From Acetomicrobium sp. S15 = DSM 107314 (lineage in GTDB: Bacteria > Synergistota > Synergistia > Synergistales > Thermosynergistaceae): 64,000 bases of DNA. The stretch is taken from NCBI RefSeq assembly GCF_016125955.1, contig NZ_JADEVE010000091.1, positions 1 through 64,000 of the forward strand. The letters run 5' to 3'. Shown one piece after another: positions 1 through 64,000 of the stretch (position 1 is its first letter; every line of letters begins with the position of its first letter). The notes under the pieces are model-generated. The model was not told the origin of the DNA, did not search any database, and worked only from the letters and a program-made list of their open reading frames with translations. Both the position numbers and the translations under genes were made by a program.

Positions 1-54
1 TTTCGGTCAAAGACAAAACCCTAACTTTTTCGTTAGGTCTTGCGCAAATTTAAT

Positions 55-338
55 TTATCTTCTCCTGGCAGCGAAGGCGCGCTCGTATATCAAGATCAAA
101 ACGGTCGTAACCAAGGCAAGCACTATGGCCAAAGCATCTGCCCTGCCGATATCTACCGACACTTCAGAGACGTGCGTGTATATCACGAGGGGAAGTATCT
201 TGACGCCCGTACCGGTGAGGGCAAAAGCGGTGCCGAAGGCCCCCATGCTCACGGCAAAAAGCAGCGACGAACCGGCCAACACGGCGGGCAAAAGCATCGG
301 AAGCAGGACTTTATGAAGCGTCATCTACCTCGAGGCGC
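55..338 (-). pseudogene. Truncated second copy of the 3' end of the ABC permease gene
   Basis: This stretch repeats the last ~285 bases of the permease gene at 3629-4456 at roughly 95% identity by eye. From a Met at 324 it can be read for 88 residues identical to the permease C-terminus, then one extra Arg and a stop, so essentially all base differences in that stretch are synonymous. Upstream of the Met an extra base in the Arg-Leu region shifts the frame, and similarity ends near 338. It therefore lacks the first two thirds of the permease and should not make a working protein. A short inverted repeat (CCTAAC/GTTAGG, 21-37) with a T-rich tail on the minus strand follows it. See the finding on the duplicated end. 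Confidence 0.85.
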
Positions 339-377
339 TTAAAGCTCGGAACGCATATCATAAAACACAAAAAACAA

Positions 378-400
378 AGGCCTGACCCTGGTAATGGCCT
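378..400 (-). terminator. Intrinsic terminator of the membrane protein gene
   Basis: On the minus strand an AGGCC/GGCCT stem with a 13-base loop is followed by a T-rich tract (TTGTTTTTTG) just beyond the stop codon at 407. The stem is short, so strength is uncertain. Confidence 0.5.
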
Positions 401-406
401 GTTATT

Positions 407-1609
407 TTAGGAAGTTGTCTCCATGATGTCAGACTGCAGCCTATCAATCAACATCAGAAGGTGCATAAGGTATAGGAGAATGCCCCCGTTAGCGGCGAGT
501 ATCATGCCCACGACCCAACCCGGAAGCAAATGATGTACGAGCATTGAAGTCCCAAACAACATGGACACAAGGTTCATCGTAATCTGGGTCGCAGAAAGTC
601 GCACCAAGACCGTAGGCACCGCGGCTGTCTTGCCCTTGTTTTTCACAATTGGCAGGACGATTTTGGCGAGCCCTATCCCTCCGCCGGCGAGATTAAGCAC
701 ACCGACAAGAAGTGTCAAAAACGGTACGAGGATGTTCGGCACCACGCAGGAAGCTATTCCCAGTGCCGCGAATATGAATCCCAAAAAGATCACAAGCCAT
801 GTGCGGCGGAAGGGCCCGATAGGGGTGCTCCCGAAAGCGAGCATCTGGACGGAGAAGATTACCATTAGGAGGCCGAGCTGGGCGCTCCCTGAAAAGGGGA
901 GTCTGCCGAAGGTAACAGGAATGAGGAGGACCCCGAGGATCAGCATAAACACGCCCACAAGAAGCAGCATGGCCTTGTCAGTCTTTAGCCCGAAATCGTC
1001 GTCGAGGCCCTTTGCGGCCAGGGGATAGCTGCGGTAGATCTTCTGAAGCAGGAAGGCCAACGCGAGGATCGCCGCGCCATAGACGAGCACCGACAGCGCT
1101 GTCGTAAGCGCCGAAAGCAGTCCTTCTTTCCACACGAGAAGCCCGACAAACATAGAAAACAGGTAGACCGCCGCGCACGCGAAAGCCAGGTACCGGAAGA
1201 CTCCTCCGTAGCCGAGCCACGCCTTTAACTTATCTTTTGAAACAAGCAACTGCAGAAACTGCAGGAACCCCCCAAGGCACAGGCAGAGGATCAGGAGCAC
1301 TCTGGGGATGAGCGTAAATACATCAGGGACGAAACAGGCCATGATGCCCACGGAAGCGATGGCGACTCCTGCGGCGATCACGGGCTTGGATCTGCGTATG
1401 TCCCCCGCAGGCGTTCTTCCCAGGGTTACCGTCTGCAGACCGAACAAAAACAGAAGCAGCCCGTACACGCCGTTTTCATAGTACGAAAGCAGGCCAAAAG
1501 AGGCTGGAAAAAGCAGTATCCCTGTGAGCATCACGGCCATGCCGGCTACAAGAAGGATCGCGACGTCGAAATAAAGATCCGCCTCATCGAGGAGAAATCT
1601 GACCTTCAT
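407..1609 (-). CDS. Polytopic membrane protein with internal duplication
   Basis: This is a 400-residue integral membrane protein of unknown function with about ten hydrophobic segments. The two halves are homologous: residues ~30-120 (LLFPASFGLL ... GIMACFVP) align with residues ~225-315 (LLIPVTFGRL ... GIASCVVP), each carrying a 'GRTP'- or 'GSTP'-type turn before an Arg-rich loop. The layout recalls HdeD/DUF308-type membrane proteins, but I cannot assign the family with confidence. It is the last gene of a minus-strand set with the SDR enzyme and the decarboxylase-like gene, 34 bases after the SDR stop. No catalytic motif is visible. It could be a transporter or a membrane accessory of the upstream enzymes. 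Confidence 0.75.
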   Translation of the reverse strand: MKVRFLLDEADLYFDVAILLVAGMAVMLTGILLFPASFGLLSYYENGVYGLLLFLFGLQTVTLGRTPAGDIRRSKPVIAAGVAIASVGIMACFVPDVFTLIPRVLLILCLCLGGFLQFLQLLVSKDKLKAWLGYGGVFRYLAFACAAVYLFSMFVGLLVWKEGLLSALTTALSVLVYGAAILALAFLLQKIYRSYPLAAKGLDDDFGLKTDKAMLLLVGVFMLILGVLLIPVTFGRLPFSGSAQLGLLMVIFSVQMLAFGSTPIGPFRRTWLVIFLGFIFAALGIASCVVPNILVPFLTLLVGVLNLAGGGIGLAKIVLPIVKNKGKTAAVPTVLVRLSATQITMNLVSMLFGTSMLVHHLLPGWVVGMILAANGGILLYLMHLLMLIDRLQSDIMETTS

Positions 1610-1643
1610 CTAAACTTACCCTTAATTTCCGCGCCAGCGATTC

Positions 1644-2450
1644 TCAATAATAAGTGCCCTTCGTACGATAGTTTTCACGCCTCTCGGCTGCAAGATTTCT
1701 GGCGAACTTGTCGAATTCCTCCTTGTGCTCCCTATACAGGGCATAAAGATCCCTGGCGATTTGAGGCAACACGATCACGACGGATTTCTTCTCTATTTCC
1801 TGCAGGATATACTCGACCGCCTCGTCGACGCCTATGGAGTCGGCGGGCGGTGCCATGTCGCCAAAGATGGGCGTCCTGACGTTGTACGGGCAGAAGACGC
1901 TAAAGCATAGACCTTCGACCTCGAGCTCATATTGGAGGCTCTCTGTCATGGAGATTACCGCGGCCTTGGTCGCTGCGTAAACGGCCTGATAAGGGACGGG
2001 AACCAAGCCCGCGATGGAACTAGCATTGACGACGTGGCCAAAGCCTTGTTTCCTCATGATCGGTATGGCCGTATACGTGCCATAGATGACTCCCTTGAGG
2101 TTGAGATCAATAATGTAATCCCAGATTTCGAAGGTGATCTGTTCCGTCGGGAGAGTCATTCCCATCCCAGCGATGTTGCAGACGAAATCAAGATGCCCGG
2201 CATATTCCGCTGCGCTTTCTATAAGCCGAGCTACCTGCTTTTCCTTAGTTACATCCGTCAGAATAGGGAACACCTTGCCTGGGTATTTGTCCTCAAGCCG
2301 CTTTGATTCGCGGGTGAGGTTTTCTTCCTTCACGTCGCCCATAAAGACAGCCTTGGCCCCGCGCTTGAGAAGCTGTTCCGTCATCTCCAACGCTATGCCC
2401 GACGCGGCTCCTGTCACAGCCGCAACCTTGTTCTCGAAATACCCGTTCAT
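1644..2450 (-). CDS. Short-chain dehydrogenase/reductase (SDR)
   Basis: This is a 268-residue NAD(P)-dependent oxidoreductase of the classical SDR family. Visible features are the N-terminal nucleotide-binding motif VTGAASGIA (the last Gly of the usual TGxxxGIG is replaced by Ala), a CNIAG motif near residue 90, the catalytic Ser in NASSIAG and the YAATK catalytic Tyr/Lys pair. The frame is open further upstream, but the Met at 2450 is chosen because it follows a purine-rich ribosome site (GAGGGGG) and begins the family's usual N-terminus. It lies directly downstream of the acetoacetate-decarboxylase-like gene, so a ketone or hydroxyacid substrate is plausible, but this is inference. Confidence 0.85.
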   Translation of the reverse strand: MNGYFENKVAAVTGAASGIALEMTEQLLKRGAKAVFMGDVKEENLTRESKRLEDKYPGKVFPILTDVTKEKQVARLIESAAEYAGHLDFVCNIAGMGMTLPTEQITFEIWDYIIDLNLKGVIYGTYTAIPIMRKQGFGHVVNASSIAGLVPVPYQAVYAATKAAVISMTESLQYELEVEGLCFSVFCPYNVRTPIFGDMAPPADSIGVDEAVEYILQEIEKKSVVIVLPQIARDLYALYREHKEEFDKFARNLAAERRENYRTKGTYY

Positions 2451-2476
2451 AGACTTCGCCCCCTCTTTGCCGCCCC

Positions 2477-3277
2477 TTAGGGCAGAACCCTCGAATCGCC
2501 CACATTCAGCTGGGCTGAACCCTTCAGCATCATGGCGCCCGAGTATTTTAGTACTGGCAGATTTGCCAGGCTGCTGATCGCCCCGGACTGGAGGGGGTGT
2601 TCTTCGGCGGTAAGCTCCGTCCATTCGACGCGCCCTTCACCCGTCCAGCCTTTTTCTACCCTCGCCTCTTGAGGATACAGCGTGGCCTGAGACAACGACG
2701 CGCCGCCTTTACCGAGGTTGGGCATATACCTCCAACCGAAGTTGTTGGTCAGCGGCTTTTCATTCATCCCGGCGATGACTTTTTCGTCGAGCTCAGCATG
2801 CCTCCAGAAATGCATTTTGATGAAGGTGCAACTTTCGTAGCTCGCGGCAGTGAACCAATGGTCCCCAACGTGGCGCTCGGAAGCCACATCGGCAAAGACT
2901 TTGGGCATGCCGTCTTCCTCGCGTCCTCCAAGAATTGGGCAAGTCTTATTCTCCCAGATGATGAGAGGGTACACGCCCTCAAGTCCCTCGGAGTTTCCCG
3001 CATACCGGACGGGCGCGGCGACCTGGATGAGGCGGTATTCACCGTTTGACATCCATTCCACGTCTCGAAAGTTGGCGAACTGAACGGCTACCACCGGTTC
3101 AAGAAGTTCAAAATCTTGAGGAATGAGCTGCAGCAGGGCTTCCTCGTCGGTTTCAAACCGCACGACAAAAGACGTCATGTCCCCATGAGTCACCCGGAAC
3201 GGATAGAAATAGCTCCCCAAAAAATGCACCGGCATCTTGTAGGCAAAACCTTCCTGAAACTTGAATTTCCCTCTCAT
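2477..3277 (-). CDS. Acetoacetate decarboxylase-like protein
   Basis: The 266-residue protein belongs to the acetoacetate decarboxylase (ADC) family. The diagnostic segment GREEDGMPKVFADV (about residues 118-131) contains the Gly-x-Pro-Lys whose Lys forms the Schiff base in true ADC, preceded by the conserved Glu pair. The rest fits the family: the N-terminal YPFR segment and a tryptophan-rich central part (HFWRHAEL, FGWRYMPN). Many family members act on other substrates, so acetone formation is not proven. It is the first gene of the ADC - SDR - membrane protein set, 26 bases ahead of the SDR gene, and probably has its own promoter in the gap to its right. Confidence 0.85.
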   Translation of the reverse strand: MRGKFKFQEGFAYKMPVHFLGSYFYPFRVTHGDMTSFVVRFETDEEALLQLIPQDFELLEPVVAVQFANFRDVEWMSNGEYRLIQVAAPVRYAGNSEGLEGVYPLIIWENKTCPILGGREEDGMPKVFADVASERHVGDHWFTAASYESCTFIKMHFWRHAELDEKVIAGMNEKPLTNNFGWRYMPNLGKGGASLSQATLYPQEARVEKGWTGEGRVEWTELTAEEHPLQSGAISSLANLPVLKYSGAMMLKGSAQLNVGDSRVLP

Positions 3278-3628
3278 ACTCCTTCCTCCTTCGCGCTCTC
3301 CAGACTTTTTGTGTTCCCGCTGTACTGTAGCATCTTAAGGACAAGAGCTGTTGCCGTACCTAGCGTATAAGCCAAGCGAAATGCTTCTTTGGCTAATCCG
3401 TAGTCCTTGTGCCGTTGATTTATTATACTACGATTTTAGTACGTGATTTAAGACCTTTACAGTTTTGTGAACTCAGCAGCGATAGTGCCGGATCTCAAGG
3501 CAGGCCTCAGAAATGGCATCCAAAAAACAAAAACTCCATCGCCTCTCTTCGGTCTGACCCCTCCCACTTCTGCTGCGAGGTATATATGGCGAGAGATCAC
3601 TTGAGGCGCATCTCTGTATGCGATGGGC
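3278..3628 (-). promoter_or_regulatory. Intergenic gap with a possible promoter for the ADC-SDR cassette
   Basis: These 351 bases hold no gene I can support. On the minus strand a TATAAT-type -10 box lies near 3420-3425, upstream of the decarboxylase gene, but the -35 region is poor. The end of the upstream permease gene and the end of the duplicated 285-base segment fall at the right edge of the gap. Confidence 0.35.
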
Positions 3629-4456
3629 CTATCTCCTGGCGGCGAAGGCGCGCTCGTATATCAAGATCAAAACAGTCGTAACCAAGGCAAGCACTATGGC
3701 CAAAGCGTCTGCCCTGCCGATATCTACCGACACTTCAGAGACGTGCGTGTATATTACGAGGGGTAATATCTTAACGCCCGTCCCGGTGAGGGCAAAAGCG
3801 GTGCCGAAGGCCCCCATGCTCACGGCAAAAAGCAGCGACGAGCCGGCCAACACGGCAGGCAAAAGCATCGGAAGCAGGACTTTATGAAGCGTCATCCACC
3901 TCGAGGCGCCTAAGCTCGATGCAGCCTCGATCAAACTCCAGTCGGCCTTGCTCCAGGCCGAAATCATAGTGAGGATCATCCTCGGGATGAGGAAGTAAAG
4001 GTAGGCCACAACAAGCCCCTTCCATGTAAAAAGGAACGAAGAAAACTCTAAGGGGTTAATGCCGAAGGCCTTAGAGAGGAGCAATGTGATAAAGCCGCTT
4101 GCCCCGAGCAGTATTATGAAGGCAAATCCAACTACGAGCCCACTGAAAGTCAGCGGCACAGGGGTGATGCTCAGCATCAAGGCCTTCAATCTGCCGCCTG
4201 ATCGGTACAGGGCGTAAGAAAGCGGTATCCCGCATAGCGTTCCGATAGCGGTCGTGGCTAAAGAAAGCGTTATACTCGTCCTTAGCGACTCCCTGTAAAG
4301 CTTCGACGTAAACATCGACATATAGTTTGAAAGGGAGGGCTTCCCCTCGACGAAGAAGCTCTCCCATAAAACCAATACCATCGGCCATGCCAAAAACACC
4401 AAAAGCAGCAAAAACAAAGGCACCAATAGCAGATAAAGGAATATATTTCGCTTCAA
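3629..4456 (-). CDS. ABC transporter permease (spermidine/Fe3+-type, first permease type)
   Basis: This is a 275-residue inner-membrane permease with about six hydrophobic helices. The EAA loop that docks the ATPase is clear near residues 175-190 (IEAASSLGASRWMTLHKV). It is the last gene of a minus-strand operon with a second permease (7219-8034), the ATPase (5677-6723) and the binding protein (4552-5634). The two permeases are of the type that pair in importers of polyamines, iron(III), thiamine or phosphonates. Its 3' end is duplicated at the left edge of the window, with an unrelated three-gene cassette between the copies. Confidence 0.88.
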   Translation of the reverse strand: MKRNIFLYLLLVPLFLLLLVFLAWPMVLVLWESFFVEGKPSLSNYMSMFTSKLYRESLRTSITLSLATTAIGTLCGIPLSYALYRSGGRLKALMLSITPVPLTFSGLVVGFAFIILLGASGFITLLLSKAFGINPLEFSSFLFTWKGLVVAYLYFLIPRMILTMISAWSKADWSLIEAASSLGASRWMTLHKVLLPMLLPAVLAGSSLLFAVSMGAFGTAFALTGTGVKILPLVIYTHVSEVSVDIGRADALAIVLALVTTVLILIYERAFAARR

Positions 4457-4551
4457 ATGTCTTCCTCTTTTATCTTATAGTAAAAACTGCTGCTATCACG
4501 TCAACTACACGTTTTGCCGTATAAGATTAAATCGCTATGGTTATCGCCGCC

Positions 4552-5634
4552 CTAATCTCCCAGAACCTTGCTTCCCCAGAGCTTGGCGGCTTTATCCTGC
4601 ACCTGCTGGGCTTTGACCCAATCAACATCCATGGCGCGCTCGTAGTCGCTTGCGGGCAGGAATTTATCAACTACTTCAGACGGAAGCTCGACGTCCGTCA
4701 AAATCGGGCGCACAAACCCTTTCGCAAATATCTTTTGACCCTCTTCGCTCATGATGAAGTTGAGCCAAAGCTTCGCGGCGTTAGGATGAGGAGCACCTTT
4801 TACCATGCTTATGGCATAAGGCGAGGTTATCGTGCCCTCCTCTGGGATGACGACATCCACGGCATCACCGAGGCCCGCTATATACTTTGCTCGGTAGGCG
4901 TTCCAATCGTACGTTATCCAAATGGGGATTTCTCCCTTTATGAACTTGTCGTATTCCGTGGTCTTTTCGATCATCCTAACGTTGCCGACCTTTTGGAGCT
5001 GCGCCAGGTAATCGATGCCCGGGTCCATATTGTCGAGATTGCCGCCCATTGCGTAAGATGTGGCTATGACTATGGCGTATCCTATGCCTGCTGTCCTCGG
5101 GTCAAGATAAACCACGCTTTTAGAATACTGGGGGTCGAGCAGTTCCTTCCAACCCTTAGGCGTATTTTTGACGTAATTTTTATTAATGACAAACACGACA
5201 GTACCCTTATGAATGGAAAACCAATGTCCCTCCGGGTCTTTGAGGAGGTCTGGAATTTTATCGAAGTTTACGGGCTTAAAGCCTTCGGTGACGCCTCTTT
5301 CCTTAGCGAGGGCTCCAAAAGGCATGAAGTAGTAGGCCGTATCTGCCTGCGGATTATTCTTCTCCTTTTCGAGGCGCACAACCGTGGCACCGCTTCCGAG
5401 GTCGTTCCACGTAACCTCGACCCCATACCTTTCCTTAAAGGCGTCGAATAAGCCCTGCCAATTCGCCCACGTAGGGCCCGTATCGTAGCTGTAAAGCGCG
5501 CCCTCTTTCAGGGCAGCCTCGTGCAGCTCCTTCTCGCCCGGGTATAATTCTTGCTCGATGGCACCTGCCGGCGCTGTCGAGCAAAAGGCCCCAAAAAGCA
5601 CCGCTACTACCGCCAAAACCTTGACCCACCTCAT
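4552..5634 (-). CDS. ABC transporter extracellular solute-binding protein
   Basis: This is a 360-residue secreted binding protein. The start at 5634 follows AGGAGGG by six bases; an upstream Met at 5676 is in frame but has no such site. The first ~25 residues form a signal peptide (basic MRWVK, hydrophobic core, cleavage near APAGA). The body is that of a type II periplasmic binding protein of the Fe3+/spermidine/phosphonate group (GWKELLDPQYSKSVVYLDPRTAG; AKLWLNFIMSEEGQ near the C-terminus). The ligand cannot be read from sequence. No lipobox is seen. It sits between the ATPase gene and the last permease gene. Confidence 0.88.
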   Translation of the reverse strand: MRWVKVLAVVAVLFGAFCSTAPAGAIEQELYPGEKELHEAALKEGALYSYDTGPTWANWQGLFDAFKERYGVEVTWNDLGSGATVVRLEKEKNNPQADTAYYFMPFGALAKERGVTEGFKPVNFDKIPDLLKDPEGHWFSIHKGTVVFVINKNYVKNTPKGWKELLDPQYSKSVVYLDPRTAGIGYAIVIATSYAMGGNLDNMDPGIDYLAQLQKVGNVRMIEKTTEYDKFIKGEIPIWITYDWNAYRAKYIAGLGDAVDVVIPEEGTITSPYAISMVKGAPHPNAAKLWLNFIMSEEGQKIFAKGFVRPILTDVELPSEVVDKFLPASDYERAMDVDWVKAQQVQDKAAKLWGSKVLGD

Positions 5635-5676
5635 GTCAATCCCTCCTATTGTTTTATATTTACATTGTATTGACAC

Positions 5677-6723
5677 TTAAAATAATAAAAAGCCGTCATC
5701 TGGGGCAAAAGTCACGGTTATTTCGCCCCCAATTTCAAAGCACGCCCCGTCGCTGCTGAGCAAATCTACCAGTATATCGCTACCGTCAGCCCTAATCGCC
5801 AACCTGACCATGGCGCCCAAAAATATCTTCCCTGTCACTGTGCCGGTTATCTCGTTTTTGTCGGACCCTTTTCTTACGACGCGGAACCGCTCAGGCCTCA
5901 CGACCAAACAAGCGTCACCCTTGCTCTCGTCGTTTTCAAAGACGACGACAAATTGCCTGCCCTGCCAAATAAAAACGCCATCGCCCTTGTATGTTCCGTA
6001 AAAGAAGTTATTGTCCCCCACGAAGTCGGCCACAAACTTGGTGCGTGGTTTCGTGTAGATCTCTAACGGTTCACCCACCTGCTCGAGCTTTCCTTCGTTC
6101 ATTATTGCGACGCGATCGGAGATGGAGAGGGCTTCCTCCTGATCGTGCGTCACGTAAAGCGTGGGAATTCCGCTTTGGCGCTGTATGCGCTTTATCTCAA
6201 ACCTAAGAGCGTTTCTCACCTTCGCGTCTAAAGCAGAAAGCGGCTCATCCAAAAGCAACACTTTAGGGTTTATCGCCAAGGCCCGCGCCAAGGCGACCCT
6301 CTGCTGCTGGCCTCCTGAAAGCTCCCTCGGGTAAGCCTTGGCCCTACCGACGAGGCCTATGAGCTCAAGCAACTCGCCGACCCTTTTTTCGACCTCCTCT
6401 TCCGAAGCTTTGCGCGCCCTCAGGCCGAAGGCTATATTTTCGAAGGCGTTGAGGTTGGGGAATAGCGCGTAATTTTGAAACACTATGCCGACGCAACGCT
6501 CTCTTACGCCGACCCTTTCCATCGGTTTGCCGTCTATAAAAACACCTCCCTCGTCGGGTTCGATAAAGCCAGCTATTATCCGCAGTGTAGTCGTTTTCCC
6601 ACAGCCGGAAGGGCCCAAAAGCGAAAGGAACTCGCCCTTTTTAATCTCTAAGCTCAACGACGATACGGCTACAAACTTGTCGAACCTTTTTGTTACGTCA
6701 ACCAAGGCTACACCGGCAGCCAA
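5677..6723 (-). CDS. ABC transporter ATP-binding protein (PotA/FbpC-type)
   Basis: The 348-residue ATPase powers the importer encoded around it. It has Walker A GPSGCGKTT (~residues 38-46), Q-loop VFQNYALFPN, signature LSGGQQQR, Walker B VLLLDEPLSALD and the switch His in LYVTHDQEEA. A C-terminal extension of ~110 residues (from about residue 240) is the TOBE-type regulatory domain usual in polyamine/iron/sugar importers. The start codon abuts the stop of the LOG-fold gene, so these genes are co-transcribed and probably translationally coupled. Confidence 0.92.
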   Translation of the reverse strand: MAAGVALVDVTKRFDKFVAVSSLSLEIKKGEFLSLLGPSGCGKTTTLRIIAGFIEPDEGGVFIDGKPMERVGVRERCVGIVFQNYALFPNLNAFENIAFGLRARKASEEEVEKRVGELLELIGLVGRAKAYPRELSGGQQQRVALARALAINPKVLLLDEPLSALDAKVRNALRFEIKRIQRQSGIPTLYVTHDQEEALSISDRVAIMNEGKLEQVGEPLEIYTKPRTKFVADFVGDNNFFYGTYKGDGVFIWQGRQFVVVFENDESKGDACLVVRPERFRVVRKGSDKNEITGTVTGKIFLGAMVRLAIRADGSDILVDLLSSDGACFEIGGEITVTFAPDDGFLLF

Positions 6724-7218
6724 TCAGCTTTTCACCTCGCTGCATAAACTCAATGCCTTTTCCACCGCTTCGCTCGGACTTTGGGCGCGAAAAACGGGGA
6801 GCGGCGCGCCTTCATGGTCAAAAGCTTCCCACGTATGAAGGCCCACTACGGCTTTACCCATCCTAAGGGCTAACCCTATTTCAGAGAGCGTGCCAAAGCC
6901 ACCGCCGATGGCTATCGCCACCTCGCCGGCCGAAGCTATAACGGCGTTTCGCGCCTCACCGAGCGTCGTGCGTATGGGTATCGTGACATACGGATTAGGC
7001 TCGTCCTGCGCACTCGGCAATATCCCGATAGAGGTACCTCCCGCAGTCGAAGCGCCCAAGCAGACGGCCTCCATCACGCCACCCTTGCCCCCACATACGA
7101 TGACAGCGCCGCTTTTGGCCAAAAGAAGGCCGACTTCTTTGGCCATCTCAAAAAGCTCGGCGTCCGGAGTCGAGGTGCCCATAACGGCCACTATTTTCTT
7201 TTTAGCTTCAAAAGACAT
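6724..7218 (-). CDS. LOG/SLOG-fold protein (TIGR00725-like)
   Basis: This is a 164-residue Rossmann-like protein of the LOG/'lysine decarboxylase-like' superfamily. Motifs seen are the N-terminal VMGTSTPD, the glycine-rich CGGKGGVMEAVCLGA and IGGGFGTLSEIGLAL. The last differs from the PGGxGTxxE of cytokinin-activating LOG enzymes and resembles the TIGR00725 branch, which to my knowledge includes the algal molybdenum cofactor carrier protein. It is placed between permease and ATPase genes with no spacer on either side, which is unusual for a transporter operon. A nucleotide- or cofactor-related ligand is an inference. Confidence 0.8.
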   Translation of the reverse strand: MSFEAKKKIVAVMGTSTPDAELFEMAKEVGLLLAKSGAVIVCGGKGGVMEAVCLGASTAGGTSIGILPSAQDEPNPYVTIPIRTTLGEARNAVIASAGEVAIAIGGGFGTLSEIGLALRMGKAVVGLHTWEAFDHEGAPLPVFRAQSPSEAVEKALSLCSEVKS

Positions 7219-8034
7219 TTATGCCCCTCCTGCGGTTATGCTTGAAGCGGTAAAACCAAAAAACTTTCCCAAAAGAAGAAGACCTGCAAGCGAGAATATG
7301 CTTATAGCCACGAGAAGCACGGTCGCCGCACAGGCAAACCCCGTGCTCACATAAAAAGCCTGATAAAGCACCACCGGGTATGTCTGGGTCGCCGAGCCGG
7401 TCACCATAACGGCCAACTGGAACTCCCCCAAAGACATGGAGAATGTCATTAAAGCCCCGGAAATCACGCCCGGCATCACGTTCGGTATGAGAACCCTTCG
7501 CGTCAAAAACAAAGGATGGGCGCCGAGCGAAAGCCCGGCTTCTTCCATCGTCCTCCAATCGATGAGCTCAAAATTTGCGACGATGGGCCGAAGCATGAAA
7601 GGTAAAGTGTATATCAAGTGCGCCCCTACGAGGAGTTTAATCGTTCCAACCCAAGAAAAAGACGGCCAATTAAAGGCCTGAATCAGCCCCAAGCCCATAA
7701 CGACCGGGGGAATTGCAACTGGGAGGAGCACCAAAAAGTCCACGAGAGATTTAAGCCACCTTTTATCCAGCACGCTGACGGCGTAAGCGGTACATATGCC
7801 TATAAACGAGTTTATTACGACCGATAGAGCCCCCACTATGAGGCTCATCCGCAAAGCCCTAAGATACATGGAGCGAGAAAAGAGATCAGCATACCACCGC
7901 CATGTGAACCCTTGGGGGAAAAGCGAGCCGAACCACTTCTCACCGAAGGAGCCGACGAGGATGAGGACTATCGGCATGACTATATAGGCAAGGTAGAGCA
8001 TTAACCCACCCACTAACAGGGACTTTTTTATCAT
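7219..8034 (-). CDS. ABC transporter permease (second permease, PotC-type)
   Basis: This is a 271-residue permease with six hydrophobic segments and an EAA loop near residues 160-180 (MEEAGLSLGAHPLFLTRRVLIP). It is the first gene of the ABC operon, and its stop codon abuts the start codon of the LOG-fold gene. It ends with a hydrophobic helix (VLLVAISIFSLAGLLLLGKFFG). It pairs with the permease at 3629-4456, so the full importer would be a heterodimeric channel with one ATPase gene and one binding protein. Confidence 0.88.
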   Translation of the reverse strand: MIKKSLLVGGLMLYLAYIVMPIVLILVGSFGEKWFGSLFPQGFTWRWYADLFSRSMYLRALRMSLIVGALSVVINSFIGICTAYAVSVLDKRWLKSLVDFLVLLPVAIPPVVMGLGLIQAFNWPSFSWVGTIKLLVGAHLIYTLPFMLRPIVANFELIDWRTMEEAGLSLGAHPLFLTRRVLIPNVMPGVISGALMTFSMSLGEFQLAVMVTGSATQTYPVVLYQAFYVSTGFACAATVLLVAISIFSLAGLLLLGKFFGFTASSITAGGA

Positions 8035-8481
8035 CTCTATCCATCCTCACCGCAGAGTAGCCGCTATTTTCTTTGATCGCCAAGGACATGATAAAGGATA
8101 AAGCGCTTTTGTTACAATATAGTTCAATCCTCGTTACAATTCCGTTAAAGGTGAGGCCTGCCGAAAAACCGCGGGCTTTGCTTAAGGTTGCAGTTGCGGG
8201 CCGATTCGCTGCTCAAGGGTTAAAATGAGTTGACGGCCCGTTTAGTTTCAGCACTTAGAAGCTTCCCTTCTTGGGGAATAAGGCGCAGGAAGCTTGCATT
8301 TTACGCGCCGATCGCGCAGTTTTGTATAATAACATTGCCTAAAGGGGCAGGCTGACGCTTTTCCCTTGCAAAAACCGCAAACAAATTGCGCCTGGTCAAA
8401 GAACCTTCGCTTTAAAAGTCCCGATGAGGCCGAATAAAGGGATGGACTATTGGCATATCTATTTTATTGGAGGTGGAGCTT
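8035..8481. promoter_or_regulatory. Divergent intergenic region with GTTACAAT direct repeats and a -10 box
   Basis: These 447 bases separate the leftward ABC operon from the rightward cysteine-synthase-like gene. GTTACAAT occurs at 8111-8118 and exactly again at 8133-8140, a 22-base period (about two helical turns), close upstream of the ABC operon; this could be an operator. On the plus strand TATAAT lies at 8325-8330 without a good -35 box. About 150 bases of leader follow, with no gene and no known riboswitch that I recognise. Confidence 0.4.
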
Positions 8482-9441
8482 TTGAAGCCTTTGTCGGAAA
8501 GCGTACTTGACGCCATAGGGGAGACCCCGCTTGTAGATCTAAAACGGCTGGTCGAGGCGTGGGGTTTAGAGGGAAAAATTTACGCGAAACTTGAGCTCTT
8601 AAACCCGGGCTTCAGCATGAAAGATAGGATAGCCCTGAAGATCATCGAAGAAGCGGAGGCCTCGGGCGAGCTCAAATCCGGACAAACCATAGTCGAAACG
8701 ACGAGCGGAAACACCGGCACAGGGCTTGCCATAGTGTGCGCCGTAAAGGGATACCCCTTTGTGGCCGTGATGTCCAAGGGGAACACGCCGGAGAGGGCGC
8801 GGATGATCAGGGCTCTCGGAGCGGAGGTTGTGTTGGTGGAGCAGGCTCCCGACTCGCCGCCCGGACAGGTTTCGGGAGAGGATCTGGCGCTGGTCGAGGA
8901 AGAGGCAAAGCGCATCATCGCGGAAAGGGGTGCCTTTTACGCCGACCAGTTCAACAGAATGAGCAACGTTCACGCCCACGAAGAGCATACTGGCGCAGAG
9001 ATATGGGATCAGACAGAGGGGAAAGTGGACGCCTTCCTGCAGTTTGCCGGCACGGGCGGATCGTTCGCAGGCTGCGCCAAGGCGCTCAAAAAGCGCAACC
9101 CGGACATTCGCTGTTACCTGACGGAACCCGCTGGAGCCCCATATCTCGCCGGAGGACCCATAACGAACCCGAACCACAAGATCCAAGGCGGTGGTTACGC
9201 CAAAGACCTACCCATTGTAGACAAAAACCTCATAGACGGCTTTTTGGCCATAACGGATGACGAAGCAATAGAAGGAGCGAGGGCGCTGGCGCGCTTCGAA
9301 GGGATCTTCGCCGGCTCTTCCACCGGAGCCAACATCGCCGGCGCAGCAAAACTGTTGAGGGACAAAGAGAAGGGAAATAGGATAGCAATATTGGTCTGCG
9401 ACTCAGGCCTCAAATACCTGAGCACAGACCTTTATAATTGA
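8482..9441 (+). CDS. Cysteine synthase-like PLP enzyme (CysK/CBS family)
   Basis: This fold-type II PLP enzyme of about 319 residues belongs to the O-acetylserine sulfhydrylase/cystathionine beta-synthase group. It shows IGETPLVDL at the N-terminus, the PLP Lys in PGFSMKDRIAL, the substrate loop TTSGNTGTGLA, the phosphate loop FAGTGGSFAGC and GIFAGSSTGANIAGA near the end. TTG at 8482 is preferred because GGAGGTG ends six bases before it; GTG at 8473 and TTG at 8467 overlap that site. The insert VEQAPDSPPGQVSG (~residues 120-135) is longer than in CysK. The gene stands alone and converges on the superoxide reductase gene. Cysteine synthesis or cysteine/serine breakdown are both possible. Confidence 0.85.
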   Translation: MKPLSESVLDAIGETPLVDLKRLVEAWGLEGKIYAKLELLNPGFSMKDRIALKIIEEAEASGELKSGQTIVETTSGNTGTGLAIVCAVKGYPFVAVMSKGNTPERARMIRALGAEVVLVEQAPDSPPGQVSGEDLALVEEEAKRIIAERGAFYADQFNRMSNVHAHEEHTGAEIWDQTEGKVDAFLQFAGTGGSFAGCAKALKKRNPDIRCYLTEPAGAPYLAGGPITNPNHKIQGGGYAKDLPIVDKNLIDGFLAITDDEAIEGARALARFEGIFAGSSTGANIAGAAKLLRDKEKGNRIAILVCDSGLKYLSTDLYN

Positions 9442-9560
9442 GAAACAGATTCGATGTTTAGCTTCGCGCAACTTAATGACGCGTGATCCGTTGATAGTAA
9501 TATGTAAACGCGTCACTCATTGCTGATTACTTATCGCTATTCAAGCGATAGCCTTCAATG

Positions 9561-9599
9561 TTCATCCCCTAAGAGGAGCTGGGCCTCTCAGGGGATGAA
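9561..9599. terminator. Hairpin between convergent genes
   Basis: A near-perfect inverted repeat pairs TTCATCCCCT-AGAGG with CCTCT-AGGGGATGAA around a short loop. It sits between the ends of the cysteine-synthase-like gene and the superoxide reductase gene and could stop both transcripts, although neither side has a strong T tract. Confidence 0.6.
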
Positions 9600-9604
9600 A
9601 TGTC

Positions 9605-9997
9605 TTATCCTACCTTGATCTCTTTGGAGCTCTCCCATAGGCCGTGTATATTGCAGTAAGACATAGCGAGCAGTGTGCCCGAGGAGTTGAGTTTCACCCT
9701 AGCCACACCGCACGAATCGGTGTAGGCAGGCCCCTGGTTTGCGCCAGCCACCGCCTCACCGTGGGCGGTGAATTCGAAATTGGCCAGCTCATAAGCGAAC
9801 TTATCCCCTTCGGGCTTAAACAGGAGCTTGATCCAGCGGATGTGATGCTCCGTCGTGTTGGGATGAGGGATTTCCTTACCTACGGTAAGGGTGACGTTAA
9901 AAAATTCCCCGGCCTTCACCGAATCTGGCGCCTCTATCACGGGGACGTGCTTTTCAGCCTTCCAGTCGGCAGACTGCATGATGTCCGCGAACTTCAT
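9605..9997 (-). CDS. Superoxide reductase, class II (neelaredoxin type)
   Basis: The 130-residue protein has a single iron centre that reduces superoxide to peroxide, the usual oxygen defence of anaerobes. The ligands are visible in order: His in EKHVPVI (~residue 17), HPNTTEHHI (~residues 46-54) and the Cys-x-x-His pair SYCNIHG near residues 112-118. The N-terminal Cys4 rubredoxin-like domain of class I desulfoferrodoxin is absent. It is a single gene in the cytoplasm, convergent with the upstream PLP enzyme; no electron donor gene is adjacent. Confidence 0.93.
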   Translation of the reverse strand: MKFADIMQSADWKAEKHVPVIEAPDSVKAGEFFNVTLTVGKEIPHPNTTEHHIRWIKLLFKPEGDKFAYELANFEFTAHGEAVAGANQGPAYTDSCGVARVKLNSSGTLLAMSYCNIHGLWESSKEIKVG

Positions 9998-10077
9998 AAA
10001 CCTCGCCTCCCTAACTATAGATTTCTAAAACGCTTATAATATAACATAACCGTCAACTCTCGCGCAACCGCTACGTT

Positions 10078-11301
10078 TCACGAACCGGCGAGCCTTAACA
10101 TGGCGTTTGCCAACACTGTGGCTCCCTTGGCCGCATCATCGAAGTCCGTCAGCTCTTGAGGGCAGTGACTCCTGCCCCCTATAGATGGGACGAAAATCAT
10201 GGCCGTGGGGCAGATCGAATGCATATATTGAGCGTCGTGGCCGGCGCCGCTCGGAAGCCTCATATAAGAAAAGGCGGCCTCTCTGGCCATCTCCTCGACC
10301 AGGTTCACCATAGCGGGATCGAAGTGCACGGGCTTTGCATCTCCCACCATTTCAAGTTCATATTCCAGACGATGATTCGATGCAGCCTGCGCCACCAGCG
10401 CTTCGGCGCGCTTCTTGCCATCCTCGTAGAGGGCCTCGTCGTACTGCCGCAGGTCTATCGTGAAGGAAGCTTGACCCGGGACGACGTTTATGATGTCGGG
10501 GTAGGGGTGGAGCCTCCCAACGGTGGTGCGGGTGTCATGCCCCATCTCTTCGGCCAACCTCCTCACAGAACAGACGAGCTCAGCCGCGCCAAGGAGGGCA
10601 TCGCGGCGCATGTCTAAAGGTGTAGTACCGGTGTGGTTAGCCTCGCCCTGATATTTGCCCTGCCACCACGCTATCCCCTGTATTCCCTCCACTACGCCGA
10701 TAGAGATCCCTTTAGCGTCAAGTACGGGCCCTTGCTCTACGTGGAGCTCAAAATAGGCCACGGGCTTGAGCCATTTATTTCCCTTATACCCTATGCGTTC
10801 GAGCTCCGCCTCTACGGAGATTCCAGCATCGTCTTTCTTGGCATATGCCTCTTGTAGCGTCATGAGGCCCGCTACTACACCGCTTCCCAGCATACAAGGC
10901 TGAAAGCGCGCCCCCTCTTCATCGGTAAAACACGCCACGGCCACCGGCTTACGAGTGCGGATGCCATAGTCGTTCAATGTCCTGATGGCTTCGAGTGCCC
11001 CCAACACTCCCAAGGCACCGTCGAAGGCACCGCCTTCCCTCACCGTATCCAAGTGAGAGCCAGCCATCACGGGAGGCGCATCAATTGAACCTTCCCTCAA
11101 GCCGAAGATATCCCCAATGGGGTCTACGATCACCTCAAGGCCTGCCTCTTTTAGCCAAGAGACAAAGAGATCTCTGGCTCGCTTGTCTTCGTCGGAGAGG
11201 GCGAGGCGCGAGACTCCCTTGCCAGGTCCACCGTAGCCGATTTGTCCCATCTCCTCTAAAGACTTCCGCAGCCGATCGGAATTTACACGCAACAAAAACA
11301 T
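10078..11301 (-). CDS. M20-type amidase, hydantoinase/carbamoylase family
   Basis: The 407-residue zinc hydrolase belongs to the N-carbamoyl-L-amino acid hydrolase/allantoate amidohydrolase/beta-ureidopropionase group. Metal-site motifs are GSHLDTVREGGAFDGALGV (His and Asp, ~residues 81-99), TDEEGARF (Glu-Glu pair) and ELHVEQGPVL (His). The C-terminal SGAGHDAQYM supplies the last His. A ribosome site (GAGGAGGGG) precedes the ATG. It is downstream of an amidohydrolase on the same strand, so the pair probably degrades N-carbamoyl or N-acyl compounds. The exact substrate is not predictable. Confidence 0.88.
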   Translation of the reverse strand: MFLLRVNSDRLRKSLEEMGQIGYGGPGKGVSRLALSDEDKRARDLFVSWLKEAGLEVIVDPIGDIFGLREGSIDAPPVMAGSHLDTVREGGAFDGALGVLGALEAIRTLNDYGIRTRKPVAVACFTDEEGARFQPCMLGSGVVAGLMTLQEAYAKKDDAGISVEAELERIGYKGNKWLKPVAYFELHVEQGPVLDAKGISIGVVEGIQGIAWWQGKYQGEANHTGTTPLDMRRDALLGAAELVCSVRRLAEEMGHDTRTTVGRLHPYPDIINVVPGQASFTIDLRQYDEALYEDGKKRAEALVAQAASNHRLEYELEMVGDAKPVHFDPAMVNLVEEMAREAAFSYMRLPSGAGHDAQYMHSICPTAMIFVPSIGGRSHCPQELTDFDDAAKGATVLANAMLRLAGS

Positions 11302-11357
11302 CCCCTCCTCGCTGGTCGAGCTATCGATGCCAAGCCTGCAACCTCAAAGTAGAAAGT

Positions 11358-12977
11358 TCACGCCTTTGCGTAGACGACTTCGCCGCCGGAGATGGTGAGA
11401 TCCACCTTCATGTCTTTCACTTCTTCTATTGGCATTTTGACGATATCTCCGGACAGAACGATCACATCGGCCGCCTTCCCGGCTTCTAAACTCCCCTTCT
11501 TTTGCTCCTCAAAGGCGGCATGCGCTCCGCCCACGGTGTAGGCGCAAAGCGCCTCCATGACTCTCACGCGCTCACTTTCGCCGCAGACCTGCCCGTCTTT
11601 GGTCTTCCTCGTGGCCGCCTCGTAGATGTTTATGAAGGGGTTGAAGGTGGTGACCGGGCTGTCTGAACTCATGGCCACGGGAATCCCGCGTTCTATAAAG
11701 CTCCTCATGGGGAACATATACCCGACGCGCTCGCGGCCGTAGTTTGAGATATATCCGCCGCCGAACTCGTAGAAAAAGATCGGCTGCACCACGGGTATGA
11801 CGCCCAAATCCTTCACGCGGGACACGAGGTCCGGCGGACAGATCGCGCAGTGCTCGATGCGGTGTCTGCAGTCGCATCTCGGAGAAACGCCCATGGCTTT
11901 TTCAAAGGAGTTCAACATCATCTCTATCGCCCTATCGCCGATGCAATGGGCAGTCACTTGAAAGCCCTTGGAATGAGCCCTTCCCACCAGCGCGTCGAGC
12001 TCGTTTTGGGAATAGTAGAGTATGCCGAAATCTTCTGGATCGGAAGCGTAAGGCTCGCGGGTAGCGCAGGTCGGGCCACTGCTGCTTCCGTCCACCATGA
12101 GCTTATAAGATCCTATGCAAAGGCGATCGTCTCCGAAGCCCGTGACAAGGCCGGTCTCCAGGTAGTGATCGCCGCTCGTATCTCCGATGATCCTCCCCAC
12201 AGAGGCATAGACGCGCACGCGAAGAGCGCCGCTGCGAGCACCTTCGACGAGCGCGCGCATGCCCAAAGGCCCGGCCAACCCCTCGTCGTGGACGCTCGTT
12301 ATCCCCCATTCCAAGAAGTCGCGGTCGGCGACCTTCAACCCTTCGGCATATTCTTCTAACGTGTAGGCACCGGCTTTAAGCACCCCATCCTGCGCCGCCT
12401 CATAGAGGACGCCGTCGAGCCTCGCCCCGGAGCGGCCGAACCTGCCGCCCGGAGGATCAACCACGCTATCGTCTATACCTGCAAGTTCGAGCGCTTTGCT
12501 GTTGGCCACAGCTATATGGCAGCAGGTCCTTGTCAGGATCACCGGATTGTCTGGGGAGACCTCGTCTAAGTCGAAGCGGGTGGGGTGGCGACCCTCCGCG
12601 AGTTCAGTATGGTTGTAACCCCATCCTCTCACCCACTTGCCGGACCCGAGCGCGGCGGCCCGCTCTTTGACCAGGTGCTTTATGTCAGAGATGGACTTGA
12701 CGTTCGGAGCCTTGAGGCTTATCCCCAGGCGGTTGACGCCGTAGAGCAAAAAGTGGACGTGGGCATCTATGAAGCCTGGCATGGCCGTCCTGCCGCCGAG
12801 CTCGATCACCTGCGTGCGCGGCCCTTTAAGCTCCATCACTTTTGAGGTCGCACCGACAGCGGCTATTTTATCCCCACATATGGCGAGGGCCTCCTCTTGC
12901 GCCCTTTTGGGGTCGACCGTCAGGACGTTCCTCTCTCCAGGTGCGCTCACCAAGATGATATCCGCTTCACCTCTCAT
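11358..12977 (-). CDS. YtcJ-type metal-dependent amidohydrolase
   Basis: This ~539-residue member of the amidohydrolase superfamily resembles YtcJ/NfdA (amidohydrolase_3). It shows an N-terminal beta-sandwich segment, then GFIDAHVHFLLYG with the HxH metal motif (~residue 70), the central QVTAHCIGDRAIEMML and HRIEHC, and SSDSPVTTFNPF with the catalytic Asp. ATG at 12977 follows GGAGGTG by nine bases and is preferred over the GTG at 12989. It probably hydrolyses an amide or an exocyclic C-N bond in the cytoplasm. The carbamoylase-like gene follows 56 bases downstream, suggesting a joint pathway. Confidence 0.87.
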   Translation of the reverse strand: MRGEADIILVSAPGERNVLTVDPKRAQEEALAICGDKIAAVGATSKVMELKGPRTQVIELGGRTAMPGFIDAHVHFLLYGVNRLGISLKAPNVKSISDIKHLVKERAAALGSGKWVRGWGYNHTELAEGRHPTRFDLDEVSPDNPVILTRTCCHIAVANSKALELAGIDDSVVDPPGGRFGRSGARLDGVLYEAAQDGVLKAGAYTLEEYAEGLKVADRDFLEWGITSVHDEGLAGPLGMRALVEGARSGALRVRVYASVGRIIGDTSGDHYLETGLVTGFGDDRLCIGSYKLMVDGSSSGPTCATREPYASDPEDFGILYYSQNELDALVGRAHSKGFQVTAHCIGDRAIEMMLNSFEKAMGVSPRCDCRHRIEHCAICPPDLVSRVKDLGVIPVVQPIFFYEFGGGYISNYGRERVGYMFPMRSFIERGIPVAMSSDSPVTTFNPFINIYEAATRKTKDGQVCGESERVRVMEALCAYTVGGAHAAFEEQKKGSLEAGKAADVIVLSGDIVKMPIEEVKDMKVDLTISGGEVVYAKA

Positions 12978-13078
12978 TTCAGACCCCACCTCCCACGGGA
13001 TAATATCTCAAATGAGGCCGCTCTCGCGGCATTGCGGCGTTATCGAACGCCGCCTTCGGCCGCCAACCGATATAAAAA

Positions 13079-13101
13079 GGCGGGCACTTTCCATGCCCGC
13101 C
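13079..13101 (-). terminator. Strong intrinsic terminator after the secreted protein gene
   Basis: On the minus strand a perfect eight-base stem (GGCGGGCA/TGCCCGCC) with a seven-base loop is followed directly by TTTTT, ten bases after the stop at 13111. Confidence 0.9.
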
Positions 13102-13110
13102 TCTCTTCAT

Positions 13111-13860
13111 TCAACCGTCCCACTCGCTTCCGTCGTCCCTGCCGAAGTTGACGTTATAGATCCTGCCTCGCCTCCTGTCCCACGCGTACGGCCCATGACT
13201 ACCTGTCGGGCGACCTGAGGCATCCAAAAAGAGCATCTCTTCGGACATGGCAGTGGCTATCGTTATCCACCAGCGGACAGGACGGGCCAGCGGAAGCTTG
13301 CCCCTTATCTCGCCCATAGGCCACCCGCCGACGGGAGGGAGCCCTGTAGCCGCATCGATGGCCCTGACTATAGAGGGGTATTCCTCGGGAGCTGTCCTCA
13401 TAAAGTGGTGCCTTGCCCAGCGCGAGCGGGAAAGGTCTATTAAGAGCTTCCTCGCGAGCCACGGAGAACTCTCATCATCGAGCTGCACGAGGGATTGCGC
13501 CGCCACGAAGACCGCATCCAAGGCCACGAGGCTCTTGGGCACCTCCTGAGGCAGGAAAAATCCGCCCACCTCCTCCCAGCGCGACGGATCGCCCTCCGGA
13601 TACAGCGCTTCGATAATGGCCATCGCCCTGGAGGCTTTTTCTCGAGGTGACAAATTACTCCATAGAGAGCGCCACAGCTCGTAAGGTTTTAAATCTGGCG
13701 CCTCGGCAAGCAATGACTCTTTCAGGACGAGCGCTTGACGCTCTCCCTCTTCCATAGCCTTATAGCGGGCGCTATAGGTTTCTATCCAGTCGGCGTAAGC
13801 TGCTCCGCACAAAGCTGTGGCCAGCAAGAGTGCCACAGCTATAGAGACTTTCCGAAGCAT
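13111..13860 (-). CDS. Secreted protein of unknown function
   Basis: I do not recognise this 249-residue protein. Residues 1-24 form a clear signal peptide (MLRKV basic start, hydrophobic core ALLLATALCGAAYA, cleavage before DW). The mature part is rich in Trp, Arg and acidic residues, without transmembrane segments, Cys clusters or repeats. It ends in a polar tail (GPYAWDRRRGRIYNVNFGRDDG). The Met at 13860 is preferred because it follows a GAGGGGGG ribosome site. The gene lies downstream of mscS on the same strand and is closed by a strong terminator. It may act in the cell envelope; nothing more specific is supported. Confidence 0.8.
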   Translation of the reverse strand: MLRKVSIAVALLLATALCGAAYADWIETYSARYKAMEEGERQALVLKESLLAEAPDLKPYELWRSLWSNLSPREKASRAMAIIEALYPEGDPSRWEEVGGFFLPQEVPKSLVALDAVFVAAQSLVQLDDESSPWLARKLLIDLSRSRWARHHFMRTAPEEYPSIVRAIDAATGLPPVGGWPMGEIRGKLPLARPVRWWITIATAMSEEMLFLDASGRPTGSHGPYAWDRRRGRIYNVNFGRDDGSEWDG

Positions 13861-13933
13861 CACTATCACCCCCCTCATCGACTTACCACCTCTTCGGGAA
13901 GGTATATTCCATCTATTTTTTAATTATACTACT

Positions 13934-15022
13934 TCATTGTGCCTCGTTGGTCGCCTCGCCTTGCGTTAACTGCAACGGCAACCCCTCCGCCTTCAAATAT
14001 ATGGTCTGCGTGGGGTAGGCGAACTTTATGCCCTCTTCGGCGAAACGTTTGTAGATGGCGAGGTTTATGGCCTGCTGGGCGTCCATGTATACGTTATAAT
14101 CCGGCGAGAGAACATAGTAGACCACTTCAAAGTCCAAAGAGGAGTTCCCAAATTTTAGAAAGTGGGCCCTGTCGAAGCGCGTCCTCTCCTGAGATGTGAT
14201 TATCGCTTTAACGATGTCCGGAATGGCTGATAGCTTTTCATACGGAGTCTGATATACGACGCCGAAGGAAAAAACCACGCGCCTCTCGTACATGCGCTTG
14301 TAGTTTCTGATCCGCGCCCTCAACAGGTCGCTGTTTGAAAATACTAACTGCTCGCCGGAGAGGCTCCTAAGGCGCGTGGTTTTGAGCCCCACATGTTCCA
14401 CGGTCCCCATGAGGTCATCGACGATGATGAAATCCCCCACGAGGAACGGCTTATCTAAGACGATGGAAAAGGAGGAGAAGAGATCCCCCAAGATGTTTTG
14501 AACGGCCAGGGCCACGGCTACGCCGCCGATTCCCAAGCCTGCCACCACGGCCGTCACGTTGATCCCCATATTATCCAAGGCTAAGAGTAAAATTAACGCC
14601 CAGAGGATGAGCCTCAGGATAACCCCCAGCGCCCTCGCCGTAGTGGCCGCCGCAGCGTCTCTGATCATGGCCCGCTCCGCATATCGCGATACGAAGTAAT
14701 AGATGAGCCAATCGAACCATATGGCTACCTGAAACAAGAAGGCCAATACCGTCAATATAGAAATGGCGCGAGAGAGGGTCGGCGGAAGGGAGAGGGAGAG
14801 CGACCCGAAGAAGATCGCGACCATGACGAAGAAAAAGGCCTTAGTGTGACGGAGAAGCTGTAGCGCGATTTCAAAAGGAGGGATGGGTCTTTTTTGCGCG
14901 AGTGGCTCGAGGCGCGATGCGATCCGATTTCGTATAAACCTCAAAACGAAGAACGCAGCGATGCCTATGGCACAGGCCGTGACCCACGACAGAAGCGAGT
15001 TTCCATAAAGTTGATAGTTCAT
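13934..15022 (-). CDS. mscS: Small-conductance mechanosensitive channel (MscS family)
   Basis: The 362-residue protein has four or five N-terminal hydrophobic segments, the last being the pore-lining TM3-type helix rich in Gly and Ala (VTAVVAGLGIGGVAVALAVQNILGDLFSSFSI, here split for length; ~residues 155-185). The beta domain follows (DKPFLVGDFIIVDDLMGTVEHVGLKTTRLRS) and then the cytoplasmic alpha/beta domain. It releases solutes on osmotic downshock at the inner membrane. It is longer than E. coli MscS because of extra N-terminal helices. A good ribosome site (GGAGG) precedes the ATG. It is the last gene of the dnaA-side leftward block, 22 bases after the DciA gene. Confidence 0.92.
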   Translation of the reverse strand: MNYQLYGNSLLSWVTACAIGIAAFFVLRFIRNRIASRLEPLAQKRPIPPFEIALQLLRHTKAFFFVMVAIFFGSLSLSLPPTLSRAISILTVLAFLFQVAIWFDWLIYYFVSRYAERAMIRDAAAATTARALGVILRLILWALILLLALDNMGINVTAVVAGLGIGGVAVALAVQNILGDLFSSFSIVLDKPFLVGDFIIVDDLMGTVEHVGLKTTRLRSLSGEQLVFSNSDLLRARIRNYKRMYERRVVFSFGVVYQTPYEKLSAIPDIVKAIITSQERTRFDRAHFLKFGNSSLDFEVVYYVLSPDYNVYMDAQQAINLAIYKRFAEEGIKFAYPTQTIYLKAEGLPLQLTQGEATNEAQ

Positions 15023-15043
15023 TTATCCACCTCCAAAGGATAC

Positions 15044-15496
15044 CTACCGGCTGAACCGCTTACGATAAGTGGCCAAAAGTTTGGCCAACTGATCTGCCAC
15101 ATCCTCTGAGCCTATCTTGCCGGATACGCGCGATCGCGCAGCGCGCACATCCTCCTCAGCCACTGTGACGTCGGGCGCAGGCTTGGTTCGAGCCACCCTT
15201 CGCCTCGGAAGCTTCCCTACTACCGCACGAAGCGAGGAAACCTTAAGTCCGATGAGCTGCAGCTCCTTTATAATCTCACCGCCGCGCATGTTCAATTCGT
15301 GGGCCACGGCCGGCGAATCGGCGACGACTAAAAGCCTTTCTCCCTCCAGGCGCAGCGGGGCAGCCCGCCCAGTTAGGTTGCCCAAGATCTCATTCCAGCG
15401 GCTCAAAGCCAAAGCCCATAAGACCTTCTCCGCTACCTCCCCGCTCAAACCCTTGCTCAAAAGCAAAGATAGGCTCTCTGGCTTTCCTCTCCTCAT
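15044..15496 (-). CDS. dciA: DciA-like replication protein (DUF721)
   Basis: The 150-residue protein matches DUF721, the family of DciA, which loads the DnaB helicase in bacteria without DnaC/DnaI. Residues ~25-95 hold the family core (WNEILGNLTGRAAPLRLEGERLLVVADSPAVAHELNMRG, split here by description), followed by a basic C-terminal part. Its start overlaps the end of mnmG by four bases, so it is translationally coupled. Being three genes from dnaA supports a replication role. The identification rests on family resemblance by eye. Confidence 0.8.
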   Translation of the reverse strand: MRRGKPESLSLLLSKGLSGEVAEKVLWALALSRWNEILGNLTGRAAPLRLEGERLLVVADSPAVAHELNMRGGEIIKELQLIGLKVSSLRAVVGKLPRRRVARTKPAPDVTVAEEDVRAARSRVSGKIGSEDVADQLAKLLATYRKRFSR

Positions 15497-17361
15497 GCGC
15501 TTTTCCTCCGAGACGCGACAACCACTGATAGTATCTGTATATCCGCCGGCGTAACGCCAGATATACGGCTCGCCTGACCGAGCGTGCGCGGGCGTATGGA
15601 AGAAAGTTTTTGCCTGCTCTCTGAAAGTAATCCAGTGATGGAGGAGTAGTCGATGTCATCCGGGATGCTTACGCCGTCCAACCGCTCCATGCGCTCGCAG
15701 GAGCGCCTCTCGCGTTCTATATAACCTTCATACTTCACTTCGATCTCTATCCGCTCGCCGAGATCGCCGATCGCAGGTTCGCGAGGAGGAGAGAGCTCGG
15801 CTATGTGCCCATAAGACACCTCTGGCCTCTTTAAGAGCGATTCCAACGTCACAGGCTCCTCTACGGGAGACGTCCCGACGGATAAGAGGAAGTCATTGAG
15901 GCCCGGTGTGGGATATATATACGTCTCAGCGAGCCTCTTGCGCTCTTCGTCCATCCTGCGCCATCGCTCTGTCAAGGTTTGCCACTGGAAATCATCGAGC
16001 AACCCCAACTGCCTCGCCACGGGGCTGAGGCGCCTGTCGGCGTTGTCAAACCTCAAAAGCAGCCTGTGTTCGCACCGGCTCGTGAGCATCCTGTAAGGTT
16101 CGGACGTGCCCTTCGTCACCAAGTCATCTATGAGCACGCCGATATACGCTTCGCTTCGCTTTAAAACCAGCGGTTCCTCGCCGCGCAACGTCAAAACCGC
16201 ATTTATGCCGGCCAAAAGCCCCTGTGATGCGGCCTCTTCGTACCCTGAGGTGCCGTTTATCTGTCCGGCGCAGAAGAGCCCTTCAACGAGCTTGGTCTCA
16301 AGCCACGGGCGAAGTTGTGTTGGCGGTAGAAAATTGTATTCTATCGCGTAGCCGGGCCGCAGCAAGTGAGCGCTTTCGCACCCCGGAAGAGAGCGCACCA
16401 TGGCCACTTGAACGTCATAGGGCAGGCTGGTCGAGAAGTTTTGCATATAGATCTCTCTGCTCCTTCTGGCCGTGGGCTCCAAAAAGACGACGTGGGAGTC
16501 TTTCTCCGGAAAGCGCACAACCCTGTCTTCGATGGACGGGCAATAGCGCGGCCCCACGCCCTTTATCGCTCCCGTAAAGAGGGGTGACCTGTCGAGTGCT
16601 CTCTTTATGATCTCGTGCGTCTTGAGAGTGCTCCGCGTCACATAGCAAGGGAAGCCGCTGTATACCTTCCCTTCGTCGAAATAACTGAACGCGCGCGGCG
16701 CGGCGTCGCTCTCCTGGCACATCAAGGAGGTGAAATCTACGCTGTCGGCGTGGATCCTGGGCGACGTGCCCGTCTTCAAGGTTTTGACCTCGAAGCCCAA
16801 CTTTTTCAGCGACGAGGCTAAAGCGCCCGCCGGGACTTCGCCCAGCGGGCCGGACGGAAAGTTCACGAGCCCTATATGGACCCTTCCTCCCAAATATGTA
16901 CCGGTGGCAAGTATTACTTTTCTCCCCTCAAAGACGACGCCCAAATTTGTCTTCACGCCGCGGACGCTTTTGCCATCTACCCATATGTCTTCGACGACGG
17001 CCTGATGGACATCAACGTTCTTTGCCGACTCCAACCTCTCGAGGAAGTACTCGTAATATAACCTCATGTCGCATTGAGCCCTCAAGGCCCTGACTGCTGG
17101 CCCCTTGGACGTGTTCAATATTCTCATGTGCAGCGCCGCGGCATCGGTGGCTTTGCCTTGTTCGCCCCCTAAGGCATCTATCTCTCTTGTAATATGCCCC
17201 TTCGCCGGTCCGCCTATAGACGGGTTGCACGCCATTAGGGCGGTATTTTCGAGATGTAGATTCAACAGGAGTACAGAGGCCCCCATCTTCGAGGCCGCCA
17301 AAGCCGCCTCGCAGCCCGCGTGCCCTCCACCGACCACGATCACGTCATATACTTTGTCCAT
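15493..17361 (-). CDS. mnmG: tRNA uridine-5-carboxymethylaminomethyl modification enzyme MnmG
   Basis: This 622-residue FAD protein, with MnmE, modifies the wobble uridine of certain tRNAs. The N-terminal dinucleotide-binding motif VVGGGHAGCEAALAA (~residues 10-24) is typical, as are the conserved MACNPSIGGPAKGH (~44-57), the Cys-containing CPSIEDRVVRF (~270-280) and GLFCAGQINGTSGYEEAASQG (~365-385, shown as landmark residues). The length is that of the family. It is seven bases from recF and overlaps dciA. MnmE is not in the window. Confidence 0.95.
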   Translation of the reverse strand: MDKVYDVIVVGGGHAGCEAALAASKMGASVLLLNLHLENTALMACNPSIGGPAKGHITREIDALGGEQGKATDAAALHMRILNTSKGPAVRALRAQCDMRLYYEYFLERLESAKNVDVHQAVVEDIWVDGKSVRGVKTNLGVVFEGRKVILATGTYLGGRVHIGLVNFPSGPLGEVPAGALASSLKKLGFEVKTLKTGTSPRIHADSVDFTSLMCQESDAAPRAFSYFDEGKVYSGFPCYVTRSTLKTHEIIKRALDRSPLFTGAIKGVGPRYCPSIEDRVVRFPEKDSHVVFLEPTARRSREIYMQNFSTSLPYDVQVAMVRSLPGCESAHLLRPGYAIEYNFLPPTQLRPWLETKLVEGLFCAGQINGTSGYEEAASQGLLAGINAVLTLRGEEPLVLKRSEAYIGVLIDDLVTKGTSEPYRMLTSRCEHRLLLRFDNADRRLSPVARQLGLLDDFQWQTLTERWRRMDEERKRLAETYIYPTPGLNDFLLSVGTSPVEEPVTLESLLKRPEVSYGHIAELSPPREPAIGDLGERIEIEVKYEGYIERERRSCERMERLDGVSIPDDIDYSSITGLLSESRQKLSSIRPRTLGQASRISGVTPADIQILSVVVASRRKSA

Positions 17362-17367
17362 CGCCCT

Positions 17368-18420
17368 TCACCCCGATAGCTTGGAAACCTTCCCGTCATC
17401 GACACACCAAACGGCTCCGGGCCAGCCTTGAATCGGACCGGAGGCTGTCGCCGCAAAAACTTGCCACTTCGCCTCGAGCAAATATCGAAACAGGATATCT
17501 CTTCCCTCTTCGTCGAGTTCTGACGCTACCTCATCGAGTAAGAGCAGTGGGCTTCGCCTGAGTCTCTTCTCTAATACCCTCGACGCGGCTATCATCAGGC
17601 TTATAGCGACGCGTTTTTTGTGGCCTCTGCTCAGATATTTGGCTGGCCTTCCGAGGACGTTTATCGCGAGGTCGTCGCGCTGTGGCCCAACCAGCGGAAC
17701 TCCGCCCCTTTGCTCAAGCCCCCTCAAGTTTTTCCACGACTCCCAAAAAACTTCGAGTAAATCACCTTCACCTTCACAACCACCTTTATGCAAGGATACA
17801 TCGAAGGGAAAGGAGAGTTCAGGTGTCCACTTGACCTCCTCCTGAAGGCATTCGACAGCTTCCTGCCTCTTGGACCATATCCACGCCGCCAGAGGTGCCT
17901 GGACCTTCACAGCAGAGGTGTCGTCCTCTTTAAAGGCTAAAAGTTTAGTTCTGTGCCTTACGAGGCGGTGATGTTCGTTCAATCTATAAACGTAAAGCGG
18001 GTTCAAAGCCGCACATAAGTTATCTATAAAGCGGCGGCGCACCGCAGGGCTGCCGCCGACTAAAGACAGATCTTCCGGCATAAACGCGACGCACGGCAGA
18101 TGGCATCGCAATTCCGAGGCTGACGTGCGTCGCCCATCCCGAGAAAGCGACGACCGTCCATCTATAGAGAGGGTCACCTCTAAAGACTCCTCCCCTTCAA
18201 AGCTGGCAGATATTTGTGCCCTTCCTTCTCCCCACAACACCAAATCGCCGAGGACGCTCCTCCTAAACGGGCCGAAACCGCAGGAAAGGCGAATCGCCTC
18301 TAAAAAATTTGTCTTTCCTGCCCCATTGGGCCCCACCAACAGGTTGAGGTCACCCTCCCAAAACACAGCCTGCGGCTTCAGATTTTTAAAATTAATACAG
18401 GCTATGCGGCTACATAACAT
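17368..18420 (-). CDS. recF: DNA replication and repair protein RecF
   Basis: This 350-residue SMC-like ATPase loads RecA at gaps. Walker A GPNGAGKTNF (~residues 28-37), the signature-type LSRGHKKRVAISLMIA (~270) and Walker B PLLLLDEVASELD (~305) are all visible. The start overlaps the end of dnaN by eleven bases, the standard dnaA-dnaN-recF order. No gyrB follows; mnmG does. Confidence 0.94.
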   Translation of the reverse strand: MLCSRIACINFKNLKPQAVFWEGDLNLLVGPNGAGKTNFLEAIRLSCGFGPFRRSVLGDLVLWGEGRAQISASFEGEESLEVTLSIDGRSSLSRDGRRTSASELRCHLPCVAFMPEDLSLVGGSPAVRRRFIDNLCAALNPLYVYRLNEHHRLVRHRTKLLAFKEDDTSAVKVQAPLAAWIWSKRQEAVECLQEEVKWTPELSFPFDVSLHKGGCEGEGDLLEVFWESWKNLRGLEQRGGVPLVGPQRDDLAINVLGRPAKYLSRGHKKRVAISLMIAASRVLEKRLRRSPLLLLDEVASELDEEGRDILFRYLLEAKWQVFAATASGPIQGWPGAVWCVDDGKVSKLSG

Positions 18421-19576
18421 CTTCCCGCGATGTAGCTCCGAGCGATTGAGCCTCGCCCTCCTGGAGGGTTATCGGCATTAATAAATACCTGAACGTATCG
18501 TCTTTCGGGCGGAGGAGATTCATCTGCCCCGACGGCCCGCAGAACGTGATGAAAGCCTTATCGCTCCCGAGGGCTTGTAATCCGTCGAGGAAATACCGCA
18601 CGTTAAAGATTATGCGCAACTTCTCCCCGCCGATATCGGCGTCGAGTGACTCTACCGCCTCACCGACGTCGGGAGCGACACCGCGCACCACTAATTCCCC
18701 TTCCGGCTCCAAGTCTAATACTACCATCCAGCCATAATTACGCACCATCACGCTCGCACGGTCAAGTGCTCCTTCCAAGGCTATCCTGTCTACTGTCATC
18801 CACGTGGAATAGTCGGGCGATATCATTTTTTCATACGGCGGAAACGTTATATCTACACACCGAACGGTGAACTCCACCCCCGGCATAGAAAAATAGGCTT
18901 GGGAATTATCGTAAGATATATGCAATAACTCTGCATCGTCCATGCTGCCGAGGAGGCGCTCTAAATCCTTCAATCCTTTTATCGGAAGCACTATAGACGC
19001 CACGTCGTCCGGCTTTTCCTCTAATAGGACGCTTGAAATGGAGAGGCGACGAATATCTGTGGTGGCGGTTTCAATTTTATCGCCGTTAACTTTTATCGAT
19101 GCTGCGCTCAAGTACTGAGGAAACTCCTCGCTCGGAGACCCAGAAAACGTCCCCTCTTTTAATAAGCGGATCATGTCTTTTATAGGAAGCGCACACAGCG
19201 GTTTTGCAGTCTTCGATGTGGGTAAAACTGGGAAGTCTTCCGGGGGGTATGTGACAAATGTATAACGACTACGCCCGGTTTCTATATACCCCTTTCCATC
19301 TTCTACATTAAGGACGAACTGTGAATCGGGCAGCTTTTTAATCAACTCTCCGACGATTCTGGCCGGGAGGATTGCCTCTCCTTCCTCGCTAATCACCGCT
19401 CCCTGAGCAAGACAAGTGACGGAGGTCTTCAGATCCGTCGACATTAAAGTGACACTATTATCCTCGGCGCAGCATTTTACACACCCCAATGCCGTGATCG
19501 TAGGTGTGCTTTTTATTGAAGTTTGGGCTAATTGCCAGCTGCGTACAAAGCTTCCTTTATTGACCGAAAGGCGCAC
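18410..19576 (-). CDS. dnaN: DNA polymerase III beta sliding clamp
   Basis: The ~388-residue clamp subunit has three repeated clamp domains, each ~120 residues. Typical landmarks are the N-terminal SFVRSWQLAQTSIKSTPT (~8-25), DLKTSVTCLAQG and the C-terminal LLRPKDDTFRYLLMPI, which lines the partner-binding cleft. GTG at 19576 is preferred to the GTG at 19585 because AGAGGTG lies six bases before it. It is downstream of dnaA, separated by ~220 bases containing DnaA boxes. Confidence 0.94.
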   Translation of the reverse strand: MRLSVNKGSFVRSWQLAQTSIKSTPTITALGCVKCCAEDNSVTLMSTDLKTSVTCLAQGAVISEEGEAILPARIVGELIKKLPDSQFVLNVEDGKGYIETGRSRYTFVTYPPEDFPVLPTSKTAKPLCALPIKDMIRLLKEGTFSGSPSEEFPQYLSAASIKVNGDKIETATTDIRRLSISSVLLEEKPDDVASIVLPIKGLKDLERLLGSMDDAELLHISYDNSQAYFSMPGVEFTVRCVDITFPPYEKMISPDYSTWMTVDRIALEGALDRASVMVRNYGWMVVLDLEPEGELVVRGVAPDVGEAVESLDADIGGEKLRIIFNVRYFLDGLQALGSDKAFITFCGPSGQMNLLRPKDDTFRYLLMPITLQEGEAQSLGATSREDVM

Positions 19577-19640
19577 TCCTATCACCTCTTTTATTTTTAT
19601 ATTTTAAAGAAATAAAAATAGTAGAGTCTGTAGTAAGGCC

Positions 19641-19781
19641 TGTGGAGACTGTGGAAAAACCAATCCAAGAGAGTCGTGATGTGTATTGAGCGATGTGGAG
19701 GATATGTGGAAGGAGCATTGAAGTTATCCACATTATCCACATCATATGAAATTAAATATCCCTGCACGACAGTTATCCACG
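19641..19781. other. DnaA box cluster between dnaA and dnaN (origin part 1)
   Basis: TTATCCACA occurs twice in tandem at 19724-19732 and 19733-19741, and TTATCCACG at 19773-19781. TGTGGA-type half matches occur at 19641, 19650, 19694 and 19704. The stretch between and around them is AT-rich (AAATTAAATAT near 19750). A role in initiation or dnaN control is likely. Confidence 0.75.
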
Positions 19782-19797
19782 AAAAGGCGTCTTTTAT

Positions 19798-21135
19798 TCA
19801 CAACGTTTTCTTAGCTCTATCCACAGCGCCCCGTATCTTTTGATCCTCTTTCATTAATTCCTCTACTTTTCTACATGCATGAAGTACAGTAGTATGATCC
19901 TTCTTTTTAAAAGCTTGGCCTATCTGTTGTAAGCTCAAATCTGTCAACTCTCTCGTCAGATACATGGCAACTTGCCGGCAGAGGGCTATTTCTGCCGTAC
20001 GCTTGGCGCTGCGCATGTCTGAAATCGGTATATTAAACTCGTTTGCCACGAACTCCTGGATCCGCTCTACAGTAACCGGACTCTTGGCTGTGCCCTGGAT
20101 AATGTCTTTTAGCCATTCCGATGCGTTTTCCACCGTTATCGGCTCCGAGTTGAGTTGCGAACAGGCTAATACCCTATTCAACGCCCCTTCGAGTTCTCTT
20201 ATATTGCTCGGTATATGTTGGGCTATAAATACGACCACATCGTCTGGGATGTCTAGTCCTCTCAATTCGGCCTTTTTCCTCAATATAGCGATGCGCGTCT
20301 CGTAATCAGGCGGCTGTATGTCCGTCACCAATCCCCACTCAAAGCGGGAGACCAACCTCTCTTCGACGCTCTGAATTTCCTTCGGCGGCCGGTCGGAGCT
20401 GATGACTATCTGTCTTTTTGCCTCGTGCAAACTGTTAAAAGTGTGGAAGAACTCCTCCTGGGTGCTCTCTTTATTGGCCAAAAACTGGATGTCGTCGATC
20501 AACAGAATGTCTACACCCCTGTATTTCGCCTTGAAATCTTGAGTGCGATTGTTCTGTATCGAAGTTATCAATTCATTTGTGAACTTTTCTGAGCTCACGT
20601 AAGAGACGCGGGCGCTGGAGTTGCTTTTTATGATGTAATGGCCTATTGCGTGCATCAGGTGAGTCTTGCCGAGCCCCACGCCGCCCCATATGAAAAGCGG
20701 GTTGTAAGCCACGCCTGGGCTTTCAGCCACGGCGAGGCTAGCCGCATGGGCCAACCTATTAGACTTCCCGACGACGAAATTCTCGAATATATAAGATTGA
20801 TTTAGTCCTAATCTCTCCGCTGCCACCCCGGTTTGAGGTTGAGAAGCGCGCCGAGCGCGCTTTTGCTCTTCGTCGCGCACTTCGGAATCCACCTTAAGTT
20901 CGATCTTATCTGCTATACCGAGTGTCGACGTAATCTCCTGCAGCGTCTTTAAGAAGCGCGTCTGTATTTGCTCTCTCACGAAGACGTTCGGCACGTCTAT
21001 TATTAATCTGTCTTCTTCTATGCCTAAGGGTAGGCACGTCTTGAGCCAAATCTCGGCCCCACCTCCGCCTTGAGGTGTGATGTTTTTGGTGGCCTCCAAG
21101 ATTTTTCTCCAGGCTATTTCTAAATTCTCAGCCAC
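19798..21135 (-). CDS. dnaA: Chromosomal replication initiator protein DnaA
   Basis: This 445-residue AAA+ initiator opens the origin and helps load the helicase. Domain I occupies residues ~1-85; domain III has Walker A GGVGLGKTHL (~150), Walker B ILLIDDIQFLANK (~210) and sensor motifs; domain IV carries the helix-turn-helix DnaA signature near KKDHTTVLHACRKVEE (~410-425), which reads the 9-base boxes. DnaA boxes lie on both sides of the gene. Everything from here to 407 reads leftward apart from the gene at 8482, and most genes from 23.8 to 40.2 kb read rightward, as expected around a bidirectional origin. Confidence 0.97.
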   Translation of the reverse strand: MAENLEIAWRKILEATKNITPQGGGGAEIWLKTCLPLGIEEDRLIIDVPNVFVREQIQTRFLKTLQEITSTLGIADKIELKVDSEVRDEEQKRARRASQPQTGVAAERLGLNQSYIFENFVVGKSNRLAHAASLAVAESPGVAYNPLFIWGGVGLGKTHLMHAIGHYIIKSNSSARVSYVSSEKFTNELITSIQNNRTQDFKAKYRGVDILLIDDIQFLANKESTQEEFFHTFNSLHEAKRQIVISSDRPPKEIQSVEERLVSRFEWGLVTDIQPPDYETRIAILRKKAELRGLDIPDDVVVFIAQHIPSNIRELEGALNRVLACSQLNSEPITVENASEWLKDIIQGTAKSPVTVERIQEFVANEFNIPISDMRSAKRTAEIALCRQVAMYLTRELTDLSLQQIGQAFKKKDHTTVLHACRKVEELMKEDQKIRGAVDRAKKTL

Positions 21136-21153
21136 GGTCCTTCCCCCTAAAAG

Positions 21154-21370
21154 TTATCCACTGGTCAACCTATATTACCACAGGCGGAGTTAGGAGAGAT
21201 ATCCACATTATCCACAAATTTACACGTGGCTTTGTGGATAACTTTTTGCGAGGCGCCATGAGAAATTGTGGTCTAAATACGAAAGGGTTTAAGTCCTGAC
21301 GAAAGTTGATTAAAGAGGTGTATCTTGTCATTTCCTGATTATCCACCACGATTTCCACAGGTGTGGATAA
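21154..21370. other. Candidate oriC: DnaA box cluster upstream of dnaA (origin part 2)
   Basis: DnaA boxes or one-mismatch versions occur at 21154-21162 (TTATCCACT), 21199-21207 (ATATCCACA), 21208-21216 (TTATCCACA), 21233-21241 (TGTGGATAA, opposite strand), 21339-21347 (TTATCCACC) and 21362-21370 (TGTGGATAA). Six sites in ~220 non-coding bases beside dnaA is strong evidence for an origin. The tandem pair at 21199-21216 matches the pair at 19724-19741 in layout. Confidence 0.85.
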
Positions 21371-21404
21371 TTTTAACGGCAGAGCGCATGTCATTCTATG
21401 GTTC

Positions 21405-22835
21405 TTAACCTCGCTCGTTCGGAGATTTCGGCATCATAAATATCAGCGGCATGGTCGCCATAAAGGCTATCGCCAGACCGATAAAGATCGCGCTAAAGCC
21501 CAAGGCCATGTCGCCGATTTCATGGAGAACCAACGTCGCGATTGTGACGCTCACAGCTCCTCCAGTTTGACGGAACATACCTCTCACGCCCGTTATAGTC
21601 GCAGCCCGCTGTGGCATGAGTTCGATGCAGGCGTTGTTGGCGGCCGGAGATGCAGTCCCCACCCCGATACCCAAGACCAACATGATTGTGTATAAGAGGG
21701 CGGCATTGTTCGGCTTGAAGCCTAAAAGAAACAACCCCACCACGGTAGCTAAACTGCCAACAATCATCGGCCAACGATACCCCCAACGCACGATAAAAAT
21801 ACTCGTCATGACGGAAGAGACTATCATCCCCACAGACCTCGGCGTGAGGAGAAGCCCGCACTCTAAGGCGCTCATTCCGTATACGGAAGTTGCATAGGTC
21901 GGGATGAGCGACAAAACCCCGATGACCGCGGTACCGTAGACGAAGTTATAGACGTTTGCAGCTACAAACGGCTTAGTCTTCAACACCTCGATATCAAGGA
22001 TCGGATCCTTAGCCCTCATTTCATGTCGCAGGAGTAAAACCGCGAAGGCTACGGCGACGGAGAGCATCATCCAGGCCAATCCGAACATCGTCTTATAACC
22101 CATAAGAGTAAGGCCCAACATCAGTGACGCGAGGCTTCCTCCGACCAAAAGTGCTCCTAAGACGTCGATGCTTACGCCCTTTTTTTTGTCAGGATGAAGC
22201 AATAAAGCTGAAAAAATGAGCGCCGTCAAACCTATCGGCACATTCACCCAAAATACAGACCTCCATCCGAAGGAGTCAACGAGCCAGCCGCCCAAGTTCG
22301 GGCCGATTATCTGCCCTATGGGGAAGATACTGCTAAAAAGTCCGATCGCTTTCTGCCTGGACTCGGGAAACTCCTCAGCTACTATGCCGACGGCGGACGG
22401 CATAAAGCCACCACCGCCCAGCGCCTGGATGAGGCGAAAAAGGACAAGCAACTCCACGTTGGGGGCAACGGCGCAGAGCAACGAGCCGAGGACGAAGAGA
22501 ATGAGGCACGACATGAACGTGAATTTCCTCCCCAGGGCATCGCTCACCTTGCCGATTATGGGCATGGTGACGGTGAGCCCGAGTTGGTAAACGCTGATAA
22601 TCCACCCCGCCACGACTATAGACACGTCGAAAAACGCGGTGATCATAGGGAAAGCCACCGCTATAGATGTAGCACTTATAGACGAAAGGATTAAAGATAT
22701 GCTCACAGTTGTGAATATCAAATATCTAAACGTAGAGGTTGCCTCCAAAACCTTAATATACGAGGTCTTTACTTTTTGTGTTTTTAGCCTGCCTTGACTC
22801 TTGCTCCCTTTTTCACACTCCAACTCCACTCGCAT
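21405..22835 (-). CDS. MFS exporter, DHA2 (14-TM) family
   Basis: This 476-residue major facilitator protein has about 14 hydrophobic helices. The DHA2-type motif A GKVSDALGRKFTF lies at ~residues 95-107 and a motif C-like GQIIGPNLGGWLVD at ~170. DHA2 members usually export drugs, dyes or bile salts with proton antiport. The first ~35 residues are polar, and the ribosome site before the ATG at 22835 is weak, so the true start may lie further inside. It faces the origin region, and the heptamer array 22843-22912 lies directly upstream. Confidence 0.87.
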   Translation of the reverse strand: MRVELECEKGSKSQGRLKTQKVKTSYIKVLEATSTFRYLIFTTVSISLILSSISATSIAVAFPMITAFFDVSIVVAGWIISVYQLGLTVTMPIIGKVSDALGRKFTFMSCLILFVLGSLLCAVAPNVELLVLFRLIQALGGGGFMPSAVGIVAEEFPESRQKAIGLFSSIFPIGQIIGPNLGGWLVDSFGWRSVFWVNVPIGLTALIFSALLLHPDKKKGVSIDVLGALLVGGSLASLMLGLTLMGYKTMFGLAWMMLSVAVAFAVLLLRHEMRAKDPILDIEVLKTKPFVAANVYNFVYGTAVIGVLSLIPTYATSVYGMSALECGLLLTPRSVGMIVSSVMTSIFIVRWGYRWPMIVGSLATVVGLFLLGFKPNNAALLYTIMLVLGIGVGTASPAANNACIELMPQRAATITGVRGMFRQTGGAVSVTIATLVLHEIGDMALGFSAIFIGLAIAFMATMPLIFMMPKSPNERG

Positions 22836-22842
22836 TTCTTAT

Positions 22843-22912
22843 GCCTAACGCCTCACATCTTACGCTTTATATCTTACCTATCACATCTCACGCCTTACAT
22901 TTTACATCTTAC
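22843..22912. repeat. Degenerate heptamer tandem array (10 x 7 bp)
   Basis: Ten consecutive 7-base units on the plus strand follow the pattern RYCTYAC (for example ATCTTAC at 22857, 22871 and 22906, GCCTCAC at 22850, GCCTTAC at 22892, ATCTCAC at 22885). Nine of ten units end in AC. The array fills nearly all the space between the MFS start codon and the phosphatase stop at 22922. A related unit (TTCTTAT) precedes it at 22836. Confidence 0.85.
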
Positions 22913-22921
22913 ATTCCTGAT

Positions 22922-23713
22922 TCATATGCGGATTACGTATGCCTCGATTTCAGAATCTATGCGCCCCTCCGGCAAATAGAGGAAAGCCCTGGGCCATCCC
23001 ATTCCGTAGCCGGCAGAGAAGATCGTGACGCAGCGGCCGAAATTCACCTTATACCCGACGTTTGGCACATATTGATGGCCGCGGATCAGGAATCGACAAT
23101 CGAGCAGCGACAAAAACGCCTCCATGGCGCCCTCATCGAAGGAGCGAGTCCCGCCACCCCTCGGCCAATACGACTCGTCTAACGGGTCGTTCCAGAGTAT
23201 TTGAAAGCCTATATCGTCATCTGCCTTGGCCCTTTCGAGCCTCTCTATCTCTTCAGGGACGGGAATCGGCACGCCACCGTGGACGGCGGCCAGCTCTCCA
23301 ACCTTCGCCGCCAAAGGGAGGCTGTCGTACCATAAAAGCAGCGAAGGCAAAGCGCCGATGAGTCCTTTGTTTCTCAATTCGTCGGCGAAGGTATAATGGT
23401 AGTTCATCTCCCAATCCTCGTGGTTTCCCCTTAATAAAATAACACGGTCAGGGCGCTCGAGTTGAAACTCAAGTAGGGCGGTCAGAAGCTCTACGCCAAA
23501 AGCGCCCCTGTCCACGTAATCGCCCAAAAAAAGCCAAAGACACTGGTCATCTTTGGCCCACTCCATGATCTCTTTGAACGAATCGAGCTCTCCGTGGAGG
23601 TCGCCCACGACCAGGAGCGCCCCCAGATTAGGGTGTTCGACGAACGACCCCCTTCGGTCCGGAAGCTCCTCGTTTAACCTTACACCCTCGCGGAGCAACT
23701 CTTCGAACGACAT
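22922..23713 (-). CDS. PPP-family metallophosphatase (serine/threonine protein phosphatase-like)
   Basis: The ~263-residue protein has the full PPP motif set: GDLHGE (~residue 37), GDYVDRG (~65), RGNHEDWE (~95), HGGVP (~150) and RGHQY (~220). These bind two metals and hydrolyse phosphoesters, usually phospho-Ser/Thr or diadenosine tetraphosphate. ATG at 23713 is preferred because GAGGGG lies seven bases upstream; ATG at 23719 is too close. It is divergent from the DHH gene with a ~73-base shared promoter region. The substrate is not known. Confidence 0.87.
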   Translation of the reverse strand: MSFEELLREGVRLNEELPDRRGSFVEHPNLGALLVVGDLHGELDSFKEIMEWAKDDQCLWLFLGDYVDRGAFGVELLTALLEFQLERPDRVILLRGNHEDWEMNYHYTFADELRNKGLIGALPSLLLWYDSLPLAAKVGELAAVHGGVPIPVPEEIERLERAKADDDIGFQILWNDPLDESYWPRGGGTRSFDEGAMEAFLSLLDCRFLIRGHQYVPNVGYKVNFGRCVTIFSAGYGMGWPRAFLYLPEGRIDSEIEAYVIRI

Positions 23714-23786
23714 CTCCATACCCCCTCGCTTTGTCACATGAGATAAAATAAACGAAAAAGGCGAGAGAAAGAAGGTTTTTGGACGA

Positions 23787-24803
23787 ATGATGTCACATCC
23801 GGTTACGCACATAATAAGCCACACAGACCTCGACGGCGTGACCGCCGCTGCCGTTGCTTGGCATGCCCATTACCCTGAAGGCATGCCGATAAAGGTGACG
23901 CTTGCTGGCTATGGCGAAGTGGACGACTTGATGGTGGAGTCGGTCCAGGAGGGTTACAGGGTCGTTGTCTTGGACCTCTTCTGCCAGCGCCAAAAGACCG
24001 TAGATTTCATCGACGGCGCCTTTAAAGAGGGGGATGAACCCATCCTCTTCGACCATCACAAGAGCACGATGGAGCGCTACGGCAACCGCCCATGGCTGGT
24101 GATAGACACGAACGCCTGCGCCGCTAAGGTGTATTATCGATGGGCCGTGGAGCACCTTCCGCAAGAAAAGGCGAGGAAGATAGCCCAGCTTGCTGACATC
24201 GTAGAGATCGCAAACGACAGAGACCTGTGGCTCGGCGAGCGCGCCGAAAGCCGTCTGTGGCAGGCGCTGATCTCTCTCTCCGATCCCTGGAGCGTGCTTT
24301 TGAGGCTGATCTCCACTCCCGACGGTGCTCTGTCTGAGGGGGAGAGAGAGGCCGCCCTTGCCTTTGTGCGCGACCAGGAGGAAAGGTTCAGCCGCGCCAT
24401 GGAGAAGGTGCGCCGCTTCAGAAACGACTTGGTCCTCGTGGGGCCGGACATGCTCAAATTCGGAGACGTCTCAGACTTCTGCGGCCTGGTTTTAGATCGC
24501 ACCCCTGACCCGCCCAAATTGGTCGCGGTGGCGAACAAAAAGGCCACGGGCGAATGGGCGGTCTCTTTGAGGAGCAGGGACGGTTTGGCCGGAGAGTTGG
24601 TGGGAATACTAAGGGATGGAAAGAAAGTGCGCGGCGGAGGACATGGCGATGCCGCAGCTCTGTACTTCCCCCCCCATTACAACACCGACCAAATAGGGGA
24701 GACGCTCCTCTCCGGGCTTAAGGCAGTCGCGGAGAGGGGGCGTTCCATGGGCGTGACGCTTGGCGATATGTTAAACCTCCTTGAGAGAGGGGAAGGAAAA
24801 TGA
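23787..24803 (+). CDS. DHH-family phosphoesterase
   Basis: This 338-residue protein of the DHH superfamily (RecJ, oligoribonuclease NrnA and cyclic-di-AMP phosphodiesterase relatives) shows the N-terminal SHTDLDGVTAA (~11-21) and the diagnostic LFDHHKS (~87-93). A C-terminal RRGGGHGDAAA-like patch (VRGGGHGDAAALY, ~285) corresponds to the DHHA1 substrate loop. Members cleave short RNAs, cyclic dinucleotides or pyrophosphate. ATG codons at 23787 and 23790 are equally possible. It overlaps the next gene by four bases, forming an operon. Confidence 0.87.
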   Translation: MMSHPVTHIISHTDLDGVTAAAVAWHAHYPEGMPIKVTLAGYGEVDDLMVESVQEGYRVVVLDLFCQRQKTVDFIDGAFKEGDEPILFDHHKSTMERYGNRPWLVIDTNACAAKVYYRWAVEHLPQEKARKIAQLADIVEIANDRDLWLGERAESRLWQALISLSDPWSVLLRLISTPDGALSEGEREAALAFVRDQEERFSRAMEKVRRFRNDLVLVGPDMLKFGDVSDFCGLVLDRTPDPPKLVAVANKKATGEWAVSLRSRDGLAGELVGILRDGKKVRGGGHGDAAALYFPPHYNTDQIGETLLSGLKAVAERGRSMGVTLGDMLNLLERGEGK

Positions 24804-25918
24804 GTGGGATCAAAGTAGCCGTCTTTTACGCCTCCGTGGGTACCGGCCACAAAAGCGCCGCCAAAGCCATATCGGACTGGTTTCGCCGCGAGGTCTCTGG
24901 AGCTGAGACAATGTGCGTGGATACGCTCACTTACGCATCCCCCTTGGTGCGCGGCCTGTACGCCCGCTCCTACTTGGAGATGGTGCGGCGCGTCCCGCAG
25001 CTCTGGGGGTATCTGTATGAGGCGATGGACACTCCCGATGCCATCGATGGCCTTTTGGCCACCATAAACGAGCTCACAGAAAGGTTGAATTTGCGCAAGC
25101 TTCTCCTGGCGCTCGCCGAGTTCGACCCTCAGGCCGTCTTTTTCACCCACTTCTTCGGGGCCTCCGTAGTGGCCGACGCGCTTCAGGGGCAACGGCCGGT
25201 CTTTTACGTGAACACCGATTTTTTGAGTCACATCTTTCACAGAAATTTGAGCTTTTCGGGGTGGTTCGTGGCGAGCGACGAGGCCAAGCACCAATATGCC
25301 GCAGATGGCATAGACGGGAATCGCGTGGTTGTCTCGGGCATACCCGTGGACCCTATATACCTGTCTCCGCCCACCAAAGAAGAAGGGAGGCGCTTTTTGG
25401 GCATAAGCGGTGATTCTCCTATGTTCTTGGTGATGGGAGGAGGGATAGGCGTAGGTCCTTTTAGCGAGGTCTTGGATTCGCTAAGCCAGTTAGACGGGTG
25501 CCTCGTATTCGCCCTGTGCGGCAACAACAAAAACCTCTTCGAGAGGTTGAGCGAACGCTACAGGGGGCATGAAGGAGTGCGCGTGTTAGGCTTCGTGAGC
25601 GGCATGCCCTACTACTATGCCGCAGCCGATGCGGTGATCATGAAACCGGGTGGACTTTCCACGTCGGAATTGCTCTGCGTAGGGTCCCCGCTGATATTGT
25701 GGGGGCCCATCCCTGGGCAGGAGCAGCGCAACAGCGACTATCTGTTGGACCGAAGGGCGGCGCGCATGATATTCGAGCCGCGCAGGGCGGCGCAAAAGGT
25801 GAGGGAGATCTTAAAAGACGAAAGCGCCTTGACCGACCTGAGGGCCAACATGGCTCGCATCGCCCGGCCCGATGCCGGAAGAGCGATAGTGCGCCATACG
25901 CTCGAATGGATAAGGTGA
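24800..25918 (+). CDS. Glycosyltransferase, MGDG synthase/UgtP/MurG-like
   Basis: The 372-residue protein is a GT-B glycosyltransferase of the monogalactosyldiacylglycerol synthase type. The N-terminal YASVGTGHKSAAKAI (~8-23) is the acceptor-side glycine loop. The C-terminal half has GGGIGVGPF (~210), GFVSGMPYYYAAADAVIMKPGGLSTSEL (~260-287, landmark residues) and PGQEQRNSDYLL. Such enzymes transfer hexose to diacylglycerol at the membrane. It overlaps the DHH gene (ATGA) and is followed seven bases later by the ADP-ribosylglycohydrolase gene. Confidence 0.88.
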   Translation: MSGIKVAVFYASVGTGHKSAAKAISDWFRREVSGAETMCVDTLTYASPLVRGLYARSYLEMVRRVPQLWGYLYEAMDTPDAIDGLLATINELTERLNLRKLLLALAEFDPQAVFFTHFFGASVVADALQGQRPVFYVNTDFLSHIFHRNLSFSGWFVASDEAKHQYAADGIDGNRVVVSGIPVDPIYLSPPTKEEGRRFLGISGDSPMFLVMGGGIGVGPFSEVLDSLSQLDGCLVFALCGNNKNLFERLSERYRGHEGVRVLGFVSGMPYYYAAADAVIMKPGGLSTSELLCVGSPLILWGPIPGQEQRNSDYLLDRRAARMIFEPRRAAQKVREILKDESALTDLRANMARIARPDAGRAIVRHTLEWIR

Positions 25919-25925
25919 AAGGGCG

Positions 25926-26723
25926 ATGCTTGGAGCCATAATGGGCGATATAGCCGGTTCTGCCTACGAAGGAAGGCGCTTCAGGACGAAAACCCTCGAC
26001 TTTCCCCTCTTCGGGCCGCGCACGCGCTTTACGGACGACACCGTGATGACCGTGGCGGTTGCGGACGCCATCCTTAGAAAGGTCGATTATGCCGCTTCCT
26101 ATAGGGAGTGGGGGCGCACCTTCCCAGATGTCGGCTACGGATACCTTTTTAAGCGCTGGCTCACATCGCCGGACCCGAAGCCGTATAACAGCTTCGGAAA
26201 CGGTTCAGCCATGAGAGTATCGCCCGTGGCCTACGCCTTCGACTCCCTGGACGAAGTTTTGGTCGAGGCCGAGCGCACGGCCCTTCCGACCCACAACCAC
26301 CCCGAGGGAGTCAAGGGCGCCAGGGCCGTGGCGGCGTGCGTGTTTTTGGCCAGATGCGGTCGCTCCAAGGGCGAAATAAAAGACTTCGTGGAGCGGACCT
26401 TCGGCTACGACTTGAACCGCACGACTGACGAAATACGGCCCACGTATTCCTTCGACTCCACCTGCCAGGGGAGCGTGCCTGAGGCGATCATTGCCTTTTT
26501 GGACTCCCGCGATTTTGAAAGCGCCATAAGGCTTGCCGTATCGCTCGGAGGCGATGCTGACACCCAGGCCTGCATCGCAGGCGCCATAGCCGAAGCCTTT
26601 TACGGCGGCGTCCCCGAACCGATCTTGAAGGAAGCCCTCTCCTTCCTCCATCCCTCTTTGCTGGCGGTGGCGAGACGCTTCTGCAAGACCTATCCCTGCC
26701 CGACCGAGGTCCCGGAGGAGTGA
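25926..26723 (+). CDS. ADP-ribosylglycohydrolase family protein
   Basis: The 265-residue protein has the DraG/ARH fold: GDIAGSAYEG at residues 7-16, RFTDDTVMT (~35-43) with the metal-binding Asp pair, FGNGSAMRVSP (~95) and LGGDADTQACIAGAIAEAFYG (~210-230, landmark residues), which supplies the other metal ligands. It removes ADP-ribose from modified proteins or small molecules. It is the third gene of the DHH - glycosyltransferase operon. Its target is unknown, and no ADP-ribosyltransferase is seen nearby. Confidence 0.9.
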   Translation: MLGAIMGDIAGSAYEGRRFRTKTLDFPLFGPRTRFTDDTVMTVAVADAILRKVDYAASYREWGRTFPDVGYGYLFKRWLTSPDPKPYNSFGNGSAMRVSPVAYAFDSLDEVLVEAERTALPTHNHPEGVKGARAVAACVFLARCGRSKGEIKDFVERTFGYDLNRTTDEIRPTYSFDSTCQGSVPEAIIAFLDSRDFESAIRLAVSLGGDADTQACIAGAIAEAFYGGVPEPILKEALSFLHPSLLAVARRFCKTYPCPTEVPEE

Positions 26724-26750
26724 GCGGCCGGCGCTGGGGTCTGCTCTCCG

Positions 26751-27839
26751 CTAAAGAGGGTTGGCCAGGACCTCTTCGAGCGCGTCCATGGCCTTTTCGA
26801 CCCTTTCGAGCCTGGCCTGGCTTCCCATGTGGCCGATCCTAAAAACCTTGCCCTTTAGCGGCCCGTAGCTTCCGCCAAAGACCACGCCGCGCCTCCGCAT
26901 CTCTGTGTCGAGGGCGATCCACGTCCATCCCTCTGGCACATTGGCCGCCGTCACCGTGGGAGAGGAGAGCGACTCGTCTTTGGGGAAGAGCGACACGCCC
27001 ATCCCTTTCAGGCGATCCCTGCAATATGCCGCCACATCGTCGTGGCGCTTGAAGACGTTTTCGAGGCCTTCGCTCAAAATCGCTTTTATCGAAGCTTTAA
27101 GCGCGGCTATAGCGTGCCAGTTGTGGGTATATGGGAATTCCTTGACGGTTAGAGCATCTTTAAAGGGTAAAATCGCGTCGTAGCCTACATATCGCCTTTT
27201 TTTTATCGCCTCCCACGCCCTATCGCTCACCGTTACGATCGCAAGCTCAGGCAATAGAGAAAGGGCCTTTTGACTCCCTAAAAGCCCCAAGTCTATGTGC
27301 CAGTCGTCGACGCGCACCTCCGTCCCTGCTGCGCTCGACACGAAGTCAACGTAGAGCAGGGCGCCGACCTCTTGCGCTATCTCACCGAGCGGCTTTATGG
27401 GGTTTAGGATGCCGCTCGGTGTCTCGCAGTGAACGGCGGTTATCATAGATGGGCGAAACGACAGGGCTTTGCGCCTGACTGTGTCGAAATCTATGCCCTC
27501 GTCGTAACCGAAACCTGCCACTTCTACTTCTTGTCCTGTCGCCTTGGCCATGTCGGCGACTCCGTAGCCGAAGACGCCGTTCGCCACGGCCAGCACCCGC
27601 TCAGCCGGAGATAGCGCGCTTTTGAGCGCCCCCCAGAGGGCTAACATCCCCTCGCCCGACATGATCACTGGCGTGGCACGCGTGTATAGAATCTGCTGCA
27701 GCAGCGACTGGACTTCCTCGTAAAGCCCGAAGAACTCGCTTTCAAGGTCGGCGCTGCCGAAGTCTGCGAAGTAAACGCCTCTGATCTCCTTTGGCACCGA
27801 AACCGGCCCCGGCACTAATCCGATCGGATATGTCTCCAT
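26751..27839 (-). CDS. Class V aminotransferase (alanine-glyoxylate/serine-pyruvate type)
   Basis: This ~362-residue PLP enzyme is of the alanine-glyoxylate aminotransferase/serine-pyruvate group. It has PGPVSVP at the N-terminus, VHCETPSGILNP (~135), DFVSSAAGTEVRVDDW (~165) and LGSQKALSLLPELA (~190) with the PLP Lys. The Met at 27839 follows AGAGGGGG and starts the family's N-terminus; the frame is open ten codons further. It faces the ADP-ribosylglycohydrolase gene and is divergent from dhaK. A photorespiration-like role is unlikely here; amino group transfer from Ala or Ser is the general expectation. Confidence 0.87.
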   Translation of the reverse strand: METYPIGLVPGPVSVPKEIRGVYFADFGSADLESEFFGLYEEVQSLLQQILYTRATPVIMSGEGMLALWGALKSALSPAERVLAVANGVFGYGVADMAKATGQEVEVAGFGYDEGIDFDTVRRKALSFRPSMITAVHCETPSGILNPIKPLGEIAQEVGALLYVDFVSSAAGTEVRVDDWHIDLGLLGSQKALSLLPELAIVTVSDRAWEAIKKRRYVGYDAILPFKDALTVKEFPYTHNWHAIAALKASIKAILSEGLENVFKRHDDVAAYCRDRLKGMGVSLFPKDESLSSPTVTAANVPEGWTWIALDTEMRRRGVVFGGSYGPLKGKVFRIGHMGSQARLERVEKAMDALEEVLANPL

Positions 27840-28084
27840 ATTCGTCCTTCCCCCTCTGCGCTTTGCCATTCTCTCGCTCGTTTCGAAGCTTTCAGCGCGG
27901 CGTTGGATCGCGCCGAAAGCTCGCCCAGCGTGCGCTCAATTTTATCACAGGCTCACTCGCCTTGGCTGGTGGGGTGCCTAGGCGATGTTGACGCAAAGGC
28001 AAAACGCCTTAAAATGATAAGGGGCATTTAAATTAAAACGCTTCAGTTGAGCTCCTATGCCGCACGCGGAGGTGATATGAGCAT

Positions 28085-29083
28085 ATGAAGAAGGTCATGA
28101 ATAAGCCAGAAGATATCGTAAAAGAGATGCTTGAAGGCATGTCCAAGGCCCACCGAAGGCTCGTGGAGGTCATTCCTGGAACGCAGGCGGTGGTGAGGGC
28201 CGATGCTCCGGTCATGGGCAAAGTCGCCGTAATCACGGGCGGAGGCAGCGGACACGAGCCGGCCCACGGCGGATTTGTGGGCAAGGGGATGCTCGACGCC
28301 GCCTTGGCTGGTGCAGTATTCTGCTCGCCTCCCCTTTCTGACGGGATCGCGGCATTAGAGCGTTGCAACGGGGGCAAGGGTGCCCTTTTCATAATCAAAA
28401 ACTATACGGGAGACATCCTGCTTTTTGATATGTTGGAGGAAGAGGCACAAGACCGGGACATACCGGTGAAAAAGGTGCTCGTAACCGACGATGTCGCTGT
28501 GGAGGAGCGAGAGGGCACGACGGGGCGCCGAGGCGTAGCCGGCACAGTTTTCGTCCACAAGATAGCCGGGGCAATGGCCGATAAAAGAGCCCCTCTCGAG
28601 GAGGTCCACCGGGTGGCGCAAAAATGCGTCGATTCGGTCCGCACGTTGGGAGTGGCCCTCTCCCCCTGCATCGTCCCGGGCAGGGACAAGCCTAATTTCG
28701 AACTCGGCGCGGACGAAATGGAGTTAGGCATCGGTATCCACGGCGAGCCCGGCGTGGAGCGCACATCGCTGCGCCCCGCCAGGGAACTGGTCGAGGGGAT
28801 GATGGGCCGGATAGTGGGCGACCTGCCGTTTGAGCGCGGGCAAGAAGTGGCGGTCATGGTAAACGGTATGGGGGCCACGCCCTTGATGGAATTATACGTC
28901 GTCTTTAACGAGGTGGCCAAGTATCTCGACAGGACCGGGATAGACATTTACCGTAGCTACGTAGGTGAATACATGACGTCCCTCGAGATGGCGGGCTTTT
29001 CCATAACCCTGCTCGCCTTGGACGAAGAGCTTAAAAGCCTCCTCGACCACCCGTGCGAGACGCCGGCGCTGACGCAGCGTTGA
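28085..29083 (+). CDS. dhaK: Dihydroxyacetone kinase subunit DhaK
   Basis: The 332-residue subunit binds dihydroxyacetone covalently through a His. Seen are the N-terminal VMGKVAVITGGGSGHEPAH (~55-73, landmark GGGSGHEP), FIIKNYTGD (~100) and GIHGEPGVERT (~220) with the substrate-binding His. A GGAGGTG site lies ten bases before the ATG. The pair dhaK-dhaL is adjacent (13-base gap). DhaM, the phosphotransferase-system partner, is not next to it. Confidence 0.93.
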   Translation: MKKVMNKPEDIVKEMLEGMSKAHRRLVEVIPGTQAVVRADAPVMGKVAVITGGGSGHEPAHGGFVGKGMLDAALAGAVFCSPPLSDGIAALERCNGGKGALFIIKNYTGDILLFDMLEEEAQDRDIPVKKVLVTDDVAVEEREGTTGRRGVAGTVFVHKIAGAMADKRAPLEEVHRVAQKCVDSVRTLGVALSPCIVPGRDKPNFELGADEMELGIGIHGEPGVERTSLRPARELVEGMMGRIVGDLPFERGQEVAVMVNGMGATPLMELYVVFNEVAKYLDRTGIDIYRSYVGEYMTSLEMAGFSITLLALDEELKSLLDHPCETPALTQR

Positions 29084-29096
29084 TGGAGGGATAGAA

Positions 29097-29747
29097 ATGT
29101 GCTTTACCAGTGACGAAGCCGTTTTGCTCATCAAGAATATGGCCAAAGCGGTCGCGGAAAATGAAGAATATTTGAACGAGCTCGACAGCGGCATCGGCGA
29201 TGCCGAGCACGGGCTCAACCTGAAGAGGGGTTTTGAAGCGGTAATGGGGCGCATCGAGTCGCTCGAGGGCAAACCTCCGCACGAGGTCATCAAAGAGGTC
29301 GGCACGACCTTGGCGAGCGCGGGATGCGGCACAGGCCCCACCTTTTACGGCCTCGCCATGCGCTCTGCCGCGAGAGTGCTTGCGAAGAAGGGGATGGACT
29401 CCCCCGAGGCCATAGCGGAAAGCCTCGAGGCGGCCCTTCGAGCGATAAAAGAAAAGGGCGGGGCTGAAGTGGGATCGAAGACCATGGTGGATGCCTTGGA
29501 ACCGGCGGTGACGGCCTTCAAAAATAGGGTGGAAGTCGGAGGTTCTGTCCTCGAGGCCTTCGACGACGCGGTCGAAGCCGCGAGGACTGGCATGGAGGCC
29601 ACGCGCGACATGATAGGCAAGAAGGGGAGGGGTTACCACGCCGGCGAGCGCGGTTTAGGGCACCAAGACCCCGGCGCCACATCCGCCTATCTGCTCCTCA
29701 AGTGCGTCCGCGACACCGTGGCGGAATGCTGCCCCAGCAAAAACTGA
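29097..29747 (+). CDS. dhaL: Dihydroxyacetone kinase subunit DhaL
   Basis: The 216-residue ADP-binding subunit transfers phosphate to dihydroxyacetone on DhaK. The N-terminal ELDSGIGDAEHGLNLKRGF (~25-43, key Asp residues in D-x-G-x-x-D) coordinates the magnesium. GCGTGPTFYGLAMRSAA (~80) and HAGERGLGHQDPGATS (~180) are family landmarks. The ATG follows GGAGGG. It terminates the plus-strand pair. Confidence 0.93.
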   Translation: MCFTSDEAVLLIKNMAKAVAENEEYLNELDSGIGDAEHGLNLKRGFEAVMGRIESLEGKPPHEVIKEVGTTLASAGCGTGPTFYGLAMRSAARVLAKKGMDSPEAIAESLEAALRAIKEKGGAEVGSKTMVDALEPAVTAFKNRVEVGGSVLEAFDDAVEAARTGMEATRDMIGKKGRGYHAGERGLGHQDPGATSAYLLLKCVRDTVAECCPSKN

Positions 29748-29809
29748 ACTGATTCTACGAATGCCAAGGAGCCTATATTCACGCAAGGCATCTATAGGAG
29801 GCAGACGGA

Positions 29810-30922
29810 GTGGATAAGTTCATTCAGGTGGCTGAGTACTTGGACAGCATTGAACCCGAAATTTGGGAGTTAAGCACAAAGATATTCTCTCATCCCGAGC
29901 TCGGCTTTCAGGAGTACTTCGCAGTCGAGATCCTTGCGCATTTTCTTCAAGAAAAGGGCTTCGAAGTGGAGAGAGAGGTAGCCGGATTAAAAACGGCCTT
30001 TATTGCAAAGCATGGGTCTGGGAAAACGCTGGCATTTATAGCCGAGTATGATGCAGTATCGGAGGCGCTTGGCCATGCCTGTGGGCATAATTTTATCGCC
30101 GCAGCCTCAGTAGCGGCGGCTGCCGCCTTAAAAGCGGCGAATGTTCCCATTGCCGTTATCGGTACCCCTGCCGAAGAATCGGGCGGAGGCAAAGTTATTA
30201 TGGCTCGCGCTGGCATCTTTCGTCGTTTTCTGGGATGTATGTACTTACATCCATCGAACAAGACGCGAGTTGGAGGCCGGACCTTGGCCGCTCAGAGGCT
30301 GATTTTAAGCTTTCAAGGTCGAGAGGCCCATGCCACAAGAGACCCGCGCAGCGGGATAGATGCCCTCCAGTCTCTGCTTATGGTGCTATGGCAGTATAAT
30401 GCAGTAAGGAGAACTCTGCCTAACACTTTTTTAGACAATTGGATAATCACGCGTGGCGGTGAGACAACCACGGTTGTGCCAGGTTATGCCGTAGCGGAGG
30501 CTCACTTTTTTGCTGAGGAGCCTGGAGATATCGAGAAAGCCGCGACTTTTCTGGGACGCGTGGCCAAAGCAGTTGAAAGTGTCACGGGCGCTACCGGACA
30601 GCTCGAGAAAGCCGAAATGTACCCGCCGCGGATCACCGATCCGAGGTTGCGAGAGGCTATGGAAAAGGCTTTTGAACGGGTTGGTATTGAGTATGCGCCG
30701 ATGCCGGAGAAAGAGGCAGGGTTTACCGATGTCGGTGCCGTCAGCGAACAAGTCCCTGTGGCGGAGGGATATATACGTGTGTGCGACGCCTCTAACCACA
30801 CGCAGACCTTTAGAGAAGCCATGCTTGCTCCAGCTACTCGGGAAAAAGTTTTGCAGGCGGCCAAGGTTTTAGCCTTTGCCGTGCTGGAATTATTACCACC
30901 GCCCTGCTCGAATGGCGCCTGA
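29810..30922 (+). CDS. M20 family metallohydrolase (AbgB/p-aminobenzoyl-glutamate hydrolase type)
   Basis: The 370-residue protein is an M20D-type peptidase/amidohydrolase. HPELGFQE (~25), AEYDAVSEALGHACGHNFIAAAS (~75-97, metal-site residues) and GTPAEESGGGK (~125) are visible, and FTDVGAVSEQVP (~305) is in the C-terminal domain. GTG at 29810 follows AGGAGG at eight bases. It would split amide bonds in amino-acylated or aminobenzoyl compounds. It lies 63 bases after dhaL and 112 bases before citX; base usage appears AT-richer from here on, like the citrate genes. Its stop codon lies inside a palindrome at 30919-30941. Confidence 0.86.
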   Translation: MDKFIQVAEYLDSIEPEIWELSTKIFSHPELGFQEYFAVEILAHFLQEKGFEVEREVAGLKTAFIAKHGSGKTLAFIAEYDAVSEALGHACGHNFIAAASVAAAAALKAANVPIAVIGTPAEESGGGKVIMARAGIFRRFLGCMYLHPSNKTRVGGRTLAAQRLILSFQGREAHATRDPRSGIDALQSLLMVLWQYNAVRRTLPNTFLDNWIITRGGETTTVVPGYAVAEAHFFAEEPGDIEKAATFLGRVAKAVESVTGATGQLEKAEMYPPRITDPRLREAMEKAFERVGIEYAPMPEKEAGFTDVGAVSEQVPVAEGYIRVCDASNHTQTFREAMLAPATREKVLQAAKVLAFAVLELLPPPCSNGA

Positions 30923-30941
30923 TATCATCTGATGATATCAG
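30919..30941. promoter_or_regulatory. Perfect 11-base inverted repeat (candidate operator)
   Basis: CTGATATCATC and its exact complement GATGATATCAG are separated by one T, a perfect 23-base palindrome. It overlaps the M20 gene stop and lies ~95 bases before citX. No T tract follows, so a protein-binding site is more likely than a terminator. Confidence 0.6.
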
Positions 30942-31034
30942 AGGATGTCTTGGCATGCTGTCTCTGCTTTTTGGCGAGGCGACACCAAGAAGGCCAAAAG
31001 AACCTTCACGACGGTTTTATAGAGAGAAGAAATT

Positions 31035-31550
31035 ATGGATAACATTAAAATAGACGCTATCTTGAATGAAAGAGAAGCTCGTTGGCATCGTGTCATTCAG
31101 TTATCTAATGAGTGGGAAAAGCCTGTAATAGTAGGATCGGTTGTCATGCCTGGGCCGGATAAGAATGCTCCTTGCGCTGAAATCATCTTCCGTGAGCTCG
31201 TAGAGGCGTTGAAGCAACTGTCCAAGGTATGGCCACTGCTACATTGGGAAGTGTTGCATGGTGCCCTGGGCCCCGCCGTTATTTTGGTTTTAGCGCAGGG
31301 CGACGCTCGTCTCTTAAAGCGAGCGGCGGTGGGCATAGAAGAGTCCAGCGTGGTAGGGCGATTGTTTGATATAGATGTGTACGACGAAGATGGTAGGCCT
31401 GTAAGTCGAACAGAACTTGGTTTTTCGGACCGGCGCTGCCTCGTTTGCGGTGGGCCGGTGTCTGAGTGCCGCAGGAGTGCGAAACACACCCTGAATGAGG
31501 TCGTAGGAAAGATTGAAGAGATCATCAAAGTGCTTTTAGTAAAAAAATAA
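31035..31550 (+). CDS. citX: Apo-citrate lyase phosphoribosyl-dephospho-CoA transferase
   Basis: The 171-residue protein attaches the triphosphoribosyl-dephospho-CoA prosthetic group to the citrate lyase acyl carrier protein CitD. The family landmarks are the central SSVVGRLFDIDVYDEDGRPVSR (~115-136; key GRLFDIDV) and the CLVCGGPVSECRRSAKH (~145-161) Cys-x-x-Cys/Cys-Arg segment. The length suits the family. It is the first gene of the citrate set and precedes the LeuB-like gene by 31 bases. In enteric operons citX lies after citF; here it comes first. Confidence 0.85.
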   Translation: MDNIKIDAILNEREARWHRVIQLSNEWEKPVIVGSVVMPGPDKNAPCAEIIFRELVEALKQLSKVWPLLHWEVLHGALGPAVILVLAQGDARLLKRAAVGIEESSVVGRLFDIDVYDEDGRPVSRTELGFSDRRCLVCGGPVSECRRSAKHTLNEVVGKIEEIIKVLLVKK

Positions 31551-31581
31551 CAGACAGAAGCAGGCCAAAGGAGGATGAAGG

Positions 31582-32676
31582 GTGGTTAAATATAAAATTG
31601 CGGTTGTCCCTGGAGATTGTGTTGGCCCAGAAGTGACGGCCGAAGGAGTTAAGGTCCTCAAGGCGACAGCGGAAAAATATGGATTTGAGGTCTCCTTGAC
31701 TGAGTATATGGCTGGTGGGGCGGCTATAGACGCCTATGGCGACCCGCTGCCTGAAGAAACGATAGATGGATGCCGGAGTAGCGATGCCATCCTATTCGGT
31801 TCGGTAGGCGGGCCTAAGTGGGATGATTTGCCTTGGGAAAACGTTCATGGTGCTATTACGCCGTCGCGTGGCATCCAACGCCTGCGCCAAATCTTTCAGC
31901 TATTCGCCAATATCCGTCCGGCTTATCTGTTTCCGGAGTTAGTCGACAATACTCCGCTGCGCCCTGAGGTGGTCGCTGGGACAGATTTGATAGTGGTGCG
32001 AGAGCAATGCGGAGGCCTTTATTTTGGGGAACCTCGCGGCATTATTGGGATGGGAGAAGAGCGCAAGGGCATCAATACGCTGAGTTATACTGTCCCTGAG
32101 GTTAGGAGGGTTGCGCATGTGGCTTTCAAGTTGGCCAGGCGGCGCCGCAGGAAGGTTACCTCTGTAGACAAACATAACGTGATGGAGAGTTCGATCCTGT
32201 GGCGACAAGTGGTAAAAGAGGTGGCAAAAGAATATCCAGACGTGGAGCTGAACCATCTTTACGCTGACGCCTGCGCTATGAAAATTATAGAAAACCCGCG
32301 GCAGTTTGATGTTATCCTCGCGGGCAATATTTTTGGCGATATCCTCAGCGATCTCTCATCTGTACTCGCGGGGTCGATCGGCATGATGCCTTCTGCTAGT
32401 ATTGGCGAGGGGACTTTTGGATTATATGAGCCCATTCATGGCAGTGCCCCGGATATTGCGGGGAAAGGGATCGCCAATCCTGTCGGATCGATCATGTCCG
32501 TGGCCATGATGTTGGATTGCTCCTTCGGGCGCAAAGAAGCGGCAGAAAGCATAAAATCTGCCATAAAGTCTGTGCTTTCCGGAGGATATCGCACGGCCGA
32601 TCTGTATAAACCTGGAACCAAAAAAGTATCGACATCAGAGTTTGGAGATTTAGTTGCGGCGGAAATCCTCAAATGA
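31582..32676 (+). CDS. Isopropylmalate dehydrogenase-like NAD(P) beta-decarboxylating dehydrogenase (LeuB family)
   Basis: The 364-residue enzyme is in the isocitrate/isopropylmalate dehydrogenase family. VREQCGGLYFGEPRG (~138-152) is the LeuB-type substrate loop; DKHNVMESSILWR (~198), ADACAMKII (~228) and NIFGDILSDLSS (~250) carry the Lys/Asp catalytic residues; EPIHGSAPDIAGKGIANP (~280) is the cofactor region. GTG at 31582 follows AAGGAGGA at six bases. No leuA, leuC or leuD is nearby, so leucine synthesis is not supported by context; D-malate, tartrate or another 2-hydroxyacid is plausible beside citrate genes. Confidence 0.85.
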   Translation: MVKYKIAVVPGDCVGPEVTAEGVKVLKATAEKYGFEVSLTEYMAGGAAIDAYGDPLPEETIDGCRSSDAILFGSVGGPKWDDLPWENVHGAITPSRGIQRLRQIFQLFANIRPAYLFPELVDNTPLRPEVVAGTDLIVVREQCGGLYFGEPRGIIGMGEERKGINTLSYTVPEVRRVAHVAFKLARRRRRKVTSVDKHNVMESSILWRQVVKEVAKEYPDVELNHLYADACAMKIIENPRQFDVILAGNIFGDILSDLSSVLAGSIGMMPSASIGEGTFGLYEPIHGSAPDIAGKGIANPVGSIMSVAMMLDCSFGRKEAAESIKSAIKSVLSGGYRTADLYKPGTKKVSTSEFGDLVAAEILK

Positions 32677-32720
32677 AGAATTACTCGACGGATTTTGTTT
32701 TGGGACGACGACATAGACAA

Positions 32721-32748
32721 TTGAGTTGGCAAAGGTTGGGTGTAAAAT
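32721..32748 (+). promoter_or_regulatory. Candidate promoter for citrate carrier and lyase genes
   Basis: TTGAGT (32721-32726) and TAAAAT (32743-32748) are 16 bases apart, with TG directly before the -10 box. It would give a leader of about 210 bases before the carrier gene. The remainder of the 293-base gap shows no gene. Confidence 0.5.
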
Positions 32749-32969
32749 CAATCCTATAAATTTAAATTAAACAATAGTCGTCTGAAAAGAGGTGATGATA
32801 TCCGGGAGAATGGCAAATGCGTAGAGGACGACCGATGTTAGGTGCTATTTCAGTAATGAGGGAAGTTTTGGAGCCACGAAAAAGTGCGCTAAGTAGTAAG
32901 AGCATCTGATCATAGCGTGAGTTTTACCCTAACCGATTGACACAATTTTAAAGTGGGGAGGTTGTTGGG

Positions 32970-34286
32970 ATGCGCGAAAACACACGTGAAAGCGAAGTTA
33001 TGTATGATCCTAAACAAGGCTTGCGTCTTATGGGCATGCCACCTCAATGGTTTGCCGTTTTTGCAGCGATAGTGCTGGCAGGTTCATACTTGGGCGTGCT
33101 CCCCAACGATATGATCGGCGGTTTTGCGGCAGCTATTGTTATTGGCACAATCTTTGGTTTTATCGGCGATAATGTTCCTATTTTAAATGATTATCTCGGC
33201 GGAGGTCCTGTTCTCGCTCTATTCGGTACCTCTATTTGTGTTTATTTAGGCGTTTTCCCAGAATCATTGGTCAAAATTATAGGTAATTGGACGCAGGATA
33301 CCCAAGGGTTTATTAACTTCTATATAGCTGCCCTTATCTGCGGCAGCATCTTAGGGATGGACCGAAAACTTCTGATCCAAGCTGGATGGCGCTATTTTAT
33401 CCCCTTAGTTGGTGGCGTCGTCGTTGCTTATGGTTTAACCGGAATAGTCGGCGGCATAATGGGCTATGGTTGGGGGAAAGCTATGCTCTATGTGGCTGCC
33501 CCAATTATGGGAGGAGGCACGGGTGCAGGGGCTATTCCGATGTCTCAAATTTATGGTGCAGCCCTAGGTGTAGATAGCAAGGAAGTTTTCGGCATACTCT
33601 TCCCTGCAGTTGCCTTAGGCAATGCAGTATCGATTATTGCTGCTGCTTTATTGGACAAACTTGGAAGGGTTCGGCCGAAGCTTTCGGGGGAAGGCGTAAT
33701 TCTCCAAGGCTTTGAGTTTGAATCCGAGCCAAAAACTGCCTTAGAGTTTACTATAGGTGATCTTGGCACAGGGTTGCTTATGGCAACGAGTTTTTACATC
33801 TTCGGTAGGATAATAGAGATAGTTATTCCGCAGATTCACTATTATGCGCTGACAATTATAATAGTGGCTATAGTTAAGATCTTGGGGGTTATGCCTAAGC
33901 GACTTGAGTTCGCAGCAGCCAAATGGTACCAATTTACGGTCGTTAATCTAACCCTGGCATTGATGGCAGGTACAGGCGTAAGGTTTTTGGATTTAAAAGC
34001 AGTTATCGCAGCTCTCACCCCCACATATTTTATTCTGACTCTCACAACTGTATTGGGTGCCATCTTGGGTGCTGGAATAATTGGCGCCTGGGTCCGTTTT
34101 TACTTCATTGAGTCTGCTCTTGCTGCAGGTTTGTGTATGGCTAACATGGGTGGAACGGGGGACGTGGCCGTTCTCTCTGCGGCCAAGCGTATGAATCTGA
34201 TGCCTTTCGCCCAGATGTCATCCCGCCTGGGTGGCGCGTTTATATTGATTTTGCAAAGCCTGCTAATTCGTCTTATTGGCGGCTAA
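32970..34286 (+). CDS. 2-hydroxycarboxylate transporter (CitS family)
   Basis: The 438-residue membrane protein has about eleven to twelve hydrophobic segments. Both re-entrant GGxG motifs of the 2HCT family are present: MGGGTGAGAIPMSQIYGAALG (~183-203, key GGTGAG) and MANMGGTGDVAVLSAAKRM (~390-408). These bind citrate, malate or lactate, usually in symport with sodium or protons or in exchange. It precedes the citrate lyase genes by ~90 bases, so citrate is the expected substrate. Base use is AT-richer than in the neighbouring housekeeping genes. Confidence 0.92.
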   Translation: MRENTRESEVMYDPKQGLRLMGMPPQWFAVFAAIVLAGSYLGVLPNDMIGGFAAAIVIGTIFGFIGDNVPILNDYLGGGPVLALFGTSICVYLGVFPESLVKIIGNWTQDTQGFINFYIAALICGSILGMDRKLLIQAGWRYFIPLVGGVVVAYGLTGIVGGIMGYGWGKAMLYVAAPIMGGGTGAGAIPMSQIYGAALGVDSKEVFGILFPAVALGNAVSIIAAALLDKLGRVRPKLSGEGVILQGFEFESEPKTALEFTIGDLGTGLLMATSFYIFGRIIEIVIPQIHYYALTIIIVAIVKILGVMPKRLEFAAAKWYQFTVVNLTLALMAGTGVRFLDLKAVIAALTPTYFILTLTTVLGAILGAGIIGAWVRFYFIESALAAGLCMANMGGTGDVAVLSAAKRMNLMPFAQMSSRLGGAFILILQSLLIRLIGG

Positions 34287-34374
34287 GCGGGCAGGAGATG
34301 ACAATGGGGGAGAGGGGCTATCTTATTCATCCTCTTCCCCTTGGGGTTTATCAAACTAAGGAGGAGATCTATTT

Positions 34375-35928
34375 ATGAAGGTAGCGACAGGTCGCCAAAT
34401 ACCTGACCAGATTCCGGGTCGTCGGGAGGTTCGACCTTACGCCGGGCCGTTTGCCTTTGTTCCGACAGGCGTCAAAGCGGCTCCGCCGCTCTCTATGGTT
34501 AGGCCGGGGGAGAAAAAGGTCGTAGACTCCCTGAGAGAAGCGATCCGGTTAGCAGGCTTAAAGGACGGTATGACAATTTCCTTTCATCATCATCTGCGCT
34601 TCGGGGATCATGTCATCAATATGGTGCTCGACACCATAGCTGAGATGGGCATTAAGGACCTGACATTTACAGCTACGGGTCATCATCCTGTTCCGGAGTC
34701 TTTTATCAAGCATATGGAAGACGGCGTGATAACCCGCATTGAGCATGCCGTGTTGGTCGATCAACTGGGGGTGGCTGTGGCTCGCGGTCTTTTGAAGGAG
34801 CCGGTGACGATCCGCTCTCACGGCGGGCGTCCGCGGGCGATAGAGGCCGGAGAACTTCCGATAGATGTAGCGTTTATCGCCGCTCCAACAGCAGATACTT
34901 ATGGAAATCTTAACGGGATTGATGGCCCTTCTCATTGCGGGTCGCTTGGCTACGCTGTTGCCGATGCTCAATACGCAAAATGCGTAGTAGCAGTTACCGA
35001 CAACCTTGTTCCCTACCCGCTGCGGTATATTTCCATCCCGCAAACTAATGTAGACTACGTGGTTCCAGTAAGCAAAATCGGGGACCCGACCAAGATTGCT
35101 ACGGGGGCTATCCGTAAAACGTCAAACCCTCGTGACATCCTTATTGCGCAACAAATTATCAAAGTAATGGAGGCTTCCGGCTTGGTGCAACCGCGCTTTA
35201 GCTTCCAGGCTGGGACGGGCGGGGTCTCTCTGGCGGTGACACAGTTCCTCACCGAAATCATGCAGCAGAGGGACATCCGCGGCAGCTTCCTCATGGGCGG
35301 GATAACCGGTTCTACGGTTGGGCTCCTGGAAAAGGGCCTTTTCGACATCATCTTTGATGTCCAAAGTTTCGATCTGGATGCAGTTGCTTCGCTGGGTCGT
35401 AACCCAAATCACTGCGAAGTCAGCGCTTCATTTTACGCCAACCCACACAATAAGGGCTGCGTAGTTAATCTACTGGACGTGGTGATCCTCAGCGCCCTGG
35501 AGGTGGATACGAAGTTCAACGTAAATGTGCTTACTGGTTCGGATGGAGTAATGAGAACCGGGCCAGGTGGCCATCAAGACACAGCCGCCGGCTCTAAACT
35601 TACCATTATTGGCACTCCCTTGCTTCACGGCCGTATCCCAGCCATTGTTGATGACGTCGTCACAGTGGTGACCCCAGGCGAAACCGTCGATGTGGTGGTA
35701 ACAGAATACGGGGTTGCTGTGAATCCGTTGCGGCAGGATTTGATCGATCGCATGAAGGACGCAAGGCTTCCTTTGGCGAGCATTGAAGACCTTAAGCTGA
35801 AGGCGGAGAAGTTGGCTGGTAAGCCAAAAGCTCCGGAGTTTACGGATCAAATCGTCGGCGTAGTAGAATACCGTGATGGCAGCGTGATTGATGTAGTGCG
35901 TCAGCCCCGTAGCTGGGTTGACCGTTAG
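34375..35928 (+). CDS. citF: Citrate lyase alpha subunit
   Basis: The 517-residue subunit transfers citrate onto the acyl carrier protein (citrate:acetyl-ACP transferase). The N-terminal GMTISFHHHLRFGDHVINMV (~62-81), GSHGGR-like SHGGRPRAIEAGELPIDVAF (~147) and the CoA-transferase-type GTGGVSLAVTQFL (~280) are family landmarks. GPGGHQDTAAGSKLTIIG (~395) is typical. A GGAGGAG site precedes the ATG. citE follows after 12 bases. The order here, F-E-D then C and G, differs from the CDEF order of enteric bacteria. Confidence 0.95.
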   Translation: MKVATGRQIPDQIPGRREVRPYAGPFAFVPTGVKAAPPLSMVRPGEKKVVDSLREAIRLAGLKDGMTISFHHHLRFGDHVINMVLDTIAEMGIKDLTFTATGHHPVPESFIKHMEDGVITRIEHAVLVDQLGVAVARGLLKEPVTIRSHGGRPRAIEAGELPIDVAFIAAPTADTYGNLNGIDGPSHCGSLGYAVADAQYAKCVVAVTDNLVPYPLRYISIPQTNVDYVVPVSKIGDPTKIATGAIRKTSNPRDILIAQQIIKVMEASGLVQPRFSFQAGTGGVSLAVTQFLTEIMQQRDIRGSFLMGGITGSTVGLLEKGLFDIIFDVQSFDLDAVASLGRNPNHCEVSASFYANPHNKGCVVNLLDVVILSALEVDTKFNVNVLTGSDGVMRTGPGGHQDTAAGSKLTIIGTPLLHGRIPAIVDDVVTVVTPGETVDVVVTEYGVAVNPLRQDLIDRMKDARLPLASIEDLKLKAEKLAGKPKAPEFTDQIVGVVEYRDGSVIDVVRQPRSWVDR

Positions 35929-35940
35929 GAGGTGGAAATT

Positions 35941-36819
35941 GTGACTGCAAATGGTAGAGGAAGGATCAGAAGGAGCATGCTCTTTGTCCCGGGCAATAAC
36001 CCCAGCATGATACAGACCTGTCCCATTTACGGGGCCGACTCTATCATCCTTGACCTGGAAGACTCTGTCGCCGTATCGCAAAAGGACGCGGCGCGCCGGT
36101 TAGTTGTTCACGCTATTCTGGAGCTCGATTTTGGCGGTGCGGAAATTGCGGTGCGAATCAACTCACCGCTCACAGAAGAGGGGCAAAAAGACATAGAGAC
36201 GCTCATGGAAGCGGCACCGTCTGTTTTTGTAGTCCCAAAGGTCGAAAGCGCCGAGGAGATCCTTGACCTGGATAGCAAGTTGAGCGCGGTTCCAATTGGT
36301 TTGCTTCCCATCCTCGAAACGCCCAAGGGGGTATTGCACGGGGAAGAAATCGCCAGCTCATGCCCGAGGGTATGGGCGCTCAGCTTCGGCGCTGAGGATT
36401 ATGCGACGGCCATGGGTGTTGAGCGCACTCGGGCTGGTCGAGAGCTCTTTACAGCACGCTCGCTTGTGGCAATGCAAGCCAAAGCGAGCGGCGTTGCGGC
36501 CTTGGATACAGTTTTTGCCGATGTTAACGATGAAGAGGGGTTGCGCAACGACACTAAAGAGGCAATATCCTTAGGTTTTGAAGGGAAATATGCTATTAGT
36601 CCACGACAGGTAGGTATCATCAACGATCTGTTCACACCACAGCCAGCCGAAATAGAGAAGGCAAAGCAAATTCTTGAGACCTATCGTAGCGGTGTCGAGC
36701 GCGGGATAGGGGCAATAGCATTGGACGGCAGAATGATAGACGCTCCAGTTGTGCAACGCGCGGAGAGGGTTCTTGCCCTGGCTCAGGCCGCGGGCCTTTT
36801 AGGGGGTGGTATGGAATGA
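35941..36819 (+). CDS. citE: Citrate lyase beta subunit
   Basis: The ~292-residue subunit splits citryl-ACP into oxaloacetate and acetyl-ACP. RSMLFVPGNNPSM (~10-22) and the metal-binding DSIILDLEDSVAVSQKDAAR (~32-51, key D-x-E-D) are clear; ALSFGAEDYATAMG (~145) and ISPRQVGIIND (~217) are family landmarks. GTG at 35941 is chosen because AGGAGGT lies seven bases ahead; an in-frame GTG at 35932 overlaps that site. Its stop overlaps the start of citD (ATGA). Confidence 0.95.
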   Translation: MTANGRGRIRRSMLFVPGNNPSMIQTCPIYGADSIILDLEDSVAVSQKDAARRLVVHAILELDFGGAEIAVRINSPLTEEGQKDIETLMEAAPSVFVVPKVESAEEILDLDSKLSAVPIGLLPILETPKGVLHGEEIASSCPRVWALSFGAEDYATAMGVERTRAGRELFTARSLVAMQAKASGVAALDTVFADVNDEEGLRNDTKEAISLGFEGKYAISPRQVGIINDLFTPQPAEIEKAKQILETYRSGVERGIGAIALDGRMIDAPVVQRAERVLALAQAAGLLGGGME

Positions 36820-37091
36820 ACGTTGTGCGCAATGCTCAAGCTGGCACGTTGGAGTCCAGCGATGCCCTAGTTATCGTGGCACCGGGCAAACCTGGTTCTG
36901 GTTTGCACATAGAGATAAATAGCATCGTTGAGGAGCAGTTTGGAGACCAGATCCGTCGCGTTGTCGAGGAAACCATAGACAGACTGGGAATTCGGGACGT
37001 CCGCATTACAATCCAAGATAGAGGCGCGTTAGATTACTGCTTACGTGCCCGCTTGGAGGCTGCGCTTAACAGAGCTAGCGTGGTTGACTAA
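36816..37091 (+). CDS. citD: Citrate lyase acyl carrier protein (gamma subunit)
   Basis: The 91-residue carrier holds the triphosphoribosyl-dephospho-CoA arm. The modified Ser lies in AGTLESSDALV (~9-19). The length and the C-terminal RLEAALNRA are usual. It overlaps citE by four bases, consistent with translational coupling of the subunits. Confidence 0.94.
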   Translation: MNVVRNAQAGTLESSDALVIVAPGKPGSGLHIEINSIVEEQFGDQIRRVVEETIDRLGIRDVRITIQDRGALDYCLRARLEAALNRASVVD

Positions 37092-37138
37092 TGCTAAGGT
37101 CGAAATCTTCCCATATTCCTGCTTAGGGAGGAGGCAGT

Positions 37139-38179
37139 ATGGAAGGCATTAGATTCCGATCCGTTTCTTTATCGGGACGCGATGGAGAACGCGTCAGGCT
37201 CTTTTTGGAGGCTAACGGCCTTAAACTTGAACCTCGACTCGACTATACCTTGGTTGTGGAATTAGATGGGGAAATAATTGCCACAGGTTCGCTGGCAGGG
37301 CCAGTCCTAAAGTGTCTGGCCACTGACCCTAACCATCAGGGCCAGGGTCTTATGGAAAAACTGGTAACTCGATTACTGGAAGAGGAGTACTATAGAGGCA
37401 ATTGGCACGTTTTCCTCTACACTCGCCCGGCTAACCTGGAGATATTTCGCAGCTTAGGGTTTCGTGAGGTGGCCAGAGTAAGGGATAGAGTGGTATTTTT
37501 TGAATCAGGGCCCGAGAGCATCGCTGACTTTGTTTCAGCCTTACGGGAGAAGCGAAGAATGGTCGGTGGGAAGGTCAGTTCGGTGGTGGTGAATTGCAAC
37601 CCTTTTACGCGGGGGCATCAATACTTGATCGAAAGGGCTGCAGCCGAGAGCGATTGGGTTCACGTATTTGTTGTCACAGAGGATCTTTCCATGTTTCCCT
37701 TTGCCGTTCGCTATAAGTTAGTTCAGCGTGGCACCGCTCATATTCCCAATATAACTGTGCATGCCGGAGGCCAGTACATCATATCACAGAACACCTTTCC
37801 CAGTTATTTTACTCGTGACCCCAATGAGCAGGTTGAAGACCATGCTTTATTGGACGTCGCCATCTTTGGTCAGTATGTTGTACCGGCATTGGGCATCACG
37901 GATCGCTATGTGGGGCAGGAGCCCTATTGCCCAGTGACAAGTGTATACAACAGGGTTATGCAACAAGAGCTACCGCGCTACGGAGTAACAGTACACGAGG
38001 TTCCTCGGTTAGAAGTGGAAGGGGAGGCTATAAGTGCTTCTCGGGTTAGACAGGCTTTGAGAGACGGCGACTGTGAAGAGCTTACTAAATTGCTTCCCTC
38101 AACAACCTTGAACTTCTTGCGCTCTGAGGAAGCCCAGCCAATTATTCACAAGATCAAAGAAAGCTCTGCTCCGCATTGA
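37139..38179 (+). CDS. citC: [Citrate (pro-3S)-lyase] ligase
   Basis: The 346-residue ligase acetylates the prosthetic group, activating citrate lyase. Residues ~15-115 form a GNAT-like domain (NHQGQGLMEKLV), and the nucleotidyltransferase part begins at ~150 with VVNCNPFTRGHQYLIERAA (HxGH-type RGHQ). ISASRVRQALRDGD near the end is typical. The start follows GGAGGAGG. citG begins at the stop codon. Confidence 0.93.
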   Translation: MEGIRFRSVSLSGRDGERVRLFLEANGLKLEPRLDYTLVVELDGEIIATGSLAGPVLKCLATDPNHQGQGLMEKLVTRLLEEEYYRGNWHVFLYTRPANLEIFRSLGFREVARVRDRVVFFESGPESIADFVSALREKRRMVGGKVSSVVVNCNPFTRGHQYLIERAAAESDWVHVFVVTEDLSMFPFAVRYKLVQRGTAHIPNITVHAGGQYIISQNTFPSYFTRDPNEQVEDHALLDVAIFGQYVVPALGITDRYVGQEPYCPVTSVYNRVMQQELPRYGVTVHEVPRLEVEGEAISASRVRQALRDGDCEELTKLLPSTTLNFLRSEEAQPIIHKIKESSAPH

Positions 38180-38181
38180 AA

Positions 38182-39093
38182 ATGCTGCTCCAAAAAGAGA
38201 GCTCAGCAATCATAACGCTGGCCCAAAATGCCGTTTATGCCATGTTGCTCGAAACGGCTTGTCACCCGTCACCCGGATTAGTTAGCCCTAAAAGCGTAGG
38301 GTCCCATAAAGATATGAACTACTTCACGTTTCTATCGTCAAGTTCTGCTTTAGCGCCCTACTATTTACTTTTAGCCGAGGCCGGCTTCCGCTTTCAAGGG
38401 CAAGAAGAAAAACTTCTTACTGAACTACGCGCCTGGGGCCTGCGAGCGGAAACGGATATGTTCGCTGCGACGGGCGGTGCGAATACACAAAAAGGGCTCC
38501 TTTTTTTCCTGGGGCTGTCTGTAGGAGCGGGAGGATATGCGTTGCGTCGTGGCTTTCCTCCCACTGCTGCGCAGGTGAGGGAAGTGGTCGAGCGAGCTGC
38601 GGATCCGTTACGAGAAGAACTGGATGCTATAAACGACAAGAGGCGCGCGCCTTCCTCCAAAGGCGATTGGGCATATTTGGTACATGGCTTCGCTGGAGCG
38701 CGTGGAGAAGCGATATGCGGATTTCCGACCGTTTTTACCTGCGGATTGCCGGCTTTGCGCGGTTTCTTGCAGGCTGGTTATAGCCTTAATGACTGTTTGG
38801 TGGGGACGCTGTTGTGCCTCATGACCTCTGTCGCCGACACTGCTGTTCTCGCTCGCCATGGTCCAGCTGGTTTAGAGCGCGTGCGCGCAGAGGCTCGGGA
38901 AGCGGTGCTCCTTGGTGGTATTAGTACTCGAGAGGGAAGAGAAAAAATCCTTGCAATGGAGAAAGTCTTTGCTGAGGAAGGGCTTAACCCAGGCGGCTCA
39001 GCTGATATGCTAGCGCTAACGGTATTTTTCTATTTGTTAGAAGAGCAAATCCCGGCAGAGCAGCTTCTTTTCCCAAGCGTATTCAGTTTTTAG
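38182..39093 (+). CDS. citG: Triphosphoribosyl-dephospho-CoA synthase
   Basis: The ~303-residue enzyme makes the precursor of the citrate lyase prosthetic group from dephospho-CoA and ATP. LETACHPSPGLVSPKSVGSHKDMNYFTF (~20-47; key HPSPGLVSPK and HKDMNY) and GANTQKGLLFFLGL (~92) are family motifs, and GGSADMLALTVFFYLLE (~275) closes it. The ATG used is three bases after the citC stop; a TTG at 38176 overlapping that stop is also possible. It is the last gene of the citrate set. Confidence 0.92.
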   Translation: MLLQKESSAIITLAQNAVYAMLLETACHPSPGLVSPKSVGSHKDMNYFTFLSSSSALAPYYLLLAEAGFRFQGQEEKLLTELRAWGLRAETDMFAATGGANTQKGLLFFLGLSVGAGGYALRRGFPPTAAQVREVVERAADPLREELDAINDKRRAPSSKGDWAYLVHGFAGARGEAICGFPTVFTCGLPALRGFLQAGYSLNDCLVGTLLCLMTSVADTAVLARHGPAGLERVRAEAREAVLLGGISTREGREKILAMEKVFAEEGLNPGGSADMLALTVFFYLLEEQIPAEQLLFPSVFSF

Positions 39094-39292
39094 AGGAAGT
39101 TGCCAAAAAGGATCGACATGATCAGTACTTCATAAAAACCATAATAAATAATTTACTGAGGCCTCGGAACACGCCTTAAACCCCATTGATGAAAACCTTC
39201 TCTAAAAGGGATTATTAGGATGGTTGCCCTTTTCGTCAACTGTAAGGAAACAGTGTGATTTCGAAGAGATTATTTTTGAGGAAAACCGTGGG

Positions 39293-39321
39293 TTGACAAG
39301 ATAGGGGGAAACAGGTATTTT
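39293..39321 (+). promoter_or_regulatory. Strong-looking sigma-70-type promoter
   Basis: TTGACA (39293-39298) and TATTTT (39316-39321) are separated by 17 bases, ~90 bases before the ferredoxin-like gene. The rest of the 318-base gap from citG (39094-39411) shows no gene; a small GAGGCCTC palindrome lies near 39160. Confidence 0.65.
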
Positions 39322-39411
39322 GTTACCAGAATATTTATAGTGAGAAGCGACTGGCGTGGTCGTATAAAACGGCTTGAGAGTCACAAAACCATTGGATACG
39401 GGGTGTGGTTG

Positions 39412-40164
39412 ATGGGAAAGGCCAAGAGGCAGATCATCAGGATAGATGAGGACAAGTGTGACGGCTGCGGCCTCTGTGCCGAGGCCTGTCACGAAGGGGC
39501 AATTCGCATCATCGACGGCAAGGCCAGGCTTATTTCCGAATCTTACTGCGATGGCCTTGGAGATTGCATCGGCGAATGTCCGAGGGGTGCCATCTCTTTC
39601 GAGACCAGAGAGGCCGATTCCTACGACGAAGAGGCGGTAGAGCGCAAGCAGGTTCAGCAGGGTTCGCTTCCCTGCGGATGCCCCGGAACCGTGTTGCGCT
39701 CCCTCGCACAGGAAGAAAACGATTTCAGCGACGAAGCCGCCGTGGCGCCTGTCGAACCTGCCCGATCGATGCTCTCAAACTGGCCGATCCAGCTGCGCCT
39801 GGTGCCCGCAAACGCGCCATATCTAAAGGGTGCCGACGTTCTGCTCGCGGCTGATTGCACGGCTGCATCGATCCCGGATTTCCACGGGAGATTCTTGAAA
39901 TGCAAAGTCCTTTTGATGGGTTGCCCCAAGCTCGACGACGCCGAGGCCTACAGGAAGAAGCTCACCGATATGGTCAGGGCAAACGGCATAAAAAGCCTTC
40001 ACGTGGTCATCATGGAGGTTCCCTGCTGCGGAGGGCTCGCACGCCTGGCCGAAGGAGCAGTCGAAGAAGCGCGCAAGTCTATTGATCTCAAGAAGACCGT
40101 CGTAGGCATTCGCGGAAACGTCCTCGAGGAGGAAACGTTAAGGTATAGGTTCGGCGACGCTTGA
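39412..40164 (+). CDS. 4Fe-4S ferredoxin-domain protein
   Basis: This ~250-residue iron-sulfur protein has two clusters near the N-terminus: CDGCGLCAEACHEGAI (~17-32) and a longer-spaced YCDGLGDCIGECPRGAI (~46-62). A Cys-rich CGCPG lies at ~85. The C-terminal part (residues ~120-250) holds Cys-bearing segments such as ADCTAASIP, MGCPKLDD and EVPCCGGLARLA. The frame is open 24 codons further upstream, but no better ribosome site is seen. It probably transfers electrons in the cytoplasm; the partner is not encoded beside it, unless it serves the AOR 3 kb away. Confidence 0.8.
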   Translation: MGKAKRQIIRIDEDKCDGCGLCAEACHEGAIRIIDGKARLISESYCDGLGDCIGECPRGAISFETREADSYDEEAVERKQVQQGSLPCGCPGTVLRSLAQEENDFSDEAAVAPVEPARSMLSNWPIQLRLVPANAPYLKGADVLLAADCTAASIPDFHGRFLKCKVLLMGCPKLDDAEAYRKKLTDMVRANGIKSLHVVIMEVPCCGGLARLAEGAVEEARKSIDLKKTVVGIRGNVLEEETLRYRFGDA

Positions 40165-40210
40165 TCGCTCCGTCGGCAAAGAGGGCCGAATAGTGCCTGT
40201 GGCGCCGCCT

Positions 40211-40590
40211 CCAATTACCATGCGGCGATTAGCGCCGTCGGTCGTGGCTAAGCATACTCTGTCGCTTCCGCCGATAGGGCCAGGGTGCCAAACCTTTGTC
40301 TCTTCGTCTATGAGGGCTCTCCTTTTGGTGGACCCTCCTTTGGATAGCAGCTTTCCCGTTGGAACATGTCCGCAGGATGGATCTGATACGTAAGCGAGCC
40401 TGTCTGCGAAAGGTGGGTTCTGTAACCGTAAGGCATGCGGCCATTGCCACGGCTGCATGCGCTGCGTTTCCGCCTTTTTGAGGATTTCAAAGCCCGGCCT
40501 GGGCGACAGATACTTGTCTTGTAGTCACCGTGTCTCAGCGTGAAAAAACACGTTCCTCTGCGACGGGAAACGGCAAGACAACAGATCAAA
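40211..40590 (-). pseudogene. Decayed gamma-glutamyltransferase copy with two internal deletions
   Basis: The sequence matches three separate parts of the intact gene at 43743-45350: its first ~65 codons (RRG...FSR, AACLTVTEPT), a middle part (FADGLAYIADPSC ... KVWHPGPIGGSD) and the last codons before the stop (taccatgcggcgat). The first two are fused with loss of ~730 bases, the last two with loss of ~500 bases. Frameshifts are also present. It is in the same orientation as the intact gene, on the other side of the AOR operon, so it cannot encode an active enzyme. Confidence 0.85.
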
Positions 40591-40656
40591 CACCATATTG
40601 GCCTACCCCGTCCTTCTCAGATTTTTTATATATGCTACTATTGCTATCAGCCAAAA

Positions 40657-41043
40657 TCATCGCCGACCATCACTGAAATCTTTAAATATTTGTCTAATTC
40701 CTTTATCGTCCCGATTGCTTATCCCTTGCTTGAACTCTTCTGTCGCTGGCGCATCCTGGCGATATTGAAAAGGCCACATGCTCTTTAAGTCGAAGAAAGC
40801 GACTCTATCGCCATCCTGCAGAATCGTCGAAAGGTCCGGTTGAAATTTAGGGAGGGCGCTCAGGTTGCCATTGATAAAAGTGAATCCTCGTTCTTCGGTA
40901 GGAATTCCAATCTGTTCGAGGAGGTCTTTGATCGTGCTTCCCTGATCAAGCGAGACCTTTAAATGAGCAAAACCCGTCGACGCATTTTCTCCTCCAAAAC
41001 GAGATAAAGCACCATAAAGCCAAACGTCGATTTCTATTTTCAT
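40657..41043 (-). CDS. MoaD/ThiS-like ubiquitin-fold protein with C-terminal extension
   Basis: The 128-residue protein has an N-terminal ubiquitin-like fold (VWLYGALSRFGG ... FINGNLSAL ... LQDGDRVAFFDLKS, ~1-85), similar in layout to MoaD. A further ~40 residues follow and the C-terminus is FSDGRR, so the terminal Gly-Gly used for sulfur transfer is missing. It is the last gene of the AOR - moaD set, 30 bases after moaD. It may be a variant with a different role, or an inactive paralogue. Confidence 0.75.
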   Translation of the reverse strand: MKIEIDVWLYGALSRFGGENASTGFAHLKVSLDQGSTIKDLLEQIGIPTEERGFTFINGNLSALPKFQPDLSTILQDGDRVAFFDLKSMWPFQYRQDAPATEEFKQGISNRDDKGIRQIFKDFSDGRR

Positions 41044-41073
41044 TATAGGGCTCCTCCTCTTACAACAGATTGA

Positions 41074-41313
41074 TTATCCGCCACCTACTGGTGGGAAAAG
41101 ACCAACCTCATCTCCGTCCCTAAGTTGCCAATCGAGCTGACGCGATCGACCATTAACATATATCATGCGCACTTCATCAACAGATAATTTCAGGCGATTG
41201 AGCAATCCCATGACGCTTTCGCCTTCTGGAAGCTCGATCTCAACTGGGGCTCCTCGCTCTGTTTTTTTTGTACGATTTGTCAACATAGCGTAAAGTTTTA
41301 CTTTTACTTTCAT
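41074..41313 (-). CDS. MoaD-type sulfur carrier protein
   Basis: The ~79-residue protein is a MoaD/ThiS-family sulfur carrier. It begins KVKVKLYAMLTNRTKK, has the conserved RMIYVNGRSRQLDWQLRDGDEVGLFPPVGGG and ends in Gly-Gly-Gly, the site for adenylation and thiocarboxylation in molybdopterin synthesis. ATG at 41313 follows GAGGTG; the GTG six bases upstream overlaps that site. It lies 116 bases after the AOR gene and likely supplies pterin cofactor to it. Confidence 0.9.
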   Translation of the reverse strand: MKVKVKLYAMLTNRTKKTERGAPVEIELPEGESVMGLLNRLKLSVDEVRMIYVNGRSRQLDWQLRDGDEVGLFPPVGGG

Positions 41314-41429
41314 AGACACACCTCACGTTTACTCCCTTTAGTTTATAGCACAATCACATCAGCTTTATTTTTAAAAAAGCGGACAGAGAGAGTTCTCTCC
41401 GTCCGCTTTATATAGAATGCTCCGAATGC

Positions 41430-43190
41430 TTAAACAGTCTTGAGTACGCTATCTAGGACTTCATCAGGTACGTCAAATGTATGGTTATGCGGAGGCAGGG
41501 GCTCATATTTCATGAACTCTGGCATTCTATCATGTGAATCGTTCAGACCGGCAGCCACATTGAAAGCACGTTCCTTTCTAAGTATTTCAAGTCCGATTTT
41601 TATTACATCCTCTGCGGTCCAATTTGTTCCTAAGATACCATTACACTCCTCCACAAAGCCCTCGAATCCACTAGGAATATCTAAGATGGCAAAGGCGATA
41701 AAGAGACAGTGGCCTGTAGAATCGAGGAATGCAGTAGCAGCTTGAAGGTTGCGACTAATGGCGGCCTTACCTTCAGGGGATAAAGGATCTACTTTACCGC
41801 CAACGCCTAATATCTCGTTGTTTATAGTGTAACCTGAAGTGTGATCAGCTCCCATAGTACTCGTGGCATAGGTTACTCCTATACCTTTAACTGCACGTGG
41901 CTCGTAAGCAGGCATGCCTTGCCCTTTGACCGCTGGAATCCGCACAACGCCAAGAACGCGTCCTGCGGATGCAGTGCCACTCCCGAGGATACGGCCCAAG
42001 GGGGTCCCCTTCCCAATCTCATGAATTAGCTCTATGGCCTTTTCTCCGTCACCAAATTTGAAGATACCCGCTTCTGCGGCCACACCAAGGGTGCCACCCG
42101 TCTCAATAGTGTCCAATCCATAGGCGTTGCATAGCCGTACCATCTCTGCAATTTGGTCCAGGTTGTCAATGCCCAGGTTAGCGCCCAGAGACCAATCCGA
42201 CTCATACTCGACACAGGAGACGTGCTCTCTTCCATCTTGCTTGTACCATGTATTAGAGCACTGTATGATGCAACCTGGGCTACAGGCATGATTGTAAACT
42301 TCTTTTCCAACACGAGTCTTATTTCCTTCAAATATTGCCTCACCGGCAATCTTAGGTGCTCCCTCAAAGCGACCTGTTTTGAAATTGCGCGTTGGAAGCC
42401 CCCCAGCCTCATTCAATATATTGATGAGCACAGCTGTGCCATACGTGTTTAAACCACCCTTCGGCTTTGTGATATCATGAGTACGCAGAGCATTGGCAAG
42501 CTTTTCGCAACCTTGATCGAATAAAGCTTTATCAACAATTGGCACTTCTGGCGCCCCTTGAGCACTTGTGACTATAAATTTGAGGCGTTTGCTTCCCATT
42601 ACAGAACCAAGTCCGCCTCGACCCGAGTAACGAGTAGGTTGGCCTTTGAGGTCGTTAAATACGATCCCAGAGTTGGCATATCCATACTCTCCCGCGACTC
42701 CGATACCCGCTATGGAGATGCCTTTCCCAAATCGTTCGTAAATCTTGGGGAATACAGCGTAGAGATCACTACCTATGTACTCATCAGCAGGGAGAAACTC
42801 AATTTTTGGCCTTTCCTCTTTGGCATCCCAACTAATATGGATCATCCAATATTTATCTTCTTTAGGTTGACTATAGACAACGATGGCTTTGATCTTCATT
42901 CTAGCGACGTCGACACTCCACGACGTCCCTGCGTTTGATTCCTTAATTCCACCCGTTAAAGGGGATTTGGCTCCGACGGAAACGCGCGCAGATGTGGGAG
43001 CATCAGTACCTGTAACAATGCCAGGTGCAAAAACTAAGACGTTGTTGGGGCCTAGGGGATGACACAGGGGATTTACTTCGTCACAAACGATGGTCGATGT
43101 TAGTCCTCTTCCTCCCAAATTTTTATAAGCATTGGGCACGTCCTCTAATTTATACGTTTTATCGCTCATGTTTATTTTCAGAATCCACAT
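41430..43190 (-). CDS. Aldehyde:ferredoxin oxidoreductase (tungsten/molybdenum)
   Basis: The 586-residue enzyme oxidises aldehydes to acids with ferredoxin as acceptor. The N-terminal pterin-binding domain shows NLGGRGLTSTIV (~25) and YSGRGGLGSVMGSKRLK (~188-204). The 4Fe-4S ligands are C303, C307 and C311 in HACSPGCIIQC, with a fourth Cys near residue 495 (DSTGHCLFIAFA). The C-terminus (ending DEVLDSVLKTV) differs from that of the typical AOR relic at 46248, so they are different subfamilies. A GGAGGT site precedes the ATG. A structured leader lies just upstream, and two MoaD-fold genes follow. Confidence 0.93.
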   Translation of the reverse strand: MWILKINMSDKTYKLEDVPNAYKNLGGRGLTSTIVCDEVNPLCHPLGPNNVLVFAPGIVTGTDAPTSARVSVGAKSPLTGGIKESNAGTSWSVDVARMKIKAIVVYSQPKEDKYWMIHISWDAKEERPKIEFLPADEYIGSDLYAVFPKIYERFGKGISIAGIGVAGEYGYANSGIVFNDLKGQPTRYSGRGGLGSVMGSKRLKFIVTSAQGAPEVPIVDKALFDQGCEKLANALRTHDITKPKGGLNTYGTAVLINILNEAGGLPTRNFKTGRFEGAPKIAGEAIFEGNKTRVGKEVYNHACSPGCIIQCSNTWYKQDGREHVSCVEYESDWSLGANLGIDNLDQIAEMVRLCNAYGLDTIETGGTLGVAAEAGIFKFGDGEKAIELIHEIGKGTPLGRILGSGTASAGRVLGVVRIPAVKGQGMPAYEPRAVKGIGVTYATSTMGADHTSGYTINNEILGVGGKVDPLSPEGKAAISRNLQAATAFLDSTGHCLFIAFAILDIPSGFEGFVEECNGILGTNWTAEDVIKIGLEILRKERAFNVAAGLNDSHDRMPEFMKYEPLPPHNHTFDVPDEVLDSVLKTV

Positions 43191-43289
43191 ACTATTTACC
43201 TCCTTCTCTCCTTCTTTTTAGAACGTGGACTCATCTTTGCGCTCTCTTCAAGAGTCGATACCCTCTGTTACGAGCACCAGCATCCCAAA

Positions 43290-43470
43290 ATCAAAAATTC
43301 GCAAAGGTCATGCCATCACCCCTTTCAAGGCAATGTAATCCCCTTTGCGAATTGGCAGGCATTGAGATTGCTCCCAATACCCTAACGCTCATCTCTCCCA
43401 GAGGGAGAATAATGAGTCGGAGACAATTTTTAGGAGTTACGCAGTTGCCTGTGACCCTCCTTCTCAGAAA
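43290..43470 (-). promoter_or_regulatory. Candidate Moco/Tuco-type riboswitch with intrinsic terminator
   Basis: The minus-strand leader of the AOR gene folds into nested helices: CAGGCA with UGCCUG (43446-43451 with 43356-43361), AUUG-U-CUCC with GGAGCAAU, CUCAU with AUGAG, and an apical UCUCCC/GGGAGA. Immediately after comes a perfect 12-base stem AAUUCGCAAAGG/CCUUUGCGAAUU (43342-43353 with 43296-43307) followed by a U-rich tract, an intrinsic terminator ~100 bases before the start codon. The gene controlled is a W/Mo-pterin enzyme, so a molybdenum/tungsten cofactor riboswitch is the best guess; assignment from motif memory is uncertain. The rest of this gap (43191-43742) shows no gene. Confidence 0.6.
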
Positions 43471-43472
43471 AA

Positions 43473-43501
43473 GCATTAACACAGAAACATAAGCCTGTCA
43501 A
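43473..43501 (-). promoter_or_regulatory. Candidate promoter for the AOR leader
   Basis: On the minus strand TTGACA (43496-43501) is followed after 17 bases by TAATGC (43473-43478). Transcription would begin near 43466, just ahead of the folded leader. Confidence 0.5.
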
Positions 43502-43518
43502 GAGCCGCGAGCGGCTCT
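43501..43518. repeat. Perfect inverted repeat upstream of the AOR promoter
   Basis: AGAGCCGC and GCGGCTCT flank a two-base centre, adjacent to the -35 box. It could be an operator or the end of the gamma-glutamyltransferase transcript; no T tract follows on the minus strand. Confidence 0.45.
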
Positions 43519-43742
43519 ATGTCACATAGCGTGGAAATATTCCGGTGGTAAGGATACCAACAAGATTCTTCTTAATTAGCTATGCATGCTGAACCCTGAG
43601 AACACAGACACCCTCAAGGCGTAAGAGGAACTAAAGCTGCAGCAGTATAGAGCTTTGCCAACGGTATGCGCATCAAGCTAAAAACTAAGATGTGCTTTGT
43701 TAGTTAAATCTATGTTATGCATGATCGTAAGAGTTTTACTGC

Positions 43743-45350
43743 CTACCATGCGGCGATCGTGCCGTCGGTCCTCGGCTCCGTTCCGCCGCAAAGATTTCCG
43801 TTTTCCATCCTCCAGATTATCTGCCCCCTGCCGAAGGGCGCGTGTTTCGAAGATATAGCCACGTCGTGACCGCGCCTGGCGAGCGCAGCAGCTATGTGCT
43901 CCGGGAAGCCGTATTCCAAGAGCACCTCTTTACATTTTACCCACATCCAGCGCGGGGCATCGAGCGCCTCTTGGGGGTTTAGGCCGAAGTCGAGCATATT
44001 CATGAGGACTTGAACGTGAGCCTGAGGTTGCATAAAGGCTCCCATTATGCCGAAAGGCCCTATGGGTTTGCCGTCTTTAGAGATAAAACCAGGAATTATC
44101 GTATGATACGGGCGCTTGCCGGGCCTTAAGGCGTTTGGATGATCGGGAGAGAGTGAAAAGCAGGCACCTCTATTTTGGAGCGCCACGCCCGTTTTCGGCA
44201 CGACGATGCCTGAGCCGAAGCCCATGTAGTTGCTCTGTATGTAGGAGACCATGTTCCCATTGCCGTCTGCCGTGGCTAAATATACGGTATCGCTTCCGCC
44301 GATAGGGCCAGGGTGCCAAACCTTTGCCTCTTGGCCTATGAGAGCCCTCCTTTTGGCGGTCCTTTCTTGAGATAATAGCTCTTCCGTTGGAACGCTCTCG
44401 CAGGAAGGGTCTGCTATGTATGCAAGCCCGTCTGCGAAAGCGGCCTTTATCGCCTCTATCTGCAAGTGATACGTAACTGGGTTTTCTTTTTCCGTGAAGG
44501 AAAATCCTTTCAAAATGTTTAAAGCTATGAGGGCCACTATACTCTGGCCATTTGGAGGAAGCTCCCATACGTCGTAGCCGCGGTAATCTATTTTAACGGG
44601 TTCGACCCATTCGGGGGCAAAAGATGCTAAGTCTTCCTCATCGATGAAGCCGCCCGTTTTTCTGGCAAAGTCCGCTATTTTTCGGGCGATCTCGCCCCTG
44701 TAAAAGACTTCACTTTCGCTTTCGCCAATAAGTTCAAGCGTTTCTGCGTGGTCCGGTAAATTCAGCGTTTCTCCCGCTTGGGGCGCGCGCCCGCGGGGTG
44801 CAAAGGTCTCAAACCATGCCTCTTTTATCTCACCGGAAAGCTCTTTTTCGAAGCGCGAGCAGCTTTCTTTCCAGGCCGACGATACGGTAGGGGAGACCGG
44901 ATAGCCATTCCGCGCGTACTCTGCAGCCGGCCTTAGCACATCTTTTAGCGGAAGTTTGCCAAACTTTTTAATGAGCTCTGCCCAGGCTGCCGGCACCCCC
45001 GGGACGGTCACGGGAACCCAGCCGCTTTTTGGGATTTCGTCGTAACCTTCTTTCTTTAAGCGTTCGATCGAAAGGGCTTTGGGAGCACATCCGCTTGCGT
45101 TTAGGCCGTAAAGTTTCCCGTCCGTACAAATGATGCAAAAAGCGTCTCCGCCGATGCCGCAGGAGGTGGGTTCTGTAACCGTAAGGCATGCAGCCGTTGC
45201 CACGGCTGCATCTACAGCGTTTCCGCCTTTTTTGAGGATTTCAAGGCCCGCTTGGGCGGCAAGGACCTGCCCTGTAGATACCATGCCGAGGCGCGAAAAA
45301 ACCACGTTCCTCCGCGACGGGTAACGGTAAGTTAAAGGATCAAACGTCAC
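43743..45350 (-). CDS. Gamma-glutamyltransferase family protein
   Basis: The 535-residue protein is a gamma-glutamyltranspeptidase-type N-terminal nucleophile hydrolase. Landmarks are GLEILKKGGNAVDAAVATAACLTVTEPTSCGIGGD (~35-70; key GGNAVDAAVA and GIGGD), LPPNGQSIVALIALNIL (~270) and the nucleophile region TVYLATADGNGNMVSYIQ (~352) where Thr should be the catalytic residue after autocleavage. No signal peptide is seen, so it may act in the cytoplasm. A second, decayed copy lies at 40211-40590. The DUF169 gene is 49 bases upstream. Confidence 0.9.
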   Translation of the reverse strand: MTFDPLTYRYPSRRNVVFSRLGMVSTGQVLAAQAGLEILKKGGNAVDAAVATAACLTVTEPTSCGIGGDAFCIICTDGKLYGLNASGCAPKALSIERLKKEGYDEIPKSGWVPVTVPGVPAAWAELIKKFGKLPLKDVLRPAAEYARNGYPVSPTVSSAWKESCSRFEKELSGEIKEAWFETFAPRGRAPQAGETLNLPDHAETLELIGESESEVFYRGEIARKIADFARKTGGFIDEEDLASFAPEWVEPVKIDYRGYDVWELPPNGQSIVALIALNILKGFSFTEKENPVTYHLQIEAIKAAFADGLAYIADPSCESVPTEELLSQERTAKRRALIGQEAKVWHPGPIGGSDTVYLATADGNGNMVSYIQSNYMGFGSGIVVPKTGVALQNRGACFSLSPDHPNALRPGKRPYHTIIPGFISKDGKPIGPFGIMGAFMQPQAHVQVLMNMLDFGLNPQEALDAPRWMWVKCKEVLLEYGFPEHIAAALARRGHDVAISSKHAPFGRGQIIWRMENGNLCGGTEPRTDGTIAAW

Positions 45351-45399
45351 AGAAACCCACCTCGCTTTGCATTTTCGTATATCGCTTATAGACCGTAGG

Positions 45400-46158
45400 T
45401 TATAAATCTTCTTGCTTTATGGAGTAGGCAGGCGGCATTTCGGGCGTAAAGGCCATATAAGGCGGCACCGGATATACTGAAAAACCTCCCTTTGCCGTGA
45501 ATTCGAGGTTGTTTACAAGCCTGTCGCGGAAAAGGGCCCAAGGCGCGGCATATACGAGTTCATAGTGCTGTGTGCCGCCAAATATCCTGTCGCCGGCGCA
45601 GGGAAAGCCGACGGTGGGTTTGCCTGTTCCCATAGCAAACCCTATGGCAGAGCACATGGCTCCCTCAGCCACGGTGTCAGCCGTGGTCTTTTCCCCGGTG
45701 TCATAAGCGTTTGCGTGAATCAAGCGCATCATCTGGGCTGGGTTTCCGTATAGCACGACTACGTCGGGTTCATCGGTAAACTTTTCTAATGGGGATATAA
45801 ATATGCCGGCATATTTTTTGCCTGTATCCCCGAGCCTGTATACGTTGGCCATGAATTTTTTAGCCACTTCCTCGTTTTTGCAATAAGGCCCCACGGCAGC
45901 TTTCCCAGAAAGGATGGCTTCCGGGGTTTTGATTAAACCTAAACATGCCGCGCCGAAAGCGCATACCATCTTTTCTGGGACGCCACTGTTGCCCATCTTT
46001 TGATAACGTGCCATGCAGACCAATTGGCATATGTTGAGTTTGAAAGGTAGCGGCGCCCTGGGCAGGTCTTCTTCTTTGGCGTAAAATTTTACCCCTACTG
46101 GAAATGTATCTAACCGCAGCAGTTGGTCGAGCTTTTGGGAAGCTTCTTTCGGTTCCAT
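45400..46158 (-). CDS. DUF169 family protein
   Basis: This ~252-residue protein belongs to the DUF169 superfamily (uncharacterised). Conserved Cys-bearing segments are LNICQLVCMARY (~40) and VCAFGAACLGL (~67), and GKPTVGFPCAGDRIFGG (~190) is near the end. ATG at 46158 follows AAGGAGGGG. The protein is soluble; the Cys pattern suggests metal or cofactor binding. It precedes the gamma-glutamyltransferase gene on the same strand and follows the AOR relic. No function can be assigned. Confidence 0.8.
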   Translation of the reverse strand: MEPKEASQKLDQLLRLDTFPVGVKFYAKEEDLPRAPLPFKLNICQLVCMARYQKMGNSGVPEKMVCAFGAACLGLIKTPEAILSGKAAVGPYCKNEEVAKKFMANVYRLGDTGKKYAGIFISPLEKFTDEPDVVVLYGNPAQMMRLIHANAYDTGEKTTADTVAEGAMCSAIGFAMGTGKPTVGFPCAGDRIFGGTQHYELVYAAPWALFRDRLVNNLEFTAKGGFSVYPVPPYMAFTPEMPPAYSIKQEDL

Positions 46159-46247
46159 AAAATCCCCTCCTTCTGTTAGTGAGGAAGCACGAGGTGGGCT
46201 TGCGCTCATCGTGACACAGAACCCGCCTCGAAACCTATGCTATTATT

Positions 46248-46755
46248 TTAAGCTAATTTCAGCTCTTTGAGTTTTTCTTCCGTAGGCATACCATTTTTGT
46301 TCCATCTCCGAAGCTCGTGATATTTTGGGAGCATCTCGCCCAGCCTACAATGCTTTCCCTCATAGGCCCTGCCGGGATGGGTTCTTTTAACGGCCCTGGA
46401 GAGAGCGCGATGTCTTCTGTCGAAAACCGGCCTTGAAGTTGAAGAGCCACTCTAAATTCCATACTCTCTCGCCGCACTCCACGATCTTTTCAGGAGTGAA
46501 GTCGATCCCTGTAGTTGCAGAGAGTCGCGATGCCACTTCGGGTGCTCCGGGGCCGAAGATGACGAAGGGGCAAAGCCCCGATGAATCGATGGCGACTGCC
46601 AGATCCTGGAACGTCTTGGTCCATCGGGGGTTTCTTCTCGATGGAGGCCGGGTCGAGCTTTTTTGAGGCCCAAAACATTGTGAAAGGTGGCCATTGCGTA
46701 AACTTGGGGCCTTCGTCGCACGTGAAGTCAAAGCCTTTCCCCTCGCTTTCCACAA
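46248..46755 (-). pseudogene. Relic of a second aldehyde:ferredoxin oxidoreductase (C-terminal part)
   Basis: Three reading frames together give a typical AOR C-terminus: TKTFQDLAVAIDSSGLCPF and IVECGERVWNLEWLFN in one frame, FSTEDIALSPGPLKEPIPAGP in the next, and RLGEMLPKYHELRRWNKNG ending in KLKELKLA and a stop at 46248 in the last. At least two frameshifts separate them and the N-terminal ~450 residues are absent. It is therefore non-functional and belongs to a different AOR subfamily from the intact gene at 41430. Confidence 0.82.
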
Positions 46756-46967
46756 ATACCGCTTTTCCTGACATACGCAGTTTTATTTTATCATAAGCGA
46801 AGATACTTGAAAGCAATTGCGGGTTTTGAGATAATTCAAACAAGATGGTTTTTTACTCGGTGCGCGCTTCGAGAGCGCCTTGTTCGGAATAGCTTTAGCG
46901 AGAAGGGGACCCATCTTTTGATAGAAGAAACAGAGGATTTGACTTTGTGTCTCGGGAGGAATCCCTG

Positions 46968-48563
46968 ATGGAGCATGAGGCGAGATTGAGGGATCTCGAA
47001 CGGATCAACAGGGCCCTTAGAATGCACAAGGATTGCATCCAGGGGGTTATGCACGCAGAGTCCGAGGAAGAGCTCTTAGACTCCGTGAAGCGCGTTATGG
47101 TCGAAGTGGGCGGATATCGTCAGATTCTTTTTCTATCATCTGAATCCTGCCTCCAGTTTCGATTTGAGGCGCATTGTCCTTGTAGGGCCCTTCGTGAAGT
47201 CCTCGAAACCGGCAAAAGCGTCGAAGTAAAAGGGGCAGAGGAGGAGTGTGGTCGCTGCAGCCTGTATTTCGATCCCAAAGACAGATGCCGCCTCCTGGCT
47301 GTGCCGATAAAAGTGAGGGGAAAATGTGAGTATATCCTTGCCGCCTGTGGCGATGCGGGGAGGGAAGAATTTGTCAGTGAAGAGATCGCCCTCATGGAGG
47401 AGTTGGCCGACGATCTCTCCTTCGGCATCGAGGTGCTGCGCCTCAGGGAGGAACGCAAGAAAGCCCTGGAGAACTTACGCTACGCCAGCTTCCACGACCA
47501 CCTCACGGACCTTTACAATCGCGCCTTCTTCATGGAGGAGCTGCACCGCCTCGATGTGGAAAGGCAGCTCCCTTTAAGCATTATATTTGCCGACCTGAAC
47601 GGACTCAAGCTCATAAACGACACGTTTGGGCATATCGAAGGCGATAGGCTCCTTACAAGCTTCGCTCAAGCTTTGAAGGGGTGCGTGCGGCAGGAAGACA
47701 TCGCAGCCCGTTTGGGAGGGGATGAGTTTGCCGTCCTCCTGCCCAAGACCAGCAACGAGACTGCCCTGGATATCGTGCGCCGCGTCGAGGATGCGCTTAA
47801 AAACTTATCTTCTGGCCCCATAGTGGTGAGTGCAAGTTTCGGCGTCGCCACGAAAGAGGACCCCTCTCAGAACATAGAAGCCGTCTTTTCGGAGGCGGAA
47901 AAAGAGATGTACCGTGTCAAGATCGGAAGCTCTTCTTCCCTCAAAAAAAGCGTCTTAGCCTTTTTCTATAACTGGCGTCGCTTAACCCCTGGATATAGCT
48001 TGGATGGTGCGAGGCTTCTCCTTGCGCTTTCTCAAAAAGTGGGGGAAGCGATGCGGCTGGAGAGGAAAGACTTAGAAAGGCTTTATCTCCTCGCTTTATT
48101 TCATGACATAGGTCTTGTCGCGATGCCAGAGATAATAGAAAAAGCAGACAAAGGAAGGCTAACTGACGAAGAGTTTAATAGATATACCGAGCACGTAGAG
48201 ATAGGTTATCGCATAGCCTTAAACCTGCCCGACCTTGCCTCTATAGCCAAAGACATATTGCTTCACCACGAACGATGGGATGGCAAAGGCTTTCCGCAAG
48301 GTCTAAAAGGCGAAGAGATCCCTCTTTTAGCCAGAATCTTAGCGCCGGTGCACGAATATTGCGATGATATCTTTATCAAAGGCCTTTCTAAGAAAGAGGC
48401 TATATCTGCCGTAGTGATAGAAAGCGGAAATAGCTTTGACCCAAATGTAGTTGATGTCTTTTTAAATGTGCTGTCTAAAGATATTTCGAAAGACGTTCCA
48501 ATTGAAGCTAAAAGCGACGATGACTTCAAAGAGTATTGGAAAGGGTTTAAAGAAGGCACTTGA
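46968..48563 (+). CDS. GAF-like/GGDEF/HD-GYP signalling protein
   Basis: The ~531-residue protein combines an N-terminal GAF-like sensor (~10-165), a GGDEF domain (~180-325) and an HD-GYP-like domain (~350-520). GGDEF motif LGGDEFAVL at ~250 is intact and has an RxxD inhibitory site (RQED) five residues before it, so cyclic-di-GMP synthesis with feedback is expected. The HD domain has LFHDIGLVAMPE (~380) and HHERWDGKGFPQGL (~437), GFP instead of GYP. The sensor has Cys-rich HCPC, ECGRC and DRC. ATG at 46968 follows GGGAGGA at seven bases; a GTG at 46947 lacks this. Confidence 0.88.
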   Translation: MEHEARLRDLERINRALRMHKDCIQGVMHAESEEELLDSVKRVMVEVGGYRQILFLSSESCLQFRFEAHCPCRALREVLETGKSVEVKGAEEECGRCSLYFDPKDRCRLLAVPIKVRGKCEYILAACGDAGREEFVSEEIALMEELADDLSFGIEVLRLREERKKALENLRYASFHDHLTDLYNRAFFMEELHRLDVERQLPLSIIFADLNGLKLINDTFGHIEGDRLLTSFAQALKGCVRQEDIAARLGGDEFAVLLPKTSNETALDIVRRVEDALKNLSSGPIVVSASFGVATKEDPSQNIEAVFSEAEKEMYRVKIGSSSSLKKSVLAFFYNWRRLTPGYSLDGARLLLALSQKVGEAMRLERKDLERLYLLALFHDIGLVAMPEIIEKADKGRLTDEEFNRYTEHVEIGYRIALNLPDLASIAKDILLHHERWDGKGFPQGLKGEEIPLLARILAPVHEYCDDIFIKGLSKKEAISAVVIESGNSFDPNVVDVFLNVLSKDISKDVPIEAKSDDDFKEYWKGFKEGT

Positions 48564-48630
48564 TGCAGCGACCCTTTGGGCAGGGTTAACGAATGACTGC
48601 GTCTGTAAGCCCCAAATGCCAGAGAGGAGA

Positions 48631-49476
48631 TTATGTATGTTCTCCCCGCGACGCTAAGTATATGCCGGCCAAGATCAACGCCCCGCCTGCGAATTTCGCC
48701 ATCATTATGCCCTCTTTTAATATGAAATAGGCCAGTATGCTGCTTCCCACCGGTTCTCCCAAAAGCCCAACGGCCACGAAGTTGGCCGAAAAGTATCGCA
48801 GCGCCCAGTTATAGGTACTGTGCCCCAAAAGCTGCGGTACTATTGCGAGGGCGAAAAATGCCGCCCATGTCTCCATTGAGTATCCCGTCACCGGGAGCCT
48901 GAGGGCGAGCAGCAAAGCCCAAAGTATAATGGCGGCTGTGCTGTAACAGAGCGTCGTATAAGACAAGAGTGTCATGTGCGGCCGCACGCTGCGCCCCATC
49001 CATATGTAGAGGGCGCAAAACCACCCTCCCGCCAAAGCCAGGAAATCTCCCCAAAGCGCCCCTTTCCCCAGGGCGAGGTCCCCGGCCCCGATAACCACAC
49101 CCCCCAAGACGCTTAGGAGTATGCCCGCCTTGGTGAAGCTCGAAGGGCGATCCCTTCCCAAGATGAGCGAAAGCAGCCCCACCCACAGGGGATTGGTGTT
49201 TACCAGCACAACGCTGCTTGCGACGGTCGTATAGTCGAGGGAGGATATCCACGTGGCGAAGTGCAGCGCCAAAAAAACTCCGGCGGATAAAACCGCTCGC
49301 CATTCTGCTGCGCCGAGGCGCGCTATCTCGCCTCTTGCTTTTGCGAGCGCGAAAGGCGCAAGCAAAAGCGAGGCTATCCCCATACGATAAGCCGCCGTCA
49401 CGATCGCGGGGGCCTCCGCCAAGCGGACGAAGATCGCTCCCGTGGATACAGCCGCTATGCCCAACGCCAACGCCAC
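48631..49476 (-). CDS. EamA/DMT-family transporter
   Basis: The ~281-residue membrane protein has ten hydrophobic helices in two EamA repeats. VLVNTNPLWVGLLSLILGRDRPS (~95) and LLGEPVGSSILAYFILKEG (~240, end of the second repeat) are typical of metabolite or drug exporters. GTG at 49476 is preferred since GGGGG lies eight bases before it; the frame is open 14 codons further to a TTG. It converges on the GGDEF gene and is divergent from the aminotransferase gene. Confidence 0.85.
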   Translation of the reverse strand: MALALGIAAVSTGAIFVRLAEAPAIVTAAYRMGIASLLLAPFALAKARGEIARLGAAEWRAVLSAGVFLALHFATWISSLDYTTVASSVVLVNTNPLWVGLLSLILGRDRPSSFTKAGILLSVLGGVVIGAGDLALGKGALWGDFLALAGGWFCALYIWMGRSVRPHMTLLSYTTLCYSTAAIILWALLLALRLPVTGYSMETWAAFFALAIVPQLLGHSTYNWALRYFSANFVAVGLLGEPVGSSILAYFILKEGIMMAKFAGGALILAGIYLASRGEHT

Positions 49477-49625
49477 ATATTTGGCCCCCTTCAATGCGCC
49501 TATCCGCCCCCTTAACAAAAGCCTCTAATTGCGATGCAAGATCATTTTAACGGAACGAGGCGCGTTCTTCCATGGTAAAATGGTTGCGACATGTCGCACA
49601 TCGCCTTACATATGGAGGGGACGAG

Positions 49626-50879
49626 ATGACTGATTGGAGCGTTTGGTATAGCGAGAAAGTGGATAGGGTTCAGCCTTCGGTCATAAGTGAGATGATGTAT
49701 CTGGTTAAAGAAAGGAAGGCCTTGTCCTTTACAGCTGGCGAGCCTTCTGTAGACCTATTCCCGCTGGATGGATTAAAAGAGGCGTTTGCGCGGGCGTTCG
49801 AGGATCCTTCAACGCTGAGCTATCATCCCGACAACGCGGGCCTAAAAGCGCTCAGGGAGTGGATCGTTCAGTGGATGGTTGAAGACAAGCTCCTCCCGCC
49901 GTGGGTTTCGGCCGGAAACACCATCCTCACCAACGGCTCTCAGGAAGGGGTTAATTTGATAGCCGAGGCGCTCGTAAACCCCGGCGATACAGTTATGGTA
50001 GAGAGCCCCTCGTATCCGGAGGCCATGGGGACCTTCAGGAAGGAGGGCGCGCGGTTCGTCTCCGTTCCTGTGGACAAAGACGGGCCGGATTTAAACGCCA
50101 TGGAGGAATTATTGCAGCGAGAGCGCGTGAAGTGCTTTTACACCATTGTAAATTTCCAGAATCCCACAGGATGCACAACTTCTGACGACCGCAAAGCCCG
50201 AGTGCTGGAGCTGGCGAGGTCGTACGGCTTTTTCGTCATCGAAGACGACCCGTATCGCAACCTCCGCCTCGAGGGAGAGCCCACAGATAGCTACATTCGC
50301 ATGGCCGGCTCCGACGACAGGGTCATATACTTAGGCAGCTTTTCGAAGATCTTGGCACCTGGACTGCGTTGCGGCTGGGTGGTAGCGCCATCGGGCTTGG
50401 CTTCGAAACTAGTCGAGTTGCGCGTATCCATCGAGATTTCCCTCTCTGCCCTCGTCCAAAAAGCCGTTTACGAATTCTTAAGTCGTACGGACATGAAAAG
50501 TCACCTCGGCTCCCTTCGCTCGGTTTATAAAAAGAGGCGGGATGCCTTGGTCTCCGCCTTGCGTGAGCACGCTGTTCCCTTGGGAGTGCGCTTCGACGTC
50601 CCCAAAGGGGGCTTTTTCCTCTGGGGCGAAATAGCGGACGTGAAGGACATCTACGAGCTCGCTAAGTTCGCCATATTGGAGGAAGGGGTCGGTTTCATCC
50701 CGGGAAAGCCCTTCTTCCCGGACGGCGCTGGGCCTGAAGGGTGTGTGCGCCTCTCCTACGCGAAGGTCTCCCCTGAAGAGGCGAAAGAAGGAGCCATCAG
50801 GCTTTCTCGAGCCATCCAGAAATTTAGGGAGATAGAGACGGCATTGAGCCAGAGCGGTTTGGCGCAGTTTCGCAAATAA
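49626..50879 (+). CDS. PLP-dependent aminotransferase, class I/II (LysN/AAA-type)
   Basis: The ~417-residue fold-type I aminotransferase resembles 2-aminoadipate/aromatic aminotransferases. It has FTAGEPSVDLFP (~35), LTNGSQEGVNLIAEAL (~105), FYTIVNFQNPTG (~178), the PLP-binding IEDDPYRNLRL and Lys in YLGSFSKILAPGLRCGW (~240). ATG at 49626 follows GGAGGGG. The following molybdate transporter gene starts seven bases after its stop, so they are co-transcribed although their functions look unrelated. Confidence 0.88.
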   Translation: MTDWSVWYSEKVDRVQPSVISEMMYLVKERKALSFTAGEPSVDLFPLDGLKEAFARAFEDPSTLSYHPDNAGLKALREWIVQWMVEDKLLPPWVSAGNTILTNGSQEGVNLIAEALVNPGDTVMVESPSYPEAMGTFRKEGARFVSVPVDKDGPDLNAMEELLQRERVKCFYTIVNFQNPTGCTTSDDRKARVLELARSYGFFVIEDDPYRNLRLEGEPTDSYIRMAGSDDRVIYLGSFSKILAPGLRCGWVVAPSGLASKLVELRVSIEISLSALVQKAVYEFLSRTDMKSHLGSLRSVYKKRRDALVSALREHAVPLGVRFDVPKGGFFLWGEIADVKDIYELAKFAILEEGVGFIPGKPFFPDGAGPEGCVRLSYAKVSPEEAKEGAIRLSRAIQKFREIETALSQSGLAQFRK

Positions 50880-50886
50880 CGGAGAA

Positions 50887-51999
50887 ATGAAGATAGGCTC
50901 GTTTGAGTTCAACCTCAGGGAATTTGCAGGCTCGTTGGGAGATTTGGGGACGCTATTTCCCCTGGCGGTGGGGTACATTGCCGTCTGCGGCATGGACCCC
51001 ACAGGTATGCTCGTCATGATGGGGGCTGCCAACATCGCCACAGGCCTCATCTACAAGCTTCCCATGCCCATAGAGCCCATGAAGGTGCTCGCCGTCATGG
51101 CCATAGCGCAGCGGTGGAGTCCGTCTCTCGTATATGCCTCGGGGTTTGCCATGGGCATAGTGTGGCTTCTGATGTATTTGACCGGCGCTATAAAGCTCGT
51201 GGCCAGATACACCCCGCGCGAGGTCATAAGGGGAATTCAGGTATCCTTGGGGTTAATGCTTGCCATAGAGGCCCTCGGGATGGTGGCCACAGAGCTCTTT
51301 TTGGCCATCCTTTCCGTCGTCATCATTGTTTTCTTAAGAGACAACCGCCGCGCTCCGGCATCCATCGTGCTCGTGGCGCTGGGGGTGATTTTGGTCTTTT
51401 TGAGGGAAGGCAGCGCCGCCCTCCCCTCCATTTCCATATCCCTTCCTTCGGTCGAGCGCTTCACCTTGAGCGAGGTCTGGGAGTCCCTGGTGCGGGCGGG
51501 GTTTGCGCAGGTGCCGCTTACGGCTACGAACGCCGTAATCGCCACGAGCGCGCTCATCAGCCATTACTGGCCTCAAAAAGAGGTGCCAGAGTCCAAACTT
51601 GCCTTGAACATGGGCATAATGAACCTGATAATGCCTTTTTTCGGGGGCATGCCGCTCTGCCACGGCGCAGGCGGGCTCGCCGGGCAATACTTTTTCGGCG
51701 CCAGGACCGGCGGTACAAACATACTTGAAGGCATGTGGGAAATCTCCTTGGGGCTTTTCTTCGGCGCCTCTATAGCCACGATATTTGGGGCCTTCCCACA
51801 GGCGATAACCGGTGCCATGCTGCTTTTGGTCGGGCTTGAATTGATACGCTTCGCCAAGGATTTGCCTATGGAGGCGCGCTCGCTTTCGGCGGCAGTGACC
51901 GTGCTCGTATCCGTCTTTTCCAACATGGCCTTCGGTTATGCCGCAGGTATGGCCTTCCACCACATCTGCTTTTCCCGCAAAGGCGGTTCAGGCGCTTGA
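50887..51999 (+). CDS. MOT1-type molybdate/sulfate transporter
   Basis: The 370-residue membrane protein has about ten hydrophobic segments and matches the MOT1 (molybdate transporter) branch of the SulP-like fold. The N-terminal EFAGSLGDLGTLFPLAVGY (~11-29; key GSLGDLGT) and the central MPLCHGAGGLAGQYFFGARTGG (~255, key CHGAGGL) are the two family motifs. It probably imports molybdate or tungstate at the inner membrane, matching the AOR and MoaD genes in the window. It is in tandem with the aminotransferase gene. Confidence 0.88.
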   Translation: MKIGSFEFNLREFAGSLGDLGTLFPLAVGYIAVCGMDPTGMLVMMGAANIATGLIYKLPMPIEPMKVLAVMAIAQRWSPSLVYASGFAMGIVWLLMYLTGAIKLVARYTPREVIRGIQVSLGLMLAIEALGMVATELFLAILSVVIIVFLRDNRRAPASIVLVALGVILVFLREGSAALPSISISLPSVERFTLSEVWESLVRAGFAQVPLTATNAVIATSALISHYWPQKEVPESKLALNMGIMNLIMPFFGGMPLCHGAGGLAGQYFFGARTGGTNILEGMWEISLGLFFGASIATIFGAFPQAITGAMLLLVGLELIRFAKDLPMEARSLSAAVTVLVSVFSNMAFGYAAGMAFHHICFSRKGGSGA

Positions 52000-52055
52000 G
52001 GGCTTAAGGTCGTAAATTTGGGCAGGTAACAATTAGTTCGCCAAGTCGATTTTTA

Positions 52056-52092
52056 AGGCAAGAGGAGGGTGTGTTTATCCCCCCTCTTGCCT
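52056..52092. terminator. Bidirectional terminator between convergent operons
   Basis: AGGCAAGAGG-GGG pairs with CCC-CCTCTTGCCT around a ten-base loop. It lies between the ends of the molybdate transporter and acetamidase genes and has A/T-rich flanks on both sides. Confidence 0.85.
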
Positions 52093-52099
52093 ATTTAAA

Positions 52100-53005
52100 T
52101 TATTTGCGGCTTGGCAGAGCAGCCATTACTGTTTTGGGCACCACGGTGCGCAGAGTCATTTTCTCATTTACGATTTGCGAAACGCGCAAATCGCAAGTCG
52201 CGCTTAAAAGCCTGTAGGCATCGGCGGTAGATAGATTTTGCGAAGCGGCTATGAGGTCCACGGTGATCTTTATAGCCCTCCGCGCACAGGCGTTAAAGGT
52301 TTCAGCACTTGCTATAATCATAAAAGAGTCAGGTGTTTCTACTATCGGAAGTTCTATGGAGAGCCCAGGAGCTTTAGAGACGGACAGTAAAACTTGCCCG
52401 GCGATTTCGATACCTGTGCCGCTGAGCTCTCCGTCTCCCATACAGGCGTGGATATCTCCTAACGCCAAATTGGCGCCATCTACGAAGACCGGTAGATACA
52501 CAGAATTGCCGGGCCTAACTTCTTTAGTGTCCATGTTGCCGCCGTGGTCGCCGGGAACGGCGCAGTGAATTTTGCCTTTTGCAGGTGCAACGCCCAAGAC
52601 TCCCAACATAGGCCTCAAGGGCAACTTGATATCGTCAGAGAATATCGCCTCGCCGTTGCGGACGGGTATGATCTTCGTGTTTGCCTCTTTTATTAGATCT
52701 CCCAAGGGGCCTAAGCCTGGGGCCGTAACCATTACCCCTTGGGCGCCAAGCGATATTTCGTATATGCGCACCTTTATAACATCGCCTGCCTTCACGCCGT
52801 TAACGGCTATGGGCCCTGTTGAAGCGTCTATGAGCGAGGTGTCGATCTCAGGCCGCAAGTCTCGCTCAGAGCGAATCTGCCCGCCATAGCAATCCAAGCA
52901 GTCAACCCAAAACGGTTCGTCGAGTTCTACCGAGGCTACGGGTCGGTTGTCCGGCGAAAAGGCGTATATGAGATGGTTAGAGTCTATGTGCTTAACGTTA
53001 ACCAC
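52100..53005 (-). CDS. Acetamidase/formamidase family protein
   Basis: The 301-residue protein is of the FmdA/AmdA family, which hydrolyses formamide or acetamide to the acid and ammonia. Family landmarks are PFWVDCLDCYGGQI (~31-44), GPIAVNGVKAGD (~65), VPGDHGGNMDTKEV (~150) and GDIHACMGDGELSGTG (~178), which hold the conserved metal-site residues. It is the last gene of a three-gene minus-strand set with an amino acid permease and a purine permease, 28 bases after the former. Confidence 0.9.
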   Translation of the reverse strand: MVNVKHIDSNHLIYAFSPDNRPVASVELDEPFWVDCLDCYGGQIRSERDLRPEIDTSLIDASTGPIAVNGVKAGDVIKVRIYEISLGAQGVMVTAPGLGPLGDLIKEANTKIIPVRNGEAIFSDDIKLPLRPMLGVLGVAPAKGKIHCAVPGDHGGNMDTKEVRPGNSVYLPVFVDGANLALGDIHACMGDGELSGTGIEIAGQVLLSVSKAPGLSIELPIVETPDSFMIIASAETFNACARRAIKITVDLIAASQNLSTADAYRLLSATCDLRVSQIVNEKMTLRTVVPKTVMAALPSRK

Positions 53006-53033
53006 TCCCTTTCCGAATGATCAAATTTTACCT

Positions 53034-54278
53034 TTACCAACCGTGGGGCAGTATCTTCAAGATGTCTAAGACAGCATAGGTGGCAGCCCCGCAGAAGAAA
53101 AAGATCAGCGCACCTTGCATGAAGGGATGAGAAATCCAGCCGCACGTCCACTCTGGCTCCCGGTCCCCGACCTTTCTAGCCTTGTTAAGCATCATTACAG
53201 GAAGGACAGACATTATTGCCCCGGCAAAAGCTCCGGCGAAGTAAATTGCGTCTACAAAAGACACCCAGCCTGAATAGGCTAATGCAAATGGAGGAACAGC
53301 CACCAAGGCTAAAGCGATGAGGCGATATTTAGTCTCTCGTTCTGATGGAAAGCCGAGCCTGTCTACGACGTTAGTTAACATCGTCTCTCCGACGGCCCAG
53401 AAGGAAGTTATCATTGCACAAAGGGCGAAGGCGTTGGCCGTAAAAAAGGCCCATTGGCCCAAAGCCTCTCCCCAGGCAATCGTAACAACTTGGGTTACCT
53501 TCTCCGGTCCTGTCAGCCCTATGGCCGCCATTGGCACTATAATCAGCAATACCGCTGTTGTGGCCATGCCTGTAACAATGGCCTTGGGCAGCCACAAGAT
53601 GTTACTTCCTTCGGCAGCAAAACCGCGCGTCAATTCTGGCACCAGATATTGCGAGATATAGCAGAAAATAGCCAAGCTGAAAACGGGTATGCCAAAATAC
53701 CAATTGTAGTATTTCAGGTGTTCTATATTTATTCCAGGTCCGAGAATGGTTGCTCCTACGAGTATTAAAATCAATACTATCATGCCCGTGGAGATGATTT
53801 TTTCAGAAACGCCAGTGGCTCGAAGCCCAAACCAGATTACGATAAGCGACGGAACGAAGAAGATTAGACTGCCAATAGCTGGCGGTACTCCCAGAAATTC
53901 GCTAAGAATTCGGCCGCTTCCATTTGTGTAGGCGATTAAGCACCCTAAAGAGTTAATCACCACAGAGGCAAACATCAACCATGAGCCTAATTGACCCACA
54001 TATTTTTCGGCCAAACCACTTAACTGGAGCGTTTTTCTAGTCCGAAGGGTTGTTTCGGCCACATAAAGCATAGAGATGGTTGTTAAAACCCCGGCAAATA
54101 TGAGAAAGAAGACCAATATAGGCCATCCGGCTTGGCGGGCTCCATAGGCGAGCCCCAATATACCCGCCCCAATATTGGCACCCACTATCATTGCGGCTCC
54201 TTCTGTAAGTGTTAGGGGTTCAATCTTTAACGCTCCCTCTTCAAAGCCGCGCCCCCTCTTTGATTCTTTGCCACTCAA
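53034..54278 (-). CDS. Amino acid permease, HAAAP (Trp/Tyr-type) family
   Basis: The 414-residue membrane protein has about eleven hydrophobic helices. The N-terminal EGAAMIVGANIGAGILGLAYG (~26-46; key GANIGAGIL) is the first-helix signature of the hydroxy/aromatic amino acid permease family. QYLVPELTRGF lies at ~210. It would import an aromatic or related amino acid with protons. It is 30 bases downstream of the purine permease gene and 28 bases upstream of the acetamidase gene. Confidence 0.85.
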   Translation of the reverse strand: MSGKESKRGRGFEEGALKIEPLTLTEGAAMIVGANIGAGILGLAYGARQAGWPILVFFLIFAGVLTTISMLYVAETTLRTRKTLQLSGLAEKYVGQLGSWLMFASVVINSLGCLIAYTNGSGRILSEFLGVPPAIGSLIFFVPSLIVIWFGLRATGVSEKIISTGMIVLILILVGATILGPGINIEHLKYYNWYFGIPVFSLAIFCYISQYLVPELTRGFAAEGSNILWLPKAIVTGMATTAVLLIIVPMAAIGLTGPEKVTQVVTIAWGEALGQWAFFTANAFALCAMITSFWAVGETMLTNVVDRLGFPSERETKYRLIALALVAVPPFALAYSGWVSFVDAIYFAGAFAGAIMSVLPVMMLNKARKVGDREPEWTCGWISHPFMQGALIFFFCGAATYAVLDILKILPHGW

Positions 54279-54308
54279 AGTTAACCCCTCCTTCTCATGT
54301 GTCTATGA

Positions 54309-55610
54309 CTAAAGTAAAAATTCTTTTGCCAAAAATAGTGCGGTCAAGATGGACATTGTGAGGCTGACCTGTCTTCCTCTGCCCGTCAAAAGCTTGATGA
54401 GGGTGTAAGAGATTATGCCCCAGGCGATGCCTTCCGCGATGGAGTAAGTGAAGGGCATCGTAAAAATGGCGATTGCTGCGGGAACCATCTCTGTGATGTC
54501 GTCAAAGTTTAACCCTTTTAGTGCTTGCATCATGAAGACGCCTACCATAATGAGGGCTGGCGAGGTCGCAGCTGCAGGCACAATGCGCGCTATGGGGGAG
54601 AAGAAAAGGGCACCCAAGAAAAGGAGCGCCACTACACAGGATGCGAGCCCCGTGCGCCCGCCTTCTTCAACGCCAGAAGCACTCTCCACATAGGTCGTCA
54701 CCGTGCTCGTCCCAAGGCAGGCCCCTACGGCGGTTGCCACAGCATCGGCCGTGAGCGCTTTATTTGCGCGTGGCAGGTTTCCGTCTTTGTCTAAAAAGCC
54801 GGCACGGGCAGAAACCCCGATGAGCGTTCCTAAGGTGTCAAAGAGATCGACGAAGAGAAAGGTTATCACTACCCCTATCATAGCCACATTCATTAAGCCC
54901 TTGAGGTCGAATTTGAATAAGATCGGAGACAAACTCGGCGGGGTCGATATTATGCCTTGAGGCGGAGATGCGACACCGAGCGGTATTGCGGCTAAAGTAA
55001 CCGCCAAGATCCCCCAAAGAAGTGCCCCTTTAACCTTATATGCGTGAAGCACGGCCATGAGGAGGAGCCCGCAGAGCGAGAGGATGGGAGCCGGCTTTGT
55101 GAGATCTCCCAAGCTCACCAAGGTAGCTGGGTTGTCAACTACGATCCCAGCCCCGACGAGGCCGATGAGCGCTATAAAAAGGCCTATTCCGGCGCTTACG
55201 GCAAGTTTCAAGTTGTAGGGCACGGCGTTAACAATGGCCTCGCGAACGCGCGAAGCCGTAAGCAGGATAAAAAGTATCCCATCTAAAAACACAGCCGCCA
55301 GTGCCGTTTGCCAGCTTATCTTCATACCTATTACTACCGTAAAGGCAAAGAAAGCATTTAAGCCCATGCCTGGTGCAAGAGCGAAGGGGTAGTTTGCATA
55401 TAATCCCATGATCAATGTCCCTATTGCGGAAGCCAAGCACGTGGCTGTCATGACGGCGCCGAAATCCATGCCCGTTTCGCTTAAGATCGCGGGATTTACG
55501 AAAATGATATAAGCCATCGTCATGAATGTGGTGATGCCCGCTATGATTTCCGTGCGCAAGCTGCTTTTACGTTCGCTGATTTCAAAACGCCTGTCGAGCC
55601 ATTCCCCCAA
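54309..55610 (-). CDS. Guanine/hypoxanthine permease, AzgA/PbuG (NCS2) family
   Basis: The 433-residue membrane protein belongs to the AzgA group. Landmarks are FMTMAYIIFVNPAIL (~28-42), NYPFALAPGMGLNAFFAF (~73-90), FLFVDLFDTLGTLIGV (~255) and GTSTVTTYVESASGVEEGGRTG (~300, key TTYVESASG). It imports purine bases with protons. It is first in the set with the amino acid permease and acetamidase. No purine riboswitch is recognisable in its leader. The gap upstream (55611-56024) contains only the hairpin described below. Confidence 0.9.
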   Translation of the reverse strand: MGEWLDRRFEISERKSSLRTEIIAGITTFMTMAYIIFVNPAILSETGMDFGAVMTATCLASAIGTLIMGLYANYPFALAPGMGLNAFFAFTVVIGMKISWQTALAAVFLDGILFILLTASRVREAIVNAVPYNLKLAVSAGIGLFIALIGLVGAGIVVDNPATLVSLGDLTKPAPILSLCGLLLMAVLHAYKVKGALLWGILAVTLAAIPLGVASPPQGIISTPPSLSPILFKFDLKGLMNVAMIGVVITFLFVDLFDTLGTLIGVSARAGFLDKDGNLPRANKALTADAVATAVGACLGTSTVTTYVESASGVEEGGRTGLASCVVALLFLGALFFSPIARIVPAAATSPALIMVGVFMMQALKGLNFDDITEMVPAAIAIFTMPFTYSIAEGIAWGIISYTLIKLLTGRGRQVSLTMSILTALFLAKEFLL

Positions 55611-55824
55611 GGGTAAACACCTCCAAGTTTTTTGTTTGCGATGCCGACCTAAATTATGAGCATAGAGGTTTTATAGCGCAACCCTCGGTTTTTAAGAACG
55701 CGCGATATCAGGTCCTTGACTTGGCGGTATTGATGGCAGTTCTTCTATTTCCAGAAGTGGGTATATATAATTGCAATGGTATCTTCTGTAAAATGGCGGT
55801 GTTTATTCAAGACAACAAAAATAA

Positions 55825-55890
55825 CCTCTCAAGCCGCTGTTAAGAAGCTCAACTTGCACTTCAGTGTTTGTTGAGCTTTAGCTTGAGAGG
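55825..55890 (-). terminator. Nested-hairpin terminator after the APC permease gene
   Basis: CCTCTCAAGC (55825-55834) pairs with GCTTGAGAGG (55881-55890), and inside it AAGCTCAAC (55845-55853) pairs with GTTGAGCTT (55870-55878). On the minus strand TTATTTTTG follows, so it may end the permease transcript ~135 bases after its stop. Confidence 0.7.
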
Positions 55891-56024
55891 CTCTTAGACA
55901 TTCTATGTTATTCTTTTAATAAATTTAAATGGGTCTTAGCGCTTTCGACCAAGATTTTTAACTATAGTATTATTAAATTGATACCTTATAAAGGTAACTG
56001 ATAACTTTGTCTGATAATTCTAAT

Positions 56025-57458
56025 TTACTTTTCTTTGTCACTTTCTATCCCTAAAACTAGCCACTCATATTCTTCAACAAGTGTCTTTTTAAGTGTTGGA
56101 GCCATAAGAAGATAAATAATCATTGCTATTATTAAGAATGTTATAAAAATTGCGTATTCGTACGGCCATATTAACGCTCCCGGCGAAAATGGTAGAATGA
56201 GGCTTAAAAAGAAGAATATTGACGCACCAACTGCTATTATGCCAGTTAATATACCTCCTGGTGCCTTATAGGGACGATTCATCTTGGGTTCTTGCTTGCG
56301 CAAGATAATGTAGCTACATGCTATATACAGATAGAAGAGCACGACAAAAGCAGAAGTTGCATCGAGGAACCACATTACGGCTGCTCTGCCTAAAAAAACG
56401 GCTATTATGGAAGCTATGACTGAGATTGTTATTGGCAAAGTCGGTGTCCCATACTTTGGATGAAGTTTGGCAAAGCCTTTGGGGAAAAGCTTTCCTCTTG
56501 CCAATCCAAACAAAACCCTCGAGGAAGAGTAAAAAGAAGCTGAATATGTCGTTACTATTCCTATGATACCTAAGAACAAAACTATGTAAAAACCAGCCTG
56601 GCCCCATGTTCTGGCTACTGCAGAAGCAGCAGGTAGGCTTAAATTTGGCAGTTCGCTTTTGGGTATTTGAAAAGCTATCATACATCCGATCAACATATAC
56701 CATATTGTGCCGACGATAATTGACCCTTGAATTAAACGGGCTAATTTTTTAGGTTCAGCTTTATATTCTTCGGCTGCTTGTGGAATCATGTCGAATCCTA
56801 TATAAAAAAACCCGGCTAAGGCCAAAATCGATACTATTCCTTTTATAGGACTAAGGTTACCCCACATATTTTCTACAAAAAATGCAGGATTGCCTTTGTA
56901 GAGGCTTATACCTACAGTGCAAAATCCTAATACTATGAAGATGACGATCATTACAGTTTGCACAATGCCGTAAAGCTTTGCTCCTACATAATTTATTCCA
57001 TACCATAGAAACGATACAAGAACGCCCAATATCACTTGTGGTAAGTAAACTTTAAAGCCTGCCACTGTGTATAGCGGCATCACTTCGAAGACGTGTGGCC
57101 ATAAAGTCGCAAAAATTACAGGTATAGAGACCGCCTCGAACATCAACAGCGCGATATAGCTAATAGCCATAAAGCATCCGCACCAATATGCGTGTTTTAC
57201 CCCTAAAGCCCTTAGGGTAAAGGCAAATCCTCCTGCCGTTACTGGCATACTCGAGGACAATTCTCCACAAGTTAAGCCTATGGTTAACATCAGCGTGCCG
57301 CCTATTGCAAAGCCTAAGATAAGCCCCAGCACGCCAGCTTTTTGAATCATGCCTCCGAAAGCTACTATCCAGCCCCATCCTATTAAAGCGCCAAGGCCAG
57401 TTGCCAATACATCCATGGACGAAAGTGCCTTTTTCAATACGGCTCTTTCTTCCCTCAT
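56025..57458 (-). CDS. APC-superfamily amino acid permease
   Basis: The ~477-residue membrane protein has about twelve to fourteen helices of the amino acid/polyamine/organocation (APC) superfamily. The N-terminal LATGLGALIGWGWIVAFGG (~14-32; key GALIGWGW) is the first unwound helix. FFYIGFDMIPQAAEEYK (~220) is the sixth-helix region. ATG at 57458 is preferred because GGGGGG lies eight bases ahead; the frame is open to 57482. AT-rich codon use stands out from the neighbours. It is co-oriented with gabT 120 bases upstream and bracketed by nested hairpins. Confidence 0.87.
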   Translation of the reverse strand: MREERAVLKKALSSMDVLATGLGALIGWGWIVAFGGMIQKAGVLGLILGFAIGGTLMLTIGLTCGELSSSMPVTAGGFAFTLRALGVKHAYWCGCFMAISYIALLMFEAVSIPVIFATLWPHVFEVMPLYTVAGFKVYLPQVILGVLVSFLWYGINYVGAKLYGIVQTVMIVIFIVLGFCTVGISLYKGNPAFFVENMWGNLSPIKGIVSILALAGFFYIGFDMIPQAAEEYKAEPKKLARLIQGSIIVGTIWYMLIGCMIAFQIPKSELPNLSLPAASAVARTWGQAGFYIVLFLGIIGIVTTYSASFYSSSRVLFGLARGKLFPKGFAKLHPKYGTPTLPITISVIASIIAVFLGRAAVMWFLDATSAFVVLFYLYIACSYIILRKQEPKMNRPYKAPGGILTGIIAVGASIFFFLSLILPFSPGALIWPYEYAIFITFLIIAMIIYLLMAPTLKKTLVEEYEWLVLGIESDKEK

Positions 57459-57489
57459 GCAAGTTGCCCCCCTTGTCGTCATTGATTTA

Positions 57490-57563
57490 TTGTCCCCTGA
57501 GAGGTTTGCTTTGCGTTAGGCATTTAGCACAAAGCTTAACGCAACACGTCTCTCAGGGGGCAA
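57490..57563. repeat. Nested inverted repeat between gabT and the APC permease
   Basis: CCCCTGAGAG (57494-57503) pairs with CTCTCAGGGG (57550-57559), extended outward by TTG/CAA, and inside TTGCGTTA pairs with TAACGCAA. Neither strand has a T tract. It could limit read-through or be an RNA-processing hairpin. Confidence 0.7.
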
Positions 57564-57577
57564 TAGAGTGGATTTGT

Positions 57578-58912
57578 TTATGCTTGCGCTATGGCTTTTT
57601 CTAAGATATCTAATCCAGCCTGAAGCTGCGATTCAGTTATTACCAAAGGCGTTAGCAAACGGATAACATTATCTCTGATGCCGGTTTTTAGGACCACCAA
57701 GCCATGTTCCCAGCAGAATCTTTGAATCTTAGACACTTCCTCTTTGGCGGGTTCTTTGGTCTTTTTGTCCTTTACGAACTCTATAGCCACCATTGCCCCT
57801 CTGCCGCGGATGTCGCCGACTATGGGATATTTTTCTTTCCATGGGTTCATGCGCTCCATACATACCTTGCCAATTTGGTTGGCCTTATCGGCGAAATTAT
57901 CCCTCTGCATGATTTCTATGACTTTTAAGCCTGCAACCGCAGCCAGTGGGCTTCCTCCAAACGTTCCACCTATGCCACCGCCATGAACAGAATCAGCTAT
58001 ATCGGCGCGTGCAGTTATGGCAGCAAGGGGTATCCCGGCAGCTATTGACTTGGCAGTCGTTACGATGTCGGGGTATACATCCCAGTAGTTGGTAGCGAAC
58101 ATTTTGCCTGTCCTGCAAAAGCCCGTCTGGATCTCATCGGCAATGAGCAATATTCCGTACTTGTCGCATATATTCCTGAGCTCTTTGCAAAATTCATCAG
58201 GAGGAATTACAAAACCTGCCTCTCCTTGGATGGGCTCAATGAGTATAGCAGCTACCTCTTCTGCAGCTACCTCTTCAAGGAAGAAATCCTCAAAGCACTT
58301 GGCGCAAAAGAGGTCACAGCTTTGTCTTTCTTGGCCATAAGGGCAACGATAGCAGTAGGGGAAGGGGATGCGATGAATACCAGGGGCAAAGGGACCGAAG
58401 CCGAACTTATACGGTTTGACTTTGCTGGTCAGTGTCATGGTAAGCAGAGTACGTCCGTGGAAAGCGCCCGTAAAGGTTATTATCTCCGTCCTCTTGGTAA
58501 ATTTGCGAGCGATCTTGACGGCGTTTTCGACCGCTTCCGCGCCGGAGTTGACGAAGAGCGTTTTCTTTTTAAAATTCCCTGGAATGACGGCGTTTAGCTT
58601 TTCTGCAAGGCGTATATACGGTTCATAAGGCACGCAGTTTATTTGAGAGTGGAAGAACTTGTCAGCCTGCTCTTTGACAGCTTGGACGACTTCTGGGTGG
58701 CTATAACCCACATTCAGTATGGATATCCCGCCGGCAAAATCGATGAACACATTCCCGTCGACATCCTCAAATAGCGCTCCTTCGCCGCGCTTGATGAAGA
58801 CAGGAGCAGCAGAAGTGATCGCCTTAGGCACGTTTTCTTCCATTACCTTGAGAAGCTCCCTCGACTTGGGTCCTGGAAGTTCGGTAACCACCTTGGGGCC
58901 GCTCAGTGCCAT
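57578..58912 (-). CDS. gabT: 4-aminobutyrate aminotransferase-type enzyme (class III)
   Basis: The ~444-residue class III aminotransferase shows FIDFAGGISILNVGYSHPEVV (~50), FVNSGAEAVENAVKIAR (~110), the metal-like CYRCPYGQERQSCDLFCAKC (~180-199) seen in some anaerobe GabT proteins, LLIADEIQTGFCRTGKMFA (~250) and the PLP Lys in TTAKSIAAGIPLAAI (~280). ATG at 58912 follows AGGAGGT. It transfers the amino group of GABA or a related omega-amino acid to 2-oxoglutarate. The APC permease gene downstream may supply the substrate. The gene symbol is by similarity only. Confidence 0.86.
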   Translation of the reverse strand: MALSGPKVVTELPGPKSRELLKVMEENVPKAITSAAPVFIKRGEGALFEDVDGNVFIDFAGGISILNVGYSHPEVVQAVKEQADKFFHSQINCVPYEPYIRLAEKLNAVIPGNFKKKTLFVNSGAEAVENAVKIARKFTKRTEIITFTGAFHGRTLLTMTLTSKVKPYKFGFGPFAPGIHRIPFPYCYRCPYGQERQSCDLFCAKCFEDFFLEEVAAEEVAAILIEPIQGEAGFVIPPDEFCKELRNICDKYGILLIADEIQTGFCRTGKMFATNYWDVYPDIVTTAKSIAAGIPLAAITARADIADSVHGGGIGGTFGGSPLAAVAGLKVIEIMQRDNFADKANQIGKVCMERMNPWKEKYPIVGDIRGRGAMVAIEFVKDKKTKEPAKEEVSKIQRFCWEHGLVVLKTGIRDNVIRLLTPLVITESQLQAGLDILEKAIAQA

Positions 58913-58981
58913 CACACACACCTCCTGTTATTTATAGAGATCTTAAAGATTGCAATTTAAAATAAACTAAACCTTATCAAA

Positions 58982-59028
58982 CTAAAGCTCAGGCTTTAGA
59001 GTTAGCTACTGCACAAGCAGAGTTAACT
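58982..59028 (-). terminator. Pair of hairpins downstream of the radical SAM gene
   Basis: CTAAAGC/GCTTTAG (58982-58999) and a second stem with AGTTA/TAACT and CTGC/GCAG (59000-59028) lie in the 209-base gap between the radical SAM stop and gabT. On the minus strand the first is followed by TTTGAT. Weak terminators are possible. Confidence 0.4.
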
Positions 59029-59121
59029 TTCAATTGGCTATATTTAGCTTATACATAAGAAGGCACTTGTCAAGGCCACGAGGGAAGCTCTTGGGTTTTA
59101 AAGTTAAAAAATAGCTTTTAT

Positions 59122-60435
59122 TTAAGATTTTTGAGAGAGTTTTTGTCCGAAATCGATGGCATTTTTGAAGCTCAGGTTTATGGTCAGGACCGGCAAGAAA
59201 TAGAGCGCAACTTTTAAGAGATCGAACTTCATGCCGAAGACCCTCCGTAAAATAGAGCCTCTTGAGTAAAACTCCTTCCACGCCCACGTAGCCCCTTCGT
59301 CCAGCTCTTCCGGCGACATCTGGGCGGGCTTGAAGACCACGTGCCCCATGTCGTATTTCGACCAGTCAGTGTCTATGATGCGATTTTCCGAATAGAGCTT
59401 TTCATAAAACCTGGTTCCTGGCAAAGGGGTAAGGATGCTGAATTGGGCGAGGTCTATCTTCGCGTCGTATACGAAATCCACAGTCCTCTTAAAGACGTCT
59501 CTGTCGTCGCTGTCGAAGCCGAATATGAAGGCGCCTAGCACCACGATGCCGTGGTCGTGGAGCCGCCTCACGTTAGCCTTGAACTCCTCGATCTTGTTGT
59601 GCGACTTGCCGATCTCTCCCATGCTCTCCTTCGAGACCGTTTCAAAGCCCATAAACAGGCCTACGCAACCGCTCTTTTCTGCGAGCTCCAACAGCTCCTG
59701 GTCTTCGGCTATGTTTACGGAGGCTTGTCCGGCCCACTTGATTTTCAGCGGAGCCAGAGCCTTGAATAGCTCCTTGCTATACCCCCTGTTGCCGGCGACG
59801 TTGTCGTCCATGAAGCCTATAAGCCGCTTGCCCATATGTTCAATCGAGCGGACGACGTCTTCTACGGGCCGGTGGCGGTATCTTTTTCCGAAGACATTAG
59901 AGACGGAGCAAAAAGCGCAGTCAAAAGGACAACCTCTGCTTGTCTGTATGGTGCTTGTTATATAGTATGCTCCTTTTTTGTATAGGTCGCGTCTCGGTTC
60001 GGGCAGGTTGGCAAGGTCGGGCGGGTTTTCGTTGAAGTAAAACTTTTCCAAGCTTCCTTTTTTAAAGTCATCGATCAACCTTTGCCATGAACCTTCTGCT
60101 TCTCCAATAACGACAGCGTCGCAGTGCTGGATCGCTTCTTCGGGAAGAGCTGATGGATGCGGTCCTCCCAAAACAACTTTGGCTCCGCGAGATTTAAATT
60201 TGCGGGCAATCTCATAGGCCCGAGGGGCGACGGCAGTCATCACGCTTATGCCGACCAAGTCAGCTGTGTCGTCGTAATTGAGAGGCTCCACGTGCTCGTC
60301 CAAAATGGAGACCTCTATGTCCGGCTTGGTCAAGGCCGCTATGGTGCTCAAGCCAAGCGGCGGCAATTTGAAGGCGCGCCCCAATCTCTTGGCGTAGTAG
60401 ACGTCTTTGCCCGGCGAGATCAATAAAATCCTCAT
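59122..60435 (-). CDS. B12-binding domain radical SAM protein
   Basis: The 437-residue protein has an N-terminal cobalamin-binding domain (~1-135; LGGPHPSALPEEA) followed by a radical SAM core. The cluster motif is CPFDCAFCS (~169-177), a CxxxCxxC. It resembles the BchE/HpnP-type group of methyltransferases and rearrangement enzymes. The C-terminal helical part (KPAQMSPEELDEG) is typical. It is third in a minus-strand set with glyA and a TrpB-like enzyme, 56 bases after the latter. The substrate is unknown; a methyl transfer to an amino acid-derived compound is a guess. Confidence 0.85.
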   Translation of the reverse strand: MRILLISPGKDVYYAKRLGRAFKLPPLGLSTIAALTKPDIEVSILDEHVEPLNYDDTADLVGISVMTAVAPRAYEIARKFKSRGAKVVLGGPHPSALPEEAIQHCDAVVIGEAEGSWQRLIDDFKKGSLEKFYFNENPPDLANLPEPRRDLYKKGAYYITSTIQTSRGCPFDCAFCSVSNVFGKRYRHRPVEDVVRSIEHMGKRLIGFMDDNVAGNRGYSKELFKALAPLKIKWAGQASVNIAEDQELLELAEKSGCVGLFMGFETVSKESMGEIGKSHNKIEEFKANVRRLHDHGIVVLGAFIFGFDSDDRDVFKRTVDFVYDAKIDLAQFSILTPLPGTRFYEKLYSENRIIDTDWSKYDMGHVVFKPAQMSPEELDEGATWAWKEFYSRGSILRRVFGMKFDLLKVALYFLPVLTINLSFKNAIDFGQKLSQKS

Positions 60436-60491
60436 TTAATTAATCGTCCTTCCTAAATATGTTTTTTGTAGGCCGCAGCGAGCGAGTCAGC

Positions 60492-61976
60492 CTAAAGGGC
60501 TGCCATTTCGTTGAAGGCCGCGATCTTCTCGTCGATGATCGGGGTCATCCTGTGGATGCTGCCCCAGTATTCGTCGGCGTCATACCATTGAGCGTTCAGT
60601 TCCTCAGGGTCTTTGCCCTGTTGTTCTACCCAGGTGTAATACTTCAGGTTGTGGATGGCCTTGCGATCGTAATACGTGAGCTCTTTGACCCAATCCACCG
60701 ATAGGCTCAGTATGTGCCTGTTGTAATCGACGGCGGCATCTGTTTCGCTGTAAGGTCCCTGTTCTTCTTCCATCTCTTTCAAGCGCGATCCGTAGAGTTC
60801 CACCGAATCGGTAAACACCGTGAGGATTATGTCTCTTTCGGTGAGCTCGTAATATTTTGCCATCTTTACCGCGGCGATGAGGTTGGCGGCGCCAGAGATG
60901 CCCATAAGCGGCAGGTTTTCGATGACCTGTGGCGAAAGGCCGCGCTTTCTGAGGTAGGCCTTCCCCGCAGGAGCGTTGAAGAGCCTGATCGCGGCCATGC
61001 AGTCCGCGTCGTCTACAGCTATGACCATGTCGGTGTTTTTCACGTTGTGGATCCACGGGACGTGTTTGTCGCCGATCCCCTCGATCCGGTGGGCGCCGAA
61101 GCCGTTTAGAAGCAATGTGGGGCACTGGAGCGCCTCGCCGACGGCCAGCGAGCTTGCGGGGTAGAGTCTTTTTAGATAGTCTCCGCAGCCGAGCGTGCCC
61201 GCCGATCCCGATGTGAGCGCCAAGCCGCAAAAACGGCTCTTGCTGTCCATGAGCTGGCTTAGGACCTCTTCCATGGCGTGCCCGGTAACTTCGTAGTGCC
61301 ACAGGTAATTTCCGAACTCCTCGAATTGGTTGAATACGACCACGTCGTCCCTGTTGCAGCGAAGCTCCCCGGCTTTGTCGAAGATCTCCTTCACGTTGCT
61401 CTCGCCGCCGGGTGTAGTGATGACCTCTCCAGCGACGCTTTTGAGCCATTCGAAGCGCTCGCGACTCATCCCCTCGGGCAGTATGGCTACGGAGTCGCAC
61501 CCCAAAAGCTGCGCGGTGTAAGCTCCGCCACGGCAGTAGTTTCCCGTGGACGGCCAGACCGCCTTTTGCCTCGTCGGATCGAATTGACCCGTCACGAGGC
61601 GCGAAACCAGACATGCGTAGGCAGCTCCCACCTTGTGACAACCCGTGGGAAACCACTTTCCCACCAGCGCCACGATCTTCGCCTTCACGCCGGTTAAAAG
61701 GGGCGGCAGCTCCACGAAGTTTACACCGCCGTAGAGACCGCCTCGTTCTATGGGCTCATTTTTCCAGGTGATCCTGAAGAGGTTTGCCGGGTCTGTGTCC
61801 CAGAGCCGGACGCATTTCAGCCGCTCCTTTATCTCCTGCGGGACCTTGCTCGGATCCTTCATCTGCTCGAAGGTCGGCAGGACGACACCTCTTTCCTTCG
61901 CCCGCTCGACGGCGCGGCGAAGGCCTTCTTCGTTCACGGTCAAATCGAACCCAGCGATCGCCGAAGGCCGTGTCAT
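60492..61976 (-). CDS. TrpB-like fold-type II PLP enzyme
   Basis: This 494-residue PLP enzyme is of fold type II. The PLP-binding Lys lies in [15 protein letters not shown] (Lys ~115), similar to the GSHKxN motif of tryptophan synthase beta chains; a glycine loop [17 protein letters not shown] (~250) should hold the phosphate. A conserved [20 protein letters not shown] (~140) matches the threonine-dehydratase type GNYA loop. The product cannot be named; candidates are a beta-elimination or beta-replacement reaction on an amino acid. It overlaps glyA by four bases and so is translationally coupled to it. Confidence 0.82.
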
Positions 61977-63244
61977 ATGCCGAGGCCTTCGTAGATGGGG
62001 AATGCCCGACAGAGCTCTTTCACCTCTCCTTTTACCTTCAAAAGTGCCTTTTCGTCGTCGATAGCATTTGCCACCCTATCCATCCAATCGGCTATGACCT
62101 TCATCTCGCGCTCTCCAAAGCCTCTCGTGGTGACCGCCGGCGTTCCGACGCGGATGCCGCTCGTGACGAAGGGGCTTTGGGTATCGAAGGGGATGGTCTC
62201 CTTGTTTACTGTAATGCCAGCCTTGTCCAGGGCGGCTTCGAAGTCTTTGCCCGTTATGCCGCGCTCCGTAAGATCGACGACTATCAGGTGGTTGTCCGTG
62301 CCGCCGGATACGAGTCGAAAGCTCTTTTGTAATAACGCCTCTGCGAGGGCTTTCGCATTCTTGACGATTTTTTTCTGGTAATCCTTGAACTCAGGCTTTA
62401 AGGCCTCCTGGAAAGCTACGGCCTTGGCCGCTATGATGTGCATCAACGGGCCGCCCTGCATGCCCGGAAAGACGGTTTTGTCTACAGCCTTGGCGTGCTC
62501 CTGTCGGCACATTATCATGCCGCCTCTGGGACCGCGCAAAGTCTTATGCGTCGTCGTGGTGACGAAATCGCAAAAGGGGATGGGGTCCTTGTGAAGGCCG
62601 GTCGCTATCAGCCCAGCTATGTGGGCTATGTCGAACATGAGGTAGGCGCCGACCTCGTCAGCTATCTTGCGGAAGCGTTCGGCGTCTATCTCCCTCGGAT
62701 ACGCGCTTGCGCCGCAGACGATCATCTTGGGCTTGTGTTCGGCGGCCAACCTCGCCACCTGGTCGAAGTCGATGGTTTCCGTATCCCTCGTCACGCCGTA
62801 GTGGGCCACGTTGTAGAGCTGGCCTGAGAAATTGACGGGGCTTCCGTGGGTCAGGTGCCCTCCGTGGGCGAGGTCCATGGCCAATATCGTATCTCCCGGC
62901 TTGAGCACCGAGAAATATACTGCCATGTTCGCCTGGGAGCCGGAGTGGGGTTGGACGTTCGCGTGATCGCAGCCGAAGAGTTCCTTTGCCCTGTCGCGGG
63001 CGAGATCTTCGGCCCGATCCACAGCCTCACATCCGCCGTAATACCGCCTGCCGGGGTAGCCTTCGGCATATTTGTTCGTCAGCACCGACCCCATGGCAGC
63101 CAGCACAGCAGGCGAGACCACGTTTTCGGAGGCGATCAACTCAATCCCTTCGCGCTCTCGCTTCAACTCGGCGTTTAACACGTCGGCGATAGCCGGGTCT
63201 ACCTGTCTTAAGAGTTCATATGCTCTCGGGAACACTCTCTCCAC
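61973..63244 (-). CDS. glyA: Serine hydroxymethyltransferase
   Basis: The 423-residue PLP enzyme interconverts serine and glycine with tetrahydrofolate. Landmarks are [12 protein letters not shown] (~36), [15 protein letters not shown] (~58), [15 protein letters not shown] (~98), [14 protein letters not shown] (~203) and [16 protein letters not shown] (~229) with the PLP Lys. Length and motifs are standard. It is first in the set with the TrpB-like enzyme and the radical SAM protein. The leader (63245-63454) shows no glycine or folate riboswitch that I can recognise. Confidence 0.95.
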
Positions 63245-63454
63245 CGTCCTTACCCTCGTGATTATGGGGACAAATAAAGCGCTAAAAAACCCACTGCACC
63301 GCTACAACCTCTGAACGAAGAGTAGCGAAGCGGCGTACGATGGTTGCTTTTAAGATATAATACCTCAACTGCGCCACCTGCGTCCAATGAGTTGTCGTTT
63401 CGCGGTGCCTTTATAGCGCCGATTTGTACGGGCGAGGCAAAGAGAAACGAAAAA

Positions 63455-63476
63455 CGGGGGCAGCGCCTTGCCCCCG
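63455..63476 (-). terminator. Strong intrinsic terminator of the acetolactate synthase-like gene
   Basis: On the minus strand CGGGGGCA pairs with TGCCCCCG around a six-base loop and is followed by TTTTTCG, ~90 bases after the stop at 63564. The remainder of the gap 63245-63563 shows no gene. Confidence 0.88.
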
Positions 63477-63563
63477 CAGTTTCGGGCTCAACTCCCATCG
63501 ACGGGCTTCGAAAAGAACCGCAACCGTCCCGTTGGCGCGTGGCGCGTTATTCGAGAAGGGCGC

Positions 63564-64000
63564 TCAAGATTTGACCGCGAGGCTGTGGATGAAGTCCGTG
63601 AGGCTGCGCCCCGGCGGCACCATCGGCATGACGAGCTCTTCCCTCGGCACGAGGATGTCCACCAAGGCCGGCCCCTCGCAGGAGAGCGCTGCATCGATGG
63701 CGCCTTCTACTTCCGATGCGATCTCCGCCCTCCATCCTTTGACCCCATAACCCTGGGCGAGCTTCGCGAAATCGCAAGGGGAGTCGGTGAGCGTTTCCGC
63801 ATATCGGCGATCCCAGAAGAGCTCTTGCCACTGCCTTACCATTCCTAAAGAGCTGTTGTTGAAGACGAACACCTTGACCGGCAGGTTGTATCTGGCGCAC
63901 GTCTCGAGCTCTTGGGCGTTCATCAATATGCTACCATCGCCGGCTATGCATATGACGCGCTCGCCCGGACGCGCCATACTTGCGCCCACCGCAGCAGGCA
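63564..64000 (-). CDS. Acetolactate synthase-like TPP enzyme, 3' end only (partial)
   Basis: The gene runs off the right edge, so only the last ~145 residues are present. The TPP/magnesium motif ICIAGDGSILMNAQELETCARYNLPVKVFVFNN (~15-47 of the visible part; key GDGS...NN) and NSSLGMVRQWQELFW match acetohydroxyacid synthase large subunits (IlvB), followed by VDILVPREELVMPMVPPG. Family length is ~550-600 residues, so about three quarters is missing. Oxalyl-CoA or glyoxylate carboligase-type relatives share these motifs, so the assignment is moderate. Confidence 0.82.
   Translation of the reverse strand, partial: PAAVGASMARPGERVICIAGDGSILMNAQELETCARYNLPVKVFVFNNSSLGMVRQWQELFWDRRYAETLTDSPCDFAKLAQGYGVKGWRAEIASEVEGAIDAALSCEGPALVDILVPREELVMPMVPPGRSLTDFIHSLAVKS

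Follow-up and report, generated by a model that had tools for sequence, protein, structure and literature searches.

An aldehyde ferredoxin oxidoreductase (AOR) gene of Acetomicrobium sp. S15 is preceded by a member of the Moco/Tuco RNA family (RF01055) whose core is mutually exclusive with the terminator of the same leader, an exclusion that is conserved in AOR leaders of other genomes. Within the window, i.e., the whole stretch of 64,000 nucleotides that was analysed, this RNA is a P3-less (Tuco-type) element that probably acts on AOR operon transcription as a ligand-ON riboswitch; its binding, its ligand and the direction of its response are predictions from sequence and folding. Both RF01055 and its P3-less type were already known, and what appears to be new is the predicted ON-type layout in AOR leaders.

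A P3-less Moco-family RNA and its candidate ligand

Along the minus strand, a TTGACA box is followed in the leader by a multi-helix RNA (43434-43338), then by a perfect 12-base stem, a U-rich tract and the AOR start codon at 43190 (Table 1). The stem pairs 43353-43342 with 43307-43296 and continues into AATTTTTGATTTT. None of 1000 dinucleotide shuffles gave a perfect 12-base arm, the longest shuffled arm being 11, and folding of the 160-nt region gives z = -6.2, with 0 of 200 shuffles equally good. A sequence-only reading had proposed such a compact fold, terminator stem and U tract about 100 bases before a W/Mo enzyme gene, all of which hold, the gene being identified by its AFOR_N and AFOR_C domains. 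It had also proposed a promoter, of which the TTGACA box and a weak -10-like motif can be seen; a promoter scan at default threshold called no site in the AOR leader, and the promoter is therefore only plausible.

Table 1. Elements of the AOR leader and operon, in window coordinates
Feature	Position	Strand	Basis or remark
Putative promoter	43475..43502	-	TTGACA 43502-43497, weak -10-like GTTAAT 43480-43475; sequence only
Moco/Tuco riboswitch aptamer (predicted ligand binding)	43324..43434	-	RF01055 match, model 1-135, P3 deleted
P1 5' strand GUCUCC	43419..43424	-	Partner GGGGAU; minimum free energy (MFE) fold of transcript to 43338
P2 hairpin, without tetraloop receptor	43388..43416	-	Model alignment and folding
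P4 hairpin, GCAA tetraloop 43371-43368	43357..43383	-	Model alignment and folding
P5, GC 43356-43355 with GC 43348-43347	43347..43356	-	Alignment and folding
P1 3' strand GGGGAU	43338..43343	-	Conserved AAA 43346-43344 directly before
Terminator 5' arm AAUUCGCAAAGG	43342..43353	-	Overlaps P5, AAA and P1
Inner hairpin within terminator loop	43314..43335	-	Folding; fits both states
Terminator 3' arm CCUUUGCGAAUU	43296..43307	-	Folding
U-rich tract AAUUUUUGAUUUU	43286..43299	-	Sequence; shares bases with end of 3' arm
AOR ribosome-binding site AAGGAGG	43205-43199	-	
AOR, 586 aa	41430..43190	-	AFOR_N E 3.5e-54, AFOR_C E 1.1e-78
ThiS/MoaD-like protein	41074..41319	-	ThiS family 1e-10; operon with AOR likely
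Second ThiS/Ub-Mut7C-like protein	40657..41043	-	Operon with AOR likely

The earlier suggestion of a Moco/Tuco riboswitch is borne out by a covariance-model search, which aligns the RNA over the full model length at 40.1 bits (gathering cut-off 36 bits; E 4.6e-06), no other Rfam family matching the window RNA at E up to 1. The P3 columns are deleted in this alignment, and the RNA lies upstream of a Mo/W-related gene. Regulski 2008 (PMC2408646) split the family by the presence or absence of P3 and tied the P3-less type to use of the tungsten cofactor. Across the family, a GNRA loop in P4 with a receptor in P2 is common, not universal, and hence non-defining. The window RNA carries the GCAA loop on P4 without the receptor in P2, which does not exclude membership because the published set includes GCAA RNAs without receptor (four of four GCAA RNAs there; PMC2408646); by its sequence it fits this minority type. 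P5 is formed by GC/GC, as opposed to CC/GG in most of the family.

With the E. coli moaA RNA, which contains P3 (PMC2408646), the window RNA shares P1, P2, P4, P5 and the conserved junction nucleotides, and both belong to leaders of cofactor-related genes; the window RNA differs in lacking P3 and the receptor, in having GCAA rather than GAAA, and in its terminator and predicted ON response, as opposed to OFF control through the ribosome-binding site. With the Tuco riboswitches proposed in the same source it shares the absence of P3, the adjacent tungsten-related gene and a TupABC transporter in the genome, and the receptor-less GCAA form is recorded there in four RNAs.

The window's genome encodes five RF01055 RNAs, all P3-less by inspection, the other four having a GAAA loop with receptor and scoring 66-77 bits. 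One of these precedes a tupABC-like tungstate transporter and another a second TupA-like gene; a third lies before an aldehyde oxidoreductase (molybdopterin hydroxylase family, NF045668), and the fourth, L004, before a DcuR-like response regulator with two NAD aldehyde dehydrogenases behind it. Genes for tungsten uptake and use are found in the genome: a TupA-like protein at 398.1 bits, against a cut-off of 400, a TupB-like protein at 304.4 bits, against a cut-off of 320, both thus just below threshold, and several AOR homologs.

The tungsten cofactor is the most likely ligand, AOR being a tungsten enzyme family and the TupABC genes of the genome lying under another P3-less RNA. A reading that differs in the ligand only, with an ON-layout aptamer sensing Moco, either cofactor or another pterin form, is less likely and still to be taken seriously: a further P3-less RNA of the genome precedes the molybdopterin-dependent NF045668 oxidoreductase, and the Tuco assignment of P3-less RNAs is correlative, holding in 17 of 19 organisms (PMC2408646), while deletion of P3 in E. 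coli left specificity unswitched.

Competition between aptamer and terminator

The 5' arm of the terminator is part of the aptamer core: it runs from the 3' strand of P5 through the conserved AAA into the 3' strand of P1, of which it includes the first bases. The sequence-only reading had the terminator begin two bases after the closing helix of the aptamer, which is incorrect, that helix being P4 and the aptamer extending to 43338 with the 5' arm inside it.

In prefix folding, the MFE structure of the transcript ending at 43338, where P1 is complete, is the canonical Moco aptamer, in which all six pairs of P1 are formed; a different fold scores better at the intermediate length 43319, and the aptamer with six P1 pairs, plus an extra hairpin, is again the MFE at 43308. 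With the 3' arm transcribed, the terminator state reaches -59.8 kcal/mol versus -49.9 kcal/mol for the P1-enforced state, and a terminator scan of the window leader found no P1-compatible terminator. The aptamer core and the terminator being mutually exclusive, as expected of a ligand-ON layout, ligand-dependent antitermination is predicted. The aptamer (P1, P2, P4 and P5) would fold first, and binding of the cofactor, most likely the tungsten cofactor, would lock P1 and P5, leaving the terminator 5' arm unavailable and allowing the polymerase to read through into AOR. In the absence of cofactor, the 3' arm, once transcribed, would take the core strand and a strong terminator would form, the tungsten enzyme being made only in the presence of its cofactor. 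Translational control of AOR was considered and set aside, pairing of the ribosome-binding site with the aptamer not being evident from the sequence.

In pbuE adenine and similar ligand-ON riboswitches, the terminator competes with P1 and the ligand prevents termination. The AOR leader shares with them the sequence overlap of terminator 5' arm and P1 3' strand; their aptamer and ligand are unrelated to the window RNA, and common descent is not claimed.

Conservation of the layout in AOR leaders

AOR homologs found in the window's own phylum are at best 67% identical, and the leaders of the closest ones contain no Moco RNA; the comparison was therefore taken outside the phylum, to 80 AOR relatives (55-78% identical) from named genomes, mostly Chloroflexota. 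RF01055 was detected above cut-off in 23 of the 80 leaders, always just upstream of AOR. An intrinsic terminator is present in 22 of these, the remaining one (L078) having an aptamer only, and its 5' arm includes bases of the P1 3' strand in all 22. In most relatives the arm covers AAAGGAGG entirely (e.g., AAAGGAGGCAAUCC/GGAUUGCCUCCUUU in L089), the overlap being weaker in L073, L075, L076 and L079, and a weaker P1-compatible hairpin is additionally present in 10 of the 22. The register of the window terminator differs from the Chloroflexota ones in capturing P5 and only two P1 bases.

Overall, the strongest terminator overlaps P1 in 24/24 AOR leaders with a terminator (window and L328 included), as opposed to 4/30 non-AOR Moco RNAs of the same genomes, which precede moaA, wtpA-like, permease, moeA, transporter and xanthine dehydrogenase-family genes. 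L328, an apparent exception among the controls, has the same P1-overlapping layout and precedes another AOR operon, which includes ferredoxin-like and ThiF genes. Under the same automatic rule, P1 overlap is assigned to 14 of the 124 terminator-bearing non-AOR RNAs in the window's phylum, eight of the 14 having a nearly equal P1-compatible terminator and most of the others being weak. The Fisher p-values (1e-11 and 4e-18) overstate certainty, since the AOR leaders are related and the counts non-independent. ON-like terminators were also observed before a WtpA/ModA-like gene (L291) and a short-chain dehydrogenase gene (L327), and tandem Moco RNAs before WtpA/ModA-like binding protein genes (L313/L293 in G204:C292, L303/L329 in G208:C259).

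Compensatory changes, anticipated for a genuine Moco RNA, are found in the same leader of the relatives: double changes affect 20 of 31 aptamer pairs (82 double-change cells, 91% of cells paired), matched in 0 of 500 shuffles, with no shuffled or slid register coming close. The P1-terminator stem shows double changes in 5 pairs (15 cells); its partner strands were identified from the fold of each individual leader, a procedure that biases the count towards pairing.

All four other Moco RNAs of the window's genome have an OFF-type layout, with a terminator after P1 in three (L002 and L003 by scan, L001 by eye) and with the 3' strand of P1 doubling as ribosome-binding site in L004. These copies, together with the tested member of the family, E. 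coli moaA, which represses with Moco (PMC2408646), are what favours an ordinary ligand-OFF riboswitch, in which the cofactor would promote termination as in the described members. This reading is improbable for the window leader, where the sole strong terminator consumes the aptamer core and no P1-compatible terminator was found, and the shared layout of all 24 AOR leaders argues against it as well. A decayed or constitutive element, with a terminator that merely attenuates AOR and an aptamer that no longer binds, is slightly less probable still: the core is divergent (40 bits, the lowest of the five genome copies), the receptor is absent and P1 has two G-U pairs, yet the nucleotides invariant in AOR relatives (CUCCGA, GG, GCC, GC, AAAGG) are retained, the change in the P5 pair is compensated, receptor-less GCAA RNAs are on record as a minority type (PMC2408646), and the layout is kept in leaders that diverge in sequence.

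The predicted ON response inverts what Regulski 2008 (PMC2408646) gives for P3-less RNAs, i.e., repression with terminators after the motif, and the available text of that paper mentions no inverted layout tied to AOR. Regulation by Moco/Tuco RNAs is described as repressing or left open in the literature as available, and a ligand-ON arrangement for AOR was not found in the literature searched, the coverage of which is incomplete.

Within the phylum, a first automatic scan returned 28 ON-like RNAs, most being multibranch or antiterminator artefacts; a stricter hairpin-only scan left 11, of which inspection retained the window RNA as the only clear ON case. Among those set aside, L245 has an overlapping hairpin with a poor U tract, and L231 looks like an OFF switch with an antiterminator overlapping the core. 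AORs of other subfamilies in the phylum (L167, L228, L281) have a Moco RNA and no such terminator; in L167 and L281, which are without terminator, the conserved CCUCCC of the core is a possible pairing partner for a GGAGGG-type ribosome-binding site, making translational ON control possible on sequence grounds. Sixteen Moco RNAs of the phylum precede DcuR-like response regulators. In L004 and L009, the ribosome-binding site lies in P1 ahead of such a regulator and two NAD aldehyde dehydrogenases, a context suggesting that W-dependent and W-independent aldehyde oxidation are controlled reciprocally. Back-to-back divergent Moco RNAs occur at G045:C188:5708-6089 and G044:C73:17018-17412.

Implications and possible origin of the proposed AOR switch

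Since 2008, tungsten-cofactor sensing by P3-less Moco RNAs has rested on gene-context correlation. A natural ON switch before a tungsten enzyme would offer a gain-of-signal assay comparing tungstate with molybdate, with the OFF copies of the same genome as built-in controls. AOR relatives in many other bacteria appear to have the ON-type design, and other genes of the cofactor regulon mostly the opposite one. A broader proposal, advanced tentatively and with rather less than even confidence, is that AOR-linked P3-less GCAA-type Moco RNAs constitute a separate ligand-ON subclass for the tungsten cofactor, used reciprocally with OFF copies in the same genome. If so, the cofactor would turn AOR on, and tungstate uptake as well as the regulator and NAD-dependent aldehyde dehydrogenases off, one aptamer family being wired in opposite directions according to gene function.

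In the AOR tree, the window sequence falls in a fully supported clade of 28 rows, mostly Chloroflexota and mostly RNA-bearing. This placement, together with own-phylum homologs without the leader, suggests joint acquisition of gene and switch; if true, both would be able to move together between phyla. The AOR cassette sits between two copies of a gamma-glutamyltransferase gene, one intact (43743-45350) and one a broken fragment (40234-40591) in two pieces that are 81-82% identical to 44262-44440 and 45164-45345.
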